This document shows, in pieces, positions 1-64,000 of a stretch of 64,000 nucleotides of DNA. Origin of the DNA: Salinivenus lutea. Its GTDB lineage: Bacteria > Bacteroidota > Rhodothermia > Rhodothermales > Salinibacteraceae. The position numbers and the translations under genes were made by a program. Under the pieces are notes generated by a model. The model was not told the DNA's origin. It searched no databases and worked only from the letters and a program-made list of their open reading frames with translations. The stretch's first letter is position 1, and each line of letters starts with the position of its first letter. The stretch covers positions 1-64,000 of the forward strand of contig NCRC01000013.1 in NCBI GenBank assembly GCA_002894685.1. The letters are read 5' to 3'.

Positions 1-145
1 CGCCGCAGCCGCACGGAGAGCCACCACCAGACGCCCCCGCCGATTCCTCCGCGGGCGGACTCGGGGGCCTCGCCCTCAGCCTCCTGGGCGGCGCGCTGCT
101 CGGCGGCGGGGGCGTCTGGTGGTGGCTCTCCGTGCGGCTGCGGCG
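1..145. repeat. Perfect 42-bp inverted repeat at the left edge of the window
   Basis: Bases 1-42 are the exact reverse complement of bases 104-145, with a 61-bp spacer. The match starts at the first base of the window, so the repeat may continue to the left. It lies inside an open reading frame. A perfect 42-bp foldback in coding DNA is rare and is often a contig-end or amplification artefact, so the first 42 bases should be treated with caution. Confidence 0.9.
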
Positions 146-368
146 CGTCGAGGAGGAGCGGGCCGAGCTCCAGCGCGCGCTGCGCAGCGAGAAAAACAAG
201 GCGTTTCGGTCGGCCACCGGCACGGCCGCCGGGGCGTCCGACGACGCCGCCGAGGTGGAGCGCCTCCGCGAGGAAAACGCCGCCCTCCGCGACCGCAAGG
301 AGACGCTGGAGCAGCAGGTGGCCGAGATCAAGGAGCGGGTGCGCGCCCTGCGGGCGGCGGACGAGTAG
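3..368 (+). CDS. Partial membrane-anchored coiled-coil protein, 5' end missing
   Basis: The frame is open from the left edge and ends at TAG 366-368. The visible part is a Pro/Asp-rich linker, a Gly/Leu-rich transmembrane segment ending in three tryptophans (about bases 57-131), then a charged helix with heptad-like Glu/Arg/Leu spacing that predicts a coiled coil. A GTG at 132 could start a 78-residue product, but the in-frame membrane segment upstream argues for an earlier start outside the window. The family is not recognised. The N-terminal 14 or so residues lie in the perfect inverted repeat at 1-145 and may be artefactual. The layout (anchor plus coiled coil) would suit a BatD- or DUF-type envelope protein, but I cannot assign one. 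Confidence 0.5.
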   Translation, partial: PQPHGEPPPDAPADSSAGGLGGLALSLLGGALLGGGGVWWWLSVRLRRVEEERAELQRALRSEKNKAFRSATGTAAGASDDAAEVERLREENAALRDRKETLEQQVAEIKERVRALRAADE

Positions 369-494
369 CGGCGCCGCCGAACGGCCCGACGCTCCCCTGC
401 CTCCGGCCCGGCCCCGCCCGGAGGCCATTTTGAACAATAACGGCATCTCTTTTCCGCGGGTCCCGATCGGCGCCCGCGGCCGCCCGCACACGAC

Positions 495-503
495 TTATCC
501 ACA
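495..503 (+). promoter_or_regulatory. DnaA-box-like site 1 (TTATCCACA)
   Basis: Exact match to the classic high-affinity bacterial DnaA box. It is followed by GGGTGTACACAA, which contains the short palindrome TGTACA. It lies in non-coding DNA, 149 bp from a second identical box in the same orientation. Confidence 0.5.
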
Positions 504-643
504 GGGTGTACACAATGCGGCGCACGGAGAAACAATAACGGAGATCACGGCATCGGCCCTCGCGCCCGCAGCCAGCCGGGAAGACCCCTGGGGGATCTCT
601 GTTATTGTTCTCAGCTCGGGACGCCCGTCGGGCTCCGCAAAAG

Positions 644-652
644 TTATCCACA
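644..652 (+). promoter_or_regulatory. DnaA-box-like site 2 (TTATCCACA)
   Basis: Second exact TTATCCACA, same orientation as the site at 495-503. Function in replication initiation or DnaA-mediated regulation is inferred only from the consensus and clustering. Confidence 0.5.
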
Positions 653-824
653 ATCCCGTCCACACCCGCTCGCGGGCCGTTTCGGGCCCCGCCGGTCGGC
701 GCCGGTCCCGCGGGGGGTGCCGGAGGCGCGCCTCTGCGCCGGGGAGAACACGAGGGGCGCCCGCGATTTCACCGAGGCGGAGTCGCGGTCCGTTTCTGCT
801 TTTTCGTCCAGCCCCTCCACGCGC

Positions 825-1280
825 ATGGCGGCCTCTCGTCCCCACTACCTCCTGTCGGTGCTCGCCGGGGCGGGGGCCGGGCTGCTGCTCAGCGTCATCG
901 TGCGCGTCAACGCCACGCTCGGCGAGCGGGTGGGCGAGGTGGAGGCGACTGTCCTCGTCCACCTGGTGGGCACGGCCTTCGCGATCCTGCTCGTGCTGCC
1001 CCACCTCGGGCCGTCCTTCTGGGAGACGCTGTCGGAGCGGCCGTGGGGGGAGTTCTCGGGCGGCCTGTTGAGCGTGGCCATGGTGTGGGTGGCCAACGTG
1101 GCGGTGCCCGTCCTCGGCACGGCCCTCGCCGTGAGTCTGTTCGTGGCGGGCGACCTCTTTTTCTCGAGCGTGGCCGACCGGTCGGGGCGCTGGGGACTCG
1201 TCCGCGTGCGGCTCTCGCCCCGTCGCGTGCTGGGGCTTCTGCTCGCCTTCGCCGGCGTCCTTCTCGTGCACTGGGGCTAG
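825..1280 (+). CDS. YdcZ/DUF606-type small DMT-family membrane protein, first of a pair
   Basis: 151 residues, which is the usual size for the YdcZ-like branch of the drug/metabolite transporter superfamily. I chose ATG 825 because the frame upstream of it codes a polar stretch unlike the family. About four to five hydrophobic helices are visible. The signature features are an early 'VNATLGERVG' segment, a mid-protein His-Leu-Val-Gly-Thr segment, and a C-terminal 'RRVLGLLLAFAGVLLV' helix. The protein sits in the inner membrane; the substrate is unknown. A second related gene starts 14 bases after the stop, so the two probably form a heteromeric pair translated from one message. Confidence 0.75.
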   Translation: MAASRPHYLLSVLAGAGAGLLLSVIVRVNATLGERVGEVEATVLVHLVGTAFAILLVLPHLGPSFWETLSERPWGEFSGGLLSVAMVWVANVAVPVLGTALAVSLFVAGDLFFSSVADRSGRWGLVRVRLSPRRVLGLLLAFAGVLLVHWG

Positions 1281-1294
1281 CTACGGTTCCTCCC

Positions 1295-1759
1295 ATGCTG
1301 TTTTTCGCCCTTGCCTTTGCCAACGGCCTCCTGGCGGTCGCCTCCCGCGTCGTCAACGCCGCCCTGTCCGACCACGTGGGGAGCCTGCGCGGCTCGCTGG
1401 TGAACCACGCCGTGGGGGCCGTGGCGGTGGGGGGCCTGCTCCTGGCGGGCGTCGGGTCGGGCGCGATGGCGGCGGCCCTCGCGGTGCCGCCGATCTACTG
1501 GTCCGGCGGTGTGCTGGGCGTGCTGGTGGTGGCCGCCAGCAACTACGCGGTGCGCCACACGGGCGTGACGCTGTTCGCCGTCCTCCTCCTGGCCTTTCAG
1601 CTGGTCGGCTCGGCCCTGATCGACCACTTCGGCTGGCTCGGCCAGTCGCCCATTGCCCTCTCGTGGCCCCGCCTGCTCGGCCTCGTCTTCCTCATCGGCG
1701 GGGCCGTGCTCGTCGTCACCGACCGCGAAGCCATTGAGGACGACGCCTCCGACGTGTGA
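1295..1759 (+). CDS. YdcZ/DUF606-type small DMT-family membrane protein, second of a pair
   Basis: 154 residues starting at ATG 1295, with the same helix plan as the preceding gene: an N-terminal helix followed by Arg-Val-Val-Asn-Ala, a Val-Asn-His-Ala-Val-Gly segment, and the family-typical 'SALIDHFGWLG' and 'PRLLGLVFLIGGAVLVV' segments near the C terminus, then an acidic tail. It keeps the Asp-His-Phe-Gly motif that the upstream partner has replaced, so the two halves have diverged. Paired short DMT proteins usually assemble as heterodimers; that is inferred here from tandem arrangement and spacing. Substrate unknown. Confidence 0.75.
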   Translation: MLFFALAFANGLLAVASRVVNAALSDHVGSLRGSLVNHAVGAVAVGGLLLAGVGSGAMAAALAVPPIYWSGGVLGVLVVAASNYAVRHTGVTLFAVLLLAFQLVGSALIDHFGWLGQSPIALSWPRLLGLVFLIGGAVLVVTDREAIEDDASDV

Positions 1760-1904
1760 CGCCCTCGGCGCCGGGCCGCGTCTTCGGGAGAGGTCCCACG
1801 ACCGGTCCTGCACCTGCTACGCGGTCGCAGACAACACGTCCTCCCCCCAGACGATCACGGCCCTTTGCCGAGCCGCTGTTCCCCCCCCGGGTGCCCGGGG
1901 CCGT

Positions 1905-3695
1905 TCACTTTGTGGGCTGGTCCTCGTGGCTGACCTCCACGTCAAATGTGGAGCTCTGGCCCGCCCTGCTGTTGGAAATCAGTACATAGAAGGTGGTCGT
2001 CGAGTAGGCGGCCGTCGAATCGGGCAGTAGGGGCTCGCTGATCTGGGCGGACGCGCTTTGGGCCCCGCGGTCACGACACGACGTCGTGGGCGACTCGTGC
2101 CGAAAGTAGGCCTTCGCGAAGCTGTTGGAGGCGGAGGTGCTGGCCGACGCCTGTGCCGATACGCGGTTCGAACCGGTGTTTTGGAATTGCACCCCGACAA
2201 TCTGGGCCGAAAGCTCCTCCACCTCGATCGTGCGTGTCTTGGGGCTGTTTCGCTTCCCTGCGTCGTAGCTGATGTTTTTGAGCGACGCCACGGAGGAGTC
2301 GACCACACAGTTGGGGCTGAGTGCGCCCTTTCCTGTGAACCCATCCGTGACCCGCGACTCGAAGGCCTGGTTTGTAACCCACCCCCAGTGGGAATCCGCC
2401 ATCGAGTAGAGTGCATCCACCTTGTCCACGTTCGGCGTGTTGGTAGCATTCGACTGCGCCTGAAAGAGTGGATCCAGGGTCCCCGACGGGGTTGAATTGC
2501 GACTATTAATGAGGTAGACCCAAAAGTCCCGTGCGTTGTAGGACGATTTGTTGAGGGACTTGTCGATTGCGGTCAGTCCCAGGTTCGGGCGAACGGCGGG
2601 CGCACTCGCCCCCGAACTCGAGGGCTCCGTGATCTCTGCCGTGCCCTCGATGATCCAGTTCGACTGCGACTTTGTCCAGCTGATCGGCGCATAATTGAAC
2701 TGAATGGCGTGAAAGAACTCGTGCCGCGTGGTGCCCTCCGAGGGGTCTCCACTTCCGTTGTAGCACGTGATCGGGGTATTTGTCAGATAGAGGTATTTTC
2801 CCGCCGTGTCTCCCTTGCACCAGGCCGTTCCTTGTTTCTTGATCGTCCAGACGTACGTGCCGCTGAAGAGAGGGGTCTTGATGTCCGGCGAGCGGAAGCC
2901 CGGAACGTACTCGTCGTGGACGTCCTGCAGGTAGGCACGGACCGAGTCCTTCTCGTTGCTTCCACATCCGCTGCCGCTGAAGCCCTTGCACTTCACCTTG
3001 AACCCGTTTCCGTGCGAGAATGTCTGGGCCTCCGGGTCGCTGGAACCAAAGAAGTTCTGCGTCTTCTCCAGAAGCGTCTCTCCTTCTGTCCCTTCCATGG
3101 AGGGGGTCTGGTAGGAGTCGCTTTCTACCACCGTAAGCACAACGCCCTCTTCTACGAGGAACGGCGCCGGGACAACCAGCACGTCCTCCTCCGGCTCGTA
3201 GGCGCCTTGCAGGGTGTCCCAGCCGTAGGGAGGCGTGGTCGAGTCCGGCTCCGACACGAAGCGCCGAGGGACCCGCACCCCAAGGGCAATCTGTGATTTG
3301 TCCCTGTCGTCCGGCACGGGGAGTGCGTAATAGAGGGGCGGGGCCTGGCTCGCAAGATCAATCGAGCGATCTCCCGAAATTCGATGAAACGTTCCTGCGC
3401 CCTCTACGCCTTCAGGGAAGGGCGTCTCGCCCGTCGGGTTGGGGGCCTCCTGGCCGGTCACCGAGACGGGGTCCGACAGCGCCCCGCTTGATGCAATTAG
3501 TTGGGCATTCGACTCGGTCGTGGCTATGCCTCCGGGCTCAAGCATTTCGTCGGTCTCTGTGGACGACCCGGACCCGGAACTGTCGCAGCCAACCGCACCA
3601 AACGCGACCACGAGAAGGGCGAGGGCCAAAACGGGCGCCGTCTGCCGGTTAGAACCAGAGAGAAACGCCGTAGAGGATATATCAGAGAAGGACAT
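1905..3695 (-). CDS. Secreted lipoprotein with HExxH zinc-metalloprotease motif
   Basis: 596 residues. The N terminus has a polar lead, a hydrophobic stretch and a lipobox ending in Val-Gly-Cys (about residue 37), followed by a Ser/Gly-rich linker, so it should be a lipid-anchored envelope protein. The key motif is His-Glu-Phe-Phe-His at residues 325-329, preceded by Thr-Thr-Arg and followed by Ala-Ile-Gln-Phe-Asn. This resembles the zinc site of MXAN_6640-like putative surface metalloproteases. The middle region has several Cys (Cys-Lys-Gly...Cys-Gly) that may form disulfides. The C-terminal third looks like a beta-rich domain. It is convergent with the DMT pair and has a candidate promoter at 3834-3862. 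Catalytic activity is inferred from the motif only. Confidence 0.65.
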   Translation of the reverse strand: MSFSDISSTAFLSGSNRQTAPVLALALLVVAFGAVGCDSSGSGSSTETDEMLEPGGIATTESNAQLIASSGALSDPVSVTGQEAPNPTGETPFPEGVEGAGTFHRISGDRSIDLASQAPPLYYALPVPDDRDKSQIALGVRVPRRFVSEPDSTTPPYGWDTLQGAYEPEEDVLVVPAPFLVEEGVVLTVVESDSYQTPSMEGTEGETLLEKTQNFFGSSDPEAQTFSHGNGFKVKCKGFSGSGCGSNEKDSVRAYLQDVHDEYVPGFRSPDIKTPLFSGTYVWTIKKQGTAWCKGDTAGKYLYLTNTPITCYNGSGDPSEGTTRHEFFHAIQFNYAPISWTKSQSNWIIEGTAEITEPSSSGASAPAVRPNLGLTAIDKSLNKSSYNARDFWVYLINSRNSTPSGTLDPLFQAQSNATNTPNVDKVDALYSMADSHWGWVTNQAFESRVTDGFTGKGALSPNCVVDSSVASLKNISYDAGKRNSPKTRTIEVEELSAQIVGVQFQNTGSNRVSAQASASTSASNSFAKAYFRHESPTTSCRDRGAQSASAQISEPLLPDSTAAYSTTTFYVLISNSRAGQSSTFDVEVSHEDQPTK

Positions 3696-4428
3696 ATCGT
3701 ACAGACCATTGATGCAGTCGGAGGACGAGAAAGGGCAAGGGCGCTGAACGGACCTGCCCCCCGCAACGCCCTGGCACCAGGACTCTCAACACGAACGACA
3801 CATAAATGAATAATCTGTAACAAGTTGTGGGAATAAGTATTGGCCAGTAGGCCAGATGTCAAACTGTCGCCTCGCAGTGGGGAAGGGGAGCCCGAGCTCC
3901 GGTCGCCGCAGGCGATGAGAAGCCCCTCAACATCACGTTTGGCAAAGACGCGGCCCTGCGCGAATGACGTTCACGACAATGCGGGCGTCCTGTCGGAGCC
4001 CTCCACAGACGATCGGTCGTCCGGAAGCGACACGACTCCCATGCGTAGAGCCCCTAGAGGACTCCCTGGGGGTCGGGCTCCCGTGGGGCGGAGATGCCCC
4101 CGACCCGTCCGGGCTGACCATTGACTGGGACCACGAGGTCCACTCCTTGGCCGCTCTACTGCCTCGTGGGCATCTGAACACGCCGCCCCCCACACGCGAT
4201 CGGAGCCGGGAACCGTGCTGGTCTGGTTCAGGGATGATTCAACGCCTTGTATGTTGGACTCCGCTCCGGTTTGTCATTTTGGAGGGGTCAGCCGCCCCAG
4301 CCGAGCAGGGCGGTCTCGGTCATTGTCGGATGGAGGAAGAGCGGAGCGACGGGCGCAGTCCATCACGCCTTGGGGGACGAAGGGCGCCTCCCGGACGGAC
4401 CAGAGACGGTTCAATAGCGCCCTCCGTT
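3696..4428. other. 733-bp intergenic region between metalloprotease and GH3 gene
   Basis: No supported gene. The part near 3785-3862 is AT-rich and carries the candidate promoter for the leftward lipoprotein gene. A potential hairpin is formed by GGGTCGGG (4070-4077) and CCCGACCC (4099-4106). It has no T-tract. The rest shows nothing recognisable. Confidence 0.6.
3834..3862 (-). promoter_or_regulatory. Candidate sigma-70-like promoter for the metalloprotease lipoprotein
   Basis: On the minus strand TTGACA (3862-3857) is followed after a 17-bp spacer by TACTTA (3839-3834). The spacer contains an inverted repeat TGGCC-TACT-GGCCA, which could be an operator. The predicted transcript start is about 130 bases upstream of the ATG at 3695. 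Confidence 0.45.
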
Positions 4429-6759
4429 TTAGAAGCGGGGGAGCGACTCAAGCGGCACCTCGGTCGTCGGGCCCGTGAGGCGGAACGTGGTCGTCTGCAC
4501 GTCCGCCGAGCTCGTGCCCACGTGCACCCGAAAGTGCCCCGGCTCCACGATGCGCCGCATCCGCGGGCCGAAGAAGGCGAGGTCGTCCATGGTGAGGGCA
4601 AACCGCACCGTGCGCGTCTCGCCCGGCGCCAGCGTGACCCGCCGGGTGTCCCGCAGGGTTTTGACGCGGGGCGTGACGCTGGCGACCGAGTCCTCCACGT
4701 AGAGCTGCGCGACCTCCGTCCCGCGCCGGTCGCCCGTGTTGGTGAGGTCCACCGCCACGCGCACCGTGTCGTTGACCGTCACCGAGTCGGCGTGCACGCG
4801 GGGCGCACTGTACGAGAAGGTCGTGTAGCTGAGCCCGTGCCCGAACGGGTAGAGCGGCGTCCACGGCGTGTCGAGGTAGGTCGACTTGTAGTCCTGGCCC
4901 TTCACCGGCGGGCGGCCCGTGTTTTTCTCGTTGTAGAAGATGGGGATCTGGCCGGTCGTGCGGGGGAAGGTCATCGGCAGCTTGCCGCTCGGGGATACGT
5001 CGCCAAAGAGGACGTCGGCCACGGCGGGCCCGGCCTCGGTGCCCGGGTACCACGCCTCCAGGATGGCGGGCACCGCGGCGTCGAGCCCCGACAGCGCGAG
5101 GGGGCGGCCGTTCAGGAGGACGGCGGCGGTGGGCGTGCCCGACGCGGCCACGGCCTCGGCCAGCGCCGGCTGCGCGCCCGGCAGCTCGATGGAGGTGCGG
5201 CTGGCGGCCTCGCCGCTCATGTTGTACTCCTCGCCCAGCACCAGGACGGCCGCGTCGGCGTCCCGGGCGGCGGCCACGGCGTCGGACACGGCCGACGTGT
5301 CCGTGCTCGTGACGTCGGGCAGGCCGGGCACGTACTCCACGTCCACGTCGCGCGCGCGGAGCCCCTCCAGGAGCGAGACGGCGTCCTCGGCCCGCCCGGA
5401 GGCGGCCCACTCGCCCAGGATGGTCCGGTCGTCGTCGGCCAGGGGCCCGATCACGGCCACCGACCCGACGTCGTCGCCGAGCGGCAGCACGTCGTTTTCG
5501 TTTTTGAGCAGGACCATCGACTGGTGGGCCGCGGTGCGGGCCAGGTCGCGGTGGCGGTCCGAGAGGATCACCTCGTCCTCCCGCGCCTCGCTCCCGTAGC
5601 GGTACGGGTCCGCAAAGAGCCCGAGGTCCCACTTGGCGCGCAGGACGCGGCGGACGGCCTCGTTCACTTCTTCCTCGTAGAGCGCCCCGCTGCGCACGGC
5701 GGTGTCGAGCGTGTCGCCGTAGATGCCGCTCACCATGTCGACGTCGACGCCGGCCTCCAGGGCCTGCACGCCGGCCGCGCGGTCCGAGCCCGCGATGCCG
5801 TGCTGCCGCAGCTCCCAGACGGCGGTGTAGTCGCTCACGACGACGCCGTCCCAGCCCCAGTCGGTGCGCAGGAGCCCGTCGATCAGGCCGTCGTGGGCGT
5901 GCATGGGGACGCCGCCGATTTCGTTAAAGCCGGGCATCACGCTCCGGGCGCCCGCGTCAAGGGCCGCGTGGAAGGGGGGCAGGAAAATCTCGTGCAGCGT
6001 GCGCTCGGAGACGTCGACCGTGTGGTAGTCGCGCCCGGCCTGCGGGGCGCCGTAGCCCACGAAGTGCTTGGCCGTGGCCATCACGGTCGTGTCGGCGGCC
6101 AGGGCCTCCGACTGAAAGCCTTTCACCCGGGCCCGTGCCAGGACGCTGTTCAGGTAGGGGTCCTCGCCCTCGCCCTCCATGACGCGGCCCCAGCGCGGCT
6201 CGCGGCTGAGGTCGACCATCGGGGCGAAGGTCCAGTGCACGCCGCCGGCCGTGGCCTCGCGCGTGGCGGCCCGGGCCGTGCGCCGGGCGAGATCGGCGTT
6301 GAAGCTGCTCGCCTCGCCCAGCGGGATCGGAAAGATTGTGCGGTAGCCGTGCACCACGTCGTAGGCGAAGAGGAGCGGAATGCCGAGGCGCGACTCCTCG
6401 ACGGCGATCTCCTGCATCTCCCGCGTGGCCTCGGCCCCGTAGAGGCTCAGGAAGGACCCGACGCGCCCGGCCCGCACGTCTTCCTGGCGCCCGGCGGGCA
6501 CGCTGGGGCCGGTGTCGCTCCACTGGCTGGGGTACTGGGCCAGCTGGCCGAGCTTCTCCTCCAGCGTCATGAGCGAGAGGAGCGAGTCGACAAACGCGGT
6601 GCGGCCGTCCACCGCCTCGGCGAGGGCGACGGCCCGGGACGACTCGGCCGGCTGGGCGGCGGCGTGGGGGGCGGCGCCCAGGGCGACCGTGAGCAGGAGC
6701 GCGGCCCCCAGGGCACGCAGCGGACGGCGACGGGACAGAAGCGAGATCGGCAAACGCAT
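4429..6759 (-). CDS. Glycoside hydrolase family 3 beta-glucosidase, exported (PUL 1)
   Basis: 776 residues from ATG 6759, chosen because it places an Arg-rich n-region directly before the hydrophobic signal peptide ending Ala-His-Ala-Ala-Ala-Gln. The order is the N-terminal GH3 barrel, the alpha/beta sandwich domain, and a C-terminal fibronectin III-like domain. The catalytic nucleophile is Asp310 in Val-Val-Val-Ser-Asp-Tyr; Lys-His-Phe and Asp-Arg-Asp-Tyr-His motifs of the sugar site are present. It matches BglX-type periplasmic enzymes that release glucose from beta-linked oligosaccharides. It is last in the PUL 1 gene run. With the GH144-type gene upstream, a role in cleaving sophoro-oligosaccharides is likely, but specificity cannot be read from sequence alone. 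Confidence 0.9.
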   Translation of the reverse strand: MRLPISLLSRRRPLRALGAALLLTVALGAAPHAAAQPAESSRAVALAEAVDGRTAFVDSLLSLMTLEEKLGQLAQYPSQWSDTGPSVPAGRQEDVRAGRVGSFLSLYGAEATREMQEIAVEESRLGIPLLFAYDVVHGYRTIFPIPLGEASSFNADLARRTARAATREATAGGVHWTFAPMVDLSREPRWGRVMEGEGEDPYLNSVLARARVKGFQSEALAADTTVMATAKHFVGYGAPQAGRDYHTVDVSERTLHEIFLPPFHAALDAGARSVMPGFNEIGGVPMHAHDGLIDGLLRTDWGWDGVVVSDYTAVWELRQHGIAGSDRAAGVQALEAGVDVDMVSGIYGDTLDTAVRSGALYEEEVNEAVRRVLRAKWDLGLFADPYRYGSEAREDEVILSDRHRDLARTAAHQSMVLLKNENDVLPLGDDVGSVAVIGPLADDDRTILGEWAASGRAEDAVSLLEGLRARDVDVEYVPGLPDVTSTDTSAVSDAVAAARDADAAVLVLGEEYNMSGEAASRTSIELPGAQPALAEAVAASGTPTAAVLLNGRPLALSGLDAAVPAILEAWYPGTEAGPAVADVLFGDVSPSGKLPMTFPRTTGQIPIFYNEKNTGRPPVKGQDYKSTYLDTPWTPLYPFGHGLSYTTFSYSAPRVHADSVTVNDTVRVAVDLTNTGDRRGTEVAQLYVEDSVASVTPRVKTLRDTRRVTLAPGETRTVRFALTMDDLAFFGPRMRRIVEPGHFRVHVGTSSADVQTTTFRLTGPTTEVPLESLPRF

Positions 6760-6791
6760 ACGGGGGATCGGCAAGGAAACGGGTGGGTACA

Positions 6792-6827
6792 AAGGACGAG
6801 AGGCGTGTGAAGGACGAGAGGCGTGCG
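6792..6827. repeat. 18-bp tandem direct repeat upstream of the GH3 gene
   Basis: AAGGACGAGAGGCGTGTG (6792-6809) is repeated immediately as AAGGACGAGAGGCGTGCG (6810-6827), with one difference. It lies 33 bases upstream of the GH3 start, so it could be a regulator site or a slippage duplication. Confidence 0.7.
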
Positions 6828-6981
6828 AAGCGCGGACCCACCGGCCGCGTGCGTCGCGCCCCGCTGGACGGAGCCCATCCCACCGGGGGGAGCATCCCTC
6901 CGGTCGTCGGATCGGCTCTGGATTGCGTTCAGGGCAACGGGGTCGGGGGGGCCCAACGGGCGGTCGGTTTTGCTCGGGGGG

Positions 6982-8493
6982 TTAGTGGTCGGCGGCGTCG
7001 GCGGGGGCGTCTAGAGCGGCGGAGTGGGTGCGGCCGAAGCGGTCGGTGGCCTCCACGCGGAGGCGCCCGTGGTCGAGCGCGACGGGGGCGTAGAAGAGGT
7101 GCCCGGTGCGCGCCGGCTCGATCCAGGAAAAGCGGTCGGGCCGGTCGCCCTCGAACAAGTCGACGGCCCGCGGGTCGCGGCCCACGCGGCGGGCCATGCG
7201 CCCGCGCCGCACCCCGTCCTCGACCCACGTCACGGTCCACTCGGGGTCCCAGTCCCACACGTTGGCCCCAAACTCGTCGGGGGCCGTCTCGTCAGCCCCG
7301 CGCCCAAAGACGCGGATCTGGTGATCGGCGTCGTGCCCGGCGGCCTGGTAGCGCCACCGCAGGTCGGTGCCGTCCACCTCGTAAACCCCAAAGCCGCGAG
7401 GCGTTCCGTCCATGCAGAGGTCGGCGGTCCACCACGCCCCGCAGGCGGCCCCGTGGATGTGCTCGTGGACGCCCTTCCGCAGAACGTGTTCGTGCTCATG
7501 GGTGTGGCCCGACAGGAGGTGGGCGTCGTAGTCCGCCAGCAGGTCGTACAGGGCCGACCGGTTCGTGACCGACTCTGTGATTTCCGGGCGGGGGTCGCCC
7601 TCCCGAATTGAGAGGGTCGAGTAGGCCGGGATGTGCTGGAAGACGACCACGGGCCGCCCCGCCGCCACCCGCTCCAGGTCGGCCGCCAGCCAGGCCAGCT
7701 GCGCGTCGTCGACGTAGCCGAAGTACTCGTTCTGGTTCCAGAAGACGTCGTCGAGCACCACGTAGTGCACGGCCCCGCGGTCGAACGAGTAGTAGGTGGG
7801 GCCGAACTGCTCGCGGTACGTGGCGGCGGAGCGGTCGTCGGTGGGCGCGCCGTAGTCCATGTCGTGGTTGCCCAGCACCTGCAGAAAGGGCACGCCCATG
7901 CGCCGGACGGCGGCCTCGTACTGTGGGTAGAGCTCGGGGCTGTCGAACGTAATGTCGCCCCCGGTGACGCCAAAGACGGGCCGGTCGCCCAGGTCGTCAA
8001 TGGCGTCCCGCACGGCCGGCACGACCCCGGCCCGAAACTGCTCCATGTCGGCCTCGGTCTGCGTTTGCGGGTCGGCCAGAAAGACGAACGCGTGCTGCTC
8101 GTCGGAGCGGGGGAGCGGCTCCAGGTCGAACTGAACCTCCATCGGGCCGTCGTCGGCGGGCACGATGGGGCGGTAGAACCGGGCCGTGCCCGTCGGGCGC
8201 GTCGGCAGGCGGTAGCCGGACGGGACCGAGAGGTAGACGAACGGCTGGCGCGTGCTGGAGCGGAGCGTGAACGTGCCGTCCGCCGCCGTGTCCACGATGC
8301 GGCGCCCGTCGGTGACCGGGACGCCGCCGACGCCCTCGCCGCGGGCCCCCACCCGCCCCTCAATGCGCACCGCCTCGGCCGACGCGGACGCGCTGCCCAG
8401 GGTGAACGGCAGGCTGAGGGCCGCGCCGGTGCCGGCCATCCGGCGCAAAAACTGGCGGCGGCTTGGATCAAACGCGGACGACGAAGCGGGCAT
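6982..8493 (-). CDS. Tat-exported calcineurin-like metallophosphoesterase (PUL 1)
   Basis: 503 residues from ATG 8493. The N terminus has a twin-arginine signal (Ser-Arg-Arg-Gln-Phe-Leu-Arg-Arg, then a hydrophobic Ala/Leu stretch), so the protein should be exported folded. A short beta-sandwich domain (about residues 40-120, resembling the N-terminal domain of bacterial calcineurin-like proteins) comes first. The phosphoesterase core follows, with Leu-Ala-Asp-Pro-Gln, Gly-Gly-Asp-Ile, Gly-Asn-His-Asp and Ser-Gly-His-Thr-His metal-binding motifs. The C-terminal region resembles the calcineurin-associated C-terminal domain. The substrate is unknown. Its position between the GH144-type and GH3 genes suggests removal of a phosphate or phosphodiester from the imported glycan or from a substituent on it. 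Confidence 0.85.
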   Translation of the reverse strand: MPASSSAFDPSRRQFLRRMAGTGAALSLPFTLGSASASAEAVRIEGRVGARGEGVGGVPVTDGRRIVDTAADGTFTLRSSTRQPFVYLSVPSGYRLPTRPTGTARFYRPIVPADDGPMEVQFDLEPLPRSDEQHAFVFLADPQTQTEADMEQFRAGVVPAVRDAIDDLGDRPVFGVTGGDITFDSPELYPQYEAAVRRMGVPFLQVLGNHDMDYGAPTDDRSAATYREQFGPTYYSFDRGAVHYVVLDDVFWNQNEYFGYVDDAQLAWLAADLERVAAGRPVVVFQHIPAYSTLSIREGDPRPEITESVTNRSALYDLLADYDAHLLSGHTHEHEHVLRKGVHEHIHGAACGAWWTADLCMDGTPRGFGVYEVDGTDLRWRYQAAGHDADHQIRVFGRGADETAPDEFGANVWDWDPEWTVTWVEDGVRRGRMARRVGRDPRAVDLFEGDRPDRFSWIEPARTGHLFYAPVALDHGRLRVEATDRFGRTHSAALDAPADAADH

Positions 8494-8540
8494 GGGCACG
8501 GGCGGTGGTGAGAGAGATCCTGGAACCGGCGTAGGCGGGG

Positions 8541-8645
8541 CTACTCGTCCCGCAGCCGCTCGTCGGCCTGCCAGTCGCCGCGGCGGAGCGGGATCTGCAG
8601 GGCGTCCTCGGCCTCCAGCCGGTCGAAGGGCGGCGCCGGGGCGCG
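8541..8645 (-). pseudogene. Possible C-terminal remnant of a lost gene
   Basis: Between two intact genes, the minus strand has a short open frame of about 34 codons bounded by TGA (about 8646-8648) and TAG (8541-8543). It has no plausible start codon. It encodes a normal-looking acidic/hydrophobic tail including Leu-Glu-Ala-Glu-Asp-Ala-Leu-Gln-Ile-Pro-Leu-Arg. This looks like the end of a gene whose 5' part was deleted. The parent family is not recognised. Confidence 0.3.
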
Positions 8646-8683
8646 GCATCACGTTCGGGGCGACGGCGGGCGGGTCGGGGCGT

Positions 8684-10123
8684 TTATTCGCACCGGCCCT
8701 CGATCCAGCCGCCGGCGAAGTCGGCGCGGCAGAGGCCGCGGACCACGTACGGGTTCTCGCGCATGAGCGACCAGATGAGGCCCGTGCGGTGGTTCTCGAT
8801 CATCGTGAGGATGGGCCCCTGGTCGATGCCGAGGTATTCGGTTTCGAACCAGCCCTGGGGCGTCGTCTGGCCGCCGTCGGGCGGGGGTTCGTCGAGGCTG
8901 TACGTTGGGTTGAAGGCGTCGTAGAAGCCGTATTCCCCGAAGAGGCGGTCGCCGTAGCGGGATCGCATCTCTTTGAGCGCGGCGATCGTGGTGTCGGGGG
9001 CGAAGGGCACGGAGCCGCCCACGGCCGTGGGGGCGAGGGTGCCGTCGTCGCGGATGTCGCCCTGCGCCGCGCCGCGGGCCCAGTAGCCCCGAAACTCCCG
9101 CTCCTGCCCGTTCACCGTGACGGTGGTGTTGCCCGGGCCGTCGGAGGCGGTGAGGCCCCAGATGGTTTCGCCGTAGCCGGCAAACGCGTGGGGGTTGTCC
9201 ATCGCGTAGGCCCGCTGGGCGAGGGTGGCGCGGCGCGAGTTTTCGAAGTAGTCGATCCCCTTCTCGCGCATGTAGGGGTCCTGGATCTCGCGGAAGTCGA
9301 TCCAGATGTGGGAGTACTGGTGCCCAAAGAGCGGGGCGAAGTTGACGTGCTCGTAGCCGTAGAACGACGCCCAGTCGTACGTGCTCGTGAAGGCGGGCCA
9401 CCCCTCCGCGTCCACCGGGTGGGTGGGCGAGCCGAGCCCCAGCACGTAGAGCAGCATCGCCTCGTCGTAGCCCTCGTAGCCGTAGTCGAAGCGGCCCTCC
9501 TGGGGGGTCCACCCCATGCTGATGGTGCCGTCGGGCAGCTGCATGCGGTCCCACTCCACGCGCCGGTAGAGCGAGTCGGCCAGCGCCCGGATCTGGGCCT
9601 CCGTTTCGCCGCTGCCGTCGAAGTACTGCCGGGCCGTGAGGGCGCCCATGAGGAAGAGCGCCGTGTCGATCGTGGAGAGCTCCGTCTGCTGGTGCCGCTC
9701 GCCGGTCTCCAGGTCGACGAAGTGGTAGAAAAAGCCCCAGCGGCCCGTCATGCCGTTCGCCGCGGCGCCCTGGGGGGCCTCCCAGAAGAACTCGAGCGTC
9801 CGGAGGGTGCGCTCGCGGGCCTGCTCGCGGGTGATGTAGCCGCGCTCCACGCCGATCGGGTAGGCCGTGAGGGCGTAGCCGACGGCCGCCACGCTGGCGA
9901 ACGGCGGGTCGGGCCACCGGTCGGGCGCCAGCCCGTTGTCGGCGTTTGTCGTCTCCCAGAAGAAGTCGAACGTGCGGGCCTGCACGGTGTCGAGGAACGG
10001 CCCGGTCGCGACCGTCGTGTCGGCGGGCGGCGCGTCGGCCGTGGCGCCCGGGTCCGACGAACAGGCCGTGAGCAGGCCGAGGGTCCCCAGGCAGGCGAGC
10101 AGAAAAAGAGCAGGGCGCGTCAT
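8684..10123 (-). CDS. Glucoamylase-like (GH144-type) endo-beta-1,2-glucanase lipoprotein (PUL 1)
   Basis: 479 residues from ATG 10123 (a GTG nine bases earlier is possible). The signal peptide ends in the lipobox Leu-Leu-Thr-Ala-Cys followed by Ser-Ser-Asp, so the product is lipid-anchored. The body matches the bacterial 'glycoamylase' domain (PF10091), which includes characterised GH144 endo-beta-1,2-glucanases. Hallmarks are Thr-Phe-Asp-Phe-Phe-Trp-Glu near the N terminus, the Phe-Gly-His-Gln-Tyr-Ser-His-Ile-Trp-Ile-Asp segment mid-protein, and the C-terminal Asp-Gln-Gly-Pro-Ile...Ile-Glu-Asn-His-Arg-Thr-Gly-Leu-Ile-Trp. The gene lies directly downstream of SusD in the same direction. Substrate specificity is inferred from family and from the GH3 partner; other activities exist in PF10091. 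Confidence 0.8.
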   Translation of the reverse strand: MTRPALFLLACLGTLGLLTACSSDPGATADAPPADTTVATGPFLDTVQARTFDFFWETTNADNGLAPDRWPDPPFASVAAVGYALTAYPIGVERGYITREQARERTLRTLEFFWEAPQGAAANGMTGRWGFFYHFVDLETGERHQQTELSTIDTALFLMGALTARQYFDGSGETEAQIRALADSLYRRVEWDRMQLPDGTISMGWTPQEGRFDYGYEGYDEAMLLYVLGLGSPTHPVDAEGWPAFTSTYDWASFYGYEHVNFAPLFGHQYSHIWIDFREIQDPYMREKGIDYFENSRRATLAQRAYAMDNPHAFAGYGETIWGLTASDGPGNTTVTVNGQEREFRGYWARGAAQGDIRDDGTLAPTAVGGSVPFAPDTTIAALKEMRSRYGDRLFGEYGFYDAFNPTYSLDEPPPDGGQTTPQGWFETEYLGIDQGPILTMIENHRTGLIWSLMRENPYVVRGLCRADFAGGWIEGRCE

Positions 10124-10261
10124 GGAAGTCACCGCGGGTGTGAATGAGTGGGCGCACTCGCCCGGTCTCTGGTGGGGGTCCGTTGAAAGCGTCCCGGGCC
10201 CGGCCCCAGACGGGGGCGCGGGCGCCGAGAGAAAGGGGCCGGGGGACCCGAGGCCCTCGGC

Positions 10262-12097
10262 CTAGTATCCGTCGTTCTGGTCCATGACGCCGCCGCTCAG
10301 GTCAATCTCGCTCTGCGGGATCGGGTAGACCGTGTGCTTCGACTCGAAGCCGTCCAGCGCCTCCGCGGCGCGGCCCTGCCGGATGAGGTCGAAGTAGCGG
10401 TGCTGCTCCATCGCCAGCTCGGCGCGGCGCTCGGCCCAGATGGCCTCCAGGAGGGCCTGCCCGCCGGCCGTCACGTCCGGAAGCAACTCCTCGGCCGGGA
10501 CGGTCATCGACATCGGCTGGGTGGTGGTCGTGATGCTGCCGCCGCTCTCCTCCTGCTGGACGCGCGTAATGTCCACCGGCACCGCCTCGCCCGCCGAGAC
10601 GCCCTGGAGCGCCGTGCGGTACTCCTCGCGGGTGGTGACTTCGGTCCCGTCGACCGACTCCAGCACGTCGAGGGTGTCGACGAGGACAGGCTCCTCCGAG
10701 TAGGCAAAGCTGCGCACCCCGGCCTGCCCCGCCGGGCCCTCCTCGTCCGCGTACCGGACGAAGACGTGGGGCGCGCTGCCGGCCAGGCCGAGGGTTTCGG
10801 CCAGCGGCTCCGACATGGTCTCGGGCTGCAGGCCCAGCGTCACCGAGCGGCCCTCCCGCGCCCGCTCCCGGACGTCGTTCAGGTACTGGCGGGCCGTGGC
10901 CTCGTCGCCCGTCTCGTACGCCGCCTCGGCCGCAATCAGGAGCACGTCGGCGTAGCGCAGGCGGCGGATGTTCACGGTGTTATTGCCCGAGCCGCCCGGG
11001 GCGTCCACCGCCGGCTGCACCTTCTCGTTGTACCGCTGGTTCGTCATGTTCGGGTTCACCTCCGCCACGACGCCCGAGCCGTCGGGCAGCGTCTCCCAGG
11101 GGTGCAGGATGGTGGCCTGGTGGCGCGGGTCGCCCGGCTCGTAGGACGCCTCCAGGTCGGGCGACGGCTGGTTGAAGCCCCAGCCGTTGTTGGCACTGCC
11201 CCGCACGCCCTGCACCTGGGCGTACTGGCTGGAGCCCTCCGCCCCGGACTCGCGCGCCACGGCGCCCACCTCGAACAGCGACCCGGAGGAGTGCTCGCCC
11301 TCCGGCCGGAAGATCGTCCAGTAGTCGTCGAGGAGGCTGTACTCGTTCGACGCAATCACATTCTCGGCGTGGGCGAGGGCCTCGTCGTACTCCTCCTGAA
11401 AGAGGTGCACCTTGGCCAGCAGGCCCTCGGCGGCGCCCTGCGTGGCCCGGCCCGTCTCGCTCCCTCCGTAGGCCGAGCGGGGCGGGAGCGCGTCGATGGC
11501 GTCGGTGAGGTCCCGCTCAATCAGGGCGTAGATGGAGTCGCGCGGCGCCCGCGGCTGCTCAAACTCGTCCGACTTCAGGGGCGCCGTAATCTTCGGCACG
11601 CCGCCGTAGGCCCGCACGAGGAAGAAGTAGTAGTACGCCCGCAGGAACTTGTTTTCGCCCATGAGCCGCTCCTGAAGGCCCGCCTCCATGTCGACCGAGG
11701 GAATGTTCTGGATCGCCACGTTTGCCCGGTACACGCCGGTGTAGTAGCCGGCCCACGTGCCGCCGAACGCCCCGTTGGTCGGGCCAAACGTCTTGTTTTG
11801 CAGCTCCAGGAGGAAGCTGGCGTCGGAGGGCGTACTGCCCTTCGTGGCGTCGTCGGACGCGATCTCGGTCACGCCGAGCCACGAGAACACGTGCACCTGC
11901 CAGTCGCGGAGCACGCTGTAGGTGGCGTTGGTGGCCTGAACGGCACTCTGCTGGTCCTCGAAGAAGTTGTCGGAGGTCAACTCGCCCTTTGGCGACTTCT
12001 CGAGGAAGTCGCAGCCGGAGAGCGCAAGGCCGCCGGCAAGGACGAGGGCGAGGGCGAGAACGCCGAGGCGACGCGAAAAGGGGAGGGAGCAACGCAT
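10262..12097 (-). CDS. susD: SusD/RagB-family glycan-binding lipoprotein with a PDZ-like insertion (PUL 1)
   Basis: 611 residues. The lipobox Leu-Ser-Gly-Cys places the lipidated Cys at 29, followed by Asp-Phe-Leu-Glu typical of SusD proteins. The TPR-like helices (Phe-Leu-Arg-Ala-Tyr-Tyr-Tyr-Phe, about 151-158; Arg-Tyr-Ala-Asp-Val-Leu-Leu-Ile-Ala-Ala-Glu-Ala, about 381-392) and the C-terminal 'ERRAEL...RYFDLIR' block are standard. Between residues about 416 and 545 there is an insertion of about 130 residues that reads like a PDZ domain: Gly-Pro-Ala-Gly-Gln-Ala-Gly-Val, then Asp-Val-Leu-Glu-Ser-Val-Asp-Gly-Thr-Glu-Val, then a helix and a beta strand ending Ile-Thr-Arg-Val. The other SusD here (543 residues) lacks it. 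It partners with the SusC gene 52 bp upstream. Confidence 0.9.
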   Translation of the reverse strand: MRCSLPFSRRLGVLALALVLAGGLALSGCDFLEKSPKGELTSDNFFEDQQSAVQATNATYSVLRDWQVHVFSWLGVTEIASDDATKGSTPSDASFLLELQNKTFGPTNGAFGGTWAGYYTGVYRANVAIQNIPSVDMEAGLQERLMGENKFLRAYYYFFLVRAYGGVPKITAPLKSDEFEQPRAPRDSIYALIERDLTDAIDALPPRSAYGGSETGRATQGAAEGLLAKVHLFQEEYDEALAHAENVIASNEYSLLDDYWTIFRPEGEHSSGSLFEVGAVARESGAEGSSQYAQVQGVRGSANNGWGFNQPSPDLEASYEPGDPRHQATILHPWETLPDGSGVVAEVNPNMTNQRYNEKVQPAVDAPGGSGNNTVNIRRLRYADVLLIAAEAAYETGDEATARQYLNDVRERAREGRSVTLGLQPETMSEPLAETLGLAGSAPHVFVRYADEEGPAGQAGVRSFAYSEEPVLVDTLDVLESVDGTEVTTREEYRTALQGVSAGEAVPVDITRVQQEESGGSITTTTQPMSMTVPAEELLPDVTAGGQALLEAIWAERRAELAMEQHRYFDLIRQGRAAEALDGFESKHTVYPIPQSEIDLSGGVMDQNDGY

Positions 12098-12149
12098 GGG
12101 TGTACCCTGATTTGATCGGAGGGAGTGTGCGGGGGCCGAGGGCGCGATC

Positions 12150-15100
12150 CTAGAACGTCATGTCGATGCCCATCGTGAACGAGCGGGCGATCGGGTAAAT
12201 GCCGTCGTCGATGGAGCTGGAGATCACCGAGGAGCCGCTAATTTCGGGCGTGTACCCGCTGTACCCGGTGAAGGTGACCAGATTCGTCCCGTTGGCGTAG
12301 AGGCGGAGGTTGTCCAGGTTGAGCGACTGGCTCACGCTCTCGGGCAGCGTGTAGCCCACCTGCACGTTGCGGAGCTTGAGGTAGTCGGCATCCTCCACCA
12401 GCCACTCGGACGCGGTGAACCAGTTGTGGCCCGGGTTGCCGATGCGGGGCTCGGAGTTGGTGCTGCCCGGCCCCGTCCAGCGGTCGAGGTACGACGTCTC
12501 GAAGTTCTCGATGCCGAAGCGCTCGGACTTCTTGGCGTTGAAAATCTGCGCGCCCATCTCTCCGTTGATCGTGGCCGAGACGTCAACCCCCTTGTAGCTC
12601 GCGCTCAGGTTGAGGCCGTAGGTGAGGTCCGGGATCGGGGAGCCGATGTAGGTGCGGTCGTCGCCGTCGATGTCGCCGTCGCCGTCCACGTCGGCAAAGT
12701 TCAGGTCGCCCGGCTCGACGCCCGGCATGGAGGCCGCGTTTTCAATCTCCTCCTGCGTCTGGTAAATGCCGTTCACCTTGTAGCCGTAGAACGAGCCGAT
12801 GGCCCGCCCCGGCTCCGTCTTGGTCGTAAAGGCAATCTCATTGGCCAGGCCGCCGCCAAAGATTTCCTCCTTGCCGGAGCCGAGGGACTGCACCTCGTTG
12901 TTGGTGGTGGCCCCGTTCACGCTCACCTGATACGAGAAGTCGCCGTGGCTCTGCGAGAGGGTTACCTGCGCCTCCAGGCCCGAGTTGACGACCTCGGCGG
13001 CATTGACGAACGGCTGGGTGCCGACGCCCACGTAGTCCGGAATCGGGACGCGCACGAGAATGCCGCTCGTCGTTCGGTTGTAGTAGTCCATCTCGGCTGT
13101 GAGCTGCCCGTCGAAGAGGCCCAGGTTGAGCCCGATGTTGCTCTGGGTCGTCTCCTCCCACTGGATCTGCGGGTTGGCCAGCTCGGTGAGCGTCGCCCCG
13201 AACGCCAGGCTCTCCTGCTGTCCGAAGACGGCGTTCAGGTTCGTGGTCACGCTCGCCACGCTGGGGTAGGCGTTGATCTTGTCGTTGCCGATCTTGCCCC
13301 AGCTGCCGCGCAGCTTCAGGTTGCTAATCACGTCCACGTCCTCCAGAAAGGCCTCCTCGGAGAGGCGCCACCCGAGCGCGACCGACGGGAAGTAGCCGTA
13401 GCGGTTGTCCTCCCCGAAGCGCGAGGAGCCGTCCGCCCGCAGGGAGGCGGTGACCAGGTAGCGGTCCTGGTACGCGTAGTTGGCCCGCATGAGCCCCGAG
13501 AGCATGCTCCAGTCGAAGGCCGTATTCACGTTGGTCTGGCCGTCCTCCTGCCCGGCGCTCAGGTACCACAGGCTTTCGTCCTCCCCGATCACGTTGACGC
13601 GGCTGCCGCCCAGGGTCTCGTTCTTGAACTCCTGGGCCGTGACGCCCGCCACCACGTCAATCGAGTGGTCGTCGATGGTCTGGCTGTAGCTCAGGGTGTT
13701 TTCCCAGAGCCAACTGTTCTCCTCCACCGTGTTGACCGACACGGAGCTCTGGTCGTTGCGCTGGGCCGAGGACACCGCAAATTCGGGGTTGAAGGTGCGC
13801 GTCTCCTGGTTGTCGAGGTCCAGCCCCAGGCTCGACTCGAACGTGAAGTGGTCGAGGAAGGAGTACTCGCCGTACAGATTGCCGACGAAGCGCCGGCCGG
13901 AGTACGTGTTGCGGGTGTAGAAAATCGTGGCCGCCGGGTTGCCGGCCGACGCCCGCGCGCCGGCGTCGCTAAACTCGCCGTCTTCGTTGCGGGGCGGCAC
14001 CGTGGGGTCGGCCCGGTAGGCGGATCCCACCACGCCGGGCCCGTTCGTGCCCGTGCGGTACGTAAAGGCCAGGTTGTGCCCGAGCTCAACGTCCTCGGTC
14101 AGCTGGTACGTGTTGTTGGTCCGGAAGGACGCCCGCTGGAAATCCGACTTCTCCAGGGTGCCGTCTTCCCGAAGGAAGTTGCCGCTAAAGTTGTACGTGA
14201 CGTCCTCGGTCCCGCCCCGGGCGGACACCTGCACGTCCTGGGTCGGGGCCGTGCGGTAGACCTGCTCCTGCCAGTCGGTGCCCTCCCCAAACTGGTCGGG
14301 GGTGTCGAAGGCCGGCGACTGGCCCTGATTCTCCCGCAGCTCGTTCGCCAGCGTGGCGTACTGCCGGGCGTTCGTCAGGTCAATCGGGCTCATGACCTCC
14401 TGCCATCCGTGGGACACATCGGCGCTGAAGGTCGTGCCTTCGCCCGCCTGCCCCTTCTTCGTGGTAATGATGATGACGCCGTTGGCGCCCCGCGAGCCGT
14501 AAATCGCCGTCGCCGAGGCGTCCTTGAGCACCTCGACGGACTCGATGTCGCCGGAGTTGAGAAACGAGATGTCGTTCGTCAGCATCCCGTCCACCACGTA
14601 GAGGGGCGAGGTGTTATTGAGGGTGCCCACGCCCCGAATCCGGATCTGCGCCCCCGCGCCGGGCGCCCCGGAGCTGGGCGTCACCTGCACGCCGGACACC
14701 TTGCCCTGCAGGGCCTGGGAGACCGAGGAGGTGGTCACCTTGCTGATGCTCTCGCCCTCCACGCTTGAGATCGACCCGGTGAGGTCCTCGCGCTCCTGCT
14801 CGCCGTACCCGACCACGACCATCTCGTCGAGCTGGGCCACGTCCGCGGAGAGGACAAACTTCATCTCCACCGTCTCCCCGGCCGCCACGGTGACCTCTTC
14901 TTCCTGGGGCCGATACCCGACGAACGAGGCTCGAAGCGTGTAGTCGCCCGCGTCCAGCCTCTCGAGCGTGTACTGCCCGTCGGCATTGGTGCTGGTGCCC
15001 TGCTGGGTGCCGGCAATCGTGACGTTCGCGCCGGGCAGCGGGCTGCCCTCCTCGTCGACCACCGTGCCGGTGACGGCGCCGGTCGCCTGGGCCTGGGCCT

Positions 15101-15167
15101 GCGGAAGCGCAACGAGGGAGACACACGCGAAAAGGAGGAAGGCAAACGTACATCGGGGACCGCTCAT
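12150..15167 (-). CDS. susC: SusC/RagA-family TonB-linked outer-membrane transporter (PUL 1)
   Basis: 1005 residues. A signal peptide ends in Ala-Gln-Ala-Gln-Ala. It is followed by a carboxypeptidase-D-like beta-sandwich (about 27-105, with Gly-Ser-Pro-Leu-Pro-Gly-Ala-Asn-Val), a TonB-box-like Asp-Glu-Met-Val-Val-Val-Gly-Tyr-Gly, the plug domain with Val-Leu-Lys-Asp-Ala-Ser-Ala-Thr-Ala-Ile-Tyr-Gly-Ser-Arg, and a 22-strand barrel ending in the aromatic Met-Thr-Phe. It imports oligosaccharides across the outer membrane as a pedal-bin complex with SusD. Only 64 bp separate its start from the LacI stop, so it is probably transcribed together with the regulator from the operator-bearing promoter region at 16281-16317. 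Confidence 0.95.
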   Translation of the reverse strand: MSGPRCTFAFLLFACVSLVALPQAQAQATGAVTGTVVDEEGSPLPGANVTIAGTQQGTSTNADGQYTLERLDAGDYTLRASFVGYRPQEEEVTVAAGETVEMKFVLSADVAQLDEMVVVGYGEQEREDLTGSISSVEGESISKVTTSSVSQALQGKVSGVQVTPSSGAPGAGAQIRIRGVGTLNNTSPLYVVDGMLTNDISFLNSGDIESVEVLKDASATAIYGSRGANGVIIITTKKGQAGEGTTFSADVSHGWQEVMSPIDLTNARQYATLANELRENQGQSPAFDTPDQFGEGTDWQEQVYRTAPTQDVQVSARGGTEDVTYNFSGNFLREDGTLEKSDFQRASFRTNNTYQLTEDVELGHNLAFTYRTGTNGPGVVGSAYRADPTVPPRNEDGEFSDAGARASAGNPAATIFYTRNTYSGRRFVGNLYGEYSFLDHFTFESSLGLDLDNQETRTFNPEFAVSSAQRNDQSSVSVNTVEENSWLWENTLSYSQTIDDHSIDVVAGVTAQEFKNETLGGSRVNVIGEDESLWYLSAGQEDGQTNVNTAFDWSMLSGLMRANYAYQDRYLVTASLRADGSSRFGEDNRYGYFPSVALGWRLSEEAFLEDVDVISNLKLRGSWGKIGNDKINAYPSVASVTTNLNAVFGQQESLAFGATLTELANPQIQWEETTQSNIGLNLGLFDGQLTAEMDYYNRTTSGILVRVPIPDYVGVGTQPFVNAAEVVNSGLEAQVTLSQSHGDFSYQVSVNGATTNNEVQSLGSGKEEIFGGGLANEIAFTTKTEPGRAIGSFYGYKVNGIYQTQEEIENAASMPGVEPGDLNFADVDGDGDIDGDDRTYIGSPIPDLTYGLNLSASYKGVDVSATINGEMGAQIFNAKKSERFGIENFETSYLDRWTGPGSTNSEPRIGNPGHNWFTASEWLVEDADYLKLRNVQVGYTLPESVSQSLNLDNLRLYANGTNLVTFTGYSGYTPEISGSSVISSSIDDGIYPIARSFTMGIDMTF

Positions 15168-15231
15168 GGGACCGGGTGGGGGTTTCGGAAAAAGAACACG
15201 ATGGGCGGGCGGGCCGTCGGGGCCGGCGCGG

Positions 15232-16236
15232 CTACGGCTCGGGGGAGCAGCCGCAGGACTCGCGCCGGACGAGGCGGGTGTGCAGCGTCTGGTGGGCGGG
15301 CGACGCGTCGTCCTGCACGAGGGCGAGGAGCCGCTCCATGGCGCGTTCGCCCAGCTCCTGCATGGGGGCGTGGACGGTCGTCAGGGACGGGGCCACGTAG
15401 TGGGCCATCGGGATGTCGTCGAACCCGACGACGGCCAGGTCGTCCGGCGCCTCCAGCCCCGCCTCGTGGAGGCCGCGGAGGACCCCCAGCGCCATGGAAT
15501 CGTTGGACGCAAAGAGGGCCGTGGGGCGCGGGGTGAGGGACCGGACCTGCTCCACCGCGGCGCGCCCCGCCTCGCGGGTGAAGTCGCCCTCCAGCTCGAG
15601 GGACGGGTCCGCGTCGAGCCCGTAGTCGGACACGGCGGCCCGGTACCCGCTCCGGCGCTCCCGGGCGTCGTAGTTCTGCGGCCCGCCGGTGAGGAGGGCG
15701 ACGCGCTCGTGCCCGTGCTCGGCCAGGTGCTCGACCGCCGCGTAGGCCCCGTCGTGGTTGTCGAAGGCCAGCGTTTCGAAGCGCGGGCCGCTGCGGTCCG
15801 TGTTGAGGAGCACGACCGGGAGGCTGTCCGGCACGAGGTCGTCGAGGAAATCGTGGCTGAGCCGCGGCCACAGCAGGATCAGTCCGTCGACGCGGCCGAG
15901 GAGCGACTGAATGACGGCCTTCGCCTCGTCCTCCTGCGTGTGCGAGTTCGAGACCATCAGGTGGTGCCCGCTGGCCCGCGCCTTCCGGTCGAGCCCCCGC
16001 GTGACCTGCGCAAAGAACTCCCCGTGCATGTTCGGGAGCAGCACGCCGACCATCCGGGTTTCCTGGGCCCGCAGGTTGCGCGCCGTCTCGTTCGGATGGT
16101 ACCCGAGTGCCCGGGCGGCCTTCACGACCTCCTCCTTCGTCGACTCCCGCACGCGGTCACTCCCGTTCAGCACACGGGACACCGTGGCGACGGAGACGTC
16201 GGCCCGATCGGCTACGTCTTGGATGGTCGCGTCCAT
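15232..16236 (-). CDS. LacI-family transcriptional regulator of PUL 1
   Basis: 334 residues. The N-terminal helix-turn-helix (residues 3-25, with Val-Ala-Thr-Val-Ser-Arg-Val-Leu-Asn) and the hinge helix are followed by a periplasmic-binding-protein-like effector domain. The C terminus carries the Arg-Arg-Glu-Ser-Cys-Gly motif common in LacI/GalR proteins. It most likely represses the PUL until a sugar derived from the substrate binds. Two tandem palindromes with LacI-operator geometry lie just upstream (16281-16296 and 16302-16317), so autoregulation is likely. LacI control of a SusCD locus is less common than hybrid two-component or sigma/anti-sigma control in Bacteroides, but it is seen in related halophiles. 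Confidence 0.93.
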   Translation of the reverse strand: MDATIQDVADRADVSVATVSRVLNGSDRVRESTKEEVVKAARALGYHPNETARNLRAQETRMVGVLLPNMHGEFFAQVTRGLDRKARASGHHLMVSNSHTQEDEAKAVIQSLLGRVDGLILLWPRLSHDFLDDLVPDSLPVVLLNTDRSGPRFETLAFDNHDGAYAAVEHLAEHGHERVALLTGGPQNYDARERRSGYRAAVSDYGLDADPSLELEGDFTREAGRAAVEQVRSLTPRPTALFASNDSMALGVLRGLHEAGLEAPDDLAVVGFDDIPMAHYVAPSLTTVHAPMQELGERAMERLLALVQDDASPAHQTLHTRLVRRESCGCSPEP

Positions 16237-16280
16237 GATGGAACCGCTACCAACGAACGATGAAACGAAAGCGTACGACG

Positions 16281-16296
16281 GTGTAATCGTTTACAC
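16281..16296 (-). promoter_or_regulatory. LacI-type operator 1
   Basis: GTGTAATCGTTTACAC: arms GTGTAA and TTACAC flank a 4-bp centre. It lies 45 bp upstream of the LacI start. The centre is 21 bp from that of the second operator, which puts both on the same face of the helix. Confidence 0.7.
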
Positions 16297-16301
16297 CCCG
16301 C

Positions 16302-16317
16302 ATGTAATCCTTTACAT
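16302..16317 (-). promoter_or_regulatory. LacI-type operator 2
   Basis: ATGTAATCCTTTACAT: arms ATGTAA and TTACAT flank a 4-bp centre. The shared core is TGTAA-TCNT-TTACA, as in operator 1. Repeated, phased sites imply cooperative binding by two LacI-family dimers. Confidence 0.7.
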
Positions 16318-16481
16318 CGCAGAATCGCAAGGATCCCGCCCGGCGATTCACGAAATCCCAACACATTCGCCTACGATCGCGGGCCGCGCCCCGGCGCCCG
16401 GAGGCCCCGCCCGCAAACATCCGTCTGTCGGTTGCGGTACCAGTACGTCCCGTCTCTTTTGCTCCCCGTCCCCTCCTGCCC

Positions 16482-16865
16482 ATGCCCCCGCACGACGACG
16501 CCTCCTCTGATGCAGACGCCCCGCCGTGGGTCGGCTACTGGCGCGTGCGTCGCTACGACGGAGCGGCGCCCTCGGTCCCCACCTATTACGCGGCCTCGCA
16601 AGACAGCTGGGATGTCGTCAAGGTGGACGGCACGCAGCGGCACTTGGCCCGCCATCCGATCCTGGAGATTCGGGACGGCGCGGGTCCGGCGTGCACCCTC
16701 CTCCTGAAAGACGAGGGCGCCCGCGACGACGAGGCGGAAACGTGGCGTGTGGAGACCGACGGCGACCGGGTCCGCGTCGTCGCCACGACCGGCCCCCACG
16801 AAGGGGCCGTGGGCCGTGCCGAGCGCATCCAGACCGATCCCCGCGAAGGCGCCGCCCCGTCGTGA
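16482..16865 (+). CDS. Small hypothetical protein, lipocalin-like
   Basis: 127 residues from ATG 16482. It has no signal peptide or membrane segment. An acidic, Ala/Asp-rich start leads into alternating hydrophobic/charged strands (Gly-Tyr-Trp-Arg-Val, Val-Val-Lys-Val-Asp-Gly, Leu-Glu-Ile-Arg-Asp-Gly, Val-Arg-Val-Val-Ala-Thr) that look like a small antiparallel beta-barrel or lipocalin-like fold. It is convergent with the cupin gene. Function unknown. The codon pattern and the length of the open frame support it as real, but I know of no assigned family. Confidence 0.6.
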   Translation: MPPHDDASSDADAPPWVGYWRVRRYDGAAPSVPTYYAASQDSWDVVKVDGTQRHLARHPILEIRDGAGPACTLLLKDEGARDDEAETWRVETDGDRVRVVATTGPHEGAVGRAERIQTDPREGAAPS

Positions 16866-16936
16866 AGGGCCGAGGGACTCGCGCCCTCGCCCCTCCTTTC
16901 GGTTTGCCGGCCGGGCGCCCGTTCTCTCCGCCGCCC

Positions 16937-17404
16937 CTACGGCTCGAAGGTGGTGATCACAAACACGACCAGGGGCTCGTCGCCCGTGTTGCGCACTGCG
17001 TGATGGGCGGGGCCGCGCACCGTCGTGATCGTGCCCTTTTCGATCGGGTAGCGGCGCGGCTCGGCCTCGGCGTGGTCTTTCTCCAGGTAGGTGCCCCGGC
17101 CGTGCACGACGACGTACACTTCCTGCTCGTTGCGGTCGCCGTGGGTGTGAAAGCCGACGCTGTCGTCCTCCGTCGGGAGCACCATGTACGCCCCGATGCG
17201 GTTGTTCACGAGGTCCCCGTCCTCGAACATCTGGAGCAGGTACGTGGTGCCGGAGCCCCCGTACATTTCCTCCCGCTTGTCGTAGCGGACGGCCGAGCGC
17301 GGGGGCGTGCCGTAGTGGTGGACCGTCGGGTCGATCGCCGCCTCGACCAGGTCGTCGAGGCGCTGTTTTTCGTTGTCGGAGAGCGGGCGGCGCGTGCGAG
17401 CCAT
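16937..17404 (-). CDS. Cupin-domain protein
   Basis: 155 residues from ATG 17404; longer upstream frames are Pro/Arg-rich and unlike the family. The cupin motif 1 is Gly-Phe-His-Thr-His-Gly...Glu-Gln-Glu-Val-Tyr...Gly and motif 2 ends in His-His-Ala-Val-Arg-Asn-Thr-Gly, so all metal ligands (three His, one Glu) are present. Such single-domain cytoplasmic cupins bind Fe, Mn or Zn and act as isomerases, dioxygenases or sugar-binding proteins. The substrate cannot be inferred. It lies between two hypothetical genes and is not clearly part of PUL 1. Confidence 0.8.
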   Translation of the reverse strand: MARTRRPLSDNEKQRLDDLVEAAIDPTVHHYGTPPRSAVRYDKREEMYGGSGTTYLLQMFEDGDLVNNRIGAYMVLPTEDDSVGFHTHGDRNEQEVYVVVHGRGTYLEKDHAEAEPRRYPIEKGTITTVRGPAHHAVRNTGDEPLVVFVITTFEP

Positions 17405-17616
17405 GGCGGTGTCGGTTGTGCGGGCGGGGTCGAGGGACGTGAAAAGGCGGAACGGACGTCGCGACTGCCGGGGCCGCATGGGCGGGGGCGGCGACGAGTC
17501 GAGGGCCTCCTCGTCCATCATACGGCCGGCGGGCGCCTGCGCTCCCCATGCGGAGGGGCAGGTCCGCGATATCGCGTCCTGGGCACGTCTCCCGTCGCCC
17601 CCACCCCGAACGGGCC

Positions 17617-17883
17617 CTACGCCCCAAAAAGGTCAACCACCTCCGTGTAATCGAGGGCAATCATCCGCTCCTCCCCTCCTTCTTCGTACCGGTACAGTTG
17701 ATGGGGCGAGGCGTTGAGGCCCACCGTGCCGTACGCTCGATGGTCCTCAATCATGGCCTCGACGACCGATCGGGGAATGCCTTCAATCGTCCGTTCGTGG
17801 CGGGACAAGGCATCGCTTTCCGGGGGCGAGAACACGATCGAAACAGCGGTTCGCTCCTCTCGGGCGGGTCCTGGGTCTGGCAT
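17617..17883 (-). CDS. Small hypothetical protein
   Basis: 88 residues from ATG 17883, ending at TAG. An alternative ATG at 17913 would add ten residues. The sequence has a Ser/Pro/Glu-rich N-terminal half, then a helix (Val-Val-Glu-Ala-Met-Ile-Glu-Asp-His) and a C-terminal strand-helix (Arg-Met-Ile-Ala-Leu-Asp-Tyr-Thr-Glu-Val-Val-Asp-Leu-Phe). It has no transmembrane or signal segment. Family unknown; coding is supported by the acidic, non-repetitive composition. Confidence 0.5.
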   Translation of the reverse strand: MPDPGPAREERTAVSIVFSPPESDALSRHERTIEGIPRSVVEAMIEDHRAYGTVGLNASPHQLYRYEEGGEERMIALDYTEVVDLFGA

Positions 17884-18304
17884 GTGTCGAAAGGGGAATG
17901 ACGAAACGATCATGGAGACACTGGCCCTTTGCCCGCCGTGCTGTGAGGGCAAAACGGAGACCCCGAGCCCCTCCAGCGCTCAGAGACAGCTCCTATATCT
18001 CCTCTTACAAACGGCCGCGGGGCCTAGAGAACACGTACGACAAATTCTGTTCCGTACCGAAATGTCTCCACGCCCCCTCTCCCCAAACCCGCGTCTTCCC
18101 GCCCCGGCCCCGATCCCCAGAAGGGCACCTGGCAGAAGCACAGGGAGGATCCGGCGGGCGGTGGAGCCCCCCGTCGGGGGCGCTACGGGGCCTTTTTTGT
18201 AAAGGGACCCGCTCATTGCTTCTTTGCCTACGCGAGGCCGAGGTCGTCCTTCGCCTTCCGAACCGAAAGGTGGGTCTTTTTTTCTGTTGCCTTCGTCGTC
18301 TTTT
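17884..18304. other. 421-bp intergenic leader upstream of the PAS kinase
   Basis: No gene supported. It ends with a strong hairpin and T-run (18164-18198) about 110 bases before the kinase start. Because no plus-strand gene lies just upstream, the hairpin may end a short leader RNA or act as an attenuator. Confidence 0.45.
18164..18198 (+). terminator. Intrinsic-terminator-like hairpin before the PAS kinase
   Basis: GCCCCCCGTCGGGGGC forms a stem with a 4-base loop, with a possible alternative GCCCC/GGGGC pairing. It is followed after GCTACGGGGCC by TTTTTT. Orientation is plus, so it would stop a transcript started in the upstream gap. Confidence 0.5.
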
Positions 18305-22165
<3,861 letters not shown>

Positions 22166-22505
22166 CGGGGAGGACGGGGGATCCACACGGCCGTTCCGAC
22201 GACGATGTGTTGCCGGGGACATTGGCCGCACCCAGATTGGCGCGGTCCTCCACAGGTGCCCTTCATCCCATTCGAGGTGCAGTTGACGCACGCCGCGCCG
22301 TCTTCGCGCTGTCTGGTTCGTCAATTCCGGCGGCCCCGCTTTATTATTGGGCCGTGGCGTCTCGGCTCTCCGCGATGCGCACTCCCCGTGGCGCGCGGAG
22401 ACGCCGCGTGCACCCGGACGTGGGCCTGCCCTCCCTCGTTGGGGCAGCACGACGCGCCTGTGCCGACTGTCAGGATCTACGGATGCGTGTAGCAGGACCA
22501 ACCCT
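22166..22505. other. 340-bp intergenic region between PAS kinase and barrel protein
   Basis: No supported gene and no clear terminator. A small AT-rich patch (TTTATTATT, near 22340) may be part of the promoter of the downstream gene. Confidence 0.4.
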
Positions 22506-23792
22506 ATGGCGTGGTGTATCGACCGTCGATCGTCCCTCCCCTCCCTCCCGCTGTGGGGGATCCTCTGTGGACTGCTGTTCCTCGGGCCGCTCGCCGCGCC
22601 TCGGGCCCAGGCGCAGGACTGGAGCCAGGCGCCCCGCGTCTACATTGACTGCGACCGGTGCGACTACAACCACATCCGCCGCGAGGTGACGCTCGTCCGC
22701 TACGTGCGCGAGCCGCAGCAGGCCGACATCCACGTCTTTGTTACGGTGGAGGGGACGGGCGGGGGCGGCGAGCGGTACGACTTCTCCTTTCTCGGGCGGC
22801 GGGACTTTGAGGGGGTCGACTATTCGCTCACCCACACCGTCGGTCGCGACGCCACGGGCGACGAAGTGCGCGAGGAGGTGAACCGCATGCTGGAGGTGGG
22901 GCTTACGCCCTACCTCCTGCACACCCCACTTGGGACGACCCTCTCCGTGGAGTACCCGGAGCGCGAGCCGGACGAGACGTCCTCGGAGGCAGCAGAAGAT
23001 CCCTGGAACCACTGGGTGTTCGAGATCTACGGCGGGCGGGTTCGGATGAGCTACGAGTCCAACCAGAGCGACTTTCGCTCCCGGTGGGGCTTGTACGCCG
23101 ACCGGGTCACGGACACGTGGAAAACGCGCCTGCGTCCCTACTTCAACTTCAGCTTCGTCCGCATCGAGCAGGAAGACGGCGACCCGGTCAGCAGCCGCAC
23201 CCACCGCCACGGGTTCAACAGCTACGCCATTCGGAGCCTGACCCCACACTGGTCGGTGGGCCTCTTCGGAGACTACGTGACCCGGAACGACCGCAACCTC
23301 AAGCACCGAGTGCGCCTCAATCCCGGCGTCGAGTACAGCCTCTTTCCCTACGAGGACGCCACCCGACGCTCGATCACGTTCACGTATCAAGTGGGGGTGT
23401 CGCTGGTCGACTACTACGAGGAGACCATCTTCCTTCGCACGTCCGACCGGCTCGCGAACCACGAGCTTCAGGCCTCGGTGAACTTCGAACAGCCGTGGGG
23501 GGAGGTGGACGCGGGCATTCTCGGGGCGCACTACTTCCACAACGCCTCTCGATACCGGGCCGAGCTATTTGGAAGTGCCTCCGTCCGGATTGTGGAGGGC
23601 CTCTCGCTCAACTTCTCGGGGAGTGTCGAGCGGATTCAGGACCAGCTGTCACTTCCTCGCGGGGAGACGTCCGCCGAGGACGTCCTGCTGGATCAGCGCG
23701 AACTGGCAACCGACGTGTCGGTCACCGGATCGATTTCGCTCTCCTATACCTTCGGCTCCGATTTTGCCGACGTGGTCAACACCCGGTTTTGA
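22506..23792 (+). CDS. Outer-membrane beta-barrel protein with N-terminal CDxCD-type domain
   Basis: 428 residues from ATG 22506. A signal peptide ends Arg-Ala-Gln-Ala-Gln-Asp. The N-terminal globular domain (about 40-165) starts with Val-Tyr-Ile-Asp-Cys-Asp-Arg-Cys-Asp and has Val-Arg-Glu-Pro-Gln-Gln-Ala-Asp-Ile-His-Val-Phe-Val-Thr and a run of glycines. That pattern is conserved in a family of uncharacterised periplasmic/outer-membrane proteins of Bacteroidota and Gemmatimonadota. The C-terminal two-thirds has alternating aromatic strands and ends in Arg-Phe, as expected for a beta-barrel. Function unknown. It follows the PAS kinase in the same direction but with its own 340-bp gap. Confidence 0.65.
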   Translation: MAWCIDRRSSLPSLPLWGILCGLLFLGPLAAPRAQAQDWSQAPRVYIDCDRCDYNHIRREVTLVRYVREPQQADIHVFVTVEGTGGGGERYDFSFLGRRDFEGVDYSLTHTVGRDATGDEVREEVNRMLEVGLTPYLLHTPLGTTLSVEYPEREPDETSSEAAEDPWNHWVFEIYGGRVRMSYESNQSDFRSRWGLYADRVTDTWKTRLRPYFNFSFVRIEQEDGDPVSSRTHRHGFNSYAIRSLTPHWSVGLFGDYVTRNDRNLKHRVRLNPGVEYSLFPYEDATRRSITFTYQVGVSLVDYYEETIFLRTSDRLANHELQASVNFEQPWGEVDAGILGAHYFHNASRYRAELFGSASVRIVEGLSLNFSGSVERIQDQLSLPRGETSAEDVLLDQRELATDVSVTGSISLSYTFGSDFADVVNTRF

Positions 23793-23877
23793 GCACGCCC
23801 TTTGGCCCGGCGACGTGCGCTGGCTCGGGGCCGCCCGCAGGGGCGGGACGCCGGGCCGTTCTTCCCCCCAGGGATCC

Positions 23878-23944
23878 AAAAACGACAAAAGGCCCGCCGT
23901 CGGCTTGAAACCGGGGCGGACCAAAACTTCTTTTTGCTACTGGA
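23878..23944 (-). ncRNA. Candidate small RNA, about 67 nt
   Basis: Start is placed about 7 bases after the TATATT -10 box (23956-23951). The 3' end is set by a hairpin: GGTCCGCC (23922-23915) pairs with GGCGGGCC (23898-23891, one U-G wobble), followed by TTTTGTCGTTTTT. The 5' part is A-rich and unstructured. No open frame with a start codon fits inside. Function unknown. Confidence 0.45.
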
Positions 23945-23950
23945 CTCACT

Positions 23951-23981
23951 AATATAGCAAATTACACCCCCGGGGTGTCAA
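23951..23981 (-). promoter_or_regulatory. Sigma-70-like promoter with palindromic operator in the spacer
   Basis: On the minus strand TTGACA (23981-23976) is followed by a 19-bp spacer and TATATT (23956-23951), preceded by TGC, so an extended -10 is possible. The spacer holds ACACCCC-C-GGGGTGT (23964-23978), a 7-1-7 palindrome positioned to block RNA polymerase. The only downstream unit before a terminator is the candidate small RNA. Confidence 0.5.
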
Positions 23982-24289
23982 GGGGAGTTTGTGACAGACT
24001 TGGAAACCTTGCCTGGGCCGCCCGGCCTCGCCCCCGGTCCGTCGACGACGCCCCTGGGCGCCCCACCCCAGTCCGGTCGCTCGGCCTCGGCGGTCACGTG
24101 TAACCCGCCGGGAGACTCTTCGTCCATTGGGTGCGGCTCGGGCGGCCCCACCGGCTCATGGAAGCCCTCTTGCCGCCTCCCTTGACGGCCGCTCCCGGTC
24201 GAGGACCGCGCCGGGGACGATGCGCAGGGGCCCACAGCATATGTAGAGGTGCTTGTTGACCATTCAATAGCTGAGGTTCGCAAGCACGT

Positions 24290-24330
24290 GCCCGGCCGGG
24301 ATGCCCCCTCATCCCGGTCGGGCCTTTTTT
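24290..24330 (+). terminator. Strong intrinsic-terminator hairpin with alternative pairings
   Basis: GCCCGGCCGGGATG (24290-24303) pairs with CATCCCGGTCGGGC (24310-24323, one G-U-type mismatch), followed by C and TTTTTT. CAAGCAC (24281-24287) just before it can pair with GTGCTTG at 24249-24255 or with GTGCTT at 24331-24336, so two folds compete. It lies about 150 bases before the next gene. Confidence 0.6.
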
Positions 24331-24483
24331 GTGCTTCTGTTTCTTTGGTCCCGTCGACGGGCCCCCGGGACTGGGGAGCGTCGATGGGGGCAGAAAATCG
24401 CGCGCCTGCCGTTACTTTCGGCCCGGTCGGTTCGGCTTGGGGGGTGAACGGGCGCCTCCCCTCACCGAACGAACGGCCTGCTT

Positions 24484-25137
24484 ATGCATCTACGCCCCTG
24501 GACAATCCTGGCGTCCCTCGTCGCCGGGTTTCTCGTTTGCACGCCCGTTGCGGCGCAGGGACAGCCGACCGACGGGTGGTGGGTGTCGGTCAGCATTGAG
24601 GCCGGATCGGACCGGCCCGCGGACCAGCGGCGCGACCGTCGAGGCCCCCGCAGCCGCTCCCATCGGCCCCACATTCCGAAGGGGCACCGTCCGCCCCCGG
24701 GACAGTGCCGCCTGTGGTTCCCCGGCCGCCCGCCCGGCCAGCAGCCGCCGCCCACCTCCTGCCCAAAGGCGCACAGGGGACGCTCCGGCTCGGCCCTGGT
24801 CATCACCCCCTCCGGCAGGCGTCATCGCCCAGCCCCGCGGCAATGGCATCGCCGCCCCGCGGAAGACCTCGTGTTTCGCCGTCGGCCAAGCCGTGAGGAG
24901 GGGGTCCGCTTCGGCGCGGAGGTTCTCGTCGACCTTCTCGGGGCGCGCGGGTACCGGCAACTGCAGTCCCGGCGGAAGCGCCTCGGGGTGAGCGGGTCGC
25001 TGGAAGGCCGCTGGATTTCCACCGGCCCGTCCGGCGCGCATGTGCTCCAGGTGCGAGCCGGGAAGCACCCCCTCGCTGAACTGGCCGACCGCACCGGAGA
25101 CCTTCGCGTCGAGGCGCTGTTCTTCGCCGCGAAGTAG
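24484..25137 (+). CDS. Secreted protein with Pro/Gly/Cys 'PPPGxCRxWxPGxPPGxQPPPxxC' motif
   Basis: 217 residues from ATG 24484. A signal peptide ends Pro-Val-Ala-Ala-Gln-Gly. After an Arg/Asp-rich linker there is a motif (about residues 62-93): Pro-Pro-Pro-Gly-Gln-Cys-Arg-Leu-Trp, Pro-Gly-Arg-Pro-Pro-Gly, then Gln-Pro-Pro-Pro-Thr-Ser-Cys. Short proteins with this same motif occur in many bacterial phyla and are uncharacterised; the two Cys probably pair. The C-terminal part has a hydrophobic Val-Leu-Val-Asp-Leu-Leu segment and a beta-rich end. No enzyme function can be assigned. A hairpin leader lies upstream. Confidence 0.6.
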   Translation: MHLRPWTILASLVAGFLVCTPVAAQGQPTDGWWVSVSIEAGSDRPADQRRDRRGPRSRSHRPHIPKGHRPPPGQCRLWFPGRPPGQQPPPTSCPKAHRGRSGSALVITPSGRRHRPAPRQWHRRPAEDLVFRRRPSREEGVRFGAEVLVDLLGARGYRQLQSRRKRLGVSGSLEGRWISTGPSGAHVLQVRAGKHPLAELADRTGDLRVEALFFAAK

Positions 25138-25200
25138 GGGGGCGCGGACCTCCCGCCTCACAATCGGCCCCACTCGGCGGCCGGCGTGATGTGCGCTTCC

Positions 25201-25371
25201 CTACTCCTCTACGACGCTGATTGACTCCACGTCCTCCTCTGGGAAACGCACGCTCTCCCCATCGGCCGTGTCGATTTTGTATCCCGTCCGGGTTTTCTGA
25301 ATGTCCTCTTTCGACTCGACCTGATATCTGGTCTTTCGCAGGTCCGTAGTCGTTACTTCCGCGACGAGCAT
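25201..25371 (-). CDS. Small acidic hypothetical protein
   Basis: 56 residues from ATG 25371 to TAG. Much longer frames upstream are low-quality Arg/Gly-rich sequence, so the short start is preferred. It has alternating strands (Val-Ala-Glu-Val-Thr-Thr-Thr-Asp, Tyr-Gln-Val-Glu, Tyr-Lys-Ile-Asp-Thr-Ala-Asp-Gly-Glu) and an acidic end. It resembles a mini beta-barrel or a small RNA-binding-like fold. Family unknown. It lies about 300 bp downstream of the LytTR regulator on the same strand and may be separately expressed. Confidence 0.5.
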   Translation of the reverse strand: MLVAEVTTTDLRKTRYQVESKEDIQKTRTGYKIDTADGESVRFPEEDVESISVVEE

Positions 25372-25671
25372 TGCACTGTGCTTCGTGTCTGAAAAGACAG
25401 CGGATGGGAGGTCTCCCCTCGGTCTACCGCGTGCTTCCGTCTCCTCCCCGACCGGTTCGGGACGGCCTGGCGGGGTGCGGATCGGACCGTCCCCGGCGCC
25501 CCCACACGCCCGACGGGCTGGGCCTCTGGCACCGCCGGCCCCAAAGCGAAGCGACCTGTCGGGGAAGGGGCCGAAGGCCTGGGACCCAAAAACGTTCGTG
25601 TCCCTCCCGATCTTCACACCCGCTTCTCGACCGGCGCACGGGTGCCCGCCTCTCACAGAGCCCGACACGGC
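25372..25671. other. 300-bp intergenic region below the LytTR regulator
   Basis: Nothing convincing is seen apart from GC-rich sequence and a few short inverted repeats. No clear terminator with a T-run. Confidence 0.4.
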
Positions 25672-26484
25672 TCAGGCACCGCCCGTTTCGAGCTGCCCAA
25701 TCAGATCCTCGTGCCGGCTCCGGCTCACATCCAGTTCCTCTCCCGTCTCCAGCCGGGCCGTGTAGTCGCCCCCGGAGCGATGGTGGACCGCCTCGATGAG
25801 GTCGAGTCGAACGATCGTCGACCGGTGAATCCGAGCAAAAACCGACGGGTCGAGGCGATCCTCCAAAATATGCATCCGCTCGCGCAGGAGATAGGCATCG
25901 TCGGGCGTGTGGATCTTGACGTACGCGTCCTCGGCGGTAATGAATCGGATCTTCTCCACCGGCACCACGCGCACCTTTCCGGGGAGGTCGATGGTGATCC
26001 GCTGGAGGTACGCGTCTTCCTCCTCCTCGTCGCCCTCCTCGGCCACGCCCTCTTCCGAGGCGTCGAGGAGGCGCCGGAAGCGGTCGGCCATGACCTCGGC
26101 CTCCTGGAGGGTCCGCATCTGGAGGCCCCGCTCGTAGGCCTCCTCGAACCGGTCGTCCTCGAAGGGTTTGAGCAGGTAGTCGAGCGCGGCGTACTCGAAG
26201 GCCTTCAGGGCGTACTCGTCATAGGCTGTGACGAAGATCGTCGGCGGGACATTGGAGGGGCCGAGGGTGTCGATGACCTCCAGCCCGGTGCGCTCGGGCA
26301 TCTGCACGTCCAAGAACATCAGATCGTACGCAGACGTGCGCAGGGCCTCGATGGCCTCCTGCCCGGACCGTGCCTGCTCGACCGCCTCGACCTCGTCGCG
26401 GGGCGTCAGGAGCTCCATGAGCCGCTCGCGGGCGTATCGCTCATCGTCGACAATGAGGACGGAAAGGGACGGTGCGTCGGACAT
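25672..26484 (-). CDS. LytTR-family response regulator
   Basis: 270 residues. The receiver domain (about 7-125) has Asp13/Asp14, phospho-acceptor Asp59, Thr86 and Lys106. An acidic Glu/Asp linker (about 145-160) separates it from a LytTR DNA-binding domain (about 163-268) with the typical Ile-Arg-Phe-Ile-Thr-Ala-Glu-Asp-Ala-Tyr-Val-Lys-Ile segment and Phe-Ala-Arg-Ile-His-Arg-Ser-Thr-Ile-Val. It is 30 bp from the sensor kinase stop and almost certainly forms a two-component pair with it. The TonB-type barrel gene upstream in the same run is a likely target or co-regulated function. Confidence 0.93.
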   Translation of the reverse strand: MSDAPSLSVLIVDDERYARERLMELLTPRDEVEAVEQARSGQEAIEALRTSAYDLMFLDVQMPERTGLEVIDTLGPSNVPPTIFVTAYDEYALKAFEYAALDYLLKPFEDDRFEEAYERGLQMRTLQEAEVMADRFRRLLDASEEGVAEEGDEEEEDAYLQRITIDLPGKVRVVPVEKIRFITAEDAYVKIHTPDDAYLLRERMHILEDRLDPSVFARIHRSTIVRLDLIEAVHHRSGGDYTARLETGEELDVSRSRHEDLIGQLETGGA

Positions 26485-26514
26485 AACGTGTCGATCACCT
26501 GTGTGCCTGCCTGT

Positions 26515-27807
26515 TCATTCGGCCACGCGCCCAGACGCTCGGAGGGTGCGCTCGGACGCGGCCGTGTGATACGGAAGCCGGATGACGACGCGCACCCCGC
26601 CCCTACGGGTGGGCTCGAAGTCCAGCGACGCGGCGCGGCCGTAGAGACCGTCGAGACGCTCGGCGAGGTTTTGAAGCCCCACCCCCGTCCCGTCGTCGGT
26701 CGCGTCGAGGGGGCGGCCGGTGCCCGAGGGGGCGGCCCCCTTGTCGGAAAGCCCCGAGCCGTCGTCGACCACTTCGAGCACGAGCGTGTCGCCTCTATTC
26801 GTTGCCCGAATGGTGAGGTGCCCCGTTGTGTCGGTGCCCTCGAACCCGTGCTTGACCGCATTCTCGGCGAGCGGTTGGAGCAACAGCGGGGGCACGAGCG
26901 CAAAGCGCACCTCGGAATCGACGTCGAAGCGGACCTTGAGGCGGTCGTCGAGGCGAAGCTTCTGGATGTCGAGGTAGCTTTCGAGCACGTCCAGCTCTTC
27001 GTCGAGCGTCACCTCCTGCTGGTCGGACGTGGAGAGGACGTAGCGCATCAGGTCGCTCAACCGGGCGGTGGCACGCCGGATGCCGTCCGGGTCGCGGCCG
27101 GCCATCGTCGAGATGGTGTGCAGCGTGTTGTGGAAGAAATGCGGATTGATCTGCATCCGGAGCGACTCCAGCCGTGCCTCGGTGAGCTTCGATTGCAGCT
27201 GCTCCGCCTCCCGTTCGAGGGCCTCGGCCTGCTCCTGGCGCGCCTGAGACCGTCGGTACTCGTGCCGCCCCAACCCGACGACCAGGAGAATGAGGTACGG
27301 CGCGAGGCCGTTTAGAAACTCAAGCTCAAACAGGATTTGTGCCGGGTGAAAGAGAGACTCCTCCGGAAGGTCGGGCGGCGGCCAGAGGGCATAGATTCCC
27401 GCCCTGACGGCGTGTTGCCCTACGTCCACGACGTACGGAATGAACGCCGCCAGCAGAAGATGGCCCCCGATGACGACGCCCCATCCGCGGAGGCCGGGGC
27501 CCTGCGTTCGCGGGTGGAGGCGGACGGCTGCCCAGAAGATCGGAAGGGCCGCTCCGGCCCAGAGAAGGGGCATCATCAGGCGTCTCGCGGCGTCCCGAAA
27601 CATCTCTGCCTGCGTCGAGGGTGCGCAGCAGGAACTGTTTAGGCTCGTGAGAAACGTAATCGTTGCCAGCAGGACGCAGACGCCCCCGATAACGCCCACC
27701 TCCGTCCACGTGAACCCGGCGTAGGGGAGGGACGGCTCGTCGAGCTCCGTGACCGAGTCCGTGTCGGCCGGCCCGTTCAAAGGAGGAGAATTGCTCTCGT
27801 CAGGCAC
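26515..27807 (-). CDS. LytS/YehU-type membrane sensor histidine kinase
   Basis: 430 residues from GTG 27807. The ATG further upstream would add an unlikely polar lead, so GTG is chosen. Four hydrophobic segments (about 34-56, 79-97, 109-130 and 163-180) form the sensor. A coiled-coil linker (about 185-215) leads to the His_kinase domain, with Asn-Pro-His-Phe-Phe-His-Asn at 221-227 (phospho-acceptor His223). The ATPase domain has Glu-Asn-Ala-Val-Lys-His (Asn316), Asp-Asp-Gly-Ser-Gly-Leu and Gly-Thr-Gly-Val-Gly-Leu boxes. It partners the LytTR regulator 30 bp downstream. The signal is unknown; adjacency to an outer-membrane barrel gene suggests an envelope or nutrient signal. Confidence 0.9.
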   Translation of the reverse strand: MPDESNSPPLNGPADTDSVTELDEPSLPYAGFTWTEVGVIGGVCVLLATITFLTSLNSSCCAPSTQAEMFRDAARRLMMPLLWAGAALPIFWAAVRLHPRTQGPGLRGWGVVIGGHLLLAAFIPYVVDVGQHAVRAGIYALWPPPDLPEESLFHPAQILFELEFLNGLAPYLILLVVGLGRHEYRRSQARQEQAEALEREAEQLQSKLTEARLESLRMQINPHFFHNTLHTISTMAGRDPDGIRRATARLSDLMRYVLSTSDQQEVTLDEELDVLESYLDIQKLRLDDRLKVRFDVDSEVRFALVPPLLLQPLAENAVKHGFEGTDTTGHLTIRATNRGDTLVLEVVDDGSGLSDKGAAPSGTGRPLDATDDGTGVGLQNLAERLDGLYGRAASLDFEPTRRGGVRVVIRLPYHTAASERTLRASGRVAE

Positions 27808-27928
27808 GGTGGCGTGTGCGCACTGGGCGATAGAGAGAGAAAAACACCATGAGGAGGCGACCGGACCGGGCGCCGGCGCGCCTCCTCTGGATGGGAAAAC
27901 GTTTCCCTGAAGACTGAACCGGTCAGGC

Positions 27929-30346
27929 TCAGTCGCCGCCCATCCCGAGACCGCCGCCGCCCCCCGACGACCGTCCGGGACGATTCTTCTGGTCGCTGTC
28001 CCCAAACCGATAGGAGAACGAGACCGACACCGAGCGTCCCTCCCAGTCGCGGCTCAGTCGCTCGTGCATTGTGTCCGTCTCTTTGTTAAGCCCAATCTCC
28101 GAAGTGTTGAATGGATCCTCAATTTCGAGCCCCAGCGTCCCCTTCTCGTCCCAGAAGGTGCGTTCAAGCGAGGCGCTGCTGCGCACGTAAGCGTCGAGGC
28201 GGCCAAGGCCGGTGGTGACGGGCGACCGGTACATCTGTGACACCTGCAGGCGAAGGTCCTCAAGGAGCGTCCACGTGACGTTGGCCCGCCCCATGAACGC
28301 CAGCGCGTCGCGGGTCTCTCCGTCCTCTAGCGTGCCGCCACTCGTCTGACGGTGATACAAGGTGCCGCTTACCGTCGCCTTGGCGTCCCCTGCCGTCAGG
28401 GAGGAGGTGAACTCGGCGCCGTAGGAGGTCCGCGCGTCGTAGTTCTCGTAGGTGCGGAGGGTCAGGCTGTCGTCCTGGACGGTGGCCCACTCGATCGCGT
28501 TGGTCTTGCGCCGGGCGTACGGGCTCACGGTGATTGTCGCCGGGCCCACCGTCTGCATGACCGTGAGTTCGGCCTTGTGGATGTACTCGGGGCGCAGGTT
28601 GGGATTCCCCACGAACCGGACGTATGGGTCGCTCGATGCATCAAATGCGTTGAGCTGATGGGCGCTGGGCCGATCGACCCGCTTGCTGTAGCTGGCACTC
28701 ACCCGCTGTCCCCGGCCCCTCTCGTATGTGAGACTGGCGCTCGGGAAAACGTCTACGTATCGGGTGTCGTCCGAAGCGTCCCCCTTCGGATCAATCTTCG
28801 TCTGGGTGTGCTCCACCCGCAGTCCGACCGTTGCGTCGAGCGGTCCCACCGAGCGTTGGATCGTGCCGTATCCCGCGTGCACCTGCTCCCGGAAGGTCAG
28901 CGCGTCTGCCTGGTCGGGGCGGTCGGGAAACGCGTCCGCGCCCTCGTCGAAGCGGGCCACCCCGTAGTGCTGGTCAAGGCGCCGGAGCGTGCCCTTGTAG
29001 CCCGTTTCAATTGTCCAGTCGCCCGGCGCACGCGTGTAGTCGACCTCGACGGAGCCTTCGTGTTCGTCCTCGTTGTTTTCCTCGCGCTCCCGGGGCGCGG
29101 CGGGCACCCGCTCCTCTCTCACCCTGTCGTGCTGATCGCTGTACTCGTACCGAAGGTCCGCGGACAGCTCGTGGTTCTCTCCCGGAAAGTCCTGACGGAC
29201 CGACAGCCGTTCGTCGAGGTGAATCGAGCGGGACTCCGTGTCGGCCATCCGGGCCCGCTCGGTCGCCCTGTCTGGCCGGCGGAGGGTCGTGTTTTGGTCA
29301 ACCTGGCTCTCCCAAAGATTTCCGGTGGACGTGAGGGAAACGGTGGCCTGCGGCGTCAGCGCGTAATCTATCTCCGCGTTGAGGGTGTGCCCGCCGTGTG
29401 CCCACTCGCGCGTGCTGGACTGGTTCAAGATCGGGTCGGCGCCCGCCGAGGGACGGCGCAAAAGGGTCTGCACGAGGTCTTGTGCAGAGTGGCTGTAGCT
29501 ATAGGACCCGTACAGCGTCCACGGCCCCTGGTCGTATCCGAGGTGGCCGGCCCCGTCCAGGCGCGGCCCGATCCCTGCGGACCCGGAGAAGCCCCCGCTC
29601 AGCCCCCGTTCCTCCGTCCGGTCGAGCACGATGTTTACGATCCCGGCCGTGCCTTCGGCGTCGTGGCGGGCAGACGGGTTCGTATTGACCTCCACCGTCT
29701 GTATGTCTCCGGCGGACAGGCCCTTCAGGTACTGGACCAGGGCCTTGCCGTCCATGGACACGGGCTCCCCATTGACGTGAATCGAGACGCTTTGATTGCC
29801 GCGCAATCGAATGGTCCCGTCCAGTTCGTCGACTCGGAGCGAGGGGAGATTCTGCAACACATCGACGCTGGACTTGCCCGCGAGGGCCACTTCACTCTGC
29901 TCGACGTTGTAGATCGTCTTGCTCCCCGTCGTCGTGACGTAGGGGCGCTCGGCCGAAACGGTGGCCTCGTCCATCTGGGCCGTCGTTTCCGTCAGCTGGA
30001 AGGGAGCGAGGCGCTGGGCTGGGTCGTCGGCGCTCAGGGTGACCCTGCGGGTGCGGGGCGCGTACCCTACAAAGGTCGCGATGACCGAGTACCGCCCCGT
30101 TGGCAAATCCTGGATGGCGAAGTGGCCCGTGCTGTCGGTGGTTGTGCCGCCGACGAGCGTCGAGTCGGAGGCCCGCCGTACCGCAACGTTGGCCCCCGGG
30201 AGCGGCGTGTCCGTTTCGGCGCTCTGCACGACCCCCTTCACCGCGCCGGGCTCGTCGATCGTTGCCCCGAGCGCGAGGGGCGGTCCGATGCCGATGAGGG
30301 TGAGTACGAAGAGAATCAGAGAAAATAGACGAATCCAGTTCTGCAT
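27929..30346 (-). CDS. TonB-receptor-like outer-membrane beta-barrel family protein
   Basis: 805 residues from ATG 30346 (an ATG at 30361 adds five). A signal peptide is followed by a carboxypeptidase-regulatory-like domain (about 35-115, with Pro-Leu-Pro-Gly-Ala-Asn-Val-Ala-Val). A plug-like region follows, with Ala-Gly-Lys-Ser-Ser-Val-Asp-Val-Leu-Gln-Asn-Leu-Pro and Ile-Arg-Leu-Arg-Gly-Asn-Gln-Ser-Val-Ser, and then a long barrel (PF14905-type). The C terminus ends in a Gly/Ser-rich tail rather than a terminal Phe, which is unusual for a barrel. The cargo is unknown. It is upstream of the LytS/LytR genes, on the same strand. Confidence 0.8.
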   Translation of the reverse strand: MQNWIRLFSLILFVLTLIGIGPPLALGATIDEPGAVKGVVQSAETDTPLPGANVAVRRASDSTLVGGTTTDSTGHFAIQDLPTGRYSVIATFVGYAPRTRRVTLSADDPAQRLAPFQLTETTAQMDEATVSAERPYVTTTGSKTIYNVEQSEVALAGKSSVDVLQNLPSLRVDELDGTIRLRGNQSVSIHVNGEPVSMDGKALVQYLKGLSAGDIQTVEVNTNPSARHDAEGTAGIVNIVLDRTEERGLSGGFSGSAGIGPRLDGAGHLGYDQGPWTLYGSYSYSHSAQDLVQTLLRRPSAGADPILNQSSTREWAHGGHTLNAEIDYALTPQATVSLTSTGNLWESQVDQNTTLRRPDRATERARMADTESRSIHLDERLSVRQDFPGENHELSADLRYEYSDQHDRVREERVPAAPREREENNEDEHEGSVEVDYTRAPGDWTIETGYKGTLRRLDQHYGVARFDEGADAFPDRPDQADALTFREQVHAGYGTIQRSVGPLDATVGLRVEHTQTKIDPKGDASDDTRYVDVFPSASLTYERGRGQRVSASYSKRVDRPSAHQLNAFDASSDPYVRFVGNPNLRPEYIHKAELTVMQTVGPATITVSPYARRKTNAIEWATVQDDSLTLRTYENYDARTSYGAEFTSSLTAGDAKATVSGTLYHRQTSGGTLEDGETRDALAFMGRANVTWTLLEDLRLQVSQMYRSPVTTGLGRLDAYVRSSASLERTFWDEKGTLGLEIEDPFNTSEIGLNKETDTMHERLSRDWEGRSVSVSFSYRFGDSDQKNRPGRSSGGGGGLGMGGD

Positions 30347-30727
30347 GGCGTGAGCGAGCATTTGATGCGATGACGGCGGCGAATGCGACCTCTCCCGGCC
30401 CTCCGGGGCGTCGCGGGGGCCTCAATGCTCGCTCTGGCCGGCAGATCAGACGGAGGAAGCGAACTGCATATTCCCGTAGCGACCTGCATCCGTCCCCCAA
30501 ATGCAGTGCGGATCCCCAGTCTTCCCTTCGCTCCGCAGGCCAATCGACGTCCAATGATGCCACCGTCTCTCCCTTGGGACGAGCGGGAGGGCCGCAGTCC
30601 CCCCGCCCTTTGCTCGGTGGGCAAGACACGCCTTCTTTCGCTTTGCAGTGGCGAGTGGGGAGGAGGGCGCGACCGCGAGGAGGCGCGTCCATCGTCCTGC
30701 GTCCATCAATCGCCGGCCCGACGCCGG
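30347..30727. other. 381-bp intergenic region upstream of the outer-membrane barrel gene
   Basis: No gene is supported. This is the probable promoter region of the leftward barrel/LytS/LytR run; no clear -35/-10 pair or operator stands out. Confidence 0.4.
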
Positions 30728-32824
30728 TTATCGGACCACGGTCATCCGCTGGGTCCGGACGTCGCCGCCTGCCCGCAACCGCAGGAAGTACGTCCCGCTC
30801 GAGAGGCCCGAGAGGTCGATCGTTTGCTGTTGCCGCCCGGTGGATTCGTCGGCGTACACGGTCCGGACGCGGCGGCCGAGCGTGTCGTACAGGCGGAGCG
30901 TCGCCTCCTGCCGTTCCGGCACGACAAATCGGATCGTCACCCGATCGCGGACGGGGTTCGGGTAGGTCGTAACCAATCGCAGTTGGCCCCTCCGTTGCTC
31001 AACCACAACGGGCGCGGACAACTCCGAGTCGCCCTCCAGATCGACCTGCCGGAGCCGGTATTCAATCCGGTCCGCCGCGAAGGGCAGGTCAGCATCCTCA
31101 AACCGATATCTATTCGTTGTCGTGCTGGTCCCCCCGCGGGCCTTGCTTTCGACAAAGCCAATCTCTTCCCAGTCGCTGGCGTCGGCGGCGGAGCGGCCGT
31201 CGCCCCCGGCATCGTCCACGAGGCGGCGCTGAACGGCAAATCCGGCGTTTTCGGTCTCCGCGGCCGTTTTCCATCGGAGCTGAACGGCCCCGCGGCCGTT
31301 CCCTCGCCGCACGCGTTCGGCCTCCAGGGCAACCAGTTCGACCGGGAGAGCCGACGGGTCCCTCGAAAGCGGGAGGGCATTGAAGGTCCCCTGGGGCTCG
31401 CCATTCACAGAGCCAATTTGGGCATTCGCGAAGGTGATGTCTCCTTGATGCTCGACCGAGGCCCGAACCGCCCCGCTCGCGCCGTCAGAAAGCGAGACCG
31501 TGAGGAAGAGGTAGCGACCGGAGGTCCCGAGGCTGTCGTCAAGCCCCGAAAATGTCACGTCCGAGGGGAAGCGATCGCCGTCTACGGTCTGGGTCGCCAG
31601 CCACGTATCTTCGGACGGATCAAATGTACTGTCCGGCGAGCCCACCAGCCCCACCCGCTGGACGCCCGACGCCCCCATGGCGTCGCCCTGAATCGTGACG
31701 CCCGTCAGAACCGCCCCCGCGCTGTCCGGATGAAGCCGTAGCATCCCGACCGGCTGACCCGACTCGCCGGGCGTCGCGTCGAAACTGCGATCCCGTCCGT
31801 CCTCCCCCCCTCCCTCGAGGGCCACCTGCGTCCCGGGCTCGGCCTCATCCCCCCGAAACGAGACCTCCCACCGACCTACGCCCGGGGTTCCGTCGTCGGC
31901 GTAATTGTCGTACTCCGTGAACCCCACGAAGGCGCCGTCGTGGCGCGTCACCGTCAGGTCCCCGCCGGACCGCTGCGGGGTGCTGTTTTCCTGGATGATG
32001 CTCCAATCGTAGAGGTTATCCGAGCGCAGCGTCGCGATGCGGTAGTTCGGGTGGTTGGTCGTATTGTCCGTGAACATGTAGTACGTCCCCTCAATCTCGA
32101 TGATGTCCGGGTCGCCCGTGTGCCACGGCTTTTCGCGCACGTCAACCGCGTCCCGCCGCTTCGTGGCGTCCAGCAGATCGTCGTCGGGGGTCGTCCAGTG
32201 GCTGAGCTTGTCTGCGCCCGGCCCGGTCGTGTGGTCCTGATCCTCGGTGTAGATGTGAATGGTGCCGGTGTCCCGGTCGTAGAAAACCCCTCCATCCGGC
32301 TCCGGAATCGGGGTGCCCTGCTTGGTGAGGTCCGTCAGCTCCGTGCCGGTCCAGACCGACGTGCCTCCGTCTGGGGTGGGCGACTGGTACAGGACGAACG
32401 TGCCGTCCGGAAGCACGATGTGATCCTCGAACTGGTCGGCATCCCCGGCAATGGACGCCGACACTTGGGTCCAGCTGGAGAAGTCGGCGGTCTTCCAGAG
32501 TTGAGTCTCGTCGACCCCAAAGGGATCGTTTTTGAACAGGACGCGGTACTGGTCGTCGTCGAAGTGGCGCTTGTGAAAGACGAGCGGGTCGAACCCGTCG
32601 CTGGCCTCCGGAACGGGGATCCCCGCGAATGTCATCTCGAAGCCCGAGTCCGACGAGGAGCGTTCGTCCGGGGGGCCGATCGGGGCGTCCGCCCGGATCG
32701 TGGAGGCCGCGCCCTCCCCCATCGCCGGACGGCAGAAACAGCCCAGCAAGCAGACCAGAATCCCGAGCCCGATCCACGTCGTCCGCCCGCACGGAGGACT
32801 GCGACCAACAGAAGTTCTGCTCAT
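30728..32824 (-). CDS. Secreted GH43-like five-bladed propeller protein with T9SS sorting domain
   Basis: 698 residues from ATG 32824. A signal peptide ends in Met-Gly-Glu-Gly-Ala-Ala. The propeller part (about 60-330) has Trp-His-Thr-Gly-Asp-Pro-Asp-Ile-Ile-Glu-Ile and Ser-Gly-Gly-Asp-Leu-Thr-Val, which fit a GH43/GH62-like beta-propeller. A linker domain follows, then a fibronectin-III-like domain (about 505-615) with Pro-Val-Glu-Leu-Val-Ala-Leu-Glu-Ala. The C-terminal T9SS type A sorting domain (about 620-698) has Tyr-Pro-Asn-Pro-Val-Arg-Asp-Arg and Leu-Ser-Ser-Gly-Thr-Tyr-Phe-Leu-Arg. It should be secreted and attached at the cell surface. The substrate is not known. A TTGACA/TATAGT promoter lies at 32990-33016. 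Confidence 0.8.
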   Translation of the reverse strand: MSRTSVGRSPPCGRTTWIGLGILVCLLGCFCRPAMGEGAASTIRADAPIGPPDERSSSDSGFEMTFAGIPVPEASDGFDPLVFHKRHFDDDQYRVLFKNDPFGVDETQLWKTADFSSWTQVSASIAGDADQFEDHIVLPDGTFVLYQSPTPDGGTSVWTGTELTDLTKQGTPIPEPDGGVFYDRDTGTIHIYTEDQDHTTGPGADKLSHWTTPDDDLLDATKRRDAVDVREKPWHTGDPDIIEIEGTYYMFTDNTTNHPNYRIATLRSDNLYDWSIIQENSTPQRSGGDLTVTRHDGAFVGFTEYDNYADDGTPGVGRWEVSFRGDEAEPGTQVALEGGGEDGRDRSFDATPGESGQPVGMLRLHPDSAGAVLTGVTIQGDAMGASGVQRVGLVGSPDSTFDPSEDTWLATQTVDGDRFPSDVTFSGLDDSLGTSGRYLFLTVSLSDGASGAVRASVEHQGDITFANAQIGSVNGEPQGTFNALPLSRDPSALPVELVALEAERVRRGNGRGAVQLRWKTAAETENAGFAVQRRLVDDAGGDGRSAADASDWEEIGFVESKARGGTSTTTNRYRFEDADLPFAADRIEYRLRQVDLEGDSELSAPVVVEQRRGQLRLVTTYPNPVRDRVTIRFVVPERQEATLRLYDTLGRRVRTVYADESTGRQQQTIDLSGLSSGTYFLRLRAGGDVRTQRMTVVR

Positions 32825-33144
32825 GAACCGTGATGGGATTTGCCTCACGCCGGCAGCGCCGCGTCGAAGCGTCGGGAGTTGAGCTCGGCCTGCAGAACTG
32901 TGCCCTCGGCACTGGAGGCGGCGAGGGGCCTCCAGCACGGAAGGAGAAGAGGGGAGGCCTCAAATGAACTGGATCTGCGTGCGTTGAAGACTATAGCCCG
33001 CCCGTGTTTCTGTCAACCCCTTGGGACTGAACAGATCAAGAGCTTCCCTTTTGGTTCAGGAGTCGTGCGGTGGCGGCTCCCCCTCCTGGCCGGTGTGCGC
33101 CGTCCCCCAGGGTGCCCCCAGCGCCCCGGGCCCTTCGCCGGCCC
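32825..33144. other. 320-bp intergenic region between T9SS protein and RND permease
   Basis: It carries the candidate promoter at 32990-33016 and a weak hairpin (CTGAAC and GTTCAG, 33027-33062) near the end of the RND gene. No gene is supported. Confidence 0.5.
32990..33016 (-). promoter_or_regulatory. Candidate sigma-70-like promoter for the T9SS/GH43-like gene
   Basis: On the minus strand TTGACA (33016-33011) is followed after 15 bp by TATAGT (32995-32990). The spacer is shorter than ideal. It is in the right place and direction for the gene starting at 32824. Confidence 0.4.
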
Positions 33145-36100
33145 TCACGACGACGCGTCCGTGGGCCCGTCGTACGCCCCAAGGTGCACGGCGGGCTCGT
33201 CGTAGCCGAGGAGCGTGGTCTGCACCCATCCCGTGGCCCGGTCCTGCAGCATCGACAGGGCCGGCACAATCATCATGAGCACGCCCGTTCCGAAGATGAT
33301 GCCCACCCCCAGGCTCACGGCCATGGGGATGAGGAACTGGGCCTGCACGCTCTGCTCGATGATGATGGGAAACAGCCCCAGAAACGTGGTGAGCGACGTC
33401 AGCAGGATGGGCCGGAAGCGCATTTGCCCGGCCCGGACGAGCGCCTCGGGCCAGCTGCGCCCCTTCGCCCGCTCCTCGTTCGCGAAGTCGAGCATCACGA
33501 GCGCATCGTTCACGATGACGCCGCTGAGCCCCACGATGCCGAAGATGCTGAGCAGCCCCAGGGACACGTCCAGCAGCAGGTGCCCAATGATGGCCCCGAT
33601 CCACGCGAAGGGGATGGTGCTCATGATGACGAACGGCTGCAGGTAGGACCGAAAGGGAATCGCCAGGAGGGCGTAGATGGCGAAGAGCGCCAGGAAGAAG
33701 CCGATCGCGAGTGAGCTCTGCGCCTTGCGCTGCTGGCGCTGCTGCCCACCAAACTGATAGCTCATGCCGGGAATGGCCCGCTGGATGCTAGGCAGCACGG
33801 CGGCGTTCAGGGCCTGCGTCACCTCGTTCCCGGTGGTGACCGACGGGTCCACGTCCGCCGTCACCGTCACCACCCGGCGCCCGTCCTGGCGGTTGATGCG
33901 GGCCGGCGCGTACCCGGTCGTGACGTCGGCGACCGTCTCCAGCGGCACGGCCGCCCCCGCCGGGGTGCGGATGCGGTACTCGCCGAGGTCCTCCACCGCG
34001 TCGCGCTCGTCGTCGGGAAGGCGGGCGTAGACGCGCACCTCGTTTTGCCCGCGCTGCAGGCGGTACGACTCTACCCCGAAGAAGCCGCCCCGGACCTGCT
34101 GGGCCAGATCGTTCAGGGTGATGCCGAGCGGGCGGGCCGACGGCTTCAGGCTGAGCTCCAGCTCGCGCCGTCCCTGCTCCTGGTCCGACTTGATGTCGAA
34201 CACCCCGGCGAAGCGCTGCAGCGAATCCTGGACCGCCGCGACGGACCGGTCGAGCCGCTCCTGCGTGGGGGCCGACACCTCCACCGACACGGGCTCGCCC
34301 ACCGACACCACGCTCGCCGTAAACGACAGCGAGCGAACGCCCGGCACCGTGCCCGTCATCTCGCGCCACCGGTTTTCGAACTGGGTCGAGGTGACCGCCC
34401 GCTCCTCCGGGTCGATCATCTCAAAGCTCACCTCCGCAAGGTTGGCGCTCGTGGCCGTAAAGCCGGCCTGGTTGGGGCCGCTGTTGGCGCGGGGCTGCTG
34501 GCCGACGGTCACGTACACGTTCTCCACGAGCGGCTGCCCGGCCTCCTCTTCCAGCTTCTCAATCGCGTCGTAGCCGGTGGCTTGCAGCCGCGAGGTCATG
34601 CGGGCCGTCTCCTCGGGCGTGGTGCCGGCCGGCATCTCCACCTGCGCCGTCACCAGCTTGCCCTGCACGCTCGGGAAGAAGGAGAAGCTGATGTACCCGT
34701 TGCCCACGAAGCTAAACGCGACGAGGAGCAGGGCCACGGCCCCGCAAATGGTGACGCCGTAGCGCCGCGTGGCAAAGCGGAGGGCCGTCGTGAGCGGCCC
34801 CCGAACGAACGTCCACAGCTGCGCCGCCACCCACCGGCGGACCCGGTTCAGCGTCCGGAGGAAGAGGGACTGGTCGTCCGCCGGCGTCTCCTGGTCGGGG
34901 CGCTCGGAAAGGTGATACGGGAGAATGAAGAGCACCTCGACCAGCGACAGCAGCAGCACAATGATGACGATCGTGGGGATGTCGCCGAGGAATTTCCCAA
35001 TCGTGCCGCCGACGAACAGGAGCGGGGTAAAGGCGGCCACGGTCGTCAGCACCGCGAAGATGACCGGGATGCCCACGCGCTGCGTGCCCCGCACCGCGGC
35101 CGCCAGCGGATTGCCCTTCTTCTCCTGCTCGGCGTACACGTTTTCCCCCACCACGATGGCGTCGTCGACCACGATCCCGATCGACAGAATGAAGCCGAAG
35201 AGGGAGAGCAGATTGATCGACACGTCCAGGTACTGCATCACGATGAACGTGCCGCTGAAGGAGAGGAAGATGCCGACCGAGGTCCAGAACGCGAGTCGGG
35301 GCGCCAGGAAGAGCGTGAGGGTCAGGACCACAAGGAGGAGCCCCAGGATGCCATTCTCGATCAGCAGGTTGAGCCGACTCCGCAGGTCCTCGGCGTTGTT
35401 TTGCCACACGGTCGCGCTGAGTCCGGCCGGCAGCGAGGGGCGCAGGTCCTCGGCGAGGTACGTGCTCACGGTTTCCTCTACGGCCAGTACCTGCTCGTCC
35501 CCCGTGCGGAAGACGTTGAGGATGGCGGCCGGCTTCCCGTTGAAGCGCGTGATGAGGTCGGCGTTCTCGTCGAAGGCGTCCTCCACCTCCGCAATCTGCC
35601 CCAGGCGCACGTTCGTCCCGTCCTCGCGGGTGAGCACCACGATGTCCTCAAAGTCCGCCTTCGTATAATTTTGCCCTTCGGTGCGCACCGTAATCTCCTC
35701 CCCTTCCGTCTCGATGCTCCCGCCCGGCAGGTCGAGGCTCCCCTCCCGCACGAGGCCCGACACCTGGCCCAGCGTCAGCCCATACTTCCGCAGGTCGGTG
35801 CGCGAGACCTCCACCGAGATCTCGTAGTCGCGCACGCCGGCGATCTGGATAAACGAGATCTGCGGGTCCTGCGTGAGGTCGTCCTTCACGCGCTGGGCCA
35901 ACTCCTTGAGCGACCGTTCGCTGGCGTCGCCGTAGAGGGCCACCTGGAGGGCCTGCTGCCGGTTGGTCACCTCCGTGACGATGGGCTCCTCGGCCTCCTC
36001 CGGAAAGGCCGTGATCCGGTCCACCTCCGATTTAATGTCGGTCCGGGCGCGCGACAGGTCGGTCCCTCGCCGGAGCTCGGCGGTCACCACGCCCGCGTTC

Positions 36101-36360
36101 TCGGTGGCGGAGCCCAGCACCCGGTCGATGCCCTCCACCCCCTCAATTCGGTCTTCGATGCGCCGCACGATGGACTGCTCCACCTCTTCGGGCGAGCCGC
36201 CGGGGTAGGTGACCTGGATCTGCACCTGGTCGAGGCTAAACTCCGGAAACACCTCCTGCACGGTGGTAAAGGCCGCCGCCCCTCCGCCCAGCAGCAAGAG
36301 AAGCATCAACAGGTTGGCCGCCACGCCGTTGCGGGCGAACCATTCAATGGCTCGGTTCAT
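33145..36360 (-). CDS. RND-family efflux permease (AcrB/CusA-type)
   Basis: 1071 residues, the full length of the family. Transmembrane helix 1 (about 11-32) is followed by a large periplasmic loop, then the cluster containing Gly-Ile-Val-Val-Asp-Asp-Ala-Ile-Val-Val-Gly-Glu-Asn with the proton-relay Asp pair. A second periplasmic loop and the remaining helices follow. It pumps substrates across the inner membrane to the fusion protein and TolC-like outlet. The ATG at 36360 sits directly at the edge of AACGTT repeats, so the normal 5' leader has been replaced. The metal or drug specificity is unclear; it is nearer the multidrug group by length and motifs. Confidence 0.93.
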   Translation of the reverse strand: MNRAIEWFARNGVAANLLMLLLLLGGGAAAFTTVQEVFPEFSLDQVQIQVTYPGGSPEEVEQSIVRRIEDRIEGVEGIDRVLGSATENAGVVTAELRRGTDLSRARTDIKSEVDRITAFPEEAEEPIVTEVTNRQQALQVALYGDASERSLKELAQRVKDDLTQDPQISFIQIAGVRDYEISVEVSRTDLRKYGLTLGQVSGLVREGSLDLPGGSIETEGEEITVRTEGQNYTKADFEDIVVLTREDGTNVRLGQIAEVEDAFDENADLITRFNGKPAAILNVFRTGDEQVLAVEETVSTYLAEDLRPSLPAGLSATVWQNNAEDLRSRLNLLIENGILGLLLVVLTLTLFLAPRLAFWTSVGIFLSFSGTFIVMQYLDVSINLLSLFGFILSIGIVVDDAIVVGENVYAEQEKKGNPLAAAVRGTQRVGIPVIFAVLTTVAAFTPLLFVGGTIGKFLGDIPTIVIIVLLLSLVEVLFILPYHLSERPDQETPADDQSLFLRTLNRVRRWVAAQLWTFVRGPLTTALRFATRRYGVTICGAVALLLVAFSFVGNGYISFSFFPSVQGKLVTAQVEMPAGTTPEETARMTSRLQATGYDAIEKLEEEAGQPLVENVYVTVGQQPRANSGPNQAGFTATSANLAEVSFEMIDPEERAVTSTQFENRWREMTGTVPGVRSLSFTASVVSVGEPVSVEVSAPTQERLDRSVAAVQDSLQRFAGVFDIKSDQEQGRRELELSLKPSARPLGITLNDLAQQVRGGFFGVESYRLQRGQNEVRVYARLPDDERDAVEDLGEYRIRTPAGAAVPLETVADVTTGYAPARINRQDGRRVVTVTADVDPSVTTGNEVTQALNAAVLPSIQRAIPGMSYQFGGQQRQQRKAQSSLAIGFFLALFAIYALLAIPFRSYLQPFVIMSTIPFAWIGAIIGHLLLDVSLGLLSIFGIVGLSGVIVNDALVMLDFANEERAKGRSWPEALVRAGQMRFRPILLTSLTTFLGLFPIIIEQSVQAQFLIPMAVSLGVGIIFGTGVLMMIVPALSMLQDRATGWVQTTLLGYDEPAVHLGAYDGPTDASS

Positions 36361-36399
36361 CGTTGAAACGTTTGAACGTGATCCGTTGGAACGTTGGCG
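36361..36399. repeat. AACGTT-type repeat block, side next to the permease start
   Basis: Degenerate repeats built on AACGTT (GAAACGTTTGAACG, GGAACGTTGG) start at the base after the permease ATG and end at the stop region of the four-helix-bundle gene. They match the block on the other side of that gene. Confidence 0.75.
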
Positions 36400-36406
36400 G
36401 GGGAGG

Positions 36407-36835
36407 TCACTCCGGGGCGTCCAGGTTGACCTGATACTGGGTTCCGTTCTCTTGGACGCGGGAGGCGTTTGGTTTTGATTTCAGATACTGAATCAGTCGG
36501 AAGAGTTGCCGGGAGGCCTTGTCGGCCAGATCGTAGGTGGCCTCGAAGTCGGCGTCTGACAGGTAGTCCTGGTCGTAGGCGACATAGAGCTGCGCCCGCA
36601 CCTCTCCCGCTGATCCTCGCGCCCGACCGAGGTGGTCTATAAAAATACTCTGCGTACGGCTCTCAAACCCCTCGGCGATGTTGCTCATTACCGACACCGC
36701 TGCTCGTTGAATCTGGTCGCGCAGGCCAAAGTCCTTCGAGAAGGGCTCCTGACGCGTATGCTCGTACACGCGGGTCGTCAGTGTGCGAGCCGTTTGCCAG
36801 ACCTCAAGCTCCTCGAAGCGCTCGATTGTGGCCAT
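36407..36835 (-). CDS. Four-helix-bundle protein (23S rRNA-intervening-sequence family) inserted in the efflux operon
   Basis: 142 residues. It has the family pattern: an N-terminal Leu-Glu-Val-Trp-Gln-Thr-Ala helix, then Leu-Arg-Asp-Gln-Ile-Gln-Arg-Ala-Ala-Val-Ser-Val-Met-Ser-Asn-Ile-Ala-Glu-Gly, then Ile-Phe-Ile-Asp-His-Leu-Gly-Arg-Ala-Arg-Gly-Ser. These proteins belong to the TIGR02436 group, related to 23S rRNA intervening-sequence proteins and to Avd of diversity-generating retroelements. Here there is no reverse transcriptase and no rRNA. The gene splits an otherwise standard efflux operon and is bounded by AACGTT repeats on both sides, so it looks like an inserted unit. It may bind nucleic acid; function is not established. 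Confidence 0.85.
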   Translation of the reverse strand: MATIERFEELEVWQTARTLTTRVYEHTRQEPFSKDFGLRDQIQRAAVSVMSNIAEGFESRTQSIFIDHLGRARGSAGEVRAQLYVAYDQDYLSDADFEATYDLADKASRQLFRLIQYLKSKPNASRVQENGTQYQVNLDAPE

Positions 36836-36841
36836 AGTAGG

Positions 36842-36966
36842 TGGGCGTTTGGGCGTTGATCGTTTGAACGTTTTACGTTGTACGTTGGGCGTTTAAACGT
36901 TTTACGTTATGCGTTGGGTGTTTGAACGTTTTTACGTTGTGCGTTGTACGTTGAAACGTTATGTAA
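36842..36966. repeat. AACGTT-type repeat block with three tandem 29-30-bp copies
   Basis: Three tandem copies of 29, 29 and 30 bp run at 36862-36890, 36891-36919 and 36920-36949. Each copy begins GTTTRAACGTTTT and then carries ACGTT words. Further GCGTTGATCG- and TACGTTGAAACGTT-type words flank them. The base composition differs sharply from the GC-rich neighbours. Confidence 0.85.
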
Positions 36967-36997
36967 TTGAGAAGTACCTCAGAAGTGAGATATCTAT

Positions 36998-37056
36998 TGC
37001 AAAAACATTCAACGTTCTAACGTGCTAACGTACAACGCAATTTAACGTGTAACGCG
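36998..37056. repeat. AACGTT-type repeat block in inverted orientation, overlapping the MFP 3' end
   Basis: CAACGTTCTAACGTGCTAACG and TACAACGCAATTTAACGTG read as the reverse complement of words in the 36842-36966 block. The last few codons and the TAA stop of the fusion-protein gene (37042-37044) lie inside it, so the block has rewritten the end of that gene. Confidence 0.75.
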
Positions 37057-38280
37057 AACAGCCATGCTATCGGTTTGCACCCGAAGGTCGGTGGTGATCA
37101 CGCGGGCGTCGGGGTCGAGCGTCGGGGCCAGGTAGGTCCGTTCCTCCACCGTCTGAATGGGCTCCACCCGCCGCTCGACCAGCATCGAGTCGCCGTCCAC
37201 GGTCCACACAACCGGGGGCTGGTCCGGCTCGCGGGTGTGCACGGCCCGGCGGGGCACGACGTGGTAGGTCCCCTCGCGCCGCCCCACAATATCGACCGTC
37301 GCGTAGGTGCCCACGGCCAGGGGCGGCGCCTGTCCGCTCGGAGACGCCCCCGGCTGCGCCGCGGCGGCCGTCGCCTGCTCGTAGGGGGCGGGCACGCGCA
37401 CCACCACGTCGACGGTGCGAGTCTGCTCGTCGAGGGCCCCTTCCACCCGGTGCACCCGCCCCTCCCACGTAAACGTCCGCCCGCCGTACGTGCTAGCGAC
37501 CGTCGCCGGGAGCGCGGCCGCGCCCGTCCGCCCCGTCGTGCGCCACAGGTTCTGGATGAGGGCCGCCTTGCTGGAGGCGAGGGACACCACGACTTCCACG
37601 ACCTCGGTGCCGTACACGGTGGCCACCGGCGTGCCGGGGGCGACGTACGCCCCCAGATCGGCCTGTTTGGTGCGGACCATGCCGTCGAACGGCACCTCCA
37701 GGCGCGTACGCTCCAGGTTGGTGCGCGCATTTTCCAGGGAGGCCTCGGCACTTTCCAGGTTGGCACGGGCCTGCGCCAGTTGCGGCTCGTTGAAGACGAG
37801 GCGGCCCAGCTCCGTGCTGTCGGGCTCCGGGGCCTCCCCGGTCCGCTCGCGGATGCGCTCGTAGTCGCGCTGGGCGGCGGTGGCCTCCTCCCGCGCCTGG
37901 ATGAGCTGGAACGTCGCCTGCGTCACCTGCGCCTCCGCCTGCGTGACCGCGGTGCGGTAGTCCGACGGATCGATCTGCGCGAGGGGCTCGCCGGCCTCAA
38001 ACCGCCCGCCGCTCACCAGGGCGTCGGAGACTTCGGTGAGGCGCCCGCCCACCTGCGCCGTCAGCTGAATTTCGCGGACGGGCTGCACCGTCCCGTGTCC
38101 CCGCACCTCCAGGCTCCCCGAGCGCACCTCGACCGGCGTCGTGGAGACGAGCGGCGACTGCGGGGGCGGCGGGCTCGTTTCGGGCTGCGGCGCAAAGGCG
38201 CGGAGGAGCCCCACCACCACGACGGCGCCGACGAGAATGCTGCCGCCGAGGAGGTACGGGTTGTAATCACGAAAATCCAT
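37042..38280 (-). CDS. Membrane-fusion (HlyD/AcrA-type) efflux adaptor
   Basis: 412 residues. A transmembrane anchor (about 11-30) is followed by a Pro-rich linker, the first lipoyl half (Ile-Gln-Leu-Thr-Ala-Gln-Val-Gly-Gly-Arg), an alpha-helical coiled coil (about 110-200), the second lipoyl half (Leu-Glu-Val-Pro-Phe-Asp-Gly-Met-Val), and beta-barrel and membrane-proximal domains. It links the RND permease to the TolC-like outlet. Its C terminus and stop codon fall inside AACGTT-type repeats, so the natural tail may have been replaced by the insertion. The overall length is still normal for the family. Confidence 0.92.
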   Translation of the reverse strand: MDFRDYNPYLLGGSILVGAVVVVGLLRAFAPQPETSPPPPQSPLVSTTPVEVRSGSLEVRGHGTVQPVREIQLTAQVGGRLTEVSDALVSGGRFEAGEPLAQIDPSDYRTAVTQAEAQVTQATFQLIQAREEATAAQRDYERIRERTGEAPEPDSTELGRLVFNEPQLAQARANLESAEASLENARTNLERTRLEVPFDGMVRTKQADLGAYVAPGTPVATVYGTEVVEVVVSLASSKAALIQNLWRTTGRTGAAALPATVASTYGGRTFTWEGRVHRVEGALDEQTRTVDVVVRVPAPYEQATAAAAQPGASPSGQAPPLAVGTYATVDIVGRREGTYHVVPRRAVHTREPDQPPVVWTVDGDSMLVERRVEPIQTVEERTYLAPTLDPDARVITTDLRVQTDSMAVRVTR

Positions 38281-38319
38281 CGGAGAGAAGGGTCAATCGA
38301 AAAAACAAAGCCAACGGGG

Positions 38320-39861
38320 CTACTGGAAGAGGCGCGGATCCTCCGCCTCCGCGTCGTCGGTCCAGGTGCCCCCAAGTGCACGGTGGAGGGCCAGCCGGGC
38401 GTTCACGACCGCCAACTGGGCGGCGGCCCGGCGGGTACGGGCCTGCAGCAGGCCCCGCTCGGCGTCCAGCAGGGCCACCACGTCGCCCACTCCCCCCTCG
38501 TATCGGTCGCGCTGCGTCCGGTAGGCATCGCGGGCCGTCGCCACCTGCTGCCTGACGTCCCGGAGGCGCTGCTTCTGTTTCTCGTAGGCAACGAGCGAGG
38601 CCTTCACCTCCCGAAACGCCGTGAGCACGGTCTGCTGGTAGGTCGCCGCCTGCTGTTGGTAGCGGGCCTCCGCCGCGTCGAGGTTGGCGCGCAGCCGCCC
38701 CCCTTGAAAGAGCGGGGCCGTGAGCTGAGCGGCGAAGTTGGCAAACCGCTGGTCGAGGTCGATGAGGCTGCTGAGGGCGCTGCTCTGCGTGCCGCCCGTG
38801 CCGGTGAGGGACAGGCTCGGCAGCATCTCGGCCCGGGCCACGCCAATCTGCTGACGCGCCGCCTCCAGTCGGCGGGCCCCCGCCCGCACATCGGGCCGCT
38901 GCATCAACAGATCAGACGGCAGGCCCGCCGGCACGGGCGACAGGTCGAGCGAGAACGACAAGGAGTCGGGCAGCAGGGCGCGCTCCTGCCCCGCAAACCG
39001 CCCCAGCAGCACGGAGAGCTGGCTCCGGGCCTCGTACAGCTGATTCTCCAACTGCGGCTGCTCCGCCCGCGCCCCCTCCAGGCTCTGCTGGACCGAGTAT
39101 ACCTGGAACGACGAGGCGATTCCCTGGGCGTACCGGTCCTCCGCAATGTCGAGCCGCTGTTCCAGCAGGTCGACGGTGCGCCGCCCCAGCTGCACCTGCC
39201 GCTGGAGGGACGCGGCCTGGAAGTAGGTGGAGATAGTCTGGCTGATGACGGAGATGCGGGCCGTCTGCAGATCGGCGGCCGTGGCAAAGTACTGGTTCAG
39301 GGCCGCCTTGCGCTGGCTTCGGACCCGTCCCCAGAAGTCGAGCTCGTAGGACAGCCCGAGCGTGGCCTGGTAGGTGCTGAACGCAAACCGGTCCGGCACC
39401 GGTTGCTGATCAGACTCCGGGGGTTGCTCCCCGTTTGGGGATCCGCTCTCCCCTCCGCCGCCGATCGCCCCGCCGATGCCGGTGTTTGCGGGCTGGCTCT
39501 GGTAGTTGTACTGCCCGTTCGCGTCGATGCTGGGGAAGAGCGGCGCACGAGCCACCCGAAACTGCGCCGCCAGCTCCTCGACACGCGCCTCCGCGGCCCG
39601 GAGGTCAAAATTTTCGGCCAGGGCGGTGTCCACCAGTGTGGTGAGGGTCGAATCCCCGAAGGCCGTCCACCACCGCTGCGACTCCATGCGGGCCGTATCC
39701 GCCGCGGCGCTCGGCAGCGTGGTGTCGCCTGGGGCCGACGCAAAGGTGCCGGGCAGGTCCTGCTCGGCCTCGGGCGCGGGCAGGGAGGGCGTGAGCGAGC
39801 AGCCCGCCACCGCCAGCAGGCATGCCAGGACGCCGTACAGGCAAGGGCGCAAACGCGTCAT
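38320..39861 (-). CDS. TolC/NodT-type outer-membrane efflux lipoprotein
   Basis: 513 residues. The signal peptide ends in a lipobox Val-Ala-Gly-Cys (Cys21). Two repeated OEP modules follow, rich in long alpha-helices with Ala/Leu/Gln/Arg heptads; typical blocks are Leu-Arg-Ala-Ala-Glu-Ala-Arg-Val and Leu-Arg-Ala-Asn-Leu-Asp-Ala-Ala-Glu-Ala. It forms the outer-membrane exit duct of the RND pump. It sits between TetR and the fusion protein, on the same strand, with 39-41-bp gaps, which supports one operon. Confidence 0.92.
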   Translation of the reverse strand: MTRLRPCLYGVLACLLAVAGCSLTPSLPAPEAEQDLPGTFASAPGDTTLPSAAADTARMESQRWWTAFGDSTLTTLVDTALAENFDLRAAEARVEELAAQFRVARAPLFPSIDANGQYNYQSQPANTGIGGAIGGGGESGSPNGEQPPESDQQPVPDRFAFSTYQATLGLSYELDFWGRVRSQRKAALNQYFATAADLQTARISVISQTISTYFQAASLQRQVQLGRRTVDLLEQRLDIAEDRYAQGIASSFQVYSVQQSLEGARAEQPQLENQLYEARSQLSVLLGRFAGQERALLPDSLSFSLDLSPVPAGLPSDLLMQRPDVRAGARRLEAARQQIGVARAEMLPSLSLTGTGGTQSSALSSLIDLDQRFANFAAQLTAPLFQGGRLRANLDAAEARYQQQAATYQQTVLTAFREVKASLVAYEKQKQRLRDVRQQVATARDAYRTQRDRYEGGVGDVVALLDAERGLLQARTRRAAAQLAVVNARLALHRALGGTWTDDAEAEDPRLFQ

Positions 39862-39902
39862 CTGAAAACCGATCGGGCGGGGAGCAATGAGACGAGCAGC
39901 GG

Positions 39903-40553
39903 CTAGTCGCGGGGCGCGAGACCCCGATAGATCAGATCAAACAGGTGGTCCTTTCGCTCCTCCACGAACGCGTCCCAGTCGCGCTCGGCGGGCGGGTGTA
40001 AAATCTGGACCGTCGGGCGGGCGACGAAGAAATACAGGCACGTCGAGATCACCGTCAGCACCGTGTGGTGCGGGTCCACCGGTCGGATTTCGCCGGCCTC
40101 GACGGCGTCCTCGATCGTGTTCACCAGGATGCTCGGCGGGGTGCGGTCCGTGTTTGTCGCCTCCCGCATGTGCTCGCCGAGCAGGGTGCCCCCCGCCAGG
40201 TTCTCCTGCACCATCAGGCGCATCGCCGCGTCGTGGGTGCGCACAAAGTCGACGTATCCGTCAATGAAGACCCGCAGCGTCTCCGCAAAGGTCGGGGCCT
40301 CCGTCAACGAGATGTCGAACGACGCCATGAACTGCCGCACCGTGTAGGCGAACACGTCCTCGTACAGCGTCCGCTTGTCGCGGAAGTAGTAGTGCAGCAT
40401 CGCCTTGTTGATGTCGGCGGCGTCGGCGATCCCCTGCATCCGAGCGCCCGTGCGCCCCTCGCGGGCAAACACCTGCAGGGCCGCGTCGAAAATGGTCCGC
40501 TCCGTGTCGGAGTATTCGGAAGGGGCGGACAGACTGGCCATAAGGCGGTGCAT
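39903..40553 (-). CDS. TetR/AcrR-family repressor of the efflux operon
   Basis: 216 residues from ATG 40553 (40541 is also possible). The helix-turn-helix is at about residues 30-55, with Ile-Ala-Asp-Ala-Ala-Asp-Ile-Asn-Lys-Ala-Met-Leu-His-Tyr-Tyr-Phe typical of TetR. The C-terminal ligand domain is all-alpha. It lies first in the efflux operon. A near-perfect palindromic site at 40598-40621, 45 bp upstream of this start, is the likely operator, so it should repress itself and the pump until an inducer binds. Confidence 0.9.
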   Translation of the reverse strand: MHRLMASLSAPSEYSDTERTIFDAALQVFAREGRTGARMQGIADAADINKAMLHYYFRDKRTLYEDVFAYTVRQFMASFDISLTEAPTFAETLRVFIDGYVDFVRTHDAAMRLMVQENLAGGTLLGEHMREATNTDRTPPSILVNTIEDAVEAGEIRPVDPHHTVLTVISTCLYFFVARPTVQILHPPAERDWDAFVEERKDHLFDLIYRGLAPRD

Positions 40554-40597
40554 TGGCGCGAGGCGAATGGATGGGGTGGAATTGACGCCCATCCGGC

Positions 40598-40621
40598 TGG
40601 TTCAACCATTTGGTTAAACCA
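40598..40621 (-). promoter_or_regulatory. TetR-type operator
   Basis: Two half-sites, TGGTTCAACCAT and the complement-matched TTGGTTAAACCA, form a 24-bp inverted repeat with 11 of 12 positions matching. Each half also contains a smaller TGGTT/AACCA repeat. It is upstream of the TetR start, in the correct place for autoregulation. Confidence 0.7.
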
Positions 40622-40692
40622 TACGCGAAGATTACAGAACTCCCTGGTCGGTCGCCTTCGATCGTCCGAGACAACGGCAGGGACTACGATTC

Positions 40693-42171
40693 TTACCGTC
40701 TCTCCGCTCCGCCTCGAGAGGACGCCGTCGAGTCCGTAAACGCGTAGACCTCTAGCGTGCTCGGCGGGGGCACAGTGTCCGTCCGGGGCCGGTCGCGGTT
40801 GCGCCCAAGGGTTTCCCAGCGAAGCTGGTACGCTCGCTCGCTACGCCCGACGGAGCGCCTGCCTCTCCCGTCGGCCTCCCGGCGGACATCGCCCGTCCAC
40901 TGCACCCGCATGCCCGGCACGTCGGAGCGCACCCGATCGACGTGGGCCGGGCGGGGCGGGTCCAGCACGGTCTGCCCGACGGGCTGGAGCGTCTTCGGGT
41001 CCAGGAGCCACGCGCCCTCGCCCTGTTTCCAGTGCCAGTACGGCTGCGCCAGGCGCCCCTCTGCTCCCGCCTCCGCGCCCACGGGTCGTGCCGCCCCGGC
41101 CCCGACCCGGCTGGGCAGCGACCCCATCCCGCCAAAGTCCCACCGGACCGACCAGTCGCTCGTCTGGTGAATCTGCCACGCGCCCCTCTCCCAGCGGGCG
41201 TTGTAGATCTGGCTGTGCCCCGCGTCGTCGTACCGGTGGTACCCGACAACGGGCCGGTTCTGATGGTCAAACCCGAGCGCAAAGCCCATGTTGATGAGCC
41301 CCTCGCCCGGCCCGGCGGGATCCACGACCGCAGCCGAATCGGCGGGCGTGACCGGGAGCGAGAGGGCCGTGCCGCCCGCCGTCTCCCAGTGCCGCAGGTC
41401 CGCGCTTCGCATGTAGGAGAGGTCGTGGTTCGTCGCGGCGTCCGGGGTGTTGCGCCACATCCACACCACGTGGAAGCGGCCGTCCGGCCCCCGCGTGGGA
41501 CCGATGGGGTAGGCATTCATGTCCTGCGGGCCGCCGTCGAGGAGGGGCGTATCGAGCAGCCGCCGCCACTGCTCCGCCTCGGCGTCGTAGACGTTGTAGA
41601 TGCGCCGGCCGTCTCCACTTCCGCCGTCCCGGTAGCCGAAGACGAGTCGCCCGTCCGGTCCCTTCAGGAACGTCGGGTAGGTGCACTGCTCCTCGTCGCG
41701 CCCGACCATGTCCTCGACCCGCTCCAGGGTTCGGATATCCAGGGGCTCCTCGGTCCGAAAGTACGTTAGCGGGTCGACGTGCATGTTGCCGCTCAGGTGG
41801 AGCTGGTCGTTCGCGTCGACCGCCATCGTGAGGTAGTTGTGGCTATCCCACGGCACGCGCTCGTCGAGCCGCACGCGGGTCCAGTCGTCGCTGTCGAGCG
41901 GGCGGGCGGCCACCGTCAGGTGCCGCTCGTGGTCGTAGTACGCGACGAACTGGCGGTCCGCATGCGTCAGCAGGGCAAACTCCACCGGAAGGCCCGACCA
42001 CACGGAATCCACTGCAACAACCTCCGCCACGCGCAGCGTATCCCGCGACGGCCCGCCGGTCGCCTCAAGATTCACGGGGACGCCCCCGACGGTCAGATAC
42101 GCAAGTGCCCCCAGCACCGCGGCCCGGACAGCGTACCTGAGGACCGCCGAATTTGGTCGCAGTGTGGACAT
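40693..42171 (-). CDS. BNR_4-type beta-propeller protein, distal gene of PUL 2
   Basis: 492 residues from ATG 42171, with a signal peptide or membrane anchor at about 13-35. The propeller has the PF15892-type segment His-Leu-Ser-Gly-Asn-Met-His-Val-Asp-Pro-Leu-Thr-Tyr-Phe-Arg, and several Trp/Gly/Asp-rich blades. This family contains ulvan and rhamnogalacturonan-type polysaccharide lyases or hydrolases (for example PL24/PL25, PL27 and GH145 relatives). A second BNR_4 gene lies upstream in the same run. Given GH30, GH51, GH43 and GH2 neighbours, removal of a terminal rhamnose or uronic acid is a possible role; specific activity is unproven. Confidence 0.65.
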   Translation of the reverse strand: MSTLRPNSAVLRYAVRAAVLGALAYLTVGGVPVNLEATGGPSRDTLRVAEVVAVDSVWSGLPVEFALLTHADRQFVAYYDHERHLTVAARPLDSDDWTRVRLDERVPWDSHNYLTMAVDANDQLHLSGNMHVDPLTYFRTEEPLDIRTLERVEDMVGRDEEQCTYPTFLKGPDGRLVFGYRDGGSGDGRRIYNVYDAEAEQWRRLLDTPLLDGGPQDMNAYPIGPTRGPDGRFHVVWMWRNTPDAATNHDLSYMRSADLRHWETAGGTALSLPVTPADSAAVVDPAGPGEGLINMGFALGFDHQNRPVVGYHRYDDAGHSQIYNARWERGAWQIHQTSDWSVRWDFGGMGSLPSRVGAGAARPVGAEAGAEGRLAQPYWHWKQGEGAWLLDPKTLQPVGQTVLDPPRPAHVDRVRSDVPGMRVQWTGDVRREADGRGRRSVGRSERAYQLRWETLGRNRDRPRTDTVPPPSTLEVYAFTDSTASSRGGAERR

Positions 42172-42261
42172 CAGGACGGGAGGAACGGGAAACAACGGCG
42201 GTGAAAAACGCGGGCACGGCGGAGCCGGAAGCGTCGGAACGACGGGATACACGCCGACGCG

Positions 42262-43839
42262 CTATTGCAGCTCCAGCGACACAACGGCCTTGGCGGGCAG
42301 TTCGACCGTGAGGGTGCCGTTCTCGAGCTGGGCGCCGTCGAAGGACGAGGGCTGGAGGCGGGTGGGCGCCTCGAACGTGTTGTGCGCGCTCATCTGATCG
42401 GCGGTTAGCACCCGGCCCGACACCGTCGAGGTGTCCAGCCCCCGCAGGTCGACCGACACCGTCCGCGCCCGGCTCGGGTCCGTGTTCGCCATCGTTACGC
42501 GGATGCGCCCCTGGTCGTCGACGGAGGCGGAGGCGCTGACAGCCGGGGCCTCCTCGCCATCGTGTGCGTAGGTGCCCCGCTCCAGATCCATGGGCAGGAG
42601 CGTGGCGTCCTGGTGGGCCTTGTACATGTCGAAGACGTGGTAGGTGGGCGTCTTCACCAGCTGGCCGTCGTCGTAGAGGACGAGCGCCTGCAGCACATTC
42701 ACCGTCTGGGCCAGGTTGGCCATCCGCACGCGGTCGGCGTGCCGGTTGAAGATGTTGAGGTGAAGGGCCGCAACCAGGGCATCGCGCAGCGTATTCTGCT
42801 GCTTCAGAAAGCCCGGCTTGGTGCCCGGCATCGGGTCGTGCCACATGCCCCACTCGCCCACGATGAGGGCCGTCTCCTGCTCCGGATCGTACTGATCCAT
42901 AATGGCGGAGTGGCGTGTGATCAGCTCATCGATGTACCAGGCGCCCTGCATGGCCTCGTGCCACTCGCCTTCCGTGAAGTCGGTGGCCGAGCCCTTGTTT
43001 TCCCAGGTGCCCACGACGGTATAGTGATGCAGGTCGATGCCGTCGATCATCCCACCGGCCTCTTCCATCAGGGTGCGCGTCCACTCGTAGTCGCTGCCGC
43101 TCGGGCCGGCGGCGATGCGGTAGGGCTCCGGGCCATACGGGGGCCAGAGGTAGGTCGCGTAGCGCTTGTACAGGTCGGCGTAGTAGTCGGCGCTCATGTT
43201 GCCCCCACAGCCCCAGCTCTCGTTGCCGACGCCCCAGTACCTCACGTTCCACGGCTCCTCGCGGCCGTGTTCGGCGCGGAGGTCGGCCATCGGGCCCGGC
43301 CCGTCGTGGTTCATGTATTCCCACCAGTTGGCCATCTCCTCGACCGTGCCGCTGCCCACGTTGCCCACGATGATGGGCTCGGCGTCGAGACGATCGACAA
43401 GGCCCATAAACTCATGCGTCCCAAAACTATTGTCCCGCGTGACGTTGCCCCAGATGGCATTCACAATCGACGGGCGCTCCTCTTGTGGCCCCACGCCGTC
43501 GCGCCAATGGTAGTAGTCGGCAAAGCAGCCGCCGGGCCAGCGCACATTCGGAATGTTGAGCTGGTTGAGGGCCTCGATCACCTGCTGGTTGTACTGCCAG
43601 TTGCCCCGGTCGTCCTGAATCCAGAAGCCGCCGTAGATGTCCTCGCCCAGGTGCTCGGCAAAGTGGCCGTAGATGTGACGGTTGATGGTGGTCTCGCCCT
43701 GATCGGCGCTAATCGCTCCTTCAAGGGAGGGGGCCTCTTGAGCATGTGCGGGCACGCCAAGCAAAAGGCCCATGAGCATTGTGAGGGCGACAAGACGTAC
43801 GGGACGACGCCCGGGGCAAACAGTCGATAGAAAACACAT
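42262..43839 (-). CDS. GH51 alpha-L-arabinofuranosidase (PUL 2)
   Basis: 525 residues. A signal peptide ends Ala-His-Ala-Gln. The catalytic acid/base is Glu207 in Val-Gly-Asn-Glu-Ser-Trp-Gly, and the nucleophile is Glu329 in Ile-Val-Gly-Glu-Trp-Gly. Other family landmarks are Gly-His-Phe-Ala-Glu-His-Leu, Asn-Val-Arg-Trp-Pro-Gly-Gly-Cys-Phe and the C-terminal beta-sandwich with Leu-Pro-Ala-Lys-Ala-Val. It should release arabinose from arabinan or arabinogalactan side chains in the periplasm. It is between ThuA and the distal BNR_4 gene on the same strand. Confidence 0.93.
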   Translation of the reverse strand: MCFLSTVCPGRRPVRLVALTMLMGLLLGVPAHAQEAPSLEGAISADQGETTINRHIYGHFAEHLGEDIYGGFWIQDDRGNWQYNQQVIEALNQLNIPNVRWPGGCFADYYHWRDGVGPQEERPSIVNAIWGNVTRDNSFGTHEFMGLVDRLDAEPIIVGNVGSGTVEEMANWWEYMNHDGPGPMADLRAEHGREEPWNVRYWGVGNESWGCGGNMSADYYADLYKRYATYLWPPYGPEPYRIAAGPSGSDYEWTRTLMEEAGGMIDGIDLHHYTVVGTWENKGSATDFTEGEWHEAMQGAWYIDELITRHSAIMDQYDPEQETALIVGEWGMWHDPMPGTKPGFLKQQNTLRDALVAALHLNIFNRHADRVRMANLAQTVNVLQALVLYDDGQLVKTPTYHVFDMYKAHQDATLLPMDLERGTYAHDGEEAPAVSASASVDDQGRIRVTMANTDPSRARTVSVDLRGLDTSTVSGRVLTADQMSAHNTFEAPTRLQPSSFDGAQLENGTLTVELPAKAVVSLELQ

Positions 43840-43899
43840 GGCAGCGATTTTGATGGAACGAAACGAAGCAACATCGGAGCGAGAAAGGTACCCCGCCTG

Positions 43900-44661
43900 T
43901 TAGTCGGGAGGCGAGAACGCGGCCCACCGGAGCCCGCCAAGCAGGTGTTGTCGAAAGAGCGGGCTTTCGTACGAGGCCGTGGTGTGGCCGAGCGCGGTAT
44001 ACCAGGCCCGCCCGCCCTCGAAGGTGTGGTGCCACGCGATGGGGTGATCCTCGCCCATCGTGCCGCCCTCAAAGGTCGACTCGTCGAGGGTCAGCAGCAC
44101 CTGCACCGCGTCGCGGGGGTTGGAGCGGAAGTTGTACCACTCGTCTTCCCGGACCCACTCCGCGGGGAGCATGCGCGTGGAGACGTGCGTCGAATCCTCG
44201 ACCCGAACCGTGGCCTCCTGAATCTCCGGATGCGCGTCGAAGAAGGCCCCGACGAGGCGCCCGTACCAGTCCCAGTCGTACTCGCCGGCGGAGGCCGAGT
44301 GGACGCCCACGTAGGCGCCCCCGTCTCGGATGTACTCGCGGAACGCCTCCTGCCCCTCCGCGCCCAAAAAGTCGCCGGAGGTATTCAGGAAGACGACCAC
44401 GTCGTAGGCCGCCAGGCGCTCCCGGCGGAAGACCGTGCTGTCCTCGGTGCTCTCCACGGAAAACCCGTACTCGGCCCCCAGCTCTCGGAAGGCCTCGTGT
44501 CCGTCCGGGATGGCCCGATGGCGGTAGCCGTTGGTCTTTGAAAAGACCAGCACCGAGTCGCCCGTCAGGGCCTGCGTCGCCCCCGCGTCCTGCGCCGGGG
44601 CCGTAGACGGCCACAGCCCTCCGATCAGGAGGAGAACGCTCAGACCAATTATCCCCCTCAT
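43900..44661 (-). CDS. Exported ThuA-domain protein (PUL 2)
   Basis: 253 residues from ATG 44661, chosen because it begins a clean signal peptide (hydrophobic segment then Ala-Pro-Ala-Gln-Asp). A ThuA-like alpha/beta fold is evident from Val-Leu-Val-Phe-Ser-Lys-Thr-Asn-Gly-Tyr-Arg-His, Val-Val-Phe-Leu-Asn-Thr-Ser-Gly-Asp, Gly-Gly-Ala-Tyr-Val-Gly-Val-His-Ser-Ala and His-Pro-Ile-Ala-Trp-His-His. ThuA proteins are linked to trehalose or other sugar use, often near PULs, with poorly defined activity. Genes on both sides run in the same direction. Confidence 0.85.
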   Translation of the reverse strand: MRGIIGLSVLLLIGGLWPSTAPAQDAGATQALTGDSVLVFSKTNGYRHRAIPDGHEAFRELGAEYGFSVESTEDSTVFRRERLAAYDVVVFLNTSGDFLGAEGQEAFREYIRDGGAYVGVHSASAGEYDWDWYGRLVGAFFDAHPEIQEATVRVEDSTHVSTRMLPAEWVREDEWYNFRSNPRDAVQVLLTLDESTFEGGTMGEDHPIAWHHTFEGGRAWYTALGHTTASYESPLFRQHLLGGLRWAAFSPPD

Positions 44662-44835
44662 TGTCCTCCACACGCCGACGGGCGAGGGGAAAAAGACGGC
44701 CGCAGCCGTTGATCGCAGCATGAGATCAATAGCCATTGTGGGGGTAGAATCACGCATTCGCCAGCCGCCCTCCATGCGTCCACGACCCCATGGACGCAAC
44801 GGAGGGGGCCCGACGGCGCATCGAAGGCGTCACGG

Positions 44836-48156
<3,321 letters not shown>

Positions 48157-50583
48157 TCAGTGGTCGGTGGGCGGGCCGCCAACCGTGGCGGTGCTGGTGA
48201 TCTGAAAGGCCGACTGGAGGCGGATGTCCTGCGACGAGCGCCCGACGCGCACCTCGAAGCGCCCGGCCTCTACGGCCCAGTTCATGTTCTCATCGAGCAG
48301 CCGAAGGTCCTCCGGCCCGAGGGTCACCTGCACGGTTTGCGTTTCGCCGGGGCCGAGCGACACCCGCTCGAAGCCCCGCAGACGCCGGCTGTACGTTGTG
48401 ACGCTGCTGACAGCATCGCGCAGATACAGTTGCGGAATCTCGTCGCCGGGCCGGGTGCCCGTGTTGGTCACCTCAAACGAAACGGTGACCTCGCCCCCGG
48501 CACGCTGGCTGTCGGGCGTGACCCGGAGGTTGTCGTACGCAAACGTCGTGTAGCTGAGGCCGTGACCAAACGGATAGAGCGCGCCCTGCACCCGGGTCGG
48601 GCGCCCGCTCCAGTCCGGCTGCCCCGCCTGCGCGCCCGGCTTGTAGGGGATGTTGTAGGGAATCTGTCCGACGCTTCGCGGGAACGTGATGGGGAGCTTG
48701 CCGCCCGGATTTTCGGCGCCGAAGAGCACCTCGGCCACGGCCTGCCCGCTGTGCTGACCGGCAAACCAGCTCTCCAGAATCGCGGGCACGTGCTCGTCGG
48801 CCCAGTTGACCGTGAGCGGACGCCCGTTGACGAGGACGAGCACGACGGGCGTGCCGGTCGCCTGGACGGCCCGGAGCAAGTCCTGCTGGTGCCCGGGCAG
48901 GTCCAGGCTCGTGCGGGAGTGACTCTCGCCCACGGCGTCTTCCGTTTCTCCCAGTACGGCCACCACGACGTCCGAGCGCTCCGCCTGCCGTACGGCCCGG
49001 TCGATGCCGGCCTGTGCGCTATCGGGCGGCGGGCCGTCCACGAGTTCGCTTTCCGGCCAGGCGTCGTCGAGCGCGGCCACGCCCGCTTCGTGGCGAACGG
49101 TGACGCCGCCCCCGGCCTGCTCCCGAATGCCCTCCAGCACGCTGGTGACGTCGAGGTGGTTGGGGCCGTAGCGGGCGTTGGCGTATTCCGTGGCGTCGGC
49201 CAGCGGGCCCGTCACCAGCACCGAGTCGAGCGCGTCGGCGTCGAGGGGCAGCGCGTCATTCTCGTTTTTGAGGAGCACCATCGACTCGCGGGCGGCCTGG
49301 CGGGCGGCCTCCTGCGCCGCGTCGGTGCGTACGCTGTCGTCGACCGTGTCGGGATTCCCGACGAACGGGTCGTCGAAGAGCCCCTGCCAGAACTTGACGC
49401 GCAGCACGTCCCGCACGCGCCGGTCGATCACGTCCTGGGGGATGGCTCCCTCGCGCACGCCTTCACGGAGCGGCTCCACGTACATGGCGGGATCCGAAAA
49501 GTCGGTGCGCACGTTGAGCCCGGCCGCAACTGACTGGCGCACGGCCTCTTTCTGATCGGCGGCCACGCGGTGCTTCTCGTGCAGGTGCTCCACGGCGCGG
49601 CTGTCGGAGACGACGTACCCCTCGAACCCGTACGTGTCGCGCAGCAGGTCGGTGAGGAAGTAGCGGCTGCCCGTGACGGGCACGCCGTTCCAGTCGTTGT
49701 AGGAGCTCATCGTCCCCAGCGCCCCGGCCTCCACCGCCTCGCGGAAGGGCCGCAGGTACATCTGATGCATCTCGCGGGGCGCCACGTGCGGGTCGGTCCG
49801 CGCATTGCCGTCGCGCCCGCCCTTCGGCACGCTGTAGACGGCGAAGTGCTTGGGGGTCGACACGACCTGTTGGGACTGCAGCCCCTCCACGGCGGACGTG
49901 CCCAGCGTGCTCACGAGGAAGGGGCTTTCGCCGTAGGTCTCGACGGTGCGCCCCCAGCGCGGGTCGCGCGTCACGTCCAGGATGGGCGAGTAGATGTTGG
50001 TGTAGCCGAGGGCCCGTGCCTCGCGCCCGGTGATGCGCCCGATCTGGCGAATCAGGTCCTCGTTCCAGGTGCTGGCCTGCCCAATCTGGGCGGGAAAGGA
50101 GGTGGCCTGGTAATGGGTGAGGCCGCGGATGCCCTCGTTCGTAAAGTCGACCGGAATGCCCAGGCGCGTCTCCTCCACAAACCAGCGCTGCGTCTCGTGA
50201 ATGGCCTCCACGTGCTCCGGATACGGATGGGCGTACTCCATTCCGCGCACGCCGTTGTGCTGCTCGTCGATGTTGGCGAGGCCGTCGGCCCAGAGCTCCT
50301 CGTCCCAGTCGGCTGCCGGGAGCGGGTCTTCCAGCACGGCATTGTGGCCGTAGAGCGTGACGAGCTGCATCGTTTTTTCCTCCAGCGTCATCCGCTCGAT
50401 CAGGTCGTCGATCCGCTGTTCGGTGGGCAGGGCCGGATTCTCGTAGGGGTCCTGCTCGCCGTTCTTGTTAAAGTCGACCCACCCGTCGTGGTAGATGTCC
50501 CTGTCGGCCTGGCCGTACGCCGCCGACGCGCCTGCCCAGCAGACGAGCACGCCGAGGAGAATGGAAAGAAGCCGAATGTTCAT
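48157..50583 (-). CDS. GH3 glycosidase, exported (PUL 2)
   Basis: 808 residues. A signal peptide ends Ala-Tyr-Gly-Gln. A short Asp/Asn-rich loop (Asp-Phe-Asn-Lys-Asn-Gly-Glu-Gln-Asp, about 38-46) resembles an EF-hand calcium site and is common before such GH3 barrels. The nucleophile is Asp327 in Val-Val-Ser-Asp-Ser-Arg; Thr-Pro-Lys-His-Phe-Ala and the C-terminal fibronectin-III-like domain are present. It may be a beta-glucosidase, beta-xylosidase or alpha-arabinofuranosidase. The GH3 of PUL 1 has Ser-Asp-Tyr rather than Ser-Asp-Ser, so the two differ in subfamily. It follows the dehydrogenase gene with only 12 bp between. Confidence 0.92.
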   Translation of the reverse strand: MNIRLLSILLGVLVCWAGASAAYGQADRDIYHDGWVDFNKNGEQDPYENPALPTEQRIDDLIERMTLEEKTMQLVTLYGHNAVLEDPLPAADWDEELWADGLANIDEQHNGVRGMEYAHPYPEHVEAIHETQRWFVEETRLGIPVDFTNEGIRGLTHYQATSFPAQIGQASTWNEDLIRQIGRITGREARALGYTNIYSPILDVTRDPRWGRTVETYGESPFLVSTLGTSAVEGLQSQQVVSTPKHFAVYSVPKGGRDGNARTDPHVAPREMHQMYLRPFREAVEAGALGTMSSYNDWNGVPVTGSRYFLTDLLRDTYGFEGYVVSDSRAVEHLHEKHRVAADQKEAVRQSVAAGLNVRTDFSDPAMYVEPLREGVREGAIPQDVIDRRVRDVLRVKFWQGLFDDPFVGNPDTVDDSVRTDAAQEAARQAARESMVLLKNENDALPLDADALDSVLVTGPLADATEYANARYGPNHLDVTSVLEGIREQAGGGVTVRHEAGVAALDDAWPESELVDGPPPDSAQAGIDRAVRQAERSDVVVAVLGETEDAVGESHSRTSLDLPGHQQDLLRAVQATGTPVVLVLVNGRPLTVNWADEHVPAILESWFAGQHSGQAVAEVLFGAENPGGKLPITFPRSVGQIPYNIPYKPGAQAGQPDWSGRPTRVQGALYPFGHGLSYTTFAYDNLRVTPDSQRAGGEVTVSFEVTNTGTRPGDEIPQLYLRDAVSSVTTYSRRLRGFERVSLGPGETQTVQVTLGPEDLRLLDENMNWAVEAGRFEVRVGRSSQDIRLQSAFQITSTATVGGPPTDH

Positions 50584-50595
50584 AGGCTGACGTGG

Positions 50596-51924
50596 TTAGT
50601 TGCGCTGATCGCCGACGTACGTGATGCGCCAGATGCGCCCGTGGGCGTCGTCGGACACGTAGAGGCTGCCCTCCGGCCCCACCGCCAGGCCCGTCGGGCG
50701 GTACGTCGTTCCTTCTCCTGACTCAAGCGAGTCGGGCGCCTTGAAGCCGCCGGCAAACGTCTCGTAGTCGCCGGTCGGCCGCTCGCCGTCAAATGGTGAG
50801 AAGGTGACCTTAAAGCCCTCCTGCGGAAGCGGCGCCCGGTTCCACGAGCCGTGCCACGCGATGAAGCCGCCCTGCCGGTACTCGTCCGGAAACTGATCGG
50901 CCGTGTAGAACAGCAGCCCGTTCGGGGCCCAGTGGCCGGGGAAGGCCTGCACGGGATCCTCGAACCGGTCGCACCGCCCCACCGTCTCCCCGTCGCCGCC
51001 GTACTCCGGCATCAGCACCTTCCGCTCCTGCTTCCAGTCGTAGTAGCAGTACGGCCACCCAAAGTCGTCGCCCTCGTCGATCTTGAAAAACTGCTCCGCG
51101 GGCAGTTCGGCGTTTTCCTTCTGGGTGTAGAGGTCAGGGAAGAACGAGTGGAGCTGATCGCGCCCGTGCTGCACGGCGTAGAGATTGTTGGTCCCGTCGT
51201 GCCAGCGGAGCGCGTTGGCGTTGCGGATGCCCGTGGCGTACCGCGTTCCGTCCTCGGGGTGCGCCTGCTCCTGCGTGTCCGCGTCGTACCGCCACACGCC
51301 CGCGTTCGTCTCCAGCTCCGGGCAGGGATCCTGGCCCGGCGACCCCTTCGTGCGCCGCTTCTCCATGCAGGCGTTCGAGGGGGCGCCGACGTTCACGTAG
51401 AGACCGCCGCTCCCGTCGAATGTGATCGACTTTGCATCGTGCATGGGCTGCTCTGGAAAGTCCGTCACGATCACCTCCCGCTCGCCGGACGGCACAAGCT
51501 CGCCTCCCTCTCGCTCGTAGCGCCACACGGCCGTGTGCGGCCCGAAGTAGAGGTGGCCGTCGTGAAGCCGAAGGCCCGACCCGCCCGTGTCCCCGAAGTA
51601 CTCGACACGATCGGCCGTGTAGTCGCCCGTCGTGTCGCGAAGGGCCACCATGCCGTGCCCGTCCACCGGGCGGTCGAGGGCCGCGTACACGTCCCCGTTT
51701 TCCGCGACGGCCAGGTGGCGGGTCGGCCCAAGCGTGTCGCCCACCACGGTCGCGCAGAACCCGTCGGGCAGCTCCAGCCCGGCGTCGGTGGGACTGCAGG
51801 CGGCGAGGGCCGATTGATCCGGCTCCTGCCCCTGCCCGCAGCCGACGAGCACGGCCCCGAGCGCCAGGGCCACGAGGAGCGCAAGCCGAGAGAATGTGTG
51901 GCGAATGGACAACCGAGTCGTCAT
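50596..51924 (-). CDS. PQQ-dependent sugar/sorbosone dehydrogenase-like lipoprotein (PUL 2)
   Basis: 442 residues from ATG 51924. The lipobox Leu-Val-Gly-Cys shows it is lipid-anchored. The rest is a six-bladed beta-propeller of the glucose/sorbosone dehydrogenase family (PF07995-type) with Gly-Pro-His-Thr-Ala-Val, His-Asp-Ala-Lys-Ser-Ile, Gly-Thr-Arg-Tyr-Ala-Thr-Gly-Ile-Arg-Asn and the C-terminal Arg-Pro-Thr-Gly-Leu-Ala. It may oxidise a released sugar or a terminal aldehyde in the periplasm. No PQQ synthesis genes are in the window, so the cofactor may be imported or the protein may be a sugar-binding relative. Its stop lies 48 bp from the GH30 stop side of the operon. Confidence 0.8.
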   Translation of the reverse strand: MTTRLSIRHTFSRLALLVALALGAVLVGCGQGQEPDQSALAACSPTDAGLELPDGFCATVVGDTLGPTRHLAVAENGDVYAALDRPVDGHGMVALRDTTGDYTADRVEYFGDTGGSGLRLHDGHLYFGPHTAVWRYEREGGELVPSGEREVIVTDFPEQPMHDAKSITFDGSGGLYVNVGAPSNACMEKRRTKGSPGQDPCPELETNAGVWRYDADTQEQAHPEDGTRYATGIRNANALRWHDGTNNLYAVQHGRDQLHSFFPDLYTQKENAELPAEQFFKIDEGDDFGWPYCYYDWKQERKVLMPEYGGDGETVGRCDRFEDPVQAFPGHWAPNGLLFYTADQFPDEYRQGGFIAWHGSWNRAPLPQEGFKVTFSPFDGERPTGDYETFAGGFKAPDSLESGEGTTYRPTGLAVGPEGSLYVSDDAHGRIWRITYVGDQRN

Positions 51925-51972
51925 GGGAAGTCGGGAAGGATGGGTGCGATTTGCGAACGGAGGCGCCAACGC

Positions 51973-53565
51973 CTACGGCACTCCGACGTACGTGACGATG
52001 GAGCGGGCCGGGACGGGGAGCGTCTCGCCGGCCGGGTGCTCGGCCTGGGGGGCGAGATCCTCATCCGACGACGTGACGTAGGGCCGCCACGCAGACACGT
52101 CGCGCCCCGCCAGGCTCAGGTCCAGCTCACGCTCGCTCTGCTCCTGGTTGACGGCCACGACGACCGGGCGCTCCCCATCCGCCGCCCGGTAGGCCGACAC
52201 CATGAGCCCCTGAGCCGCCTCCTCGGGGCTCGCCTCATCGGCGCGCTCCACGGCCACGCGCTCGGCGCCCGGCTGCAGAAAGCGGCTGTAGTTGCCCAGC
52301 CCCCACAGCAGCTTCGAGTCGTAGACGGACCCGTTTTGCTGGTCGTGGTCGATGTAGACGAGGCCATCCTTGTAGTCGTACGGGCTCACGCCCAGCCACC
52401 ACTGCCACGAGGACGCGTTCGCCACCGTGAGGTCCATGTGGAGGACGCGGGCCACGTAGAGCGCCGGGTCGATGCCCAGGTCGCGCCCCTCGCCCTCAAT
52501 TTCGCGGTTGTCGGCCAGGATGCAGTATTCGCTCATCCAGTACTCCATCGAGGAATCCATGGCCTCCATCCGCTCGGCGAGTGCCTCCCGCTCCTCCACC
52601 AGATCCGAAATGGGCCAGGTGGTGTAGTAGCTGTGCCCCGCGGCCTTCTGCGCCACATTCGACAGGCCCCGCCCCCCGCCCTCTCCAAACAAGGCCGACA
52701 GCTGGTCGCTCCGGTCCGGATACTCCGAGCTGGCGCTGTGCAGGAAGTTGACCTGGGCGGCCTCCGGTATTTCAATCTCGGTCGACAGGCCGCGCTCGGA
52801 AATCTCCTGGTCGAGATGCTCGGTGAGCCGCGCGATCTCGGCGTTCGTGTAGGGCGACCCTTCCTGGTTGTTGCCCTGGCTCCAGTTCCACTGCGGCTCG
52901 TTGACCGGGCTGAGGTAGTCGAACGGCAGGCCTTTGTTCTCGAAGTGCTCGGCGATCCGCCCCAGGTACTGCGCAAAGTCGTCGAACCGGTCGTCCGGCA
53001 GGTTGGCCGATCCGCTGCCGTCGCCAAAGGCCTTGCCGTTGGCGGTGTACTCGACGGGCGGGCTGTTGGCAAAGCCAATGAACGTGGAGACGCCCCGCTC
53101 CTGGGCCGCCTGCAGGAACCACCGCTGGCCCTGCTGCTTGGTCCAGTCGTACGAGCCGTCGCTCTGCAGGAAGCCCGGCGCCCGGCGCCACGGGTCCTCA
53201 ATGCCGCTGGCGTCCCCCTGCCCGGCACTCCCCGCCCCGATGTTGAAGCGCCAGATGGAGAGCCCGATGCCCTCCGGCGCCCCACTGTCGGTCGTGTCGC
53301 GGCTGAAGAGCCAGTCGGCGATCTGATTGCGCTTTTCGACCGGCCAGTTCTTTCCCACGAACTGGGTGCTCCACGCGTCCGACGCGCCGAAGCCGCGCAG
53401 GGTCTGGTGCGTCTCGTTCCATCGCACGGTGACCGCCAGCGGCCCGTCATCCCCGGGCTCCTCCGGTCCCTCCGCGGATGAACTCCCATTGGCCCCACAC
53501 CCTCCCATCAGAAGAGCAAGGACACACAGCCCCAGGAGTGAGGGCATCGGCAGGCGTCGTCGCAT
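51973..53565 (-). CDS. GH30 endo-beta-1,6-galactanase-type lipoprotein (PUL 2)
   Basis: 530 residues from ATG 53565; the long upstream frame is not coding. The lipobox Met-Gly-Gly-Cys (Cys23) is followed by a Ser/Glu-rich linker. The clan-A barrel has Leu-Arg-Gly-Phe-Gly-Ala-Ser-Asp-Ala-Trp, acid/base Glu223 in Pro-Val-Asn-Glu-Pro-Gln-Trp-Asn-Trp, and nucleophile Glu346 in Trp-Met-Ser-Glu-Tyr-Cys-Ile. The flanking beta-domain completes GH30. The Asn-Glu-Pro-Gln-Trp-Asn-Trp neighbourhood resembles the endo-beta-1,6-galactanase subfamily. If so, it would cut the side chains of type II arabinogalactan at the cell surface. Specificity is an inference. Confidence 0.88.
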   Translation of the reverse strand: MRRRLPMPSLLGLCVLALLMGGCGANGSSSAEGPEEPGDDGPLAVTVRWNETHQTLRGFGASDAWSTQFVGKNWPVEKRNQIADWLFSRDTTDSGAPEGIGLSIWRFNIGAGSAGQGDASGIEDPWRRAPGFLQSDGSYDWTKQQGQRWFLQAAQERGVSTFIGFANSPPVEYTANGKAFGDGSGSANLPDDRFDDFAQYLGRIAEHFENKGLPFDYLSPVNEPQWNWSQGNNQEGSPYTNAEIARLTEHLDQEISERGLSTEIEIPEAAQVNFLHSASSEYPDRSDQLSALFGEGGGRGLSNVAQKAAGHSYYTTWPISDLVEEREALAERMEAMDSSMEYWMSEYCILADNREIEGEGRDLGIDPALYVARVLHMDLTVANASSWQWWLGVSPYDYKDGLVYIDHDQQNGSVYDSKLLWGLGNYSRFLQPGAERVAVERADEASPEEAAQGLMVSAYRAADGERPVVVAVNQEQSERELDLSLAGRDVSAWRPYVTSSDEDLAPQAEHPAGETLPVPARSIVTYVGVP

Positions 53566-53591
53566 CGGAGCAATGTAGGTAGAGAATAGGA

Positions 53592-54908
53592 TCATCGAAT
53601 GAAGCCGACGATGTTCGTGTCGTAGTCGGTGTAGGACGCGTACTCGCCCCGCATCCAGAGCACGCGGGGGCGCCCGTCGGTGAAGGCCCGGCGGGGCACG
53701 AACGGGCGGAGGTTGTCGGCCTCCGGCGTGTCGGTCACCTGCGTCCAGTCCCAGCTCCCCTCGCGTCGCTCCCCGCGGTACAGCTGGTAGCGTCCGGACG
53801 CCGTCGTGTCGCCGCGTGCAGGGTGGACGTCCGCGGACGCGTAGAGCCGGTTCGTATTCGCCGGGTCGAGCGCGATGCCGCCCGCGTAGTGCCGCTCGTC
53901 GTCGTAGAGGCGCGTGCCGGCGTGGGCGATCTCCCCTTCCGTCCACGCCTCCGCCTCGCCGTCGTAGCGGGCGTATCGGTAGCGCAGGTCGTTGCCCACC
54001 GTGCTGTCGCGCGCCGCCACGTACACGCCCACCGGCGTCCCGTTGTCGGCGTAGTCGAGGTCCCACACCCAGGCCCGCCCGGCCGTGTCCGCGTCGTAGA
54101 CCTGCGTCCCGTCTTGCACCTCCATCGGGAGGCAGTCCGCCGCGTCGAGCCGGCAGATCGGGGTGCCGTCGCTCCGGTGGAGCGTCCCCTGCTCGTAGAA
54201 CACGTGATACACGTCGGTCGCCGCCTGCCGGGGATGCGCCTGTGTGTAGAGCAGGTCGATGCGCCCCTCGCCGTCGGAGGCGTACTTGACGTAGGGCCGC
54301 GTCCCGGCCCCGCCCGAGGTGAGGAGGTGGCGGGGCGCGCTCCAGGTCTCCCCCCCATCCGCCGAGGTCATCAGCGTCGGATCGAAGTTGAGGGCACGGA
54401 AGGCGTTGTAGAGGCGCCCGTCCTCGTCCGAAAGCTGCACCAGGTTGCTATAGGTCACCGGCGCCGCAAGCGCCTCCGTCCGCCGCTCGGCCGACCACTC
54501 GACCGAGTCCGACGCGGTCGACGCGGATCGCCAGTACCAGTGCGGCTCCTCGTGATGCTGTGCGTAGGTGGCAAGCACGCGCCCGTCGTCCAGCCGCAGA
54601 AGCGCCGGGTTGTCGTGGTCGTCCACCTCCCGGAAGGAGCTCAGGCGCACCGTGGTGTCGCGCCCGCCGCCCGTCGCGTCCCCGAGGACCTGCGTCGTGA
54701 CGCCCACGGCCCCGGTCGTGTCCACGTGCCCCACGTAGAGCGTCGAGTCGGCCACAACGGCCCGCTCGTCCGTGAACCAGGTCCAGGCCGCCGCCTCGGC
54801 CACCACCTCCACGGACCGGTCGGCCTCCGGCGCGGAGGCGCACCCCGGCAGGCCGAGCGTGGCGCCCAGCAGCGCACCTCCCAAAATGAGCAGCGTCAAG
54901 CGATTCAT
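53592..54908 (-). CDS. BNR_4-type propeller lipoprotein (PUL 2)
   Basis: 438 residues from ATG 54908. The lipobox Leu-Pro-Gly-Cys is followed by a short Ala/Glu-rich linker. Blades show Trp-Phe-Thr-Asp-Glu-Arg-Ala, His-Asp-Asn-Pro-Ala-Leu-Leu, Glu-Pro-His-Trp-Tyr-Trp-Arg-Ser and Asp-Asp-Glu-Arg-His-Tyr-Ala-Gly-Gly. It belongs to the same PF15892-like group as the distal gene at 40693, whose members include PL24/PL25/PL27 and GH145-like enzymes. It lies between GH2 and GH30. It could cap-trim rhamnose-uronic acid ends of arabinogalactan, which would fit the neighbours; direct evidence is absent. Confidence 0.65.
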   Translation of the reverse strand: MNRLTLLILGGALLGATLGLPGCASAPEADRSVEVVAEAAAWTWFTDERAVVADSTLYVGHVDTTGAVGVTTQVLGDATGGGRDTTVRLSSFREVDDHDNPALLRLDDGRVLATYAQHHEEPHWYWRSASTASDSVEWSAERRTEALAAPVTYSNLVQLSDEDGRLYNAFRALNFDPTLMTSADGGETWSAPRHLLTSGGAGTRPYVKYASDGEGRIDLLYTQAHPRQAATDVYHVFYEQGTLHRSDGTPICRLDAADCLPMEVQDGTQVYDADTAGRAWVWDLDYADNGTPVGVYVAARDSTVGNDLRYRYARYDGEAEAWTEGEIAHAGTRLYDDERHYAGGIALDPANTNRLYASADVHPARGDTTASGRYQLYRGERREGSWDWTQVTDTPEADNLRPFVPRRAFTDGRPRVLWMRGEYASYTDYDTNIVGFIR

Positions 54909-55042
54909 GGGCGTGGGAAAAAGGGTTGCCACAGAAGTTAACAGGTCACGACACGACGGCATCCAAACAGAATGGGGCGCGGAAAAGCGTCATGGCGCCT
55001 TCCTGAATGACAAAATAGGGTGGGGGTCCGGGCATGAGTCGA

Positions 55043-58566
<3,524 letters not shown>

Positions 58567-58603
58567 AGAAGGGGAGAACGGTCTGGGAATGGGCCGTGTG
58601 CAA

Positions 58604-59707
58604 TCAGTTGTCGCCGGCCTCCGGGCCGTGCAGATCGGGGCGCGGACGCACGACGCGGAGGTCGTCGCCCACGTCTTTCATGTCGAACAGCTTCCCCCGC
58701 GACTCGGGGTACTCAAACGGGCGGTGCAGCACCATCATGAGCTGTCCGTCGAAGGTCTCGAACAGCATGCCGTGGCCGCTGTCCTTCCCCACCAGCGGAT
58801 CGAGCTGCTCCCACGGCCCATCCAGACGCCCCGACTCTGAGCGGGCCAGCGTCTGCACGTAGCGGCCGTCATTCCAGGACGACCACAGCATGAGCAGCTC
58901 GCCCGTCTGGGTCCGGTACGTCTGATTGCCGTCGGTTACGTAGCTCAATTGCTCGGTGCCGGGCGAAATCTCCTCGTTCCGCCACGGCGCGTCCGATCCC
59001 TTGAAGAGATGAATGGGCTCCCCCTTGGTGTCCGACAAGTCGTCGGTCATCCGGATCGCCTCGACGGTCCCGTCGATCTTCTGAATCCACTCGTGGACGT
59101 ACACCATCCACGGCTGGCCCTCCGAGTCGACGTACAGACTCCCGTCGATCGTCATGAACTCGCGGGGCGGGTGCGGGCCTTCTTCCTTCAGCATCCGAAA
59201 GGGGCCGCCCGGCCCATCGGCCACCGCGACGATGCTCCCGCGCAGGTGATTGGTCCGCCACACCTCGGGCGGCTCGGCCAAGACCTCGTCCTCGTTGTGG
59301 AGCGAGACGAACAGGTAGTACTTGCCTTGATACTCGTGCACCTCGGGCGCCCACGCGCCGTCCATCGGGTCGGCCCAGCTGTCGTCGGGAATTTCGAAGA
59401 CGACGTGCGGGCCCTCCCAGTTCACGAGGTCGTCGCTCGTGTAGGCCTTCACGCCGTGCCGCCCCTCCCCGGTATCCTCCGGGGAGGCACTGGTGTAGAG
59501 ATAGTACGTCTGCGTCGGCTCGTGCGGGACGATGTACGGGTCGTGGAGGGGGATCTCGTGTAGCCTCAAGCCCTGTCGCACCTCTGCCGGCTCGCCGTCC
59601 CCCGTCGCCTCCTGCGCCCCAGCCGCCCGGGGCCACAGCGCGCCCCCAACGAGCACCGCCACAACCAACGCAGCGACCGAATGACACAACGTGGGGCCTC
59701 CCTTCAT
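58604..59707 (-). CDS. GH43 glycosidase, exported (PUL 2)
   Basis: 367 residues from ATG 59707. A signal peptide ends Ala-Ala-Gly-Ala-Gln. The five-bladed propeller shows the catalytic-base region Leu-His-Asp-Pro-Tyr-Ile-Val-Pro, the Trp-Ala-Pro-Glu-Val-His-Glu-Tyr-Gln-Gly-Lys-Tyr-Tyr-Leu motif with an acidic residue, and Gly-His-Gly-Met-Leu-Phe near the end. Members cleave alpha-arabinofuranosyl, beta-xylosyl or beta-1,3-galactosyl links. The subfamily cannot be fixed by eye. It is the first enzyme gene after the SusCD pair. Confidence 0.88.
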   Translation of the reverse strand: MKGGPTLCHSVAALVVAVLVGGALWPRAAGAQEATGDGEPAEVRQGLRLHEIPLHDPYIVPHEPTQTYYLYTSASPEDTGEGRHGVKAYTSDDLVNWEGPHVVFEIPDDSWADPMDGAWAPEVHEYQGKYYLFVSLHNEDEVLAEPPEVWRTNHLRGSIVAVADGPGGPFRMLKEEGPHPPREFMTIDGSLYVDSEGQPWMVYVHEWIQKIDGTVEAIRMTDDLSDTKGEPIHLFKGSDAPWRNEEISPGTEQLSYVTDGNQTYRTQTGELLMLWSSWNDGRYVQTLARSESGRLDGPWEQLDPLVGKDSGHGMLFETFDGQLMMVLHRPFEYPESRGKLFDMKDVGDDLRVVRPRPDLHGPEAGDN

Positions 59708-59808
59708 GGCGTTGCCCGACAGCTTGGGAAAGAAAAACGGCCGGAGCGACGGGACCGTGCCCCGGCCGGGGGCTCGCGATGAGCGCACGCTCAGCAGAGA
59801 ATGAGAAT

Positions 59809-61440
59809 CTAATAGCCGGGATTCTGCTCCAGGCCGACCAGATCGATCTCCTTCTGCGGGATGGGCCAGAGGTAGTCCCGGCTGCCGTCGAAGCTGTTTT
59901 CGAACGGCTCAAACTCAACCTGCTGGAGGTCGCCGTTCTGGTCCTCGTACCGCATGCCGCGGATTGGGCCGTTTAGGACGTCCTCGGCAATCCCCCAGCG
60001 GCGGACGTCGAAGAAGCGCTGCCCCTCGAATGCCAACTCCACCAGGCGCTCGTGGCGAATCCGCTCCTCGAAGGTGCGGTTCGGGCCGCCGTCGGCCGGC
60101 ACCGCGGGCATGCCCACTCGATTGCGAATCTGATCGAGCGCGTCCTTGGCACTCATGGCGCCCGGGCCCGCGGTACTGGTGGCGCTCCCCGTAATCTCAT
60201 ACTGGGCCTCAGCGTAGATCAGGAGAATCTCGGCGTAGCGCATCTCGATGATGTTCACGCCGCAGTTGTACTGGTCCCCCAGGCACTCCTCGTTCACGTA
60301 TTTCTCGATATTGAAGCCCGTGTCGGTCGTATTGAAGCCCTGCTCAATGTCATCCGCTCCCCCAAAGCCCGGTCGCGGATCGTAGGTCTCTCCGTTGGGC
60401 AGTTCGTCCCCGTACACGAACACGCTGTGGTCCAGGCGCGGATCGCGGTTCTCGTACGGGTTGTTCGGGTCGAAGCCACTGCCGGACGCGTCAATCGGCG
60501 TCCCGTCCTCCATCTCATATGCGTCTACAACCGCCGCCGTGGGCACGTTGAAGTTCTGTCCGCGCCCCGACACAAGGGAGCCCGGCGCGAGGAATTCCAG
60601 CACCTGATTCGGGTGCGTATTCTGGACGAAGTCCTTGTTCAGGATCACCTCGTCGTTGTACTCGGCCTCCGGCGTAAAGAGCTCCTCGTAGCTGTCGTGC
60701 AGGCTGTACTCGCCAAGGTCGATGACGGACTGGGCGGCCGCTCGGGCCTCCTCGTACCGCCCGGCGTACAGCATGGCGCGCGCCCTCAATCCCAGGGCCG
60801 CCCCCTTTGTGGCCCGCCCCTGATTTTCGCCGCTCCAGCTGCGGGGCAGGGTCTCCGAGGCTGCCTGCAGCTCGCTTGAGACAAAGTTCCAGACCTCCTC
60901 CTCACTCGTCCGCGTCACGTCCTGCGCCTCCTCCAAGGCGATGGGCTCTTGAATGAGCGGCACGTCGCCGAAAAGGAAGGCCAGGTGCATGTACAGGTAC
61001 GCCCGCATGAAGCGCGCCTCGGCCATGTGGCGCGAAATCATCTCCTGGTCGCCCTGCTCAATCTCGCCCTGGTAGGACAGGATTTCGTTGGCCGCCCGAA
61101 TGCCCGAGTAGTGACTCTCCCACCAGCTCGGCCACCAGCTGTTGGTAAACTCAGTCGTCGACGTCTGCTGGCCTCGGGCATAGGTGGCCAAGTTGTCGAA
61201 TGACCAGTTGGGGGTCGCTTCGTCGGAGAGGGCCGAGAGGTCGAAGCGGAGCTGGCCGTAGAGGTGGTTGTACAGGTCGTTGCTTGCGACCCGGATGTCC
61301 TCCTCATTCTGCCAGAAGGTCGCCTCCGACAGCGTGCCCGGCGGCTCGGTCTCCAGGAAGTCACACCCAGGAGCAAACAGCAGGGCCGCCCCGAGGGTGG
61401 CGATCAGCGAATAGGCAAGAAGCTTCCGTTTCACAAACAT
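59809..61440 (-). CDS. susD: SusD/RagB-family glycan-binding lipoprotein (PUL 2)
   Basis: 543 residues. The lipobox Ala-Pro-Gly-Cys is followed by Asp-Phe-Leu-Glu-Thr-Glu-Pro-Pro. TPR-like helices include Phe-Met-Arg-Ala-Tyr-Leu-Tyr-Met and Met-Arg-Tyr-Ala-Glu-Ile-Leu-Leu-Ile-Tyr-Ala-Glu. The C-terminal block Ile-Arg-His-Glu-Arg-Leu-Val-Glu-Leu-Ala-Phe-Glu-Gly-Gln-Arg-Phe-Phe-Asp and the end Asp-Leu-Val-Gly-Leu-Glu-Gln-Asn are standard. It has no PDZ-like insertion, unlike the SusD of PUL 1. It forms the surface lid of the transporter encoded just upstream. Confidence 0.95.
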   Translation of the reverse strand: MFVKRKLLAYSLIATLGAALLFAPGCDFLETEPPGTLSEATFWQNEEDIRVASNDLYNHLYGQLRFDLSALSDEATPNWSFDNLATYARGQQTSTTEFTNSWWPSWWESHYSGIRAANEILSYQGEIEQGDQEMISRHMAEARFMRAYLYMHLAFLFGDVPLIQEPIALEEAQDVTRTSEEEVWNFVSSELQAASETLPRSWSGENQGRATKGAALGLRARAMLYAGRYEEARAAAQSVIDLGEYSLHDSYEELFTPEAEYNDEVILNKDFVQNTHPNQVLEFLAPGSLVSGRGQNFNVPTAAVVDAYEMEDGTPIDASGSGFDPNNPYENRDPRLDHSVFVYGDELPNGETYDPRPGFGGADDIEQGFNTTDTGFNIEKYVNEECLGDQYNCGVNIIEMRYAEILLIYAEAQYEITGSATSTAGPGAMSAKDALDQIRNRVGMPAVPADGGPNRTFEERIRHERLVELAFEGQRFFDVRRWGIAEDVLNGPIRGMRYEDQNGDLQQVEFEPFENSFDGSRDYLWPIPQKEIDLVGLEQNPGY

Positions 61441-61496
61441 AGGAGGGCGAAGATCTGGCTTCGTAGAATCTGGAGTTACAGGGGCGTCGTGGGGGA

Positions 61497-61533
61497 GGCC
61501 CCCGACCCCGGGATTGTCCCAGGGGCCAGGGCC
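61497..61533 (-). other. Strong hairpin in the SusC-SusD gap
   Basis: CCCCGGG (61506-61512) pairs with CCC and GGGG (61518-61525, one bulged A) around a 5-base loop, with an outer GGCCC/GGGCC stem. There is no T-run. It lies between the SusC stop and the SusD start and may adjust the SusC:SusD mRNA ratio or protect the 3' end of a processed message. Confidence 0.5.
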
Positions 61534-61548
61534 CTTCCGCCGGCGGGA

Positions 61549-64000
61549 CTAAAACGTTAGGTTCAGTCCGAGCGTGTAGCGCGCGGTCTGTGGGTAGAAG
61601 TTTTGGCGCCCGGAATTGAGCTCAGGGTCGACGCCCCACTTCGTCGCCTCCGAGAAGGTCAGCAGGTCCGTTCCCTGCGCGTAGACCCGAAGCTCATTGG
61701 CGCTGATCGCGTCCGTCAGCGAGGAGGGGAGGGTATAGCCCAGCTGTACGTTTTTGACCCGGATGTACGAGGCGTCGATGATCCACTGCTCGGACAGCTG
61801 GTGATTCTTCGTGCTCCACATTTGAGGGCGCGGGATGCTGGCGTCCTGATTGTCCTCCGTCCAGTAGTCGCTGCACGCTTCCACGACCGGGTTCAGCCAA
61901 TTCCCGCACTCGAAGGGCGCACCCGAAATCGTGCGGTTCTGCTTTCCAACTCCCTGGAGCCGAAGCCCCAGGTCGAAGCCCCGGTACTGCATGTGCGTCG
62001 AGAGCCCAAAGGAGTAGTGGGGGTCCAGGTTGCCGAGCACGACCCGGTCCTCCGGCGTGATATTGCCATCCCCGTTCGTGTCCACGTACTTCACGTCGCC
62101 GGGATACGTGTCGCCTTTGCCGGCGTAGGTCGGATTGTTTTGAATCTCCTCCTCGCTCTGGAAGAAGCCGTCGGTCTTGTAACCGTACACCGCGTTGAGC
62201 GAAGACCCGACGCGGGTGATGGTATTTCCTTCGATGAAGGGCCCCGTACGCGCCAGGTCGACGACCTCACTCTGAAAGTCGGATAGGTTGGCCTCGACGC
62301 GGTAGTTGAATTCGTCCCCGACCTGGTTCGTGTGCGAGAGCGAAACCTCCCACCCGGCATTGTCCACCACCCCAGCGTTCTGCGGCGGCCCGCCGAGGCC
62401 GACGAGATCGGGAATGGGCAGGTTCAGCAGAATGCCTTCCGTCCGCTTCTGCCAGTAATCGACCGTCACCCCGAGCAGCCCATCCCACAGTTCGGCGTCC
62501 ACCCCCACGTTCCACTGGGTCGTGCTCTCCCAGGTCAGCCCGCGGTTCACCAGTGCCCCCGGCGCAGCCGTCCGGACGACGCTGTTGTTAAGGCTGTAGT
62601 TCGTGCCCAGGGTAATCCCCTGGAAGAAGGTGTACGGATCAACCGTGTTGTTTCCGGTCTCCCCCCACGACCCACGCAGCTTCAGGCTGCTGACCGTCGA
62701 TTCAATGGGCTCAAAGAACGACTCCTGGTCGACGCGCCACGCCAACGAGAACGAGGGGAAGAAGCCGTACTGATTGTCCGCGCCCGTAAAGAGGGAAGAG
62801 CCGTCCACGCGGCCGTTTATCTCGGCGATGTACCGGCTATCGTATTCGTAGCGCAGGCGGGCGAAGCCGGACCGAAGTCGCGTCTTCTGCTGGGCCCCAC
62901 TGTTGTCCAGGTTGTTTTGTGAGCCGGAGTTCAGCACCCGGAGCTGGTTGTTGTAGAATTCCTGCCGGTAGGCATCCATCCAGTTCAGGGTGCCCCAGGT
63001 CTGCTCAAATCCCCCGAGCACCTCAATATCGTTGACCCCGAACGAGGTGTTGTACTCCAGCAGGTTGCGCCACGTCCACGTCTGGTCCGTCTCTCGCTGC
63101 TGCCACAGGCTGTTCGGCCCGTAGGTCTGCACCACATTCCCGCTCTGCCAGTCGTGCACCGCGTACTCTCGGGAAAACTCATCCTGGCTCATGATATCGG
63201 CGTGCCCCCCGAACTCCATCGTGTACGTCAGGTCCTCAAGCAGCTGCGCATCGCCCGAGAGGTTGAGCCCAAACTTGTTCGTGGTGACCTCGTAGGTCCC
63301 GGACTCCTTCGCCGTCATGAGGGGATTCACCCCGTTCGAGGTCAGCCCGTAGGTCCCGTCCGGGTACTGCGGCACGGCCCCAATGCCTCCATGCCACATG
63401 TTCCAGTAGATGCCTCCCGCCCCCTCTGGCTCCTGTCGTGTCGAGCGGCGAAGCCGCACGCGGCCATTGAGCGTGATGCGGTCCGACACCTCAAAATTGG
63501 ACCGCATGCTGAGCCCTTTCACCTCCTCATTGAAGTTCGGGATGATGCCTTCCTGGTTCTGATAGTGGAAGTTGATTCTTGCGCTCAGGCGCTCGGTGCC
63601 CCCACTGGCCGACAGGTTGTGGTTGTGTACCGTCCCGCGGCTAAAGAGCGCGTCGAAGAACGGGAAGAGCGGAGGGTTCTCGTATTTCTCCCCCGGCGTA
63701 TCCGGCCCCTCGCGGTAGGCCTGCATCTCGTCCTCCGAGTATCGAGGCTGACTGCCGTTGTTGACGTACGCCTGATTCAGGATCTCCAGCGTCTCCGTCG
63801 TCCCCAACAGCTCCGGCTGCTCCGACACCTCGTCCACCCCGACGTAGCTGTCGTACTCCACGCTCCACTGCCCCGCCTGGGCGTTTTTCGTTTCGATCAG
63901 AACCACCCCGTTCGCAGCGCGGGAGCCGTAAATGGATGTGGCCGAGGCATCTTTCAGAACGGAGACCGACTCGATGTTATTCGGATTGACATCGGACAAA
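61549..64000 (-). CDS. susC: SusC/RagA-family TonB-linked outer-membrane transporter (PUL 2), N terminus missing
   Basis: 816 residues are visible; the gene continues beyond the right edge, so the signal peptide, carboxypeptidase-like domain and start of the plug are missing. The first visible segment contains the SusC plug motif Ser-Val-Leu-Lys-Asp-Ala-Ser-Ala-Thr-Ser-Ile-Tyr-Gly-Ser-Arg. The rest is the large barrel with the typical Asp-Thr-Asn-Gly-Asp-Gly-Asn-Ile-Thr-Pro-Glu-Asp-Arg loop, ending in Gly-Leu-Asn-Leu-Thr-Phe. It imports the oligosaccharides released by the downstream glycosidases. Confidence 0.95.
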   Translation of the reverse strand, partial: LSDVNPNNIESVSVLKDASATSIYGSRAANGVVLIETKNAQAGQWSVEYDSYVGVDEVSEQPELLGTTETLEILNQAYVNNGSQPRYSEDEMQAYREGPDTPGEKYENPPLFPFFDALFSRGTVHNHNLSASGGTERLSARINFHYQNQEGIIPNFNEEVKGLSMRSNFEVSDRITLNGRVRLRRSTRQEPEGAGGIYWNMWHGGIGAVPQYPDGTYGLTSNGVNPLMTAKESGTYEVTTNKFGLNLSGDAQLLEDLTYTMEFGGHADIMSQDEFSREYAVHDWQSGNVVQTYGPNSLWQQRETDQTWTWRNLLEYNTSFGVNDIEVLGGFEQTWGTLNWMDAYRQEFYNNQLRVLNSGSQNNLDNSGAQQKTRLRSGFARLRYEYDSRYIAEINGRVDGSSLFTGADNQYGFFPSFSLAWRVDQESFFEPIESTVSSLKLRGSWGETGNNTVDPYTFFQGITLGTNYSLNNSVVRTAAPGALVNRGLTWESTTQWNVGVDAELWDGLLGVTVDYWQKRTEGILLNLPIPDLVGLGGPPQNAGVVDNAGWEVSLSHTNQVGDEFNYRVEANLSDFQSEVVDLARTGPFIEGNTITRVGSSLNAVYGYKTDGFFQSEEEIQNNPTYAGKGDTYPGDVKYVDTNGDGNITPEDRVVLGNLDPHYSFGLSTHMQYRGFDLGLRLQGVGKQNRTISGAPFECGNWLNPVVEACSDYWTEDNQDASIPRPQMWSTKNHQLSEQWIIDASYIRVKNVQLGYTLPSSLTDAISANELRVYAQGTDLLTFSEATKWGVDPELNSGRQNFYPQTARYTLGLNLTF

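Follow-up and report, generated by a model that had tools for sequence, protein, structure and literature searches.

How do accessory surface proteins attach to SusCD systems, the main nutrient importers of Bacteroidota? A PDZ domain, usually a peptide-gripping module of proteases, bears on this question when it is found within a SusD lid, and such a protein is encoded in the window, i.e. the whole stretch of 64,000 nucleotides that was analyzed. A sequence-only reading had assigned positions 10262 to 12097 to a SusD protein. This assignment was correct, the open reading frame is intact and encodes 611 amino acids, but the strand had not been given; the gene runs on the minus strand from 12097 to 10262. 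Membership in the SusD/RagB family is indicated by PF07980 (E 2.5e-32; 113.2 bits, cut-off 23.1) and PF14322 (E 4.7e-25; 89.4 bits, cut-off 27), and the SusD part of the model resembles solved SusD structures (Foldseek E 1.2e-14; VIA-align Z 26.6, 3.1 Å over 339 residues). By analogy to this family, the protein would bind glycans and serve as the lid of its SusC partner. Its parts are as follows.

10262 to 12097, minus strand: SusD/RagB-family outer-membrane lipoprotein with an inserted PDZ domain, 611 aa (open reading frame; PF07980 and PF14322; 22 orthologs)
12011 to 12097, minus strand: signal peptide with lipobox LSGC and predicted lipidated Cys29 (sequence)
10859 to 12010, minus strand: SusD core upstream of the insert, residues 30-413, with the TPR4 helix at its end (Pfam; AlphaFold2 secondary structure)
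10487 to 10858, minus strand: inserted PDZ domain with short linkers, residues 414-537 (Pfam PDZ_2/PDZ_6 in 21/22 orthologs; AlphaFold2; VIA-align)
10817 to 10840, minus strand: predicted carboxylate-binding loop and first strand, residues 420-427, TLGLQPET (ortholog conservation)
10604 to 10630, minus strand: predicted groove helix alpha-B, residues 490-498 (AlphaFold2 secondary structure)
10262 to 10486, minus strand: SusD core downstream of the insert, residues 538-611, comprising the C-terminal helix and the tail (alignment; SusD_RagB match in Pfam reaching residue 611)

A cysteine close to the N-terminus was also seen in the alignment of the other orthologs with a complete N-terminus. Alignment to PDZ-less SusDs revealed an extra block of approximately 124 residues, which follows the TPR4 helix (...LNDVRERAR) and precedes the C-terminal helix (LLPDV...LLEAIWAERRAELAMEQHRYFDL). 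The block had been located between a TPR-like helix and the C-terminal helices before, which is right, though its boundaries have to be shifted from 416-545 to about 414-537. The alignment of a paralog elsewhere in the genome (44% identity) covers residues 8-416 and 536-611 only, with 24 bases separating the two pieces, and no PDZ match was obtained for the other SusD of the window (59812-61548), in agreement with the sequence-only reading. The motifs in which that reading had recognized PDZ logic, GPAGQAGV (454-461), DVLESVDGTEV (477-487) and ITRV (510-513), are all situated within the block.

Pfam, AlphaFold2, Foldseek and conservation agree on a PDZ domain. PDZ_2 and PDZ_6 matched 21 of the 22 orthologous blocks at E 0.01 or better (best E 1.2e-9), the window block by itself giving sub-threshold matches to PDZ_6 and PDZ_2 (25.7 versus a curated cut-off of 27 bits). 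When a profile of the block was compared to the PDB, DegP-like and HtrA proteases led the matches and no SusD chain was among the best 60. AlphaFold2 modeled the block alone (alignment of 22 sequences) with a mean pLDDT of 90.2 and with strands and helices arranged as in HtrA-type PDZ domains; in the full-length model the PDZ stretch was confident (80 to 95 in steps of ten residues), whereas the SusD core partly was not. Foldseek matched the block model to DegQ, Deg1, DegP and DegS at a probability of 1.00, and VIA-align superimposed it on the first PDZ domain of Legionella DegQ (4ynn; Z 15.5, 2.4 Å over 99 residues), the 50 matches listed being HtrA/Deg-type proteases or PDZ domains thereof, plus MamP. 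By profile, predicted fold and conservation, the inserted block is a complete DegP/DegQ-type PDZ domain. Since 22 genomes carry it in frame at one site, it is far beyond chance, and a chance motif or a disordered block could be ruled out by profile, fold and conservation in these genomes. An assembly or frame error was likewise ruled out, as the in-frame site is identical in independent genomes.

What the block shares with the PDZ domains of HtrA, DegP, DegQ and DegS is the strand order and an extra helix following the carboxylate-binding loop. Unlike in these proteases, it is located in a surface lipoprotein that lacks a protease domain, a longer loop connects GPAxxAG to the D-V-L strand and the carboxylate-binding loop has the motif T-x-G-x-x-P-E. 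With the SusD/RagB family the protein has in common the lipoprotein signal, the TPR scaffold, the C-terminal helices, the fold and the position of the gene adjacent to susC. What sets it apart is the PDZ domain of 124 residues by which TPR4 and the C-terminal helix are separated. The sequence-only reading knew of no such SusD, and no description was found either among the papers that literature searches listed for SusD with PDZ, judged by title and abstract, and for inserted domains in SusD-like proteins, within the part of the literature that was covered.

To follow the distribution of the insert, the block with its flanks was searched for in 244 genomes of the window's class (relatives of Salinibacter and Salinivenus). 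Strong matches identified 22 carriers in four families, which all share the insert and its position: three in the window's genus (the window included), one more in the window's family f1, which includes Salinivenus iranica (Salinibacteraceae), one in f10, six in f16 and 11 in f58. The insert is thus conserved in part of the class, although within the window's own genus carriers are a minority (3/13 genomes). Twenty of the carrier proteins are complete and two run off contig ends. A sample of 394 genomes of the phylum contained only two carriers (G000 and G220), and 395 genomes of another Bacteroidota class contained none, the single weak match being a frame of 344 amino acids, too short for a SusD. 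Matches on plasmids skipped part of the query, as expected for SusDs without the block. In a tree built from the SusD cores with the insert excluded, the 20 complete carriers formed a single clade (support 100/100) beside SusDs of Cyclobacteriaceae (Algoriphagus) without the insert, and a single state change is enough to explain presence and absence. Hence, the PDZ domain most likely goes back to one insertion event, which took place in the common ancestor of a single SusD clade within the window's class. A recent capture from the organism's own proteases was considered and rejected: its HtrA-like proteins match the PDZ family profile only weakly (best E 3e-6, small set), so that no recent donor is seen.

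Selection retains the block. For 11 pairs of relatives, dN/dS amounted to 0.04-0.28 for the PDZ block and to 0.02-0.24 for the SusD core (ranges omit one pair with saturated dS), the block changing faster in all 11 pairs. It is thus under purifying selection, which is weaker than that on the core. Residues 420-427, the predicted carboxylate-binding loop, rank at the top of 116 eight-residue windows for conservation. Within this stretch T420, G422 and E426 are invariant (22/22), P425 is nearly so and T-[LIM]-G-[LIV] occurs in all 22 blocks; R448, A456, A459, G460 and D477 are also invariant and are mostly ordinary core positions of PDZ domains. The conservation of this loop suggests that peptide binding has been retained; it favors such a function without proving it. 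The alpha-B helix, which lines the PDZ groove, is conserved slightly below the mean of the block. In one ortholog (genome G508, L119:9897-10283) the N-G turn is changed and two residues are missing past strand B; this PDZ domain may be decaying or specialized.

The neighborhood of the gene gives an indication of what the importer takes up. All genes listed below are transcribed in the same direction as susD, in the order LacI, SusC, SusD, PF10091 enzyme, phosphoesterase, GH3.

15232 to 16236, minus strand: LacI-family regulator (PF00356, PF13377)
12150 to 15167, minus strand: partner SusC TonB-dependent transporter (Plug, barrel and CarboxypepD_reg-like domains)
8684 to 10132, minus strand: PF10091 enzyme of the GH144 endo-beta-1,2-glucanase kind, predicted lipoprotein (PF10091 E 1.7e-84)
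6982 to 8652, minus strand: calcineurin-like phosphoesterase (MetallophosN, MetallophosC)
4429 to 6792, minus strand: GH3 beta-glucosidase (PF00933, PF01915, Fn3-like; beta-glucosidases in the PDB)

SusC lies upstream of SusD in every PDZ locus with a sufficiently long contig, and a PF10091 enzyme or GH3 was found near the PDZ-bearing SusD in nearly all carriers; the six loci of family f16 lack a neighboring enzyme that belongs to the GH144 subfamily of the window. In the PDB, the PF10091 enzyme of the window is closest to XCC2207 (8xul, E 3.4e-161) and also matches an endo-beta-1,2-glucanase (5gzh, E 2.7e-53). Together with the beta-glucosidase matches of the GH3 protein, this makes beta-1,2-glucan the probable substrate. 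The nearest SusDs, those of Algoriphagus and other Cyclobacteriaceae (53-54% identity; SusC about 50% identical), lack the PDZ insert, but the Algoriphagus loci possess the same order SusC-SusD-PF10091 with the enzyme adjacent. Thus, the PDZ domain does not mark a novel type of locus. With a protein-interaction domain fixed in the lid, such PDZ-less sister systems at similar loci provide a natural control, and the question of attachment becomes directly testable through one compact domain that can be deleted.

Where could a partner of the domain be sought? For BT_3984 it has been proposed that the conserved TPR1-3 region and the C-terminal helices face SusC, while the variable TPRs, TPR4 included, were suggested to bind variable partners encoded by the PUL (PMC2954216). 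The PDZ domain is inserted in the loop past TPR4. SusCD systems are known to form stable complexes with surface enzymes and binding proteins, the utilisomes for levan and dextran being examples (PMC7618045). They share with the locus studied here a SusCD core with accessory surface enzymes or binding lipoproteins. Their glycan-binding protein and enzyme, however, are attached to loops 1 and 9 of SusC and not to SusD, whereas in the putative system considered here the docking-type domain sits on the lid. In comparison to PDZ-less SusCs, no PDZ-specific insert was found in the SusC of carrier loci and there are only nine group-specific residues, most of them mild; a matching insertion was therefore dismissed and a new contact between SusC and the PDZ domain is not indicated. 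The sequence-only reading had proposed, as a hypothesis, that the domain recruits another surface protein or binds a C-terminal peptide, and had named SusC and the neighboring glucanase as possible partners. The C-terminus of the former is a poor candidate, since the last barrel strand normally ends in this way and PDZ-less relatives show the same style. As for the latter, the C-termini of the GH144-type enzyme, GH3 and SusC, judged by eye, showed no tail specific to PDZ-bearing loci. By the same inspection, the GF-x-GGW tail is a trait of the PF10091 subfamily found beside SusD. A second PF10091 enzyme terminates in F-S/T-Y/W, and its counterparts in Algoriphagus and Flammeovirga have homologous termini that are extended.

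Taking together the TPR4 site, the precedent of the utilisomes and the missing indication of a new SusC contact, the favored interpretation, with a probability of roughly one half, is that the PDZ domain on the lid serves to dock another surface protein. According to this model, a DegP/DegQ-type PDZ domain was acquired once by the SusD lid of an importer for beta-glucan, probably beta-1,2-glucan. The domain would project from the lid opposite the conserved SusC-facing surface and hold a second surface protein, most likely a binding lipoprotein or an enzyme, by its C-terminal tail or by an internal beta-strand. This partner might move with the lid and deliver oligosaccharide to the mouth of SusCD. 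Docking is supported by the PDZ fold, the single origin, purifying selection and the conserved carboxylate-binding loop, and furthermore by the variability of the TPR4 site, by a SusC that needs no matching insert and by the existence of SusCD complexes with surface proteins. Against it stand the absence of carrier-specific tails, the six f16 loci devoid of the GH144-subfamily neighbor, utilisome accessories that are attached to SusC, an alpha-B helix without special conservation and the changed N-G turn of L119. More tentatively, the domain could be a socket for C-terminal tails which tethers a surface enzyme or binding lipoprotein to the moving lid, a utilisome design distinct from docking on SusC.

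The main rival to a docking module is a structural role without any ligand, which we consider possible though doubtful: the insert might stiffen the lid, shield an edge or contact the neighboring SusD of the SusC2D2 dimer. The faster change of the PDZ domain relative to the core and its mediocre alpha-B helix would fit, as would the loci of this kind in Algoriphagus and Flammeovirga, which make do with PDZ-less SusDs. A pure spacer, however, would not need a carboxylate-binding loop that is the best conserved part of the domain, unless this loop has a role in packing. PDZ domains are also able to bind internal strands, and the domain might recognize such a strand, or an extracellular SusC loop, within its own SusCD unit and thereby latch the opening of the lid. 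The lid relies on a few hinge loops of SusC for its opening (PMC7782687), which makes a latch conceivable, but the scarcity of changes in the SusC of PDZ loci renders it rather improbable. Least of all do we expect that the transporter additionally imports peptides or glycopeptides and that the PDZ domain catches free C-terminal peptides in the manner of RagAB. RagB is indeed a SusD relative in a peptide importer and RagAB was among the fold matches; nevertheless, glucan enzymes are present in the locus of nearly every genome and no peptidase was found among the neighbors scanned.

Some carrier loci contain further genes. In genome G510, an open reading frame of 1314 amino acids with FG-GAP repeats and ASPIC/UnbV (L102:3756-7697) is located between the PDZ-bearing SusD and the PF10091 enzyme. 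The PF10091 enzyme of one f16 locus (L105:1441-3558) possesses a Big_5 Ig-like domain and adjoins a protein composed of Laminin_G_3 and Big_5 (L105:3562-4857), which is a candidate surface glycan-binding protein and a possible partner of the PDZ domain. Phosphoesterases recur (window 6982-8652; L108:3983-5617; L117:5618-7378; L105:498-1529) and belong to different families, calcineurin-like, purple-acid-phosphatase-like and exo/endo-phosphatase-like. Phosphoglycerol-substituted beta-1,2-glucans occur in other bacteria, and a phosphorylated substrate of this type would fit the recurrence of these enzymes.

Follow-up and report, generated by a model that had tools for sequence, protein, structure and literature searches.

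Several families of regulated bacterial sRNAs, among them Qrr, PrrF, and Yfr2, are present in multiple copies. In transcription-attenuation leaders, a promoter is followed by a short leader and an intrinsic terminator. MerR-type promoters carry a dyad that is central in the spacer, and OmpR/PhoB-type operators are made of direct repeats. The short transcription units described here resemble the Qrr, PrrF, and Yfr2 families in that each genome holds several short, intrinsically terminated copies with a shared promoter that is predicted to be regulated; they differ in that those families keep a pairing or protein-binding sequence, while the 5′ tail of the units is their least conserved part and Hfq was not found in the genomes of the genus. 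They resemble attenuation leaders in the order of promoter, short leader, and intrinsic terminator, sometimes with a gene 25–120 nt further on, but half of the units have no co-directional gene behind them. Judged from their sequences, the units are a new family of a familiar kind, with the unusual trait that the promoter and the pairing are kept, and not the RNA sequence. There are few descriptions of small RNAs, or of how they are controlled, in Salinibacter. The available parts of the open-access literature on Salinibacter small RNAs, transcriptomes, and promoter motifs contain no report of such a family: in those of a study of the sRNAs of a halite community (PMC7002113), the single mention of Salinibacter concerns a gene that has an antisense RNA, and in those of a study of Salinibacter ruber genomes (PMC6060240), the words small RNA, non-coding, and intergenic are absent.

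The window analyzed here is a stretch of 64,000 nucleotides, bases 1–64000 of contig C5 of the genome G000 (3.55 Mb), whose host is probably a salt-loving bacterium of the Salinibacter/Salinivenus type. The parts of the unit, in positions of the window, are as follows:

23991–24005, minus strand: upstream direct repeat, TTCCA (24005–24001) and GTCAC (23995–23991), with an 11-bp period
23976–23981, minus strand: −35 box TTGACA, read from the sequence
23964–23978, minus strand: 15-bp GC dyad within the 19-bp spacer, ACACCCC-G-GGGGTGT, with C at its center on the plus strand
23975–23967, minus strand: dyad core CCCCGGGGG, the sole part of the dyad common to the family
23951–23956, minus strand: −10 box TATATT, from the sequence and from family conservation
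23880–23944, minus strand: expected small RNA of about 65 nt, its start and end deduced from the −10 box and the T tract
23891–23922, minus strand: terminator hairpin, an 8-bp outer stem with one G-U pair, plus an inner stem
23922–23915 with 23898–23891, minus strand: outer stem arms GGTCCGCC and GGCGGGCC, whose one G-U wobble is A-C on the plus strand
23878–23890, minus strand: T tract TTTTGTCGTTTTT, read from the sequence
23880–23985, minus strand: covariance-model match to the window copy, 77 bits

All the elements that the original prediction had placed on the minus strand (TTGACA, the 19-bp spacer, TATATT, the hairpin, and the T tract) were present on re-reading. The 67-nt interval that it gave between promoter and hairpin had to be corrected, because the −10 box and the hairpin stem are 28 nt apart; about 67 nt is the distance from the −10 box to the T tract if the hairpin is counted as well. 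The hairpin was also said to favor the minus strand, where it has one wobble versus a mismatch on the plus strand, and the fold energies agree: the minus-strand RNA folds with −23.0 kcal/mol (z −2.84, with 2 of 200 shuffles equally good), and the plus-strand RNA with −17.3 kcal/mol (z −0.84). A generic promoter scan misses the window promoter because it allows spacers of 16–18 nt only. Generic terminator-like matches around the window copy numbered 8 in 4 kb versus 2.6 expected, which taken alone is weak evidence. As had been stated, no same-strand gene stands behind the window copy; the next gene downstream, 22509–23792, is convergent, is without a Pfam match, and is preceded by a large gene for a PAS-rich histidine kinase. 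The window copy lies about 85 bp behind the stop of gene 22509–23792, as would be expected if it were a plain bidirectional terminator of this gene, with promoter-like sequence nearby by chance. However, dozens of unrelated places have the same combination of promoter and hairpin, the plus-strand fold is weaker, and the blastn copies and covariance-model matches described below already contradict this explanation, which we consider hardly credible. On sequence comparison, the window unit is not an isolated chance site, and it is almost certainly a real promoter-plus-terminator unit. RNA polymerase would start near 23944 and stop at the hairpin, with a transcript of about 65 nt as the result; nothing follows the window copy, and therefore this RNA would be its only product.

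Further copies were found by several searches. In blastn searches of 41 genomes with a 131-nt query, four additional copies were detected in G000 (E 2e-13 to 3e-6), and one copy each in G003, G012, and G007; the copies within the same genome were 75–85% alike, over part of their length only. When up to 3 mismatches were allowed, the promoter pattern occurred at 31 places in 12 of the 13 genomes of the genus, while the reversed pattern occurred at 0, and nearly all of these 31 places are followed by an intrinsic-terminator hairpin (a script reported no hairpin at L020, L021, and L035, but at L035 one can be recognized by eye). With a covariance model built from 28 copies, 80 matches were obtained at E ≤ 0.01, spread over 13 of 13 genus genomes with 2–10 per genome; 41 of the 80 had E ≤ 1.2e-10, and 13 of these 41 were outside the 28-sequence training alignment; the E-values of this model are rough. 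Outside the genus, 8 of 87 relatives had a covariance-model match, with only G041 (3e-11) and G018 (1e-7) below 1e-6. The exact promoter pattern was found in large collections in five genome contigs, all of Salinivenus or Salinibacter, and in one viral contig. When the copy from a 35.5-kb plasmid was used as query against plasmid records, all seven matches were from Salinibacter (pSR35 itself included), and the window copy as query gave no match in plasmid records. Conservation and covariation in relatives had been set beforehand as a test of the unit, and both were observed, in 13 of 13 genus genomes and as compensatory changes in the hairpin. The Rfam search that had been proposed as well gave 0 matches in the window at the gathering threshold, and at E ≤ 1, in a comparison of 18 of 37 loci with Rfam 15, no match overlapped a copy. 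With no Rfam family and no report in the literature as far as it was available, this short-unit family is previously unlisted. The comparison with relatives supports the minus orientation and the expected RNA of about 65 nt. We favor, with moderate confidence, the explanation that the window unit is an orphan copy from a family of short transcription units that extends across the genus and is under one putative regulator, and each unit is probably a regulated small RNA or leader under that shared regulator.

The conserved architecture of the promoter was apparent from the comparison of 36 non-redundant copies, a set selected for a TTGAC-like −35 box by leaving out 5 copies without one. In positions before TTGAC, information was found for T at −24 and GTCAC at −14 to −10, followed by TTGAC itself, CCCGGGGG, ATTTT, and TAnnnT, and there was almost no conservation upstream of −27. 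In this selected set, the TTG of the −35 box was present in 36 of 36 copies, and its A and C in 35 of 36. The direct repeat at −24 to −10, with an 11-bp period, was absent from the original prediction; in the window copy its second half is closer to the family consensus TTCAC...CGTCAC than its first half. The spacer was 19 bp long in 36 of 40 copies, 18 bp in three, and 20 bp in one. The 15-bp palindrome that had been proposed as the operator did not hold for the family, because all seven arm pairs are present in 1 of 40 copies, which is the window copy; most copies have 3–4-bp arms, and what the family keeps is the direct repeat and a dyad core, CCC(C)GGGG(G), which lies toward the −35 box with its center about 5 bp into the spacer. 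When the dyad was left open in the search pattern (TTGAC N13 ATTTTG...), 31 of 31 sites had the C-run/G-run, intact or degraded, and the reversed control gave 0 sites; therefore the set of −35, ATTTT, and −10 elements and the dyad go together. The promoter is also exclusive to the family, in that every place that fitted the dyad pattern with no more than one mismatch was also in the list of covariance-model matches, when coordinates were compared by eye. In sum of its conserved positions, the promoter is the core of the unit, and the conservation of its elements suggests that it is regulated. A putative DNA-binding regulator could switch the promoter by acting at the direct repeat, at the GC dyad of the 19-bp spacer, which is over-long, or at both. 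A promoter class that is found only with a short hairpin RNA provides a handle on this regulator and its regulon.

The promoter recalls two known classes, and we claim membership in neither of them, only a likeness. As in MerR-type regulated promoters, where the spacer is 19–20 bp, a 19-bp spacer holds a dyad between the −35 and −10 boxes; the difference is that the dyad of the Salinibacter units is near spacer position 5 instead of in the middle, and that no MerR protein is linked to the units. As in OmpR/PhoB-type operators, a direct repeat whose period is 11 bp precedes the −35 box, but a simple pattern for this repeat gave no match ahead of pstS. This comparison to Pho control, which was prompted by the 11-bp repeat, used one pattern, T[TC][CA]C-N7-T[CT]AC, and covered the 420 nt upstream of each pstS-family match; the pattern was absent at 12 of 12 loci. 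Control by LexA was considered because dinB is located beside some copies, and no spacer promoter with CC.GGGG was seen by eye before 21 lexA-like genes. Several umuD-type genes are preceded by a different motif, TGTTTGAAATATGTGT. The motif TGTTTGAAATATGTGTGCTGGTT is common to the upstream regions of several UmuD-like genes (L060–L067) and is perhaps the LexA site of the genus, which has two lexA-like paralogues. The consensus of sigma-54 promoters is GG-N10-GC, and its GC is not kept across the copies, so that a sigma-54 promoter was rejected. A small HTH protein, considered as the common regulator, is present in 6 of 13 genomes and absent from G000. The search did not find the regulator: the lexA-type and pstS-type promoters were without the sites of the units in these comparisons, which leaves LexA and Pho control unsupported, and the genome of the window is without the small HTH protein.

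The pairing of the hairpin was analyzed in a MAFFT alignment that was not fitted to the structure (alignment A1, with L020 and L021 left out). Standard pairs made up 89.4% of cells, compared to a shuffled mean of 82.2%, and 9 of 13 pairs were changed on both sides, compared to 2.8 in shuffles; neither value was reached in any of 500 shuffles, in a type of test that can be inflated by the relatedness of the sequences, and versions with slid positions were at most 51% paired. RNAalifold alone gave the same outer stem, with 7 pairs, of which 4 had double changes. The covariation indicates that the hairpin is under selection for pairing, through compensatory changes. At seven sets of orthologous places, identity was 85% in the promoter core and 75% in the terminator part, with 66–69% in the flanks. 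The direct repeat, at 64.5%, was no better than the flanks, and the 5′ tail, at 58%, was the lowest part and under the flanks. This tail is purine- and A/T-rich, and its information is low save for an A tract at a fixed distance, in an analysis from which 3 copies without the anchor, the window copy among them, were dropped. Both tracts, A and T, may be no more than extensions of the terminator. The length of the hairpin differs much among copies, and no small coding frame within the RNA was common to the copies by eye.

The finding that promoter and pairing are kept while the letters of the RNA drift raises the question of how a small RNA could have a role without a fixed sequence. An Hfq-dependent sRNA, which would have a conserved unpaired seed for pairing, is not favored, given that conservation is lowest in the 5′ tail; Hfq (PF17209) was detected in 0 of 13 genus genomes, while 5 of 14 control genomes were positive. 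Since selection appears to keep the promoter and the pairing, and not the letters, the RNA more likely acts by its structure or through the act of transcription. Action by structure could consist in binding of the RNA to a protein or to RNA polymerase, rather than in a conserved pairing seed. It is possible, although we rather doubt it, that the window copy acts in trans. Alternatively, the conserved element could be the DNA itself, with the binding sites titrating the regulator or signaling locally, and the short RNA arising as a by-product. The promoter is indeed the most conserved part while the RNA letters drift, but such an operator decoy would leave the compensatory upkeep of the hairpin unexplained, and we regard it as very improbable. 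What the sequences show is the family itself, its conserved promoter architecture, the covariation, and the exclusivity of the promoter; from these we infer that the units are transcribed under control of a regulator and have a function.

The genes around the copies were predicted with a simple codon-usage caller, and the count of orientations was based on the 45 copies that scored at least 44 bits. Among 33 non-redundant contexts with both neighbors, the downstream gene was co-directional in 17 and convergent in 16, and this even distribution argues that a gene behind the unit is not required. About 15 gene families start within ~180 nt behind some copy, often 25–50 nt past the T tract. The distance from the T tract to the gene start was +23/+25 for a 64-aa gene, +42/+45/+47 for the FAD oxidase gene, and +7 to +106 for the small HTH gene. 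The genes behind copies include:

msrB (SelR), in four genomes (G000, G012, G009, and G001) at one syntenic place, with msrB in G011 (L152) outside this count
a gene for an AhpC/TSA protein
a gene for a Fer4_19-CDGSH protein
a gene for an NmrA protein
a gene for an FAD amine oxidase, in three genomes
dinB, in two genomes
a gene for an SBF transporter
two genes for small cysteine-rich proteins
a gene for a small HTH protein, in four genomes and the viral contig
several genes for unknown proteins

Five of the ~15 downstream families are redox-related, a theme that is suggestive only, since it was noticed after the fact and without a background rate. In five loci (L098, L101, L106, L109, and L125), a copy is located in the corresponding gene pair and msrB was not found among the matches listed; therefore copies stand with or without the gene. 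These observations bear on the explanation that the unit is a cis-acting 5′ leader that throttles the next gene, with orphans left where the gene was lost or never gained. The many gene families that begin close behind a copy, and the presence of msrB in four genomes and not in these five loci, speak for it, and the even downstream orientation speaks against it, as does the retention of full promoters by orphan copies such as the window copy with its 77 bits. We regard this explanation as unlikely. A co-directional gene directly downstream, as in attenuation leaders, is present in part of the family and absent at the window copy. Within the favored explanation, a regulated small RNA unit could double as an attenuated leader at the approximately half of family sites where a same-strand gene follows the terminator.

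Genes of mobile-element type are common neighbors of the copies, including those for phage integrase, HsdM, Rep3, and relaxase, and the plasmid copies have ParA and thermonuclease-family genes nearby. On several Salinibacter ruber plasmids (L196, L199–L204), the unit faces the 3′ end of the thermonuclease-family gene, sometimes with a gene for a Uma2-family endonuclease between them. The IMG/VR viral contig (L138:4274-5375) carries, in this order, the unit, a gene for a small HTH protein 62% identical to that of G003, and ParA; phage records contained no match to the small HTH protein. In G012, the relative with the best-matching flanks, 1.3 kb corresponding to window 23839–25146 is absent, with the flanks 96% and 92% identical. 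The unit is held within this 1.3-kb indel and therefore came or went together with the frame 24484–25137. By this comparison, the window copy is dispensable.

The plasmid and viral copies, the mobile-type neighbors, and the gain or loss between G000 and G012 could suggest a dispersed repeat that moves by transposition or is carried by plasmids and phages, without a function for the cell. However, no conserved ends or terminal repeats were seen, with conservation stopping at about −27 upstream of TTGAC; at the G012 junction, nothing but the short microhomology CCGCCCGC is visible, and the indel does not have the size of the unit. The limited and partial likeness of same-genome copies, and orthologous sites common to different species among the matches listed, also argue against such a repeat, which we find improbable. 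A broader proposal, which we offer as doubtful, is that one genus-specific regulator drives the units on chromosome, plasmids, and phage, that their RNAs act through structure or transcription in a redox or damage response while their sequence can change freely, and that the units alternate between orphan RNA and gene leader with the gain and loss of genes.

Two unusual settings of family members were also observed. In G000, a unit (L006:1500-3076; G000:C57, from ~149218) occupies the leader position of a CRISPR-like array with repeats GGTGACTCCGCACACGCGGAGATAGACCC; it immediately precedes the array, and its hairpin separates the promoter from the first repeat. In five other loci (L175, L184, L170, L171, and L179), weak members of the family continue into longer regions that carry tandem hairpins resembling terminators, with the pattern GGCC(T/C)GTCTC(A/G)GAG...CTC(T/C)GAG(G/T)C(A/G)GGCCATTTCT.
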